Origin: Nitratiruptor sp.
GTDB lineage: Bacteria; Campylobacterota; Campylobacteria; Campylobacterales; Nitratiruptoraceae
Reading direction: 5' to 3'
NCBI GenBank assembly: GCA_015494535.1
Contig: WGBC01000090.1
Location: 1 to 37,592, forward strand
DNA length: 37,592 nt
Below are positions 1 through 37,592 of the stretch, in pieces. A model generated the notes under the pieces. It did no database searches, was not told where the DNA came from, and was given only the letters and a program-made list of their open reading frames with translations. How positions within the stretch are numbered: position 1 is the first letter of the stretch; each line of letters opens with the position of its first letter. The translations under genes and the position numbers were made by a program.

Positions 1-1360
1 AGAATAGTCCACCGATTCCTCTAAGCGTATAGTATGGATGCAATACTGTAACTGTATCGATGAAAGAGTATGCAAGGTTACCATACTGGTCAACCGCTCT
101 CCACATCATACCTTGCGTAATACCAGCAATCCACATGCTTGAGAAGTAGAGCACGATACCTGTAGTTTGGAGCCAAAATTGCATTTCAAGAAGTTTTTTG
201 CTGTAGATTTCTCTTTTGAAAAATCTTGGAGCCATGTGCATGATAGCAGCAATGATCATGAATCCAACCCATCCAAGTGTACCATCATGTACGTGACCTG
301 GGATCCAGTCTGTAAAGTGCGCAAGCGCGTTTACAGATTTGATTGACTGAATTGGACCTTCAAGTGTACTTAGCATATAGAATGTTGATGCAAGCACCAT
401 GAACTTGATAAGCGGGTTCTCTTTGAGCTGTCCCCATTCACCTTTCATTGTAAGAAGCATGTTAAGGGCACTACCCCAAGAAGGCAAGATAAGGATAACA
501 CTGAAGATTGAACCCATTGTCTGCATCCAGTCTGGCACAGTAGAGTAGATAAGGTGATGACCACCAGCCCAAAGATAAACGAACATCAAACCCCAAAATG
601 ATAGGAGTGAGAGCTTGTATGAATATACTGGCTGACCAGACTCTTTAGGTAGATAGTAGTAGATCATCGCGATGATTGGCACTGTAAAAACGAATGCAAC
701 CGCATTGTGACCAAACCACCACTGTACCATCGCATCATTTGTTCCAGCATACATGCTCACAGAGTGGAGTGGATCACCCATGCCCGTAATGAGGTATGTT
801 GGTACTTCCATATTGTTGAAAAGATAGAGCATAGCAACACCAAGGAAAGTCGCAATATAGTACCACATAGAGATATAAAGGGTTTTCTCTCTTCTAATAC
901 CAATAAGACCAAAAATAGAGATTCCCCAAAGAACCCAAATGAGAACGACAACAATATCAAATGGCCATTCGAACTGTGCATACTCTTTGGAAGTAGTATA
1001 GCGAAGAAGTAACGATACAACCGCTGCAAGAGCTCCTAGGAAGTAGAGCCAGAAGTGTAGTTTCGCCACACCTTGCAAAAATTTGCTCTCAGCAAGTGAT
1101 ACTTTTAGTACCCTTTGACCTACATAGTACCATGTCGCCCAAATACCGCTAAGAGTAAAGCCGTATGCCACAACATTAGTGTGAATTGGGCGCAGTCTAC
1201 TAAAGAGCGAATACTCCCCAAAGATATAGTTTAGCTCAGGAAAAGCTAACTGAAAGGCGATCAAAACGCCGACACCCATCCCTAATATACCGAACAAAAT
1301 GGCCAGATAGCTAAACCATTTTGCGACGGTATAATCATACTCAATCGCAGGATTTTGCAT
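1..1360 (-). CDS. ccoN: cbb3-type cytochrome c oxidase subunit I (CcoN), 3' end cut by window edge
   Basis: This is the catalytic subunit of the high-affinity cbb3 terminal oxidase, an inner-membrane heme-copper enzyme that reduces oxygen and pumps protons. The ATG at 1358-1360 (protein starts MQNPAIEYDY) follows a strong GGAGG site. I read the heme b ligand region 'IHTNVVAYGFTLSG' with His60, the CuB motif 'WWFGHNAVAF' with His218, and the His268-His269 pair in 'WAGGHHLIYSTVPDWM', all in the cbb3 pattern. About 453 residues are visible and the frame is open at base 1, so only a short C-terminal part is missing. ccoO, ccoQ and ccoP would be expected beyond the left edge. Upstream lies the response regulator gene on the same strand, 115 bp away. 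Confidence 0.95.
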   Translation of the reverse strand, partial: MQNPAIEYDYTVAKWFSYLAILFGILGMGVGVLIAFQLAFPELNYIFGEYSLFSRLRPIHTNVVAYGFTLSGIWATWYYVGQRVLKVSLAESKFLQGVAKLHFWLYFLGALAAVVSLLLRYTTSKEYAQFEWPFDIVVVLIWVLWGISIFGLIGIRREKTLYISMWYYIATFLGVAMLYLFNNMEVPTYLITGMGDPLHSVSMYAGTNDAMVQWWFGHNAVAFVFTVPIIAMIYYYLPKESGQPVYSYKLSLLSFWGLMFVYLWAGGHHLIYSTVPDWMQTMGSIFSVILILPSWGSALNMLLTMKGEWGQLKENPLIKFMVLASTFYMLSTLEGPIQSIKSVNALAHFTDWIPGHVHDGTLGWVGFMIIAAIMHMAPRFFKREIYSKKLLEMQFWLQTTGIVLYFSSMWIAGITQGMMWRAVDQYGNLAYSFIDTVTVLHPYYTLRGIGGLF

Positions 1361-1366
1361 GTAATA

Positions 1367-1418
1367 CCTCCTATAGAATTTGTCACAAAATTGACATACC
1401 TTTACGCGAATAATTATA
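1367..1418 (-). promoter_or_regulatory. Putative ccoN promoter and leader operator
   Basis: On the minus strand a TATAAT -10 hexamer lies at 1413-1418. No good -35 hexamer sits 16-18 bp upstream (the position reads GCTTTA), so an activator may be needed. Between the predicted start of transcription and the GGAGG ribosome site there is a perfect inverted repeat, TGTCA-N6-TGACA (1381-1396). Its spacing resembles half-sites of CRP/FNR-family regulators, but the sequence is neither the CRP nor the FNR consensus. No terminator hairpin is visible between the regulator gene and ccoN, so read-through is also possible. The regulator is unknown. Confidence 0.45.
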
Positions 1419-1475
1419 AGAAAAAGAAGTTGTAATAAAGCTTAAACAACACAGAAAAGAAAACTAATTCTTTAC

Positions 1476-2162
1476 TTAAGTTAACTGTAAGTTTATTTTG
1501 TAGCCAAGCCCCGAATAGTTAGCGATAAGCTCTTTATAGAGCTTTTTGCGTAGCCTCTTTACTAGCGTTCGCAGCGCATTTTCACTAAATTCTCCCTCTT
1601 GCCACACGTTCTTTTCAATCTCTACGAAAGAGACAATATGATCGCGATTTTTAAGCAAAAGATCTAAAAAGGCTTTCTCTTTTTTTGTTAAATTGATTAT
1701 TTCACCCTCATGCATGACAGCGGCATTGCTGCCATCGTACAAAAATCCCCGCCCAAGATCTATAATGCTCTCTTTCTCCAATTTTCTGGCAAATATCTCG
1801 CACACGGTCTCCAAAAGCTTTTCTGGAGTGAAGGGTTTGACAAGGTATTTGTTGACACCAACATCTATTGCCTTAAAAAGCCGCTCCTTTTCACTATAGG
1901 CAGTGAGGAGTATGATAGGAATATCGCTTCTTTGGCGGATGTTTTGTGCCAACGAGAGTCCATCCATCTGCTCCATCTCGATATCGGTGATTACGCAGTC
2001 ATAGCTATTTTCTTGAAACTTCTTCCACCCTTCAACCCCATTTTGCGCCGTATCGAAAACCGAAAAATCCTCTTCTAACACCTCTTTGAGCATCTGCCTA
2101 ATTTGTGGTTCGTCTTCCACATAGAGTACTTTCAATCCTCGTAAGATCTCTTCACATTTCAT
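1476..2162 (-). CDS. OmpR/PhoB-type response regulator, partner of the adjacent kinase
   Basis: The 228-residue protein has an N-terminal receiver domain (about 9-125) with acidic pocket Glu16-Asp17, phospho-acceptor Asp60 in 'CVITDIEM', the conserved Thr in 'LLTAYS' and the switch Lys in 'LVKPF'. A winged-helix DNA-binding domain follows (about 135-225) with '[14 protein letters not shown]' as the recognition-helix region and a C-terminal 'GLGYKI' hairpin. It should bind DNA when phosphorylated. Its start overlaps the end of the histidine kinase gene by 11 nt, so the two are a cognate, translationally coupled pair. It lies directly before ccoN, making ccoN a natural candidate target; that target is inference. 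Confidence 0.93.
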
Positions 2163-3735
2163 CCTCTTGCCCTTTTTTCAATTTAATAATAAATTTCGCA
2201 CCTTTTTTGCCATTTTTTACCTTTAATTCTCCCCCCATGCTCTGTTCGATAATCATCTTGGACATATACAACCCAAGCCCCGTGCCCTTTTTGCCATGCT
2301 TGGTGGTAAAATATGGCTCAAAAATCTTCTCCATTATCTCTTCATCGATCCCCCCACCACTATCTTCGATCTCAACGCGCACGAAATTTGGACAATCTTT
2401 CACGACAATAGCAATCTCTTTATCCTCCACACCTCGCTCCACTAAGACATCTTTGGCATTACTCAAAATATTCAAAATCACTTGCGAAAACTCGTTTTTG
2501 TAACCATAGACTTCCGGCTCCTTTGTAAAGCGCATGGAGACTTTGATACCGTTTTTCTTAAGCGTTCCCTCCATAATAGAGTAGGTATTTTGGATGTTTT
2601 CTACCACGCTGAAGGATTCTTTTTGCTTAGTTGGGCTGAAGAAGTTTTGAAAATCGCTAATAGTTTGTGACATCTTCTCCAAAATCTTGCTGCCTCTTTC
2701 ATAGAGCCTATTTACCTCTTCATCGCAAGAGAGCTTTTTGATTTTATAAAACAAAATACCAAGCTCCATGAGTGGCTGTCTCCACTGATGAGCGATGTTG
2801 CCAAGCATCTCTCCTAAGGAGGCCAAACGGGCCTGCTGAAACATCATCCTATCTTTTTCACGGTTTTTGGCTACTTCATTTTTTACTCGATTCTCTAGTG
2901 TGAGATTGAGCTGGCGCAACTGCTTGGTTTTTTCTTCAACCCTCTTTTCCAACTCTTTATTAAGTAATTCCAATTCTTTCTCTTTTTTTTGCAGTTTCTC
3001 TTGCAGCTTCACACTTGCAGTCACATCATAGCGGATTGCCACAAACTCCACAATCTCACCATGCCAATCAAGAATAGGAATCACGGTGGTGTTGACATAA
3101 AAAGTTGAACCATCTTTTGCCCTATTTTTGACTGTCCCTTTCCAGATCTTTTTGGCTAGAATCGTATCCCAAAACCTTTTAAAATGCGCTTTTGGCACAT
3201 CTGGATGGCGTACGATGTTATGGTTTTTGCCAATGAGTTCCTCTTTGCTGTATCCTGAAATTTTGCAAAACTCGTCGTTCACGTAGGTGATGATGCCGTT
3301 TATGTCGGTTTTGGAGACGATGTTGCTGCTATCGATCGCGTTTTTGTATTGGTGTAGCATGAAAGTGTTGTACTCTTTTGCCTTCTGCATGAAAAGATTG
3401 GAGATAAATTGTTCTAGTGTAGTTTTGAGCAGCTGCTCATCCATTGGCAAAAGCAGGTATTTGTCGATTTTTGCCTCAATTGCCTCATAAAGTTTTTGCG
3501 CATCTTTTTGCCCGATGTAAATCATCGGTGTATTGGGAGCTTCAGCCTTTATCTTTTTGCAAAAACCGAGATTGTCATCATTGGCGTAGATGATGATATC
3601 TGGTTTTTTTTCATGAAAGAGATCAAGCGCTTGCGAAGAGTCACTGCTTTTAAACAACTCCTTGCTATAGCTCTCGATGATAGGTAGGTATGAATTATTC
3701 TCACCCACATAAAGGATTGTAAATCGCTCTTTCAT
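2152..3735 (-). CDS. Soluble sensor histidine kinase with pseudo-receiver and Aer-like PAS domain
   Basis: I take ATG at 3733-3735 as the start ([13 protein letters not shown]); a TTG 15 nt further upstream is also possible. Domains in order: a receiver-like fold (about 5-115) lacking every phosphorylation residue; a PAS domain (about 130-240) with '[14 protein letters not shown]' and '[12 protein letters not shown]', the pattern of the FAD-binding PAS of the Aer redox receptor; a coiled coil (about 245-300); a dimerisation domain with phospho-acceptor His316 in '[10 protein letters not shown]'; and an HATPase domain with 'NILSNAKD', 'DSGGGI' and 'GTGLGL'. There are no membrane segments, so sensing is cytoplasmic, probably of redox or flavin state (inference). 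It overlaps the response regulator gene and lies 18 nt after the membrane-protein gene. Confidence 0.9.
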
Positions 3736-3753
3736 ACCACTATTGTACAAAAA

Positions 3754-4451
3754 TTAGTGACAAGTATGAATAGAAGCGTTGGGATCGGTAATGAACCAAT
3801 AGCCTTTGTAAAGCAAATAGATCCCATACAACGCGATCACCAAAGATGCCAACTTAATCATTAAAAGCCTAAAAGAAGAGCTTTTTAAAAAGCCGGCAAC
3901 TGTTCCTAACCCAAACATCACCGGCACAGTGGAAAGACCAAAAATCGCCATTACCACAGCTCCCCAAAAGGGGCTTCCGGTAGCAGCCGCGCTTGCAGCA
4001 AAAAAGTAGACTAAACCACAAGGCAAAAAGCCATTGAGCATTCCTAAAAAGAAGAAGCTCCAAAGCGATTTTGAGTGAATGAGCTTTGAAAATAGCGTGC
4101 GAAAAAAGCTATATTTTGTAAGATTTGCCTCAATGGAGGTCAGAAACTTTAGATTGCCAGAGAGCGATATGCCCATGAGGATCATGAAAATTCCAACTAT
4201 AATATAAAGCGTGCCATGCATCGTTTTGGAGATAAGCATAATGGAGCCAAGGTATCCAAAGAGTGCACCAATAAGCATATAGGAGGTAATGCGCCCCAGA
4301 TTGTAAAACAAGTGCGCTACACCTCCCCAGAGTTTACCTTTTGTAGGATCTACCTTCGCAGCTGTGTAGGCGATAACAAATCCTCCACACATCCCTACAC
4401 AATGGCCAAGACTTCCTAGAAAAGCCACACTAATAATACTAAAAATATCAA
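3754..4451 (-). CDS. TauE/SafE-UreH-like membrane protein (COG2836 type), likely metal or cbb3-assembly related
   Basis: This is a multi-spanning membrane protein of about 232 residues with roughly six hydrophobic segments. It carries two cysteine motifs typical of the COG2836 group: 'GHCVGMCGGF' in the first helix and 'GFLPCGLVYFF' mid-protein, an arrangement reminiscent of CcdA/DsbD-type transporters. It ends in 'ASIHTCH', a possible metal ligand. A GTG at 4428 would cut the first helix, so I prefer the in-frame TTG at 4449-4451, giving a complete helix 'LIFLVLLVAFLGSLG'. The GGAG ribosome site is rather far from it, so the start is uncertain. It lies 20 nt after the copper receptor gene. 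Members of this family often sit with cbb3 oxidase and copper genes; its exact substrate is unknown. Confidence 0.8.
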
Positions 4452-4471
4452 TAGCTTCTATTACTTACTCC

Positions 4472-6547
4472 TTAAAATCTTACATTAACATTCGCATAGA
4501 GATATCTTCCTGGCTCATTGATAAGCACAGGAGTTCTTCCACCAATGAGAGCTCTTCCTACATAAGTGTTATTTACAGCATATGTTTTATCAAAAAGATT
4601 ATCTACACCTACATGTAATGTTACGTTGTCAGTCAGATCTTTACTGGCTTTAAGATTTACTACACCCCAACCTCCAACATGACGCTCACCATTGTCTGCA
4701 TCATAATCTCTCCAACCAGCGCTCATAATCGATTCTGCCATCATATACCACTCTCCGTCATCATAACTCAATGCCAAGCGACCATGCATTGGTGGTATTT
4801 GGGCTAGATCATCATCATTTTGACCTGGAATAAGATCATCTTTTTTGCCTCTTTGATAACTAATTCCACCCTCAACCATTAAGTAGTCTCCAATCGCTCT
4901 TTGCAAAGAGAGTGAAGCACCATAGATATGTGCATCAATATTTGTCCATGTTAGATAATAAGCATTTGGATCTACATTGCCTTCGTTACTTTTGTATGCA
5001 TAAATATAATCTTTAATATCGCTATAAAAAAAGTTTACATTAAAAGATGTATCAAAAATCTCCCCTTTATATCCAATATCTAGCTCTCTATTTTTACTCT
5101 CTTTAAGATCTGGATTACCTTTTCTACTCCAATTACCCATCATAAAACCAACAAAATAGAGTTCTTGTCCATCTGGCACTCTAATACCTTGCCCTAAACC
5201 TACGTAAATAGCATTCTTCTCATCAAAATTGTAATTTACCACTACATTAGCACTCAAATCATTATAGTTTTTGCTATGTTTATCTTTATAATAGTTTTGC
5301 ACTGCTGCGATATTAGCAATTGTTGGATCATCAAATCTTTTTGCTTTAATATCCGTATTATCATACCGCAAACCAATTTGCATACTTACATTATCAATAT
5401 TTTTTAATCCTTTCAAAAATATTGCACTATTCTTTGTTTCTACATTGGGTATTCTTACTTGTCGTGGTGTTTTAGAAGGTTCATTCAGACATATTCCATT
5501 CCATTTTCGCACACTTCCATCAAGTCCAACAGTCCATACAAATGAAGCAAGCTCAAAACTATTCTTAACCTTTGCTCCTTTAATTCGACTCTCTACATGG
5601 TGGGTGCGATACATCTTACCGCCCATAATTACAGCAGAATTACGAAACTCAGTGCCCATGTCGTGTTTGACGCTAGAATAGTATGTCTCAATTGTTAAAG
5701 CTTTAGAGTAGCGTGAAAGATTTTTGATAGTATAATTGGCATTAAGCATAAGTGTTTCATCCAATTGCGCATCCATCTGGAATGCTGGATAAAGAACATT
5801 TGTAGCTTTATCGCTATAGAGTGAGAGCTTTAGCGTTTGGTTATCTGCAATATTATATACCACTTTGGACCTGATTGCAGATCGTGTATAAGCGTCAAGA
5901 TCTTTATATTTTTCTTGGTATGCATCAGGCGCAGTTTTACCTAAGGCATCCCAGTTTTGCTCTACCAAGGTTCTGCCATTACCATCCTCATACTGCTCAC
6001 TATTTTCTCTTGTGATACCGATTTGCATCTTGAGTTTGTCATCACCAGCATGAAGATTCAAATCAAACTTGTTATACCCATAGCTACCAAGTGTTGCCTC
6101 TAAGTTGCCTCCAAATCCCTCTTGTGGATCTTTTGTAATAATTTTTATAGCCCCTCCCATAGAGCCAAAATTCTCCACATCAAACGGCCCTTCTAAAACT
6201 TGGATACTCTGAATGTCAGCAATTGAAGTATGCATCAAAGGTGGATCCATCCTATTGGGACAAGCTCCATACACCTTAGCTCCATCTATAAGCACATTAA
6301 TATCATCCCTTTTAAAGCCTCGTAAAACTACATCATTACCTATTGCGCTGGCTCTAACCATATTGATCTCAGGAATATATTTAGAGAGAATCTCAGCAAG
6401 ATCTTGCTGACGCGTAAATTTAACCTCATCAGATTGGAGTGTAGGAGTTTGTAGCTCTTCCTCTTCAATAACAACCTTTTGAATATCTAGCTCTGCGCCA
6501 AAGAGCGCTCCCGCACATAAAAGCGACAATACGACACCTTTTCTCAT
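4472..6547 (-). CDS. TonB-dependent outer-membrane copper receptor, OprC/NosA type
   Basis: The 691-residue protein has a signal peptide (about 1-18, 'LLCAGALFGA'), a plug domain (about 40-150, 'GNDVVLRGF', 'INVLIDGAKVYGACPNRMDP', 'GGAIKIIT') and a 22-strand-type barrel ending in aromatic 'LYANVNVRF'. Two motifs identify the substrate. Cys96-xxx-Met100 in 'GACPNRMDPP' and His295-x-Met297 in 'VKHDMGTEF' match the CxxxM...HxM copper site known in Pseudomonas OprC. NosA of denitrifiers is the same family and supplies copper to nitrous oxide reductase. Here it heads a transcription unit that leads through the TauE-like gene and a two-component system towards the copper enzyme CcoN. The reading frame looks more AT-rich than carA or purA. 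ATG at 6547 has an AAAGGAAG site. Confidence 0.9.
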   Translation of the reverse strand: MRKGVVLSLLCAGALFGAELDIQKVVIEEEELQTPTLQSDEVKFTRQQDLAEILSKYIPEINMVRASAIGNDVVLRGFKRDDINVLIDGAKVYGACPNRMDPPLMHTSIADIQSIQVLEGPFDVENFGSMGGAIKIITKDPQEGFGGNLEATLGSYGYNKFDLNLHAGDDKLKMQIGITRENSEQYEDGNGRTLVEQNWDALGKTAPDAYQEKYKDLDAYTRSAIRSKVVYNIADNQTLKLSLYSDKATNVLYPAFQMDAQLDETLMLNANYTIKNLSRYSKALTIETYYSSVKHDMGTEFRNSAVIMGGKMYRTHHVESRIKGAKVKNSFELASFVWTVGLDGSVRKWNGICLNEPSKTPRQVRIPNVETKNSAIFLKGLKNIDNVSMQIGLRYDNTDIKAKRFDDPTIANIAAVQNYYKDKHSKNYNDLSANVVVNYNFDEKNAIYVGLGQGIRVPDGQELYFVGFMMGNWSRKGNPDLKESKNRELDIGYKGEIFDTSFNVNFFYSDIKDYIYAYKSNEGNVDPNAYYLTWTNIDAHIYGASLSLQRAIGDYLMVEGGISYQRGKKDDLIPGQNDDDLAQIPPMHGRLALSYDDGEWYMMAESIMSAGWRDYDADNGERHVGGWGVVNLKASKDLTDNVTLHVGVDNLFDKTYAVNNTYVGRALIGGRTPVLINEPGRYLYANVNVRF

Positions 6548-6592
6548 CTCATCTTCCTTTGATTAAGTATTTGAAGTATTATTACGCAGGAG

Positions 6593-6673
6593 TGTTAAGT
6601 AGAAATTAAAAAACTCCTCAAAAAGAGGAGTTAGGATGAAACTGGCATAAAGACTCTAACACACAAGTGTTAA
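6593..6673. promoter_or_regulatory. Repeated AGTGTTAA boxes upstream of the copper receptor
   Basis: Upstream of the receptor gene the octamer AGTGTTAA occurs twice on the plus strand (6593-6600 and 6666-6673). The second copy is half of an inverted repeat TAACAC-ACAA-GTGTTA (6657-6672). A terminator hairpin lies between the copies. The position suggests regulator sites for the receptor operon, perhaps metal-responsive, but no known consensus matches and chance is possible. Confidence 0.3.
6606..6632 (-). terminator. Rho-independent terminator of the aminotransferase-carA operon
   Basis: On the minus strand the sequence reads AACTCCTC-TTTTT-GAGGAGTT followed by a run of T. It is a perfect 8-bp stem with a 5-nt loop (6612-6632), and the U-tract is at 6606-6613. 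It sits about 50 nt past the stop of the last gene of the operon and before the copper receptor gene. Confidence 0.85.
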
Positions 6674-6684
6674 TTTTTCATAAA

Positions 6685-6915
6685 TTATTTTCTTTGGCAC
6701 TTCACAAGTTCAATATTTTTAATTGATTCCAAACGTCCCAATATCCTATCAAGCTCTTGGATATTTTTTTGGCACTCCTCTTGGAGTTTTTCCTTTTTCT
6801 CTTTGACAATATCAATTTGCTTTTGTAAATCATCAAGTGAAACCCTACAATCTCTTGCCAACTCCTCCTCTTTTTGGAGTACCCATTCTGTCATTTTCTT
6901 CAAAAAATCTAACAT
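6685..6915 (-). CDS. Small coiled-coil protein of unknown function (76 aa)
   Basis: The product is highly charged and helical, with a long heptad-like stretch (about 14-70: 'QKEEELARDC', 'LQKQIDIVKEKKEKLQEE', 'IQELDRILGRLESI'). It has no signal peptide or membrane segment and three cysteines. I do not recognise a family. The ATG at 6915 overlaps the end of carA by 7 nt and a terminator follows the stop, so it is the last gene of the operon and probably translationally coupled. It may be a small structural or partner protein; no function can be assigned. Confidence 0.75.
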   Translation of the reverse strand: MLDFLKKMTEWVLQKEEELARDCRVSLDDLQKQIDIVKEKKEKLQEECQKNIQELDRILGRLESIKNIELVKCQRK

Positions 6916-8054
6916 CGCTTTTCCTTTTCTTTCAAGATTAAATCCACAAACTCTTTGAATATGTAAGCACTCTCATGCGGCCCTGGACTTGCTTCTGGAT
7001 GGTGCTGAACGCTAAAGACAGGTTCATCTTTGTAACGCACGCCCTCGATCGTGTTGTCAAAAAGGTTAATATGTGTGACTTCCGCTATCTCTTGAATATT
7101 TTCTGGCACGTTGTAATTGTGGTTTTGGGCGGTAATCTCCACTCTTTTGGTAGCTTCATTGCGCACAGGATGATTGCCCCCATGGTGACCAAATTTGAGT
7201 TTATAGGTAGGGTAGCCGTGAGCGATACTAAGCAGTTGATGGCCAAGGCATATTCCAAACATTGGAACTTTCGCGGCTAAAAGTTTTTGGATTTTTGCAT
7301 GCACGTCTTTCAAAATTAATGGATCGCCAGGCCCGTTGGATAGAAATACCCCATCGATTTTTTTGGCAGCGTAATCGGCTATCACATCATCCACATCGTA
7401 AGTATGCGGTATAACTTCTACTTCTAAGCCCGCTTCTACGAGGTTATTGAGGATATTTCTCTTCACGCCAAAATCATAGACGTAGATTTTGGCTTTAGGG
7501 GTTGGCGCGCTTTTGTAGCGAAACACTCTTGCATCGTATGTGGCGCTAGTGTGGGCATAGGGCTTTTTAGTTGAAACTGTTTTGATATAATCAATCTCTT
7601 CAATGTGTGGGGCTGCGCTAAGAAGCTGGGCTAGTTCATCTTTATCGCTAATTTCGGTAGAGGCTATCATCATACATGCGCCCTTATCACGCACGACTTT
7701 TGTCAAAAACCTCGTATCAATATCGCAAATGCCCATCACATCAAATTGTTCGAGCAGCTCTTGGAGCGACTTTTGAGCGCGAAAATTGGAGTAGCGATGC
7801 TGATAGTTTCGAACGATTATCCCCTTAGCCCATGCAGCCCTGCTCTCGAAATCCTCACCATTGACCCCCACATTGCCAATCTCTGGCATGGTAAAAGTAA
7901 CAAACTGCCCTGCATAACTGGGATCCGTTACAATTTCTTGATAGCCGGTCATGGAAGTATTAAAAACGATCTCTCCAGTCTTGGTCCCCTCTGCGCCAAA
8001 ACTTTTGCCTTCCAAGAAGATTCCATGCTCCAAATAGATCCATACCTTTTTCAT
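6909..8054 (-). CDS. carA: Carbamoyl-phosphate synthase small (glutaminase) subunit
   Basis: CarA hydrolyses glutamine and passes ammonia to CarB for carbamoyl phosphate, the precursor of pyrimidines and arginine. The N-terminal CPSase small-subunit domain (about 1-140) has 'LEDG'-like 'LEHGIFLEGKSFGAEG' and 'NTSMTGYQEIVTDPSY'. The C-terminal class I amidotransferase domain (about 190-375) has 'LSNGPGDP', the nucleophile Cys269 in 'GICLGHQL' and the His-Glu pair in 'VQHHPEASPGP'. At 381 residues it is full length. The start overlaps the DUF507 gene by 4 nt (ATGA-type). carB is not in the window, so the two subunits are encoded apart. Confidence 0.96.
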   Translation of the reverse strand: MKKVWIYLEHGIFLEGKSFGAEGTKTGEIVFNTSMTGYQEIVTDPSYAGQFVTFTMPEIGNVGVNGEDFESRAAWAKGIIVRNYQHRYSNFRAQKSLQELLEQFDVMGICDIDTRFLTKVVRDKGACMMIASTEISDKDELAQLLSAAPHIEEIDYIKTVSTKKPYAHTSATYDARVFRYKSAPTPKAKIYVYDFGVKRNILNNLVEAGLEVEVIPHTYDVDDVIADYAAKKIDGVFLSNGPGDPLILKDVHAKIQKLLAAKVPMFGICLGHQLLSIAHGYPTYKLKFGHHGGNHPVRNEATKRVEITAQNHNYNVPENIQEIAEVTHINLFDNTIEGVRYKDEPVFSVQHHPEASPGPHESAYIFKEFVDLILKEKEKRC

Positions 8055-8605
8055 ACCAGCATTCCTCTTCGTCTCAATTCATCCTCAAACATACGCTGAA
8101 ATACCAATTCAAACTCCTCTGAGCCAGGGATGAGCTTTTTCTTGTAGTGACTGATTTTCTCAAGTACCACATCCTCAATCTCATCATAACTTCTAATATA
8201 ATTCATGATGGAATCGAAAATGATATTTTTCACTCTATTATCTGGTACAGCGTAGTTGATGAGATCCTCTTCATACAATTTTCGCAAAATCTTGTGGGCA
8301 TAGTCGTTGTATTTATCTTCATAATCCAAAATCACCCCATACTCTGGTGCCAATCGTTTCTTGATAAGCTTAAAAAGCTCTCTGGAGTCTGCTAAGTTAT
8401 ATTCGATCTCATCCTCGTTCTCTTCTATGATCTCTCGCACCCTCTCATCGAGTGCTGCTTCTTTCTTGAGCTCCTCCTCCAATACATCCCTAGCCGTATG
8501 TACTACCGGCTCTACGCCACGCGTGAGAGTTACAAGGGGGGAATTAAGCAGATCGATGGCAATTTTGTTGGCCACATATGGTGCGTGGGGAAGTCGTAAT
8601 CTCAT
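8051..8605 (-). CDS. DUF507 family protein
   Basis: This 184-residue, mostly helical, acidic protein matches the DUF507 family, which in Campylobacterota is commonly found beside carA. Recognisable features are the N-terminal 'MRLRLPHAPYVANKIAIDLL', an acidic middle 'REIIEENEDEIEYN' and a C-terminal 'FQRMFEDELRRRG'. I prefer the ATG at 8603-8605, five bases after AGGAG; a GTG six bases earlier would overlap that ribosome site. The upstream purA stop codon is part of the same TAGGAG. No function is established for the family as far as I know. Confidence 0.85.
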   Translation of the reverse strand: MRLRLPHAPYVANKIAIDLLNSPLVTLTRGVEPVVHTARDVLEEELKKEAALDERVREIIEENEDEIEYNLADSRELFKLIKKRLAPEYGVILDYEDKYNDYAHKILRKLYEEDLINYAVPDNRVKNIIFDSIMNYIRSYDEIEDVVLEKISHYKKKLIPGSEEFELVFQRMFEDELRRRGMLV

Positions 8606-8613
8606 TGCCACTC

Positions 8614-10714
<2,101 letters not shown>

Positions 10715-10715
10715 C

Positions 10716-11825
10716 TCACTCCTCGTTATAGTAAAGCTCGGTGAAGATCTTGGCGGCTACACCTCTATACTCAATCCTGCCAAGATCCGCTAAAGTTTTT
10801 TCTACGCTATTGACCACCCACATCGCTTCATTGGGCTCGATGAGTCCCATATGGTTGATGCGAAAGAGTTTGCCTTTGAGATCTTCCTGGCCACCTGCAA
10901 CATTGACTTTGTAGCGGTTTTTGAGAATCTTTCTGATAGTTTCTGCATCTTCATCGTAAATGGCTGTCATGGCATTTGCCGGCTTTTTGGGATAGATTTG
11001 CAAACCGATCGCCTCTAAGGCAACTCTTGTAGCAGTAGCACGCCTATCTGTTTGATCGTAAATCTCTTCAATGCCTACTTCTTTGAGCATTATCTGCAAG
11101 ATCTCTTTAAGCCCAATAATGAGCGTAGTAGCTGCGGTATAGGCCGTAGTGCCCTCTTTTTGCTTTTTAAGCTCGCTTGCAAGATTGAAATAAAACCCGC
11201 TACCGGTGCCTATTTTTTGGAGCGCCAAAGAGCTAAGACCGATCATTGCAAGGCCAGGTGGGAGCATGAGAGCTTTCTGGCTGCCCGCGATAAGCGCATC
11301 GATATTTGTTATATCTATCGGCTCCACGCCAACGGCCGTAATCCCGTCTGCTACAACACAAATTTCTGGGTTGATGGCTTTGATGGTAGCTGCGATATCT
11401 TCTACAGGGTGGCGAAGCCCACCACTACTCTCACAGATTTGAATAAAAAAGGCGTCGATGTCTGGATTATCTTTCAGGGCTTTTTCCACGTCGCTGATTT
11501 GCGCTGGCGTATCCCAAGGATATTGTAGCTCTACCACCTCTTTACCAAAAGCTTTGGCAATCTTGCCAAATCGCTCGCCAAATTTTCCCGCATTGACCAC
11601 GAGAGCCTTTTTCTTGCAAAGATTGGTCACGCATGCTTCCATCGCACCCGTGCCAGTGGAAGCAAGCATAATGACCTCTTTCATTTTGAAAAGTTCCAGC
11701 AAAAGCTCTCTAGTCTCTAAAAAAATCTTGGTAAATTCTGGTGTTCTATGGTGAATCGTAGGCAGCGCCATAGCTTGGCGTACTCGCTCAGGCACAGGAG
11801 TAGGACCTGGGGTAAACAGCAGCAT
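10716..11825 (-). CDS. Class V PLP aminotransferase (alanine/serine-glyoxylate aminotransferase family)
   Basis: The 369-residue fold-type I PLP enzyme starts 'MLLFTPGPTPVPERV', typical of the alanine-glyoxylate/serine-pyruvate group. It has 'LASTGTGAMEA' for phosphate contact, 'VVADGITAVG' with the PLP-binding Asp, and the Schiff-base lysine Lys184 in 'AGSQKALMLPPGL'. It may handle glyoxylate, serine or alanine; the sequence alone does not settle the substrate. It is the first gene of a six-gene operon (to the terminator at 6606-6632). A promoter-like TATACT is upstream and an AAAGGA site lies six bases before the ATG. Confidence 0.87.
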   Translation of the reverse strand: MLLFTPGPTPVPERVRQAMALPTIHHRTPEFTKIFLETRELLLELFKMKEVIMLASTGTGAMEACVTNLCKKKALVVNAGKFGERFGKIAKAFGKEVVELQYPWDTPAQISDVEKALKDNPDIDAFFIQICESSGGLRHPVEDIAATIKAINPEICVVADGITAVGVEPIDITNIDALIAGSQKALMLPPGLAMIGLSSLALQKIGTGSGFYFNLASELKKQKEGTTAYTAATTLIIGLKEILQIMLKEVGIEEIYDQTDRRATATRVALEAIGLQIYPKKPANAMTAIYDEDAETIRKILKNRYKVNVAGGQEDLKGKLFRINHMGLIEPNEAMWVVNSVEKTLADLGRIEYRGVAAKIFTELYYNEE

Positions 11826-11858
11826 AGATAGTCCTTTTGCTTCTTTAAAGTTGGAGAT

Positions 11859-11864
11859 AGTATA
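11859..11864 (-). promoter_or_regulatory. Putative -10 element of the aminotransferase-hisZ-purA-carA operon
   Basis: On the minus strand TATACT lies 34 nt before the aminotransferase ATG, preceded by TTTTGT. The -35 region is poor (T-rich, no TTGACA). It is the best promoter candidate for the operon. Confidence 0.4.
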
Positions 11865-11895
11865 ACAAAAGAAGGATTAAAAGCAGCTAAGCGTT

Positions 11896-11912
11896 TCCCC
11901 CAAAGGGGAGAG
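11896..11912 (-). terminator. Possible weak terminator after hsp20
   Basis: Past the hsp20 stop the minus strand forms a short GC hairpin, CTCCCC-TTT-GGGGG-like. It lacks a proper T-run, so it may be only a partial or Rho-aided stop. It lies before the aminotransferase promoter. Confidence 0.3.
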
Positions 11913-11915
11913 GGA

Positions 11916-12353
11916 TTACTTGACGGCGATTTTTTTAGTGTTGGCTTTTTGCTCAACTTTTGGAATGATTACATGAAGCACGCCATCTTCAGATTTTGCT
12001 TCGATCTTTTCCACATCCGCATCACTTGGAAGAGTGAATCTTCTTTCAAATTTGCCAAAGAAGCTTTCGACTTTTTTGTATCCTTTATCCTCTTCCTCTT
12101 TTTTAAACTTGCGCTCACCAGAAATTGTGAGTATATTGTCTTGGACTTCGATATTGATATCCTCTTTCTTGACTCCTGGCAAATCAATCTCTAAATAGTA
12201 AGCCTTTTCATCCTCTTTCTCGTTGACTGCAGGCATCCAGATTGTTTCAGCTTTTGAAGCTTGTGGCAAATTTTTTTCAAACTCAAGCATAGATGAGATT
12301 CTTCTTTCAATATCTCTCAATTCTTTAAAAGGATCGATAACCATAGGGATCAT
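11916..12353 (-). CDS. Small heat shock protein, Hsp20/alpha-crystallin family
   Basis: This is an ATP-independent holdase chaperone of 145 residues. The alpha-crystallin domain (about 40-130) shows 'YYLEIDLPGVKKEDINIEV', 'ILTISGERKFKKEEED' and 'FERRFTLPSDADVEKIEA' with 'DGVLHVIIPK'. The C-terminal 'KKIAVK' supplies the I-x-I/V oligomerisation motif. The ATG at 12351-12353 is preceded by AAAGGAGGTGAGCG, a very strong ribosome site. It is monocistronic, with its own near-perfect sigma70 promoter. Confidence 0.95.
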   Translation of the reverse strand: MIPMVIDPFKELRDIERRISSMLEFEKNLPQASKAETIWMPAVNEKEDEKAYYLEIDLPGVKKEDINIEVQDNILTISGERKFKKEEEDKGYKKVESFFGKFERRFTLPSDADVEKIEAKSEDGVLHVIIPKVEQKANTKKIAVK

Positions 12354-12379
12354 CGCTCACCTCCTTTTAGTTTTTTGCA

Positions 12380-12437
12380 ATTATATCATTTTAGTCACTT
12401 ATTGTCAAGTTATATAAAAGAAATATTTACTTGATAA
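12380..12437 (-). promoter_or_regulatory. Consensus sigma70 promoter of hsp20 with overlapping inverted repeat
   Basis: On the minus strand TTGACA (12403-12408), a 17-bp spacer and TATAAT (12380-12385) form a full consensus promoter 27 nt before the start codon. An imperfect inverted repeat, TTATCAAGT and ACTTGACAA (12402-12437, 18-bp gap), overlaps the -35 hexamer, as a repressor operator would. It is not the CIRCE element of HrcA, nor a clear HspR site. Confidence 0.7.
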
Positions 12438-12499
12438 TTAACTTTATATAGATAGACTAAATTTTGATATGGTTTGATTATGAAAATAATGAGTGCCGG

Positions 12500-12519
12500 A
12501 AAGCCCAACTAGGGGCTAA
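12500..12519 (-). terminator. Possible terminator of the rdgB-ciaB-propeller operon
   Basis: Immediately at and after the TAG stop the minus strand reads TAGCCCCTAGTTGGGCTTT, a 5-bp GC stem AGCCC/GGGCT followed by only three T. It is a weak hairpin, so this is tentative. Confidence 0.35.
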
Positions 12520-13907
12520 TTGGAGAGATTGATGATTTTGAAACCGTCGCCACCGCTAGCTATAAAGCCCAGTTTTCCATCGCTGCTTACTTGCATATCC
12601 ATTGCAGGATAGGGCATGTAAATGGTTTTGAGATATTTCGGAACATACTTTTGGCTAATATCGTATACATCGATAGAAGCGACGGTATTGAGGGTATAGA
12701 GGCGCTTGCGGGAATCATCGATAACTATCTTCTCTATTTCATGTCGATTTTCTATAGCTTTCATCGGGCGCATTATTTTTGGATTGGCACTCATAACTAG
12801 GAGTTTTGTGCTTCCATAGGCTGAAGCGTAAATTGTGCCATTATCAGAGGAGACGGCAACACTATTGAGATTAATGGTACCAATAGTTGTTTGCAAACGA
12901 GGCTTTAGCGGATTTTCTAAAGAGTATATACCTATTCCTTTTGCGCTATCTACTACATAAAGTCTATCACCATTGACTACAATGTCAGAAATTTCACCGG
13001 TAATCTCTTGGGATACCGTATAAGGATAATTATTCAAATTGATTATATATAATGTGTGCAGCCCCTCGACAGCATATAGCGCTCTTTTGTCTGAAGAGAG
13101 CGCCAATTGCACTATATCGTGTACATTTTGCAATGAGATGGAAGCCATTTGGTGCATGCTATTTGCATCAAAAACTGCAATGCTCTTACCATTTTTTGCG
13201 GCAAAAAGCCTATTGCCACCTATTGCCACATCTAAAACAGGAGCAATATTTGCCTGAGCAAATAGCTGAGGATCATATAGAGATATACCATCTATCTGCA
13301 AAGCTATTACACCGCCAACCCCATCTGCAACATAAGCCATATATCCTTCGCTTACATCTACGTTCCAACTAAACCCCGGCGTATCATAAGAGGAGATTAT
13401 ATGAGGAAAACTTTGCATATTTTTATAAATATATGAGATTTTAAGATTGTCAATCTGATACGTTAAATCCGATAATCCTACTTCACCCACTGGTGTTTGC
13501 AAATATTTGAATAAATTGTTTTTATCCGCTCCCATGAGCTTATGGATTTTACCAGTTGTAGTGCTTGCATAGACCCAAGAAAACCTCTTGTCTGCATCTT
13601 CTGGGAAATTGATGAAACTAAAATACCCATCTGGTGAAAAGTTTTGTAAACTTACATTGATTTCTGTAAAGCCAAAAGCGTTGTGTTCAGTAGGAGTAGT
13701 GCCAAGTAGGCGATATTTTTTGCCACTTTTTTGGCTAACGTATACCCACTCATTGTACTCTATATAACCATTACCATTGAAATCATAACTATACATCATA
13801 CCATCAACGTTGAACTCTTTGGATGTAAGGTAAGCTTTCAATTCATGTAGATAATCTCTCGCAAACAAAGCGCATACAAAAAGAATCAACAGGCTAAAAT
13901 GCCTCAT
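12516..13907 (-). CDS. Exported protein: EF-hand N-terminal domain fused to a beta-propeller
   Basis: The 463-residue protein has a signal peptide (about 1-16, 'LLILFVCALFA'). A N-terminal domain follows (about 17-165) containing a canonical 12-residue EF-hand loop, Asp42 to Glu53 in 'YDFNGNGYIEYNEW', then 'YRLLGTTPTEHNAFGF', 'PDGYFSFINFP' and 'FSWVY'. Residues about 180-463 are repeated blades with LVIVD/YVTN-like units ('GYMAYVADGVGGVIALQI', 'DRLYVVDSAKGIGIYSL', 'KLGFIASGGDGFKIINL'), a probable seven-bladed propeller for binding. It lies 3 nt after the ciaB-like gene. The N-terminal domain recurs in the protein at 30418-31509. Codon use looks AT-rich. Periplasmic or surface calcium-dependent binding is inference. 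Confidence 0.85.
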   Translation of the reverse strand: MRHFSLLILFVCALFARDYLHELKAYLTSKEFNVDGMMYSYDFNGNGYIEYNEWVYVSQKSGKKYRLLGTTPTEHNAFGFTEINVSLQNFSPDGYFSFINFPEDADKRFSWVYASTTTGKIHKLMGADKNNLFKYLQTPVGEVGLSDLTYQIDNLKISYIYKNMQSFPHIISSYDTPGFSWNVDVSEGYMAYVADGVGGVIALQIDGISLYDPQLFAQANIAPVLDVAIGGNRLFAAKNGKSIAVFDANSMHQMASISLQNVHDIVQLALSSDKRALYAVEGLHTLYIINLNNYPYTVSQEITGEISDIVVNGDRLYVVDSAKGIGIYSLENPLKPRLQTTIGTINLNSVAVSSDNGTIYASAYGSTKLLVMSANPKIMRPMKAIENRHEIEKIVIDDSRKRLYTLNTVASIDVYDISQKYVPKYLKTIYMPYPAMDMQVSSDGKLGFIASGGDGFKIINLSN

Positions 13908-13910
13908 AGT

Positions 13911-15746
13911 TTACTCCTTCATAATTTCCGTACCCATCTGCTTGTACAAGTCGTAGTAATGGATCACAAACTTTTTGATCGTTTCATCCTTTGGAAGATA
14001 AATGCTGCCTTCTCTTTTAATAAATCTATCTAAAAAAATCTTTATATCTTCTTTAAGCAGATAGGCTTTTGCCAAAATGCCGTAAGTCTGCTCATACCAT
14101 TGCCGCAATGCTTGCATCCTCTCAAAAGTTACGTCCACTTCCAAACGACCATTAAAACGCAATATTCCAGCTTCAAACAGCCCATACAGGTGCAAAAGCC
14201 CCTCTACATAGTATGGCAATACCTCATCCACCTCCATCCAGCCAATGAGCGTAACGCTTCTATGGATGTGATCGAACAACAGCTCCTCCCAAAAACGCCA
14301 ATTCTCCAACCAAAAGTAGCACATAAGCGCTCCGCTAGTAGCCTTGAACTCCTCTGCTAGCTTGAACATCCCGCTACTATTCATCACGCGTTCGCTCTCT
14401 TCATCAATCCACAAAATGTGCCCATACTCGTGCCCTATAGTGGTGATATCGTAAATCGCATACCAGACTTGCTCGTCATCTTTGAGTCTATGGATACGAT
14501 CGGCCAATTCTTTGCCAAAAACCTCGTAACTTAACCGCATCTTTGGCTTTGCTCTTTGCATCTGCAAAATCATATCGGCAAAAGCAAAAATCTTTTTGCC
14601 ATATTCTCGGCTTACTACCTCATCATTTGGCACTACTTGCGCGCTAAAGAGCCCATTGAATTCGCTTCCATAAAATAGCAGCGCCCTACCTACATAGAGT
14701 TGCACGCGATCTAAGTTTTGCAGAGTTTGGGTATAGATCGATTCTTTGTCCAAACCAATCTTACGATATATCTTCTCAAAAAAGAGTCTTATAAGCTTTG
14801 CGCGTTTACCCTGCTCATATTCTGGATTGATGATACGCACATCCCACTCAAGCGCCACCGCTTTTCTAAACCTATCCTCATAATACTCCAAAGGATGGCC
14901 AATCTGTATAGGAGCATCTATTTGCATCCATTTTCGATCCACTTCAGCCCAGCATTGCAGCGTTTTATCAGGATCTTTTTGCAAAAGCGCTATTTTGATC
15001 GCTTCTAAATAAGCTATCCATTGCTCTTTGAGCCCAAACTCCTCATCTTCATACCGACTTAACGCTGCCACTGCCTCTTCTATAGAGGCTGCCAAAGCCT
15101 TTACCTCCTCTGTAAAGGCTTTGGCGTATGCCACTCTTTTATAACCCTCCTCATCTCTTACCAAAACCGAATAGCTTCTATCGGCCACTTCACCCCCATG
15201 GCCTCTGTCAAATAGGCTCTTTTCATAGAGCATCGCATAGATTTTCTCCTCATCGCCATTGAAAAGGTGCAAAAGCTCACGATTGATGCCATAGATGATG
15301 GTATCCATCCACTTTGGCTGCCAAAGGGTGAACACTTTGCCGATTTTATGGGCATAGCGCAAAAGCGTGCGATAAAAGGGCGTTAACAATGCTCGCTTTT
15401 CGATCTCTTCCAAAAGCTTTTCAAAACGCTCTTCATAGAATCTACTCACCCAAATGTAGGCTTTTTGGCGAATGGCTATCTTTTCATCCTCATCAAACTC
15501 CTCAATCACCTGCAAAAGCATATCTTCACGAAGATTGACGATGCGCTGCACCGCCGCCATTGCACTTTGTTGCGTATAAGAGAGCCCCAAAAACGCCAAA
15601 AACTCTTCCAAAAGCGCTTCGTATTCCAAGAGCTTGCCATCAAAGAGGCTTCTTTTTTGCAGCACTTTATAAAAGTTTTGCAGATCCTCTTGATCGGCCG
15701 AGCTTAACCTGTATATCTCTTTGAGATCCTCTAAAAATTTACTCAT
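13911..15746 (-). CDS. ciaB: CiaB-family protein, putative zinc metallopeptidase
   Basis: Length (611 residues), overall sequence character and lineage fit the family annotated as 'invasion protein CiaB' in Campylobacterota. I see a zinc-peptidase signature, His439-Glu-Tyr-Gly-His443 ('[14 protein letters not shown]'), followed 22 residues later by '[11 protein letters not shown]' (Glu465/Glu466). Thus HExxH plus a downstream Glu ligand is a gluzincin pattern, comparable to dipeptidyl peptidase III. It has no signal peptide or membrane segment. The start overlaps rdgB by 4 nt, and the exported propeller gene follows by 3 nt. The name comes from a Campylobacter host-entry phenotype; in a free-living organism a cytoplasmic peptidase role is more plausible (inference). 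Confidence 0.75.
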
Positions 15747-16324
15747 TTGATCCTATCCAATACAATTTTTGCCAGCTTCAAGGCTTTGGCTCTGTGGCTA
15801 ATTTGATCCTTTAGCTCTTTATCCAGCTCTCCCAGCGTCTTATCAAACCCCTCGGGGATGAACATCGGATCATAGCCAAAACCTTTGTCTCCTCTTGGCT
15901 CATCAATTACCTCCCCCCACATCCAGCCATGCACGGTATAGATGCCATGAGGCGATGCAATGGCAATAGCTGCGGTGTAATAGGCTGGCGCTTTTTTAAT
16001 ACCTTTGGCTTTGAGCTCTTCGACGAGTTTGGCTAGGTTCTCCTTGTCGCTTGCTCCCTCGCCTGCAAATCGCGCACTGAAAATCCCCGGACGATGATCA
16101 AGGGCTGGCACGCTAATGCCACTATCATCGGCTATGACGATACGATCGGGAAACTTCTCATAGATAGTTTTTGCTTTGATGATAGCATTTTGGGCAAAAG
16201 TTGATCCCGTCTCTTCTATATGCAAATCTTTTATGAGATCTTTGTATGGGATCACCTCGATTCCCAGCATTCTTTGGATCTCTTCTATCTTGCCCCTGTT
16301 TGAAGATGCCAGGATAATTTCCAT
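15743..16324 (-). CDS. rdgB: XTP/dITP diphosphatase (RdgB/HAM1)
   Basis: This house-cleaning enzyme hydrolyses ITP, XTP and dITP to monophosphates to keep deaminated purines out of nucleic acids. The 193-residue length is typical. Family motifs visible are N-terminal '[14 protein letters not shown]', '[17 protein letters not shown]', '[20 protein letters not shown]' with catalytic acidic residues, '[19 protein letters not shown]', and C-terminal 'ISHRAKALK'. The ATG at 16324 follows AAAAAGGA. It is first in an operon with ciaB and the propeller gene and diverges from the MFS gene. Confidence 0.95.
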
Positions 16325-16388
16325 TTCTGTCCTTTTTATTTACTTAATAGTTTTACAATAACAAAAATTTTATCATAAAGGATTGCAC

Positions 16389-17729
16389 TTGAGAGAGATT
16401 GTCAAAAAGGTCTTGCCACTTAGTCTCATCGTGGCATTGCGTTTCTTTGGCCTTTTCATTGTCTTGGCAGTACTTAGCCAATACGCCTTGCAACTACCTG
16501 GCGGAACCGCCTTTTTAGCGGGGGTTGCAGTGGGTGGCTATGCTCTAACGCAAGCACTTTTGCAAGTGCCTTTTGGGGTGCTTAGCGACAAAATCGGGCG
16601 CAAAAAAACGATCCTCATAGGCCTTTTGCTCTTTGCGATTGGCTCAGTCATTTGTGCCATAGCGGACAACATCTATGTGCTGCTGCTTGGAAGATTCTTG
16701 CAAGGATCGGGGGCCATTGGGAGTGTAGTTACCGCGATGATAGCGGATTTTGTCAAAGAGGATGAACGAGCCCACGCGATGGCTGTCATGGGAATGGTGA
16801 TAGCGCTTAGCTTCGCGGCTGCGATGATTATAGGCCCAATCATTGGGGGGCTCTACAGCGTGAGTGCTCTCTTTTGGCTTACCGCTATTTTGGCAATTAC
16901 TGCTTTGCTCATTCTCTTTACCGCCGTGCCCGAGCCCCCAAAAATCGTGCACCATTACAGCGAAGAGGAAGCCAAAATCAAGCACGTCTTCAAAGACAAA
17001 GATCTCGTTCGTATGTATATCACATTCCTGTTCCACTCCTCCACAATGGCTATTGCTTTTTTCTTGATTCCGATTTTGATGAAGCAAAAGTTTGGCATGG
17101 GGCCAGAGCACTATTGGAAGGTCTATCTGCCCGCGGTCATCTTTGGTATCCTCTCCATGGGGCCCGCCGCAGTGTTTGGAGAGAAGTACCACAAGGGCAA
17201 AGAGGTCTTTATCGTTTCAGTCCTTTTCATAGCAGCCTCTTTCGCGCTCATGGGATTTAGCGATTCTTTTTTACTTTTTGCAATAGGAGCAGTCTTTTTC
17301 TTTATCGGCTTTAATATGTTTGAGCCTCTTTTGCAAAGCTTTGTGAGCAAATTTGCAAAAGTGCACCAAAAGGGAGCGGCTCTTGGTGTGGCCAATACCT
17401 TCGCCTATATCGGTATTTTTTTGGGCGGTGCCATTGGAGGGCTTTTGTATCAGTATGGCAAAGAGAGCGCTGTAGCGATTGCTGTGCTCATCGTATGTGT
17501 GGTATGGATTTATTGGATAGTTGGTATGAGAAATCCGGGAGTAAGAGCCAATCTTTTCTTGGATTTTCATAATTATGACAAAGAAAAACTTCCGGGCCTC
17601 AAAGTTATGGATGGAGTCACAGATTTTTACGTCAACGAAACCGAGAAGATAATAGTCGTCAAATATGACAGCGAGAAGCTAGACGAAAAAACTATCAAGG
17701 AGTTTTTGCAAAAGAAAAGCCGCTCTTAA
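16389..17729 (+). CDS. YajR-like MFS transporter with C-terminal ferredoxin-like domain
   Basis: This inner-membrane major facilitator has 12 predicted helices, with motif A 'GVLSDKIGRKKT' between helices 2 and 3 and 'GRFLQGSGAIGSV' in helix 4. After the last helix a soluble tail of about 60 residues ('LKVMDGVTDFYVNETEKIIV', 'KYDSEKLDEKTIKEFLQ') has the beta-alpha-beta pattern of a heavy-metal-associated domain but no CxxC. That architecture and the 446-residue length match E. coli YajR, whose tail is the YAM domain. The first possible TTG (16383) touches the AAAGGA site, so I start at the TTG at 16389, six bases after it. The substrate is unknown; drug or proton-coupled efflux is a guess. 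Confidence 0.85.
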   Translation: MREIVKKVLPLSLIVALRFFGLFIVLAVLSQYALQLPGGTAFLAGVAVGGYALTQALLQVPFGVLSDKIGRKKTILIGLLLFAIGSVICAIADNIYVLLLGRFLQGSGAIGSVVTAMIADFVKEDERAHAMAVMGMVIALSFAAAMIIGPIIGGLYSVSALFWLTAILAITALLILFTAVPEPPKIVHHYSEEEAKIKHVFKDKDLVRMYITFLFHSSTMAIAFFLIPILMKQKFGMGPEHYWKVYLPAVIFGILSMGPAAVFGEKYHKGKEVFIVSVLFIAASFALMGFSDSFLLFAIGAVFFFIGFNMFEPLLQSFVSKFAKVHQKGAALGVANTFAYIGIFLGGAIGGLLYQYGKESAVAIAVLIVCVVWIYWIVGMRNPGVRANLFLDFHNYDKEKLPGLKVMDGVTDFYVNETEKIIVVKYDSEKLDEKTIKEFLQKKSRS

Positions 17730-17747
17730 TGAGCGGTTTTCTTTTTT
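17715..17747. terminator. Bidirectional terminator between yajR-like and tlpA-like genes
   Basis: The stem CCGCTC-TTAAT-GAGCGG (17720-17736), extended by A-T and G-T pairs, is followed by TTTTCTTTTTT on the plus strand and by CTTTTCTTTT on the minus strand. The five-base loop contains the stop codons of both convergent genes. Confidence 0.85.
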
Positions 17748-18292
17748 GTCGCGTTTTTATCTGCTTGTTGCGGCGTTCTCTTTTTTGGATTGTAGAGTTT
17801 TTCCACAAACCTTTGCAAACTCTCTTCCATAGCAACACCTAAATGCGATCCCGCATACTCGCCGTTTTTATCAAAAAAGAGCATATAGGGAATACTGCCG
17901 CTCCATCCAGTCAAACGCCCTATAAATTCCACAAACTCCTGTGCGCTCTGAGAAGCCGCATAATCGATGACAGGATAGTTTACGCCACGTTTTTGCAAAT
18001 CCGCTATATCTTTTATATCAAGGGGCTCTTGCACATGTAACCCAATAATTTGAAGTTTTTTTGCCATTTTCTTTTGCAAATCGCCCAAAATCGGCATCTC
18101 AATTTTACATGGTGGGCAGTGCTTGCCAAAGAAATCAAGTATTATCACTTTATTGGGATACTCCTTGACACTGATGCCATTTTTTTTGATTGTGATATGT
18201 ATAGGCTTGCCATCGATCGTTTTTAGTAAAAAGCTCTTATCGGCAAAAAGTGCCGCCACAAACAGAACCAAAACCGCAAATTTCTTCAACAT
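17726..18292 (-). CDS. Exported TlpA/ResA-like thioredoxin-fold protein
   Basis: The 188-residue protein has a signal peptide (about 1-17, 'VLVLFVAALFA') and a thioredoxin fold with the redox motif Cys59-Pro-Pro-Cys62 in 'LDFFGKHCPPCKIEMP' and the cis-Pro region 'SIPYMLFFDKNGEYAG'. It probably acts in the periplasm reducing or isomerising thiols, for example of apocytochromes or copper sites (family knowledge; the exact client is unknown). The C-terminal tail is Lys/Thr-rich and may be disordered. The stop lies within a bidirectional terminator. It starts 10 nt after moeA, so the two are probably co-transcribed. Confidence 0.87.
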   Translation of the reverse strand: MLKKFAVLVLFVAALFADKSFLLKTIDGKPIHITIKKNGISVKEYPNKVIILDFFGKHCPPCKIEMPILGDLQKKMAKKLQIIGLHVQEPLDIKDIADLQKRGVNYPVIDYAASQSAQEFVEFIGRLTGWSGSIPYMLFFDKNGEYAGSHLGVAMEESLQRFVEKLYNPKKRTPQQADKNATKKKTAH

Positions 18293-18301
18293 TCTCTCTC
18301 C

Positions 18302-19510
18302 TTATATAGTATTAATGAGCCAGACTCGCGCCATCTCCCCGGCTTCTTTGTCGCCCTCTTGGGGTGAAGTTATGAGTAGCCCTCTATCGCTTCCGAGCAT
18401 ATTTGTCATAATGGCGCTGCTTCCTTCTTTGTTGCCGCTAAAATCCACCATGAACTCCCCATCTTGGATATAGATCCTGCATGGAGTAAATTCGCTCTTT
18501 TTGCTTTTTTTCTTGAAAGGTTCCATGAGTCTTGCCAAGACAATTTTTGGCTGATACTCGCTTCCTTGCATTCTATAAATGAGCGGTACCACATAGAGCA
18601 AAAAGGTTACGGTACTAGAGTACGCAAAGCCTGGAAGCGAGACGATAAACTTCTTGCCAAGCGTCGCCACCATCACGTGCTGTCCTGGTTTTATAACCAC
18701 GCCTTTGAATGCTACTTGGGCACCCAACGCATCTTTGACCACATCTTTGACGAAATCATAATCCCCTACGCTCACCCCACCGGTCGTCACAACGATATCT
18801 GCACTTGTTAGAGCCTCTTGGAGGGCTTTGGTGATGGAGCTTTTGTCGTCTTTGACGGCACCTAGCTGGATAGGCTCAGCGCCATGGAGCCTCGCCAAAG
18901 CGCAGAGGGTATAATTGTTGGAGCTTCGAATCTGAGCGCTTGAGCTTTTTTGCTGCCCAATCTCCAAGACTTCGCTACCCGTAGCCAAAATCGCCACCTT
19001 TGGCCTTTGGTACACTTTTGGCATGACGATATTGAGGCTGCCCATCACGCCGATTTCCGCAAAGCCTATTCTTGCCCCCTTGGCAATGAGCTTTTCACCT
19101 TTTTTGAAATTCTCCCCCACGGGGCGTACGCTATAGCCTTTCGGTACCGGCTCGACTACTTTTATCTTTTCATCCTCTAGCTTCACATGCTCGATTGGCA
19201 CCAAGGTATCTGCATTTTTTGGCATCAAAGAACCGGTAAATGTTTTGATGGCGGTTTTTGGAAACACGGCTATCTCTTTTGCATCTCCTGCGGGAACGCT
19301 ATCGATCACTTCCAAAAGCTCATCTTGATCATCAAAGCGTATCGCATACCCATCCATCGCCGCAGTGGGCGCTTCAGGATTGTCCTCCTTGGCCACGATA
19401 TCCTCAGCCAAAAACCTACCTAAAGCGTCGCTCAAAAAGAGTTTCTGCACTCCACATTTTGCAACTTCCAAGCTTTGTAAAATCTGCATGGACTCTTCGA
19501 AACTTATCAT
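18302..19510 (-). CDS. moeA: Molybdopterin molybdenumtransferase MoeA
   Basis: MoeA inserts molybdenum into molybdopterin-AMP, the last step of Mo cofactor synthesis. The start is ATG at 19508-19510 (MISFEESMQILQS), five bases after AGGGGAG; longer upstream reading is not supported. The 402-residue length is typical. Motifs are 'PTAAMDGYAIRF' (active region), 'RPKVAILATGSEVLE', 'SSNNYTLCAL', 'VVTTGGVSVGDYDFVKD' (MoCF-biosynthesis domain) and 'SLPGFAYSSTVTF'. It is followed by the thioredoxin gene and divergent from the glutamate dehydrogenase. moaD and moaE lie 3 kb away. Confidence 0.95.
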   Translation of the reverse strand: MISFEESMQILQSLEVAKCGVQKLFLSDALGRFLAEDIVAKEDNPEAPTAAMDGYAIRFDDQDELLEVIDSVPAGDAKEIAVFPKTAIKTFTGSLMPKNADTLVPIEHVKLEDEKIKVVEPVPKGYSVRPVGENFKKGEKLIAKGARIGFAEIGVMGSLNIVMPKVYQRPKVAILATGSEVLEIGQQKSSSAQIRSSNNYTLCALARLHGAEPIQLGAVKDDKSSITKALQEALTSADIVVTTGGVSVGDYDFVKDVVKDALGAQVAFKGVVIKPGQHVMVATLGKKFIVSLPGFAYSSTVTFLLYVVPLIYRMQGSEYQPKIVLARLMEPFKKKSKKSEFTPCRIYIQDGEFMVDFSGNKEGSSAIMTNMLGSDRGLLITSPQEGDKEAGEMARVWLINTI

Positions 19511-19522
19511 CCATTCTCCCCT

Positions 19523-19552
19523 TTGTGAGTCTGTGCTATTATACAATATAAA
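19523..19552. promoter_or_regulatory. Overlapping divergent promoters of moeA and NAD-GDH
   Basis: On the minus strand a TGTATAAT extended -10 has its hexamer at 19538-19543, 28 nt before the moeA ATG. On the plus strand TTGTGA (19523-19528), 18 bp and TATAAA (19547-19552) lie 26 nt before the GDH GTG. The two elements overlap, so the promoters may exclude one another. Confidence 0.45.
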
Positions 19553-19578
19553 AATAACTCCATCCATAAAGGACTGTC

Positions 19579-22575
19579 GTGCAAACACTGTGCAAAGAAG
19601 CCATAACAAAGCAGGACAAAATCATCGCAAAAGAGCTCAGCGACATCCACGTCATCATCCATACCCAAGATGAGCCATATATCAAAATCTACGCTAAAAG
19701 CTCTATCTCTCTTGCAAAGATAGTGCTGCTTCTACACGATTTTGGCATCGAAGCAGCCAGAGAGATCTCCTACGAAGCAGATGGGGTCTATATCAATCAG
19801 ATCTTCATTAACGCCGATCTCCAAACTTTGCAAAAAGCGCAAGAAAAAGTGGCCAAAGAGATACGCAAAGCCCTTTTGGGTAGGGCTTTTGAGCGCTGCA
19901 AACTCTACAGTATGATACTACTAGACAATATCGATCATGAACATATTGTTTTATTGCGTGCAATGGTACACTATCTCGATCAGCTACTACCACAAAAAAG
20001 GGAAGAGAGCATCGTCAAAACCTTCCTACGCTACCCCAGACTCACAGCTGCCATAGCCAACGGCTTTTTTACCCAAAAAGAGAACCAAAAGCAGATAGAT
20101 GAACTTTTTAGGAAGGTTCAAGACTACGAAGATGACAAACTGCTCAAAATCTTCTACTACGCCACAAAAAGCATAACAAAAACCAACTTTTTCCAAGACG
20201 AAGAGACGAAATCTTTCAAGTTCGATCTCACCCGCTTCAAAGAGTTTCTTCCTTCTCTTGAACCCAACATCGAAATATTTGTCTATCACAAAGAGTTCTT
20301 GGGCGTACATCTTCGCACGTCAAAAGTGAGCCGCGGGGGCATTCGCTGGAGCAATAGAGAAGACTTTCGCCAAGAGATAAAAGATCTCATGATTACTCAA
20401 GAGGCGAAAAACGCCATCATCATCCCAACAGGAGCCAAGGGAGGACTTTTTATAGAAAGAAGTGTCACGAAAGAGGAGTTTACCCACTACTATCGTCTCT
20501 ATATCGATGCGATGCTGGATCTCATAGACAAAGAGCCCTCAAAGGATGGAGATTTCTACTTTGTAGTGGCTGCAGACAAAGGCACGGCAGATATGAGCGA
20601 CGTAGCCAACGAGATAGCCATCAAAAAAGGCTACTGGCTCAAAGACGCCTTCGCAAGTGGGGGGACGCATGGCTATAGCCACAAGAAGCTTGGCGTCACA
20701 GCCCACGGGGCTTGGATAAGCGCCGCAAGGCACTTCGTGGAAAAGGGGATAGATATTTTCAACGACCCCATCACGATTGTTGGCACGGGCTCCATGCGAG
20801 GGGATGTCTTTGGCAACGGGCTGCTCATCAATCCCAATTGCAAACTTATAGGTGCCATCAGCTCGCACGAAATTTTTATCGATCCAAACCCAGATGCAAA
20901 AATAGCCTACAAGGAGCGCAAAAGGCTCTTTGAAAAAGGTGCTAGTTGGAGGGAGTATGATCCTACAAAAATTAGCGAAGGCGGAGGCGTGTTTTTGCGC
21001 AACCAAAAAGAGATCCTCCTCTCACCTCAAATCAAAAAACTACTCCACATCAAAAGAGATCGCATAAGCGGCGAAGAGCTCGCAAAAAAGTTGCTCCAAG
21101 CCAAAGTAGACATGCTCTATATTGGAGGTATTGGCACCTACGTGAAATCGAGCGACGAGATCAACATCCACATAGCCGACAAGTTCAACGAACCCGTGCG
21201 CATAGACGCAAGCGAGTTGCAAGCCTTTGCCGTGTGCGAAGGTGGCAATCTGGGCCTTACGCAAAAGGCTAGGATTGAATATGCCAAAAATGGCGGTCGC
21301 ATCAATCTCGATAGCATCGACAACTCGGCGGGCGTACATACCAGCGATTACGAGGTCAATCTCAAAATCGCGCTCAATTTCGCGGTGCAATCTGGCAAGA
21401 TCGATGAAGATCAAAAGCACAAAATCCTCAAAGATCTCACCCAAGAGGTGCTTCAAAAGGTCTTTGCCACCAATCATGCCCAGCCTCTGGCCATCTCACT
21501 CGATCATATCCGATCAGCCCAAGATTTGGAAGAGTATATGAGAGTTATAGATCTTTTGGAAAAACAGCTGGAGTTTTTCAACAAAAAAGATTTCCACATC
21601 CCAAAAATTAAAGATTTCGAAAATGTTCTTGACGGCAATGGTGCGATTGTAAGGCCGGTGCTTGGCATCGTGCTTTCGTTTTCGAAGATCTTTTTGACGC
21701 ACCAAATCTTGCAAAGCAGCCTTATAGAAGAGCCATTTTTCGAACACTATCTCTACAAATATTTCCCAAAATCCCTCTATCCAACCTTTGAAAAAGAGGT
21801 GCTCTCGCATCCGCTCAAAAAAGAGATAATAGCCACCACGGCAGCCAATATCATCATCGACAATGCAGGCATTCGTTTCTTGGCGGATTTTGAAGAGCTA
21901 CAAGAAGAAAAATTCCTCATCAAGATAAAATCCTACCTTCTGCTCTATGCACTGCTTGGTATCGGCAAAAAGAAACGAGATCTCTATGAAAAAGAGCTGA
22001 GCCTCAAGGGCAGCCTCCTAGAAGATCTTTTGGCCATCGAACACGCAGTGGAGTTTAGCCTCAAATGGATCCTTCGCAACTACCAAGAGATAAATCTAGA
22101 GCCTTTTCATATTCTCAACTACAAATCGCAAATCGAAAGCTTCTTCGAGGATACGAAGGATCTCTCCCGCTACATCGATCTCATCAAATTCGTAATGCCA
22201 GCAATATACCTCAAAGAGATCAAAAACCATCCCCTCAAAGAGGTTTTGCAGCTGCTTTTGCAAATAATAGCCAAGCTTGGCATCGACAAACTTCTGCACA
22301 TCATCTACCAGTTTACGCCAAAAGACACGACCGGCAAAGAGTTAAAAACGCAGCTCATAGAACTTGTAGAGTATTTCGTGGTGGCCACCGCCAAAGATGT
22401 GATACTCTTTAGCAGGAGCAAGGAGTCGTTATTGCAAAGTTTGCAAAACTATTTCGAAGAAAAAATGATCGATCAAGAGGCTTACAACCAAAAAATCGAG
22501 GAGCTAAGCCAAACACCCCAAGATCTGATGAAAATGAGCAACGTGGTACACAAGCTGCTCTTAGAGACTATTTAG
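19579..22575 (+). CDS. NAD-specific glutamate dehydrogenase, large (GDH-180-like) family, compact form
   Basis: This enzyme interconverts glutamate and 2-oxoglutarate plus ammonia with NAD. At 998 residues it is much shorter than the 1,600-residue Pseudomonas/Streptomyces enzymes and lacks most of their N-terminal regulatory region. The catalytic domain shows 'SRGGIRWSNREDFRQEI' (from Gly253), 'IIPTGAKGGLF' with Lys287, 'AADKGTADMSDVAN', 'GGTHGYSHKKLGVTA', 'GTGSMRGDVFGNG' for dinucleotide binding and 'GGIGTYVKSSDE'. The start is GTG, five bases after AAAGGA. The end overlaps the convergent moaE by 15 nt with no terminator hairpin visible. No frameshift is seen. Confidence 0.92.
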   Translation: MQTLCKEAITKQDKIIAKELSDIHVIIHTQDEPYIKIYAKSSISLAKIVLLLHDFGIEAAREISYEADGVYINQIFINADLQTLQKAQEKVAKEIRKALLGRAFERCKLYSMILLDNIDHEHIVLLRAMVHYLDQLLPQKREESIVKTFLRYPRLTAAIANGFFTQKENQKQIDELFRKVQDYEDDKLLKIFYYATKSITKTNFFQDEETKSFKFDLTRFKEFLPSLEPNIEIFVYHKEFLGVHLRTSKVSRGGIRWSNREDFRQEIKDLMITQEAKNAIIIPTGAKGGLFIERSVTKEEFTHYYRLYIDAMLDLIDKEPSKDGDFYFVVAADKGTADMSDVANEIAIKKGYWLKDAFASGGTHGYSHKKLGVTAHGAWISAARHFVEKGIDIFNDPITIVGTGSMRGDVFGNGLLINPNCKLIGAISSHEIFIDPNPDAKIAYKERKRLFEKGASWREYDPTKISEGGGVFLRNQKEILLSPQIKKLLHIKRDRISGEELAKKLLQAKVDMLYIGGIGTYVKSSDEINIHIADKFNEPVRIDASELQAFAVCEGGNLGLTQKARIEYAKNGGRINLDSIDNSAGVHTSDYEVNLKIALNFAVQSGKIDEDQKHKILKDLTQEVLQKVFATNHAQPLAISLDHIRSAQDLEEYMRVIDLLEKQLEFFNKKDFHIPKIKDFENVLDGNGAIVRPVLGIVLSFSKIFLTHQILQSSLIEEPFFEHYLYKYFPKSLYPTFEKEVLSHPLKKEIIATTAANIIIDNAGIRFLADFEELQEEKFLIKIKSYLLLYALLGIGKKKRDLYEKELSLKGSLLEDLLAIEHAVEFSLKWILRNYQEINLEPFHILNYKSQIESFFEDTKDLSRYIDLIKFVMPAIYLKEIKNHPLKEVLQLLLQIIAKLGIDKLLHIIYQFTPKDTTGKELKTQLIELVEYFVVATAKDVILFSRSKESLLQSLQNYFEEKMIDQEAYNQKIEELSQTPQDLMKMSNVVHKLLLETI

Positions 22576-23004
22576 GATGCCGCTGCCGCTAATTTTTTGG
22601 CTGCGATCTCTAGCATAAATACGCTCGCCATTTTTGAGATCGTACTTCCAAATCGGCGCGTTAGCCTTGAAATCCTCCACAAACTCGTCAATAAGCTCCA
22701 AAGCCACGCGTCTTTTGGGGCTGAAGACGGCCGCAATGAAGCTAGAGCTATGCACCGCCACATTGCCTATGGAGTGTGCCATTTTGATGACTGCTCCTCT
22801 CTCTTTCGCCTTTTTCTGCCATGAAGCAAACCACTCTTGCAAAATCGGCTCATACACATCAAAACTAAGCCCCTCAATCCCTTTTTCCTCTCGCACGGTT
22901 CCTATAAAACTCACCATCGCGCCAAAGTTTTTGTCCAGTGACCATTTGTACCACTTGCCACAAATCTTTTCTATCTCTAAATCGCCTGTATAGAGCTCTA
23001 CCAT
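22561..23004 (-). CDS. moaE: Molybdopterin synthase catalytic subunit MoaE
   Basis: MoaE with MoaD transfers sulfur to precursor Z (cPMP) to make molybdopterin. The 147-residue length is normal. Visible family features are 'GAMVSFIGTVREEKGIEGLSF' in shorter parts ('FIGTVR', 'LSFDVYE'), 'IGNVAVHSSSFIAAVFSPKR', and the active-site lysine region 'KANAPIWKYDL'. It starts 1 nt after moaD, so the pair is coupled. Its 3' end overlaps the convergent GDH gene by 15 nt. Confidence 0.94.
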   Translation of the reverse strand: MVELYTGDLEIEKICGKWYKWSLDKNFGAMVSFIGTVREEKGIEGLSFDVYEPILQEWFASWQKKAKERGAVIKMAHSIGNVAVHSSSFIAAVFSPKRRVALELIDEFVEDFKANAPIWKYDLKNGERIYARDRSQKISGSGILNSL

Positions 23005-23005
23005 C

Positions 23006-23227
23006 TTAACCTCCGCACACTGGGGGCAGGAGCGAGATTTTGTCGCCAGATTTTAGCTCTATATCGAGCGTGTTGACCAGCTTGTCGTTCACAGCCACCG
23101 CACACTCCTCCAGCCACTTTTTGAGTTCGGGATCTTTTTGCAGCTCTTTAGCCACATCTTTGAGACTTTTCGCTTCAACCTCTATGGGCGCCTTTCCTAT
23201 TGGGCCCAGAAATTCCACTCTTACCAT
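23006..23227 (-). CDS. moaD: Molybdopterin synthase sulfur-carrier subunit MoaD
   Basis: This 73-residue ubiquitin-fold protein ends in Gly-Gly ('LLPPVCGG'), the site that becomes a thiocarboxylate for sulfur transfer. Strand patterns 'MVRVEFLGPIG' and 'AVAVNDKLVNTLDIELKSGD' match MoaD/ThiS. The ATG at 23225-23227 follows AAAAAAGGATATCG. It is the first gene of the moaD-moaE pair and diverges from mqnA. Confidence 0.94.
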   Translation of the reverse strand: MVRVEFLGPIGKAPIEVEAKSLKDVAKELQKDPELKKWLEECAVAVNDKLVNTLDIELKSGDKISLLPPVCGG

Positions 23228-23265
23228 CGATATCCTTTTTTCTCAATTTTAGCAAAATTTTACAA

Positions 23266-23281
23266 TATAATTACGCTTATG
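23266..23281 (+). promoter_or_regulatory. TATAAT placed for a leaderless mqnA mRNA
   Basis: TATAAT at 23266-23271 is only seven bases before the mqnA ATG (23279), so transcription should start at or next to the A of the ATG. No Shine-Dalgarno sequence lies in between (TACGCTT). A leaderless transcript is inferred. Confidence 0.55.
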
Positions 23282-23926
23282 ATAATAGGAAAAATTGATT
23301 ATATCAACCTCTTGCCATTTTATGTCTTTTTGAAAAGAGAGCTCAAAAGCAGCTACGAAAAAGCCGCGCTCAACTACTACAAAGGCGTGCCCAGCCACAT
23401 CAACCGCCTCTTTGTCAAAAGAAGAGTCGAAGCTGCGGTGATTTCCAGCATCATCTCCGCCAAATACCGCTGCACGGACTTTGGAATTGTTGCCAACAAA
23501 AAGGTATTAAGCGTCATCCTCTGTCCTGGAGAGAACAAAAGCGACAGCGACTCCAACACCTCCAACCAGCTTGCCAAAGCCTTAGGACTCAAGGGCGAGG
23601 TGCTCATCGGTGACAAAGCGCTGCTGCGCCAAAAAAAGCAAGGATGCAAAGATTTGGCTGCTGAATGGTATAAACGCTATCGCCTGCCTTTCGTGTTCGC
23701 TAGGTTTTGCTACCAAAAAGATGGGCAAAGATACGAGAAACTCGCCCACAAATTCTTGCAAAACCCCATCAAAATCCCCCACTACATCCTGCAAAAATAT
23801 GTCAAAAGAAGCCAACTCTCACGCCAAGAGATCCTCGAATACCTGCAACTCATCCACTATAAGCTTGGCAAAAAAGAGAAAAAATCCCTCCAAATCTTTT
23901 TCAATTTAAATAAATTTAACAAATAA
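23279..23926 (+). CDS. mqnA: Chorismate dehydratase MqnA (futalosine menaquinone pathway)
   Basis: MqnA dehydrates chorismate to 3-[(1-carboxyvinyl)oxy]benzoate, entering the futalosine route to menaquinone used by Campylobacterota. The 215-residue product begins 'MIIGKIDYINLLPFYVF', the family's N-terminal signature, and has 'HINRLFVKRRVEAAVISS' and 'SNTSNQLAKAL'. The frame is open for 141 bases upstream, but that stretch overlaps moaD and is not family-like, so ATG 23279 is the start. There is no ribosome site. The following peroxidase gene has its own promoter and ribosome site. Confidence 0.85.
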   Translation: MIIGKIDYINLLPFYVFLKRELKSSYEKAALNYYKGVPSHINRLFVKRRVEAAVISSIISAKYRCTDFGIVANKKVLSVILCPGENKSDSDSNTSNQLAKALGLKGEVLIGDKALLRQKKQGCKDLAAEWYKRYRLPFVFARFCYQKDGQRYEKLAHKFLQNPIKIPHYILQKYVKRSQLSRQEILEYLQLIHYKLGKKEKKSLQIFFNLNKFNK

Positions 23927-23928
23927 CC

Positions 23929-23958
23929 TATAATATAACAAAAACATCAGGAGGGGGA
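23929..23958 (+). promoter_or_regulatory. Putative promoter and ribosome site of the cytochrome c peroxidase gene
   Basis: TATAAT at 23929-23934 begins three bases after the mqnA stop, and AGGAGGGGG directly precedes the ATG at 23959. No clear -35 is seen because that position lies inside the end of mqnA. The peroxidase-GGDEF/EAL pair is probably transcribed from here. Confidence 0.45.
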
Positions 23959-24879
23959 ATGCCTTTTGTATTGCTACTTTTTTCCATATTGTTGTTTGCT
24001 GCAGAACCGATCAAACCGATTCCACAAAAAGTTGATTACGACAAGCAAAAAGCCGCCCTTGGCAAAATCCTCTTTTTCGATCCCATCCTCTCCAAAGATA
24101 GAAGCGTAGCATGCGTAAGCTGTCACGATTTCAATCACGGCGGCGCGGATCCAAGACCCGTATCCATAGGCGTCGGCGGTAAAAAAGGCAGTGTCAATTC
24201 CCCTACCGTCTACAACGCGATATTCAATTTCACTCAGTTTTGGAACGGAAGAGCAAAAGATCTCAACGAGCAGCTAGAAGGACCTTTGCATAGTCCTGTG
24301 GAGATGGCAATGAGCAAAGAGGAGATCGTAAATAGACTGAATAATTCAGAATTTTATAAAAAATTATTCAAAAAAATTTACAAAAAAGATCAAATAGAGT
24401 ACAATATGGTTAAAGATGCAATAGTCGAGTTCGAAAAGGCTCTTATTACGCCAAATGCGAAATTTGACAGATTCTTGCGAGGAGAAATCGAACTCTCTTT
24501 GGATGAGCGTAAGGGTTATGTTCTTTTTAAGCGACTCGGCTGTATCACTTGCCACAACGGCATAAACATTGGAGGCAACTCCTTCCAAAAATTTGGCTCG
24601 GTCATTCCACTTAAAAAGGCACCAAAAGATGATAGATACCAACTCACCAAAAATCCAGCGGACAAATATGTCTACAGAGTCCCAACCCTTCGCAATATCA
24701 CCCTTACGGCACCCTATTTTCACGATGGCAGCATCAAATCCCTCAAAAAAGCCATCGACGTAATGGCGTATCACAACTTAGGATTTCACTTAAACCCAAA
24801 AGAACAAGAGCTTATCCTAGCTTTCTTGCGCACGCTCACAGGAGAAAAACCTCAAATAGTGAAAAACGATGCGCAGTAG
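23959..24879 (+). CDS. Diheme cytochrome c peroxidase (CcpA/MauG family)
   Basis: This periplasmic enzyme reduces hydrogen peroxide with electrons from cytochrome c. The 306-residue protein has a short signal peptide (about 1-15, 'LLLFSILLFAA') and two heme-binding motifs, Cys52-Val-Ser-Cys-His56 and Cys195-Ile-Thr-Cys-His199. Between them lie 'GKILFFDPILSKD', 'NSPTVYNAIFN', 'FWNGRAKDL' and 'SPVEMAM', and near the end 'RVPTLRNITLTAPYFHDG', all typical of the family. Maturation needs the cytochrome c machinery. It overlaps the GGDEF/EAL gene by 11 nt, so c-di-GMP signalling and peroxide or respiration status may be linked (inference). Confidence 0.94.
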   Translation: MPFVLLLFSILLFAAEPIKPIPQKVDYDKQKAALGKILFFDPILSKDRSVACVSCHDFNHGGADPRPVSIGVGGKKGSVNSPTVYNAIFNFTQFWNGRAKDLNEQLEGPLHSPVEMAMSKEEIVNRLNNSEFYKKLFKKIYKKDQIEYNMVKDAIVEFEKALITPNAKFDRFLRGEIELSLDERKGYVLFKRLGCITCHNGINIGGNSFQKFGSVIPLKKAPKDDRYQLTKNPADKYVYRVPTLRNITLTAPYFHDGSIKSLKKAIDVMAYHNLGFHLNPKEQELILAFLRTLTGEKPQIVKNDAQ

Positions 24880-26920
24880 TTTCATCAAAATAGCCTCACT
24901 CGTTGCCATTGGCACCATAGCCATACTCTTTTTGCTTTTTTTCCAAAATTACACCAGATCATTTTTTGAGCAAAAAAGCAGGTTCTATCAAGAGATCAAC
25001 GAGCTACGCCAGCAAGAGCTCACCCTCAACTATGAGATTCTCAAAACATCCTTTTTTCTCTACGAGGATTACGACAAAATCACTTCCGTGCAGCAAAAAC
25101 TGCGTACAATAAGCGATCGGCTGCCTCTTATTTTGCCAGCATCCGAATATCCACGCATAGCCAATATCGTAACCGCATACAGAAATAATCTTGCACAAAA
25201 GCTTGATCTTATCGAGAGGTTCAAAACCCTCAACGCATCCATAAAGAACTCCACAATTTACCTCGCCACGCTTTTGCAGCGTATCCCAAGCAACATCCCT
25301 GTAACACAAAAAAAGTTCATTATCAAAATCATTTCAGATATATTTCTGATCAAAAACTCTCTAGACCCCGACTTTTTACGAGCAATCACGCTTTATATGC
25401 AAAAGCTCAAAAAGAGCATAGTGGCAAAAGAGAATTTTTTCAAAGTGTTCGAAGCTCACATCAACATTTTCGTCAACAATTTTCCAACATACAAACAGAC
25501 CCTCATCCAGATCCTCGATGCTAAAACACTAGAGCATTTAGAGACAATAGAAGAGCTTTTCAAAGAGAAAAACGATAAAGAGCTGCAAAAGCTCTCCTAC
25601 ATATTCATCGCTTTGATACTCTTTTATATCTTAGCAATCGCACTCATTATCTTTCTCATTATCAAGATCGACAGAGAAAACAGGCTTTTAAAAAGCTTGC
25701 AAAAAGAGCTCGAAATAAAAGCTCTAACTGACGATCTCACGAAACTCTACAACAGAAAAGCGTTTAAAAGGGATGTAAGAAAGATCAAAAAGCCATTTTT
25801 TGCAATCGTCAATATCAACGGTTTTAAGCACTATAACGACTTCTATGGCACGGCTACGGGCGATCATATCCTTCGCCAAGTAGCAAAAGAGCTCAAAATC
25901 GCAGTGCCTAAACACTATAATGCGAAATTCTACAGAATAGGAGGTGATGATTTTGGGATCTTGATCGAAGAGGAGTTCCCTATCGACGAAAAGGCCTTTG
26001 CGCAAAACATTTTCGATCACTTCAACCAAAAGAAGATCGTCTTCAAAAGCGTAGAGTTGTATGTCTCCGTAAGTATAGGGATGAGCAGGAAAAGGCCTCT
26101 GCTCGAAACGACGGATATGACCCTCAAATATGTGAAAAAGCACAAACTCAGCTACTTCGTCTATAGCGACTCTTTAGGTCTTTTCAAGCAGATAAAAGAG
26201 AACATCAAAAAGAGTAAAATCCTCAAAAACGCCATCGACAACCACCAAATTCTGCCCTACTACCAGCCAATCATAGAAACCAAAACCGCCAAAATCGTCA
26301 AATATGAAGCTTTGGCAAGACTCAAAAGGGAGGAGGGCTACTACGAGTCCATATACCCTTACCTAGAGATCGCAAAAGAGCTGCGCCTCTACGAGGATAT
26401 CACAAAGTCGATCATCCAAAAGAGCTTCGAAGAGGCATCCAAGCAAAAAAAAGCGGTCTCTATCAATATTTCTATGAAAGATATAGAAAATCCAAAAATG
26501 CTTAAATTTTTTGGCAAGATGTTCAACCAATACCCAGATATCGCGCGACTCATTACATTTGAGATATTAGAGAGCGAAACGCTCAAAGATTATGAAGCGG
26601 TCAAGAATTTCATCAATATCATACGCGCTCAAGGGTGCAAAGTGGCAATTGACGACTTTGGCAGTGGATATTCAAACTTCGCTCATATCTTCAATCTCAA
26701 TATCGATTATATCAAGATTGATGGATCTCTTATTAAGAGTATTGACAAAGATGAGAGTGCTAAACAGATAATTGCAGCTATTGTCTTCTTGGCCAAAAAG
26801 GCCAAGATCGAAACCATCGCGGAGTTTGTCCATTCAAGAGAGATCTTTCTAAGCGTCAAAGAGCTGGGCATCGATTACGCCCAGGGCTACTACATCGCCG
26901 AACCATCGCCTACGCTTTGA
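24869..26920 (+). CDS. Membrane GGDEF-EAL protein, probably a c-di-GMP phosphodiesterase with inactive GGDEF
   Basis: The 683-residue protein has one N-terminal helix (about 8-26), a helical sensor region (about 27-240, probably periplasmic) and a second helix (about 246-268). The GGDEF domain (about 290-430) is degenerate: the metal-binding 'D-x-D' pair before FK is Asn315/Asn317 ('NINGFKHYND') and the signature reads Gly358-Gly-Asp-Asp361-Phe, so the key Glu is Asp. The EAL domain (about 445-683) keeps Glu480 ('YEALARL'), 'EILESE', 'AIDDFGSGYSN', 'IKIDGSLI', 'IAEFV' and 'QGYYIAEP'. Hydrolysis of c-di-GMP is therefore likely. It is coupled to the peroxidase gene and overlaps convergent gltX by 11 nt. 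Confidence 0.9.
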   Translation: MRSSFIKIASLVAIGTIAILFLLFFQNYTRSFFEQKSRFYQEINELRQQELTLNYEILKTSFFLYEDYDKITSVQQKLRTISDRLPLILPASEYPRIANIVTAYRNNLAQKLDLIERFKTLNASIKNSTIYLATLLQRIPSNIPVTQKKFIIKIISDIFLIKNSLDPDFLRAITLYMQKLKKSIVAKENFFKVFEAHINIFVNNFPTYKQTLIQILDAKTLEHLETIEELFKEKNDKELQKLSYIFIALILFYILAIALIIFLIIKIDRENRLLKSLQKELEIKALTDDLTKLYNRKAFKRDVRKIKKPFFAIVNINGFKHYNDFYGTATGDHILRQVAKELKIAVPKHYNAKFYRIGGDDFGILIEEEFPIDEKAFAQNIFDHFNQKKIVFKSVELYVSVSIGMSRKRPLLETTDMTLKYVKKHKLSYFVYSDSLGLFKQIKENIKKSKILKNAIDNHQILPYYQPIIETKTAKIVKYEALARLKREEGYYESIYPYLEIAKELRLYEDITKSIIQKSFEEASKQKKAVSINISMKDIENPKMLKFFGKMFNQYPDIARLITFEILESETLKDYEAVKNFINIIRAQGCKVAIDDFGSGYSNFAHIFNLNIDYIKIDGSLIKSIDKDESAKQIIAAIVFLAKKAKIETIAEFVHSREIFLSVKELGIDYAQGYYIAEPSPTL

Positions 26921-28295
26921 AATTTTCCAGAAGCTTCTGCACTCTCTTTATGGTCTCCTCTTTGCCAATAATAGCCATGACGTCACTTAGATCCGGTCCC
27001 GCCATCTTTCCAAGAAGCGCTAGGCGTAGAGGCTGTCCGATTTTGCCAAAACCAATCTCCTTTTCTTTGACCACTTCTTCGATAATCGCATGAAAATCCA
27101 CCGGCAAATGCGCCTCTTTGGCTTGCAGTTTTTGGACAAAGAGCTGCAAAATCTCTCGCCACTCGCCTTTGAGCGCCTTTTTGACACCCTTTTCGTCGTA
27201 ACCTGTAGGCTCTTCCAATATCTCCTTTGCCATCTGTGCCAACTCTTTGATGGTTTTGGCCCGATCTTTCAATGCATCGAGCAAAATCTCTTTTTTGTCG
27301 TGGTTGGCCAAAAAGACTCCAAAATCCTCAAGTAAACCTACCAATCTCTCATTTGGTGTATTTTTAATGTAGTGGGAGTTGAGCCAATCAAGCTTTGAGA
27401 GGTTGTAGGCCGAGGCGGATTTATTAATATCTTTTGGATCGAAAAGCTCCACCATCTCCTGTAAACTGAAAATCTCTTGATCCCCATGGCTCCATCCAAG
27501 GCGCACAAGGAAATTGAGCAAGGCTTCCGGCAGATAGCCCATCTTCTTGTACTCCATCACATCCATCGCACCATCGCGTTTGGATAGCTTCTTGCCCTGC
27601 TCGTTCAAAATCATCGGTACATGGTAAAATCTTGGGATTTTAAGCCCCAACGCCTCGTAGACGATAATCTGCTTTGGAGTATTGTAGAGATGGTCATCGC
27701 CTCGTATCACATCGGTAACCCCCATGAGCGCATCATCTATGGCCACCACGAAGTTATAGGTAGGCGTGCCATCGCTTCTAGCAATGATAAAATCATCCAA
27801 CTCCTCTGCTTTGATGGAGATGGTGCCCTTGATACCATCTTCAAAGACGATATCTCCCTCAAGAGGCGCTTTGATGCGCACCACGGGCTTCACACCCTCA
27901 GGCGGCGTGCCAGTAAAGTCGCGGTAGCGCCTATCGTATCTTGGACGTTCACCCCGTTGCATTTGCTCTTGACGCAATGCATCCAACTCCTCGGGCGTCA
28001 TATAGCAGTAGTAGGCTTTGCCCTCGTCAAGAAGCTTTTGGATATATTTTTTGTAAATATCGAAGCGTTGGGATTGATACGCCACCTCTCCGTCGTAATC
28101 GAGCCCTACCCAATCAAAAGCATCTAAGATAGCTTTTGTAGCCTCTTGGGAATTTCTTGCTAGATCGGTATCTTCAATGCGTAGAATGAATTTGCCCTTG
28201 TTTTTCCTAGCCCAAAGCCAGTTAAAAAGCGCAGTCCTTAGCCCTCCAATATGCAAATAGCCCGTTGGGCTTGGAGCGAATCTCGTGACGACCAT
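26910..28295 (-). CDS. gltX: Glutamyl-tRNA synthetase (GltX1 type)
   Basis: This class I synthetase charges tRNA-Glu. The 461-residue protein shows the HIGH-type motif in 'APSPTGYLHIGGLRTALF', 'FILRIEDTD', 'GTPTYNFVVAIDDALMG' and the KMSKS-type motif 'KLSKRDGAMDV', followed by the helical anticodon-binding region. It resembles the GltX1 paralogue of Helicobacter. Campylobacterota usually carry a second GltX used with GatCAB for tRNA-Gln; that paralogue is not in this window. It diverges from the SurA-like gene through a symmetrical promoter region and is convergent with the GGDEF/EAL gene. Confidence 0.96.
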   Translation of the reverse strand: MVVTRFAPSPTGYLHIGGLRTALFNWLWARKNKGKFILRIEDTDLARNSQEATKAILDAFDWVGLDYDGEVAYQSQRFDIYKKYIQKLLDEGKAYYCYMTPEELDALRQEQMQRGERPRYDRRYRDFTGTPPEGVKPVVRIKAPLEGDIVFEDGIKGTISIKAEELDDFIIARSDGTPTYNFVVAIDDALMGVTDVIRGDDHLYNTPKQIIVYEALGLKIPRFYHVPMILNEQGKKLSKRDGAMDVMEYKKMGYLPEALLNFLVRLGWSHGDQEIFSLQEMVELFDPKDINKSASAYNLSKLDWLNSHYIKNTPNERLVGLLEDFGVFLANHDKKEILLDALKDRAKTIKELAQMAKEILEEPTGYDEKGVKKALKGEWREILQLFVQKLQAKEAHLPVDFHAIIEEVVKEKEIGFGKIGQPLRLALLGKMAGPDLSDVMAIIGKEETIKRVQKLLENFKA

Positions 28296-28318
28296 TGTCT
28301 CCCCTCAATCTTTTTAGC

Positions 28319-28357
28319 CGATTTTACTTCAATATTAGTTAAAAGTTGGTAAAATCG
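28319..28357. promoter_or_regulatory. Symmetrical divergent promoter region between gltX and the surA-like gene
   Basis: The arms CGATTTTAC (28319-28327) and GTAAAATCG (28349-28357) are a perfect 9-bp inverted repeat separated by 21 bp. Each arm supplies a TAAAAT -10-like hexamer on its own outward strand, 25-27 nt before the gltX ATG on the left and the surA-like ATG on the right. It may be mirrored promoters, a regulator site, or both. Confidence 0.45.
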
Positions 28358-28382
28358 TAAAAACTCTTACCAAAGGCTTTCC

Positions 28383-29225
28383 ATGAGAAAATCTATTCTT
28401 CTCGCGCTACTGCTACTCTATCCTCTCTATGCGAAAATGATAGACGCCATAGCCATTATCGTCAACAACGAACCAATAACCCTCTATGAGATCGAGCAAA
28501 CCAAAAAAAGCCTCGGCATCCCCACCCAGCAGGCGGTGCAGCTGCTTATCAGAAAAAAGATCGAACTAGCACAAATCAAAAAACTCGGCATCGACGTGAG
28601 CGATTTCGAGCTACAAGAAGCTATAGACAATTACGCTAAACAAAAAGGCTTGGATATCTTCACGCTAAGAGAACTGCTAGAAAAAAAGGGAGTAGCATGG
28701 GAGGAGTATAAACAAAGTTTTAAAGAGCAACTACTGCGCAAAAAACTCTACGAAAAGATAGCCAAAAGCGCAAGACATCCATCCCAAGAGCAGCTCAAGG
28801 AGTATTACGACACCCATCCCGATGAGTTCATGGTGCCAAAAAGCGTAGTCGTAACCAAGTATATCTCCCCATCAAAAGAGCTCTTGATGCAAATTACCCA
28901 AAACCCACTCTACGAGCCCCAAAACGCTATGCTTTTGCAAAAAGGGGAGGAGGAAATAGAGCTTGATAAGGTCAATCCACAGTTTGCGGCAATGCTAAGC
29001 CAGCTTAAAGAGGGGGAATTCAGTCAGATTCTGCCATTGCAAGACAGATTCTTACTGCTATACGTAAAAAAAAGAAAAGGTCTGCACAAAATACCTTTCG
29101 AAGAGGCCAAAGGCTACATCTTACAGCGTCTTGCTAGCCAAACGAGTAGTAAGAGCGTTAAGGAGTATTTTGATAAACTTCAAGCCTCTGCAAAAATTAA
29201 AATCATTCGATTACCAAAGGAGTAG
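28383..29225 (+). CDS. Periplasmic SurA/PEB4-like peptidyl-prolyl isomerase or chaperone
   Basis: The 280-residue protein has a signal peptide (about 1-17, 'LLALLLLYPLYA') and begins the mature part 'KMIDAIAIIVNNEPITLYEI', the SurA N-terminal chaperone signature. A helical chaperone module (about 18-130) is followed by a diverged parvulin-type domain (about 140-260; 'LKEGEFSQILPLQDRFLLLYVKKRKG'). It resembles Campylobacter PEB4, which helps outer-membrane proteins fold. Isomerase activity is uncertain because the parvulin part is poorly conserved. dapD starts 2 nt after its stop, so the two form an operon. Confidence 0.88.
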   Translation: MRKSILLALLLLYPLYAKMIDAIAIIVNNEPITLYEIEQTKKSLGIPTQQAVQLLIRKKIELAQIKKLGIDVSDFELQEAIDNYAKQKGLDIFTLRELLEKKGVAWEEYKQSFKEQLLRKKLYEKIAKSARHPSQEQLKEYYDTHPDEFMVPKSVVVTKYISPSKELLMQITQNPLYEPQNAMLLQKGEEEIELDKVNPQFAAMLSQLKEGEFSQILPLQDRFLLLYVKKRKGLHKIPFEEAKGYILQRLASQTSSKSVKEYFDKLQASAKIKIIRLPKE

Positions 29226-29227
29226 AA

Positions 29228-30406
29228 ATGATCCAAACAAAAGACGATTTTTTTGCGCTTGTTAACGAAATTCAATCGAGTCCATACTATAGAGAACCTT
29301 TGGCTTTTGGCATAGCCAGAGTCGATAGGGGTCAAAAAAACAGCGACAAAATTTTGCAAGCCACGTTTCCTTTCATCAATTGGCAAGAAAATTTCGGCTC
29401 AGCCGCAATTTTCCAAAAAGCTTTGCAAGAAAGCGGCAAAACCATCCCCCAAAGCGGCTCTGAAGCGGTATTTGATATTGACGAAAATTTTGTAGCCGAA
29501 GCCTACAGCTACTGCTCAGTTTGGGCAGACGAGGCAGTAGGTGAAGCGCACAAAAATGTGCAAATTATCAAATATTTGCGCGAGTGCGAGGATTTTGAAG
29601 ACTATCGCTTGGTATTTTTGTTTGCAGACGAAGCGCCGCAAAGCGTGGAAGCGGTATATCTCAAACTCTATGCCCTCTCTCTTGGCAAAGCGCCTCTTAG
29701 AAGCCTCAACCTTAATGGGGCTTTTGGCGTCTTGCACAATGTAGCATGGAGCGGCAATACGCCAATCGAGCTTGACTGGCTGCGCGATCATGAGCTTGAG
29801 CTCAAAATGAGCGGCCAATACCCTATCATTGACGCCGTGGATAAATTCCCGCGCTTCTTGCAACATATCATTCCAGCGGACAACACGCGTATTTTGGATG
29901 CTGCGAAAGTGCGCATGGGAGCACAGCTCGCAGCAGGCACCACCGTGATGCCGGGAGCCAGCTACATTAACTTCAATGCAGGAACCCTCGGAGCTGTCAT
30001 GGTCGAGGGACGCATCAGCTCTAGCGCAGTGGTCGGCAAAGGTAGCGATATTGGCGGAGGAGCAAGCATATTAGGGGTGCTTAGCGGCACAAGCGGCAAT
30101 CCTATCAGCATAGGCGAAAACTGCTTGCTTGGCGCAAACTCCGTCACAGGCATTCCTTTGGGCGATGGATGTATCGTCGATGCTGGAATAGCCGTGCTTG
30201 AGGGCACCAAATTTCGCATGAGCGAAGCAGACTACGAAAAGATCAAAGAAGCCAACCCAGAATGGCATGCGGAATATAAAGAGTTCTACAAAGGAAGAGA
30301 GCTAGCGGGTCTCAACGGCTTGCATTTTAGGCAAGACTCTACCACGGGACAGATGAAAGTCTTTAGAAGCAACAAAGAGGTTAAACTCAACGAAGAGCTT
30401 CACTAA
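29228..30406 (+). CDS. dapD: Tetrahydrodipicolinate N-succinyltransferase (DapD)
   Basis: DapD succinylates tetrahydrodipicolinate in the succinylase branch of lysine and diaminopimelate synthesis. The 392-residue product is the long form typical of Campylobacterota. The C-terminal half is a left-handed beta-helix of hexapeptide repeats ('GTTVMPGASYINFNAGTLGA', 'VVGKGSDIGGGASILGVLSG', 'ISIGENCLLGANSVTGIPLG'). The ATG follows AAGGAG. The upstream gene is the SurA-like chaperone (2-nt gap) and the EF-hand protein follows after 11 nt. No functional link to either is evident beyond cell-envelope growth. Confidence 0.94.
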   Translation: MIQTKDDFFALVNEIQSSPYYREPLAFGIARVDRGQKNSDKILQATFPFINWQENFGSAAIFQKALQESGKTIPQSGSEAVFDIDENFVAEAYSYCSVWADEAVGEAHKNVQIIKYLRECEDFEDYRLVFLFADEAPQSVEAVYLKLYALSLGKAPLRSLNLNGAFGVLHNVAWSGNTPIELDWLRDHELELKMSGQYPIIDAVDKFPRFLQHIIPADNTRILDAAKVRMGAQLAAGTTVMPGASYINFNAGTLGAVMVEGRISSSAVVGKGSDIGGGASILGVLSGTSGNPISIGENCLLGANSVTGIPLGDGCIVDAGIAVLEGTKFRMSEADYEKIKEANPEWHAEYKEFYKGRELAGLNGLHFRQDSTTGQMKVFRSNKEVKLNEELH

Positions 30407-30417
30407 AAGGAGGGAGC

Positions 30418-31509
30418 TTGAAACTGAAAAGATTTCTTTTGGGGATGAGCTTCCTTAGTACTTTCATGTTTGCAGATACTGCCAACTATATGCAAAATCT
30501 CTATGACTATCTCCTCTCAAAAGATTGGAAAGTATATGGAGAGTTTTATAAATACGACTTTAATAAAAATGGAAAATATGAGTTTAACGAGTGGATCTAT
30601 CTCTCTACTACAGATGGCAAAGCCTATAGACTTTTAGGGATGACTCCTACGCAAAACAACCCCTTTGGTTGGCTCCCTCTAGCTTCTAAACCAATCAATC
30701 TCCAAACGCCTGATGGCTACTTTATCTATATAAATTTTCCTGGTGATAAAAATAGAGCTTTCTCTTGGCTCTATGTAGATAGAGCCAGCAAAAAAACATA
30801 TAAGCTCCAAGGAGCGGATCCTAAAACACACTTTTTCAAATATCTAGATATAGATAGTGATGGCAGACCGGATAGTTTGGATCAATTACATGTTAGTATA
30901 AATGGGATAAAAATCTCTTTTACTCAAGATTCTCAAATCAACCAAAATTCAAGCCAACCTCCAACACTTATCCAGATGCCAACAAGTTGGCAGTGCACCT
31001 CTTCGCAACCTTATAAAAATTTTATTGTGCAAGAAAAAGTTTATGCATCTGGGGAATTTGAAACTAAAAACCATGGAGGCATTTGCGCCGCCGAAGCAAA
31101 AACAGCCATCATTCCTACATCTGTATATGCCAAAGAGCAGTATAATATCACATTACTACAGGATGGCGATAGGATTCAAGGCTACGCAGAATATTGGTTT
31201 CCTGAGGGGAAAGTGCACTATCACTTTACAAGCCAAAAAAGAGGTTTCGTTGATTGCACAGCCTTTTTCAATGTCTATCCCGTTCCTGACGTTATGGCTG
31301 GAGATGCCTATTTTAACGACTTTACCTCTTTTGATGATAAAGAAAATCTCATTAACAAAGGAAACTGCCCAGATTGGATTTTTGATGAAGAGGAGTATGA
31401 CGAAGATACCATTGACACAACTGGAGAAATATTCACGTACAGCATCATCAAAAGCCAAAATGGCATTACTTCAACCGTCGCCATCTATTATAATATACGC
31501 AAACAATAG
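30418..31509 (+). CDS. Exported protein: shared EF-hand N-terminal domain plus novel Cys-containing C-terminal domain
   Basis: The 363-residue protein starts at TTG after AAAGGAGGGAGC and has a signal peptide (about 1-19). Its N-terminal domain (about 20-170) aligns with that of the propeller protein at 12516-13907. It has a canonical EF-hand loop from Asp47 to Glu58 ('YDFNKNGKYEFNEW'), 'YRLLGMTPTQNNPFG', 'PDGYFIYINFP', 'FSWLYV' and 'GADP...FFKYL'. A second calcium-loop-like stretch follows, 'DIDSDGRPDSLD'. The C-terminal part (about 185-363) has four cysteines (two possible disulfides), an acidic stretch 'DEEEYDED' and no family I recognise. It is the last gene after dapD. Codon use appears AT-rich. 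Function is unknown; calcium-dependent surface or periplasmic role is inference. Confidence 0.85.
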   Translation: MKLKRFLLGMSFLSTFMFADTANYMQNLYDYLLSKDWKVYGEFYKYDFNKNGKYEFNEWIYLSTTDGKAYRLLGMTPTQNNPFGWLPLASKPINLQTPDGYFIYINFPGDKNRAFSWLYVDRASKKTYKLQGADPKTHFFKYLDIDSDGRPDSLDQLHVSINGIKISFTQDSQINQNSSQPPTLIQMPTSWQCTSSQPYKNFIVQEKVYASGEFETKNHGGICAAEAKTAIIPTSVYAKEQYNITLLQDGDRIQGYAEYWFPEGKVHYHFTSQKRGFVDCTAFFNVYPVPDVMAGDAYFNDFTSFDDKENLINKGNCPDWIFDEEEYDEDTIDTTGEIFTYSIIKSQNGITSTVAIYYNIRKQ

Positions 31510-31510
31510 T

Positions 31511-31529
31511 CCTAGGGCAAAGCCCTAGG
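31511..31529. terminator. Perfect GC hairpin after the EF-hand gene, possible terminator
   Basis: CCTAGGGC-AAA-GCCCTAGG forms an 8-bp perfect stem with a 3-nt loop, starting two bases after the stop codon. Neither side has a T-run, so it may be a processing or stability hairpin or a Rho-aided stop shared with the convergent lipoprotein gene. The following 97 bases (31530-31626) hold nothing I can recognise. Confidence 0.5.
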
Positions 31530-31626
31530 GAGCGTAAAAGTTACTCTCAAGCAAAAATGATCTTCAGTTGAATAAAAAATTTCTTCAAAAAATACTGCGC
31601 ATATTGCCGATCGCATGAAAAAATAG

Positions 31627-32244
31627 CTAATATGGATGAATGTGCGCTCTTAAGTGATAAATTATTCCTCTCTTTTCAAATACAATAGTAGTTGCACGGA
31701 TAGTATCCACATCAATAATCACGCTATCATCAAAAGTTCGTATATCCTCTTCAATCATATAGCGTTTCATCCAGCGTTTTTTTGGATCGGGGATGATGTT
31801 GAAATAGATCGTATCGTCTTTGTAGGCTACCCAAAAACAGCCTCTGCCATGGCGGTAGAGCACGCAGATCTTTTTGGCTTCGCCCCTTGCTATGGCAAAC
31901 TCTAGAGGATAGATTTCGTAGCTCTTTTTGCCTACTATTATTTTGCCACGCAACGCAAGCGAGAGAATGCTATCGCTATCGCCATGTGCGGCATACTCTT
32001 TGTAGAGAAGTTTCAGTTTGATATGCTCGTTCTTGAGTCTTAAGTGGCGGTTTTTGGCTTCGATAAGGCGGCGCTGCTGCGCGAGTTTCTTGGCTTCAGC
32101 TTGCTGCTTGGCGTAGAGTTTGCAGATCTGCTCTTGCGTTTGCAATGAAAATCGCTTAAATACCTCTTCGTCAATTCCACACTGCTTGGAGCTGCACCCT
32201 CCAAGCAGCAGCAAAATCGCAAGACTAAGATAGATATTTCTCAT
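31627..32244 (-). CDS. Putative lipoprotein of unknown function
   Basis: The start is ATG at 32242-32244 ('MRNIYLSLAILLLLGGCSSK'), which gives a lipobox 'LLGGC' with lipidated Cys at about residue 17. The longer reading frame would put a charged stretch before the signal. The mature part has a Lys/Gln-rich coiled coil (about 40-90, 'KQQAEAKKLAQQRRLIEAKN') and a C-terminal beta-rich region ('GKIIVGKKSYEIYPLEFAIA', 'GRGCFWVAYKDDTIYF', 'VIIDVDTIRATTIVFE'). It overlaps the end of accC by 20 nt with no ribosome site, suggesting translational coupling. No family is recognised. Confidence 0.75.
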   Translation of the reverse strand: MRNIYLSLAILLLLGGCSSKQCGIDEEVFKRFSLQTQEQICKLYAKQQAEAKKLAQQRRLIEAKNRHLRLKNEHIKLKLLYKEYAAHGDSDSILSLALRGKIIVGKKSYEIYPLEFAIARGEAKKICVLYRHGRGCFWVAYKDDTIYFNIIPDPKKRWMKRYMIEEDIRTFDDSVIIDVDTIRATTIVFEKRGIIYHLRAHIHPY

Positions 32245-33568
32245 CGATATATTTCGTATCGAACCTGTTTTCAATGAAGTCTGGGTTTTCCATCATCTTC
32301 TTGTGAAATTCGATAGTAGTTTTGATGCCACCCACCTCAAACTCCTCCAAAGCCCTCTTCATTTTGGCTATCGCTTTTCTTCTATCCTCTCCCCAGACAA
32401 TCAGCTTGGCAATCATGGAGTCGTAGTGCGGCGGAACGATATAGTTGCAATAAACATGCGTATCCATGCGTACATCTTTGCCGCCAGGCTGTATCCACGT
32501 CTTGATTTTACCGGGACTTGGGATGAATTTGACTGGATCTTCGGCATTGATGCGGCACTCAATCGCGTGTCCTTTCAGCTCGACCTCATCTTGGCTAAAG
32601 AGCTTCTCTCCCTCAGCAATGCGTATCATCCACTCCACTATATCGATCCCGCTTACCATCTCACTCACTGGATGCTCCACCTGCAGCCTCGTATTCATCT
32701 CCATAAAATAAAAATTCTTATCCGCATCCACCAAAAATTCGATCGTCCCAGCGTTTTCATACCCTATCGCCTTAGCAGCTTTGACGGCCGTCTCATGGAG
32801 CCTCGCTCTTGTAGCATCATCCAAAAATATGGCGGGGGATTCCTCTACCATCTTTTGGTGGCGCCTTTGCAGCGAGCAGTCCCTCTCGCCTATATGCACC
32901 ACGTTGCCATGGCTGTCACCCAATAGCTGCACCTCTATATGGCGTGGGTTTTTGATGAACTTTTCCATATAGATCGTACCATCGCCAAAGGAGCTAATCG
33001 CCTCGCTCTCGGCAGCCAAATAGGCATTTTCTATATAGCTCTCATTCTCAACCACTCGCATACCCTTGCCGCCACCGCCGCTTGCGGCTTTGAGGATAAC
33101 GGGATAGCCTATCTCTTTAGCGATTTTTTTGGCCTCTTCCACGTCTTTGATAGCCCCATCGCTGCCGGGTACCACCGGCACGCCGGCATTTTTCATCACC
33201 TCTTTTGCCTTGGATTTGTCGCTCATAAGCTGCATTACCTCAAGGCTAGGGCCAATGAATTTGATACCGTGCAGATTACATATCTCCACGAACTGCTGAT
33301 TTTCGCTCAAAAATCCATATCCAGGGAATATCGCATCGGCTTCGGCAATTTCGGCGGCACTGATGATAGCGGGGATATTGAGATAGCTCTCGCTGCTCTT
33401 TTCGCCCCCTATGCAAATGGCGGCATCGGCTAGCTGCAGGTAGCGTGCATCTTTGTCGGCTTTGGAATAGATGGCTATCGCCTTTTTGCCCATCTCCTTG
33501 ATGGTGCGTATAGCTCTGAGAGCTATCTCGCCCCTGTTGGCTATGAGGATTCTCTCTAATTTCGCCAT
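32225..33568 (-). CDS. accC: Acetyl-CoA carboxylase biotin carboxylase subunit
   Basis: AccC carboxylates biotin on AccB using ATP and bicarbonate, the first half of malonyl-CoA synthesis. The 447-residue ATP-grasp enzyme has 'LIANRGEIALRAIRT' at the N-terminus, 'FPGYGFLSEN', the glycine-rich ATP loop 'KAASGGGGKGMRVV', 'HIEVQLLGD', 'ERDCSLQRRHQK' and 'EMNTRLQVEHPVSE' with the catalytic Arg. It begins immediately after the accB stop, forming the usual accB-accC pair; accA and accD are elsewhere. A lipoprotein gene overlaps its end. Confidence 0.97.
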   Translation of the reverse strand: MAKLERILIANRGEIALRAIRTIKEMGKKAIAIYSKADKDARYLQLADAAICIGGEKSSESYLNIPAIISAAEIAEADAIFPGYGFLSENQQFVEICNLHGIKFIGPSLEVMQLMSDKSKAKEVMKNAGVPVVPGSDGAIKDVEEAKKIAKEIGYPVILKAASGGGGKGMRVVENESYIENAYLAAESEAISSFGDGTIYMEKFIKNPRHIEVQLLGDSHGNVVHIGERDCSLQRRHQKMVEESPAIFLDDATRARLHETAVKAAKAIGYENAGTIEFLVDADKNFYFMEMNTRLQVEHPVSEMVSGIDIVEWMIRIAEGEKLFSQDEVELKGHAIECRINAEDPVKFIPSPGKIKTWIQPGGKDVRMDTHVYCNYIVPPHYDSMIAKLIVWGEDRRKAIAKMKRALEEFEVGGIKTTIEFHKKMMENPDFIENRFDTKYIDEKYLS

Positions 33569-34024
33569 CTACACCCTTTCTACCAAAAAGAGTGGCATAT
33601 CATATTCAACTGGCTGCCCATCCTCTACCAAAATCTCCAAAATCTTGCAATCAAACTCCGCTTCTATCTCATTGAATATCTTCATAGCTTCGATTATGCC
33701 GATTGTCTGGCCTTTGCGAACGGTATCACCTACATTGACAAACGGAGGGCTATCTGGGCTGGGCGCTCTGTAAAACGTACCAACCATTGGAGAGGTAATG
33801 TATTCGCCCTTTTTCTTGGCTGCCTCTATCTCCTCTTTTGCCGGCTCTTGCGCTACTGGTTGCGCAGCGGGTGCTGGCGCGGCAGCAGTCACGGGAGCGC
33901 TTTGCACCACCGTCTCCCCACCCTTTTGCAGCGCTATTTCGAAATCATCTTTTTTGAGTTTCAGTTTGCTTAGACCACTCTTATCAAAAACTTTTATAAG
34001 CTCTTTTACCTCTTTAAGATCCAT
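33569..34024 (-). CDS. accB: Biotin carboxyl carrier protein of acetyl-CoA carboxylase
   Basis: The 151-residue protein has an N-terminal helical part ('MDLKEVKELIKVFDKSGLSK'), a Pro/Ala-rich linker (about 42-66) and a C-terminal biotinyl domain. The biotinylated residue is Lys115 in 'IIEAMKIFNEIEAE'. The third position is Ile rather than the usual Met of AMKM, a variant common in this lineage. The ATG at 34022-34024 follows AAAAAGG. It diverges from dcd and is followed directly by accC. Confidence 0.95.
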   Translation of the reverse strand: MDLKEVKELIKVFDKSGLSKLKLKKDDFEIALQKGGETVVQSAPVTAAAPAPAAQPVAQEPAKEEIEAAKKKGEYITSPMVGTFYRAPSPDSPPFVNVGDTVRKGQTIGIIEAMKIFNEIEAEFDCKILEILVEDGQPVEYDMPLFLVERV

Positions 34025-34059
34025 AGAAATAACCTTTTTATGGGATAGTAATTATTTGC

Positions 34060-34065
34060 TATAAT
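34060..34065 (+). promoter_or_regulatory. Putative -10 of dcd
   Basis: TATAAT lies 45 nt before the dcd ATG in a very AT-rich divergent region (34025-34110). The -35 position is not convincing. The opposite strand must hold the accB promoter but no clear hexamer stands out. Confidence 0.4.
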
Positions 34066-34110
34066 ATCATAAAAATAGTAAATCTTTTTTTATTTTTACA
34101 AAGGTTTTTG

Positions 34111-34671
34111 ATGGGACTTAAGGCAGATTGTTGGATACGCGAAAAAGCTCTGAAAGAGGGTATGATTGAGCCATTTTGCGAGGAGCAGGTGGGCAAAGGA
34201 GTGGTAAGCTATGGCCTTAGCAGCTATGGCTATGATATAAGAGTGAGCGATGAATTTAAAATATTTACCAACGTCAATGCCGAGGTGGTCGATCCGAAAC
34301 ATTTTGACGAGCGTAACGTAGTGGACTTCAAAGGCGACGTATGCATAGTCCCGCCTAACTCTTTCGCCTTGGCACGCACGGTAGAGTATTTTCGTATTCC
34401 TCGCAACGTCCTAGCGATATGCGTTGGCAAAAGCACCTATGCAAGATGCGGCATCATCGTTAACGTTACGCCCTTTGAACCAGAGTTCGAGGGGCATATT
34501 ACGATAGAAATCTCCAACACCACGCCCCTACCAGCCAAAATCTACGCAAATGAGGGAATCGCGCAAGTGCTCTTCTTTGAGGGGGACGAAGAGTGTGAGG
34601 TAAGCTATAGAGACAAAGCCGGCAAATATCAAAAGCAAAGAGGCATAACGCTGCCGCGTATTCTTACTTAA
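34111..34671 (+). CDS. dcd: dCTP deaminase
   Basis: Dcd deaminates dCTP to dUTP, supplying dUMP for thymidylate synthesis. The start is ATG at 34111 ([14 protein letters not shown]), six bases after AAAGG; the TTG just before it is not needed. The 186-residue trimeric enzyme shows '[13 protein letters not shown]', '[19 protein letters not shown]', '[20 protein letters not shown]' with catalytic Arg and Glu, and '[20 protein letters not shown]'. The stop overlaps that of a convergent membrane-protein gene by 4 nt. Confidence 0.96.
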
Positions 34672-35039
34672 TGCTCCACCCCAATATCTCTCCGGGCATT
34701 GGATATGGTGATATAAAATCCAGCTATTACGTCCATAAGCTGCGCTTCCGCTACCAGCCACCAATCGCTGCTTGGCATGCTGTTTTGCTTTACATACATA
34801 AAAATCATATAGCCCAAAATCGCAATGAGCAGCAGCAAAGACATGATGAAATCGAGCCAACTCGCACTGCCAGATAGTGCAAACGCGGCAGATTTAATCA
34901 TCTCAATGGAGAGCGTCATGATAAGCACCGCCGCCAAAATAACGATATAGTTATCCATATGCACCAAGCCCATATGCATCAAGAGCACCATGGCTGCAGG
35001 GATGATGTTCAGTGGCAACAAAGAGAGCAACGTCTTCAT
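34668..35039 (-). CDS. Small membrane protein of unknown function (123 aa)
   Basis: The product has about three to four hydrophobic helices (roughly 5-25, 29-50, 62-82 and a weaker one near 97-113), with '[19 protein letters not shown]' and a final 'ARRDIGVEH'. I do not recognise a family. The start overlaps the end of asnB by 4 nt, so it is the last of a coupled chain corA - 70 aa - asnB - this gene. It converges on dcd with overlapping stops and no terminator between. Function is unknown. Confidence 0.75.
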
Positions 35040-36754
35040 AAAAATCTCCTTTCAAACCAAACCAAAAAGGCTACCACCAGCCAAAAATGGCGCGAAAATC
35101 TATTGCGCCTCACGCTTTGGATCAAAAACTCCAGCTGGCTTGCGTCAAAAAAGCCTGTATCTTGATTGATCTTTTTTATCTTCTCTGCGTAGCCCTTAGC
35201 CAAAAGCCATTCTATCACAGGGTAGCTAAAGCCCCGCTTTTTGCGCTCAATAATGCTTTGCGGAATATAGTCTTTGGCTATTTGCTTAAGCAAAAACTTC
35301 GCCTCTTTTGCCCTAGCTTCATTGGCATAGGCGCAAAATAGCACCCCTTTATCTAGTAGCGGCGTTCTAGCTTCAATCGTATGCGCCATGCTAGTGAGAT
35401 CGAGTTTTTGCAAATAGAGGCTCTCCAAACGCACCCGAAGATCCAAAAATGTAAAAAAATCGATCTCTTTTCTCCATCCGCTCTCTTGCCACTCTTGCAA
35501 GAAAAGCTTCAAAAACTCCACCGACTCTCCATCGCGCACGTTTTGGCGCAAGAAGAGATTCTTTTGCAAATCGGTAAAAACCTCACAGCTTGAACGAAAA
35601 ATGAGCTCATCGCTAAAGACTCGCTTATACCACTCCCACTCTTTATTGGGGCTAAAATGAGAGCGAAAGTAGTTTTTGAGCCAATTTTTGTATTTGAGAT
35701 CCTTTGCTCTGTAGAGATCTAAAAACTCAAAATATTGCCGATAGCCCAAAAATATCTCATCTCCTCCCTCACCGCTCAATACCACTCTCAAGCCATCTTG
35801 TTTGATACGCTGCATCAAAAAATAGAGCGGCAGCGAGGCGCTATCGCCAATTGGCTCATCAAAATAATAAAGTAGCTTCTCAAAAACCTCAAAAAAGTCC
35901 TCTCTGCCAAAAATCACCTCGTGATGCTCGCTGCCGATATGCTTTGCCACCTCCTTAGCGTAGGGCAGTTCGCTATATTTTTGCTCTTTATAGCCAATAG
36001 AGTAGGTAGCAAGCTTTCCTTGCAGCCGTTTCGCTATAGCGCTTACAAAGGAGCTATCTACGCCGCCACTAAGCAGTGCCGCCACCTCGAAATCTCCCTG
36101 TAGTCGCTTCTCAATTGCACCAACAAGAGCCTCTTTGAGATCGCATTCTCTTCTTTGCAGCAAAGTATCAAAGCGCTTGATGGAGTAGCTTAAGCTTTGA
36201 CACTCAAGCTCCAAAACTTCTCCGCCAAGAAGCTTATAAATGCCTTGATAAAAGCTCTCCCTGCCCGCTACGCTACCAAAGGAGAGGAAGCTACTTAGGG
36301 CTTTTTGATTGAATCTTGCTTCACTAATATAGGCAAGAATCGCTTTGATTTCAGAAGCGAAAATAAAAAACTCATCAGCTTTATAAAAATAGATCGGTTT
36401 TTTGCCAAAGATATCTTTGGCAAGATAGAGCCTCTTGCCATCAAAAAGCCCAAAAGCAAACATTCCTTGGAGTCTATTAAAATCTGGATAGCTTTTGAGA
36501 ATCGCTTGGGTATCGTTGGAGGCTGCGAAATCTTTGTAGTTGTAGATCTCGCCATTGAAGATCACTACCTTGCCATCTTCACACATTGGCTGCTTGGCGT
36601 CGGGATCGAGGATATAGAGCCTATGGTGAAAGAGCAATATTCCATCACCCTCATACGCCCCGCAGCTATCTTGGCCTCTATGAACTAGCACTTTGGCTGC
36701 TTGCAAAGCCTTTGCTCTATCGAATTTTCCAACTATGCCAAAGATCGCGCACAT
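35036..36754 (-). CDS. asnB: Asparagine synthetase B (glutamine-hydrolysing)
   Basis: AsnB amidates aspartate to asparagine using glutamine and ATP. The 572-residue protein starts 'MCAIFGIVG', with the nucleophile Cys2 of a class II amidotransferase. That domain (about 1-190) has 'HRGQDSCGAYEG', 'FNGEIYN' and 'MFAFGLFDG'. The synthetase domain (about 210-540) has the ATP-binding 'VAALLSGGVDSSFVSAI', 'YSIGYKEQKYSELPYA' and 'VLSGEGGDEIFLGY'. Its ATG overlaps the stop of the 70-aa gene by 1 nt (TAATG). The family also includes enzymes that modify surface polysaccharides or peptides, but no such cluster is seen here. Confidence 0.93.
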   Translation of the reverse strand: MCAIFGIVGKFDRAKALQAAKVLVHRGQDSCGAYEGDGILLFHHRLYILDPDAKQPMCEDGKVVIFNGEIYNYKDFAASNDTQAILKSYPDFNRLQGMFAFGLFDGKRLYLAKDIFGKKPIYFYKADEFFIFASEIKAILAYISEARFNQKALSSFLSFGSVAGRESFYQGIYKLLGGEVLELECQSLSYSIKRFDTLLQRRECDLKEALVGAIEKRLQGDFEVAALLSGGVDSSFVSAIAKRLQGKLATYSIGYKEQKYSELPYAKEVAKHIGSEHHEVIFGREDFFEVFEKLLYYFDEPIGDSASLPLYFLMQRIKQDGLRVVLSGEGGDEIFLGYRQYFEFLDLYRAKDLKYKNWLKNYFRSHFSPNKEWEWYKRVFSDELIFRSSCEVFTDLQKNLFLRQNVRDGESVEFLKLFLQEWQESGWRKEIDFFTFLDLRVRLESLYLQKLDLTSMAHTIEARTPLLDKGVLFCAYANEARAKEAKFLLKQIAKDYIPQSIIERKKRGFSYPVIEWLLAKGYAEKIKKINQDTGFFDASQLEFLIQSVRRNRFSRHFWLVVAFLVWFERRFL

Positions 36755-36966
36755 TACTTTTTGGGATAAAACTGGGTTATGGAGTAGGCATCGCGCTTAA
36801 TCTTTTGAGCACTATCATAATCATACTCTTCTAGATACTCATTGAGAACCTCCGCCATCACTTTAAGGCGATCCTCAATGCTAAGCTTGGGTAATTCCTT
36901 TTCTAAAAAAGTGTAGAGATCGCACTCTTGACTCTTGCACTTCTCATGCAAATCTTTTATATCCAT
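36754..36966 (-). CDS. Conserved-looking small acidic protein (70 aa), unknown function
   Basis: I take ATG at 36964-36966 (MDIKDLHEKCKSQ), preceded by GGAAGAAGCG; the longer frame would run deep into corA. The product is helical and acidic with three tyrosines in 'LNEYLEEYDYDSAQKIKRDA' and a cysteine pair 'CKSQEC'. I do not recognise a family. It overlaps corA by 10 nt and asnB by 1 nt, so it is a real, coupled gene within the operon. Function is unknown. Confidence 0.7.
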   Translation of the reverse strand: MDIKDLHEKCKSQECDLYTFLEKELPKLSIEDRLKVMAEVLNEYLEEYDYDSAQKIKRDAYSITQFYPKK

Positions 36967-37592
36967 CGCTTCTTCCTTAGCCACAGATATATACCAAAAG
37001 CTATGAGGATATTGAGTGCCCACACGGTAAAATAACCATATTTCCAGTGTAGTTCAGGCATATTGTCAAAGTTCATGCCATAATTGCCTACAATGAAGCT
37101 AAGTGGCAAGAAAATCAGCGTAATACCGGTGAGGCGCTGCATCGTCTGGTTCATACGGTTACTCATAAAGCCCATGAGCAGATTTTGCAAATAGCCCGTG
37201 CGATCTAGATAACTTTTGGACTCATTGATAAGAAAGCTTAAGTGCTCTTTGAGATCGATAAACTCAAATTTGAGTTTTTTTCGTATATTTGTAGGAAAAT
37301 GATTGTAGAGCTTGTTGATCACATCATTTTCCAATACGCTCACTTTTGATATTCTATTCAGAGTTCTCCTAGCAAAGTAGAGGCTCTTTTGGATCTCCTC
37401 TTCATCAAACTCTTCGGCAAAAATGCTATCTTCTATGATTTCCAGCTTATCATCAATAAGATCGATAATTTGCATCGTGGCATCTATCAAAATATCCACA
37501 AGGGTATAGGTGGCATAAGGCAAGGAGTCGCCCTTTTTGTAGCGCCTGCGAAATCGTGCCACGAAGCGTTGGATCACATCTTTATCATCACA
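36957..37592 (-). CDS. corA: CorA-family divalent cation channel, N-terminus beyond window
   Basis: CorA proteins are pentameric inner-membrane Mg2+ channels (some take Co2+ or Ni2+). About 211 C-terminal residues are visible and the frame is open at the right edge. They include long stalk helices ('DKLEIIEDSIFAEEFDEEEI', 'SKSYLDRTGYLQNLLMGFM'), the signature Gly-Met-Asn in 'IVGNYGMNFDNMPE' between two membrane helices, and a positive tail 'WLRKKRWI'. The selectivity-loop 'MPEL' is present. The end overlaps the 70-aa gene by 10 nt. Confidence 0.93.
   Translation of the reverse strand, partial: CDDKDVIQRFVARFRRRYKKGDSLPYATYTLVDILIDATMQIIDLIDDKLEIIEDSIFAEEFDEEEIQKSLYFARRTLNRISKVSVLENDVINKLYNHFPTNIRKKLKFEFIDLKEHLSFLINESKSYLDRTGYLQNLLMGFMSNRMNQTMQRLTGITLIFLPLSFIVGNYGMNFDNMPELHWKYGYFTVWALNILIAFGIYLWLRKKRWI

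Follow-up and report, generated by a model that had tools for sequence, protein, structure and literature searches.

Two exported proteins and the region they share

We analysed a stretch of 37,592 nucleotides from Nitratiruptor sp. (contig WGBC01000090.1), referred to here as the window. An initial annotation had singled out two of its genes, and both open reading frames are found where they were placed, at 30418-31509 (+) and 12516-13907 (-). The first gene (P0001) follows dapD and starts with a TTG codon after a good Shine-Dalgarno sequence, AAAGGAGGGAGC-TTG. The second (P0002) is located between ciaB and hsp20. Their parts are as follows.

30418..31509 (+): P0001, exported protein of 363 residues, with signal peptide, module and orphan four-cysteine head
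30418..30474 (+): P0001 signal peptide, residues ~1-19, read from the sequence, with TTG start and strong ribosome-binding site
30475..30927 (+): P0001 terminal module, residues 20-170, AF2 pLDDT >90 nearly throughout
30556..30591 (+): P0001 loop 1, DFNKNGKYEFNE, D47-E58, strand-loop-strand
30847..30882 (+): P0001 loop 2, DIDSDGRPDSLD, D144-D155, a pattern that recurs in the family
30928..31506 (+): P0001 orphan four-cysteine head, AF2 confidence low
12516..13907 (-): P0002, exported protein of 463 residues, with signal peptide, module and beta-propeller, directly behind ciaB
13413..13859 (-): P0002 terminal module, residues 17-165
13749..13784 (-): P0002 loop 1, DFNGNGYIEYNE, D42-E53, strand-loop-strand
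12519..13400 (-): P0002 head, LVIVD/WD-like beta-propeller

A module of about 150 residues is common to both proteins. BLASTP aligns 207 residues of the two at 39% identity (E=2e-36); identity rises to 43% when the modules alone are compared. The motifs that the initial annotation had quoted, DxNxNGxxExNEW (D47-E58 and D42-E53), YRLLGxTPT, PDGYFxxINFP, FSWxY and GAD..FKYL, are present in both. A second Dx[DN]xDG loop in P0001, at residues 144-155, was absent from that annotation. After the module the C-terminal parts are unrelated, as had been described. The P0001 head has cysteines at C193, C223, C280 and C317 and was not found in 60 related genomes except the window's own. The P0002 head is a propeller of the seven-bladed type, in which AF2 (mean pLDDT 91.6) and Foldseek (1gxr, E 5e-14, WD40 propellers) find blade repeats of the LVIVD/WD type closing a propeller; the Pfam LVIVD model alone gives 18.2 bits against a cut-off of 20.2. 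Both genes had also been thought AT-rich compared with their neighbours. They are modestly so relative to the window (GC 0.375 and 0.382 vs 0.429), but the genes for hsp20 (0.368) and a TonB receptor (0.370) are as low.

The order ciaB-P0002 is kept in other module-bearing genomes. In genomes G001, G011, G012 and G006 hsp20 directly follows ciaB and there is no P0002-type gene, which makes this a clean presence/absence polymorphism. In genome G010 a homologue of P0002 is retained, but its module is eroded. At G004:C1:1561675-1563414 (L244) the ciaB homologue is broken by seven in-frame stops and the adjacent propeller gene with the module is intact.

A duplicated beta module with calcium-type loops

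The module is an internal duplication, as its two halves match each other in a profile-profile comparison (hhalign, E 6.7e-12). It consists of two tandem beta repeats of about 60 residues, and each half follows the pattern xxGxFxxYDF-loop-WIYxS..GxxYRLLGxxP..FGW. A minimal unit of about 55 residues, mostly in two copies, is present in further proteins. In the AF2 model of the module a single short helix precedes the beta strands, and pLDDT is >90 over nearly the whole length.

The initial annotation regarded the module as an EF-hand domain, and this part of it did not hold. Like the EF-hand families PF00036 and PF13405, the module has a 12-residue loop with Asp or Asn at positions 1, 3 and 5, Gly at position 6 and an acidic residue at position 12. 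Both window proteins have the canonical loop pattern, as do 41 of the 68 ungapped family rows. Unlike an EF-hand, the loop is predicted to lie between beta strands, and its position 12 is usually Asp (44/68 rows). The AF2 models place the DxNxNG loop between strands E32-36 and E50-54 in P0001 and between E36-40 and E54-58 in P0002 (pLDDT ~90), and neither model has the flanking helices of a helix-loop-helix. Because the loop sits between two strands, we read it as a strand-loop-strand Dx[DN]xDG site; judged from these models it is probably not an EF-hand. EF-like calcium loops are known to occur in such a strand-loop-strand setting as well (PMC3123361). The loop is probably a calcium site, and the earlier description of the module as calcium-tuned is plausible from the chemistry of the loop residues.

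Searches against named families gave the same picture of loop-level similarity. Pfam matches across the family are limited to the loop and concern EF-hand, dockerin and, marginally, FG-GAP. The EF-hand models do not match P0001, reach 17.8 bits in P0002 (loop only, cut-off 25.4) and have a best E-value of 3.9e-6 across 39 family members. The dockerin model gives 14.6 bits in P0001 against a cut-off of 22.9. FG-GAP_3 weakly matches four of the 39 members (best E 0.049), and the FG-GAP/VCBS cut-off is not reached. A profile search of PDB sequences with the module returned only loop-level matches to calcium proteins (E 0.02), and a Foldseek search of the PDB with the P0001 model, which includes the low-confidence head, gave no match at E<=0.001. 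The domain was described as unnamed, and indeed the module has no match above cut-off among curated families in Pfam, NCBIfam or the PDB. No link of Nitratiruptor to EF-hand, serpin or dockerin was found in a literature search that covered few subscription journals, and none of the titles and abstracts on Nitratiruptor type II secretion or its named strains concerns this domain. The family is apparently undescribed so far. A phage origin was considered and rejected, with no relative in viral contigs or phage records and marginal PHROGs matches.

Loops of the form Dx[DN]x[DNS]G are frequent in the family, with 103 in 91 modules compared with 2.4 expected from shuffled sequence, an enrichment of about 40-fold. 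Only a single loop is clear in P0002, and loop 1 is degenerate in serpin-type modules. Given that most sites of the Dx[DN]xDG type are extracellular and many are structural (PMC3123361), this enrichment could also point to a calcium-sensing or folding-stabilising cap that has no shared partner. We consider such a cap improbable, as it leaves unexplained both why the module is fixed at one or other end of the protein and why it has spread across many unrelated heads within one genus.

Distribution of the module and diversity of its heads

The family had been taken to have two members, but it is far larger. Iterated HMMs run over the fetched loci identified 162 distinct ORFs, fragments included, that carry the full module or the minimal repeat pair. 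These ORFs span 13 genomes, namely 12 of the 16 Nitratiruptor genomes plus G028, a genome from another part of the order with a single distant copy. Each Nitratiruptor carrier has between 6 and 29 of them, with the maximum in G002; the window's own genome, which is 79% complete, has 8-9 copies. Counting full modules only in a set of 60 relatives gives 3-14 for each of 12 genomes of the genus, among them that of the window, and none in the sister genera of the family. An even sample of 298 genomes from the phylum contained the module in members of the same genus only. It was also matched in 36 loci from vent MAGs and in plasmid records of cultured strains. HMM searches of G001, G011 and G012 found neither the full module nor the minimal repeat pair. 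One apparent relative, in a 'Saprospiraceae' MAG (L137, JALVEG010000072.1), was set aside as probably a misbinned Nitratiruptor contig, because it matches contig C60 of the window's genome (G000) over 1.67 kb at 78% identity. On contig C21 of that genome a module copy is broken by a TAG stop (L062:6061-6369) and is a probable pseudogene.

In 140 of 141 uncut proteins the module is found at one extreme end, N-terminal in 88 and C-terminal in 45, and seven proteins consist of the domain only. The heads fall into at least 20 sequence clusters. The serpin head (PF00079, E 1.5e-103) occurs in 11 genomes by sequence cluster. Other heads named by Pfam are RCC1, LVIVD, PQQ-type propeller, cytochrome d1, MORN_2, DUF285, beta-helix, DUF2202, MtrC/MtrF and c7 cytochromes, SNase, CAP, subtilase and CarboxypepD_reg. 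One giant member of more than 2,400 residues has GH12, F5/8C and IMPa-helical domains. In some members Ser-rich linkers separate module and head. Many members have starts that resemble signal peptides. A signal-peptide filter is passed by 81 of 141 tagged proteins (those with the module) and by 149 of 813 neighbours, and it is over-strict, many of the rejected starts resembling signal peptides by eye. The terminal placement and the diverse heads across the family thus bear out the earlier picture of an exported, unnamed module with interchangeable heads.

Heads cluster overall on the module tree, with 14 changes compared with a mean of 44.7 after shuffling. On well-supported branches RCC1 heads nevertheless change at least five times and LVIVD heads at least three times. 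Two sister modules in G002, one with an RCC1 head and one with a cluster-0 head, join at 99%, and the modules closest to that of P0001 carry quite different heads. From the overall clustering together with these changes it follows that the tag was inherited along with its heads and also recombined repeatedly.

A single unnamed domain probably marks much of the surface or secreted protein set of this deep-sea vent genus. It allows serpins, subtilases, MtrC-like cytochromes and propellers to be read as one localised set, and it provides a handle on otherwise hypothetical proteins and a direct way to look for a putative receptor. Near-identical repeated genes in G002 (L065:6388-10578, L065:16769-19428 and L178:2479-3831) each have one N-terminal minimal unit and look like a recent amplification; the copy that was scanned, L065:7995-9347, contains DUF285 repeats.

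Plasmids, type II secretion and a possible docking role

Plasmids G002:C2 and G004:C2 (the latter probably the record NZ_AP023066 of strain YY09-18) and contig G003:C104 each encode a type II secretion (T2SS) set together with two tagged proteins, one of them a subtilase. They also encode PMT-, GtrA- and GT2-like glycosyltransferases and, where annotation exists, a neighbour that is a PPIase or resembles one. NZ_AP023064 (strain YY08-26) has a related layout. The stretches NZ_AP023066.1 1-24473 and NZ_AP023064.1 1-35300 consist largely of the T2SS, tagged proteins, a PPIase and a cassette like those for protein O-glycosylation (PMT, GtrA, GT2), and these sets might be read from their gene content as a portable secretion package.

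This raises the question whether the module serves as a signal for export or sorting that a dedicated outer-membrane machine, such as the plasmid T2SS, recognises, and not as a means of permanent attachment. Complete T2SS gene sets adjoin tagged subtilases and other tagged proteins on NZ_AP023066, G002:C2 and G003:C104, and among the complete genomes module and T2SS occur together in G002 and G004 and are both missing from G001 and G011. However, three MAGs that are 98-99% complete (G005, G008 and G014) have modules and no GspG or GspD above cut-off, and G012 has a T2SS without the module. No single domain is known to be common to T2SS substrates, which we also count against a signal of this kind, and we regard it as unlikely. 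Over the 16 genus genomes the T2SS is found in seven of the 12 with the module and in one of the four without it. As an obligate partner the T2SS was rejected, its presence not being strictly correlated with the module, and this mismatch is not decisive because MAGs often lose plasmids.

The glycosyltransferases in the plasmid clusters would also suit a module that binds glycan or matrix in the manner of a carbohydrate-binding module (CBM) and would hold proteins either to polysaccharide made by the cell itself or to external surfaces, as would its small terminal beta fold, the Ser-rich linkers of some members and the GH12 and F5/8C domains of the giant member. The absence of any CBM match in PDB or Pfam and the majority of heads, which are not carbohydrate-active, speak against this possibility, and we think it slightly less likely still than an export signal.

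Our best explanation, to which we give about an even chance, is that the module is a genus-specific portable extracellular docking tag for exported proteins. A protein with the module would be exported by Sec, and its terminal module would fold compactly as two beta repeats in tandem, held stable by one or two putatively calcium-bound Dx[DN]x[DN]G loops. The module could then attach its head, whether serpin, protease, cytochrome or propeller, to a common receptor or matrix outside the cell. The T2SS, being encoded beside tagged proteins on plasmids, may be the route by which at least part of the family crosses the outer membrane. The parts of this reading that we infer are calcium binding, location at the surface and the receptor itself, both that it exists and what it is. 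The explanation is supported by the duplication, the terminal position of the same domain on many unrelated exported heads, the diversity and changes of these heads, the restriction to the genus apart from G028 and the signal-peptide-like starts of many members. The frequent Dx[DN]x[DNS]G loops, the presence of T2SS and tagged subtilase on the same plasmids and the parallel with Ruminococcus dockerin proteins also favour it. The explanation is weakened by the lack of a cohesin (PF00963 above cut-off in none of the 16 genus genomes), by the lack of a recurring partner gene in the sampled flanks, where only ordinary housekeeping synteny was seen, and by the loose match with the T2SS, the single clear loop of P0002 and the degenerate loop 1 of serpin-type modules.

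Since one tag would fix many unrelated cargoes, this way of working would be dockerin-like. The module shares with dockerin type I (PF00404) the tandem-duplicated Dx[DN]xDG calcium-type loops, and with cellulosomal dockerins the use of a single tag for a wide range of unrelated heads outside the cell. Cellulosomal proteins of Ruminococcus have the same order of signal, dockerin and serpin, and LRRs, proteases and many unknowns are among the dockerin partners (PMC2930009). Dockerins are built of loop-helix segments, whereas the module is predicted to form beta repeats of about 60 residues; it also occurs N-terminally as well as C-terminally, is not accompanied by a cohesin and stays below the Pfam cut-off. 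The resemblance is best read as a functional one between what appear to be unrelated folds. Integrin FG-GAP and calcium blades likewise have a Dx[DN]xDG loop between two beta strands, but the module comprises two repeats and no closed propeller. These comparisons suggest that mix-and-match calcium tagging, as in cellulosomes, had an independent origin in a lineage unconnected with plant-fibre degradation.

A wider and more tentative proposal is that Nitratiruptor evolved its own extracellular assembly system, composed of a beta-fold calcium tag and a receptor and partly delivered by the plasmid T2SS and glycosylation package. If this is true, up to about 30 tagged exported proteins could belong to the system in each genome, and cellulosome logic would have a counterpart, built on an unrelated tag, in a Gram-negative chemolithoautotroph. 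Candidates for its structural part are proteins with a unit pair at their end (L175, L180, L186, L190, L194, L196, L206 and L208). They occur in many module-bearing genomes, appear charged and coiled-coil-like by eye where read, and gave no specific Pfam match where tested. A further tagged family is seen at L179, L181, L184, L185, L187 and L202, and several of its members have a conserved segment like C-R-x-DPKSCGI immediately before the C-terminal unit.
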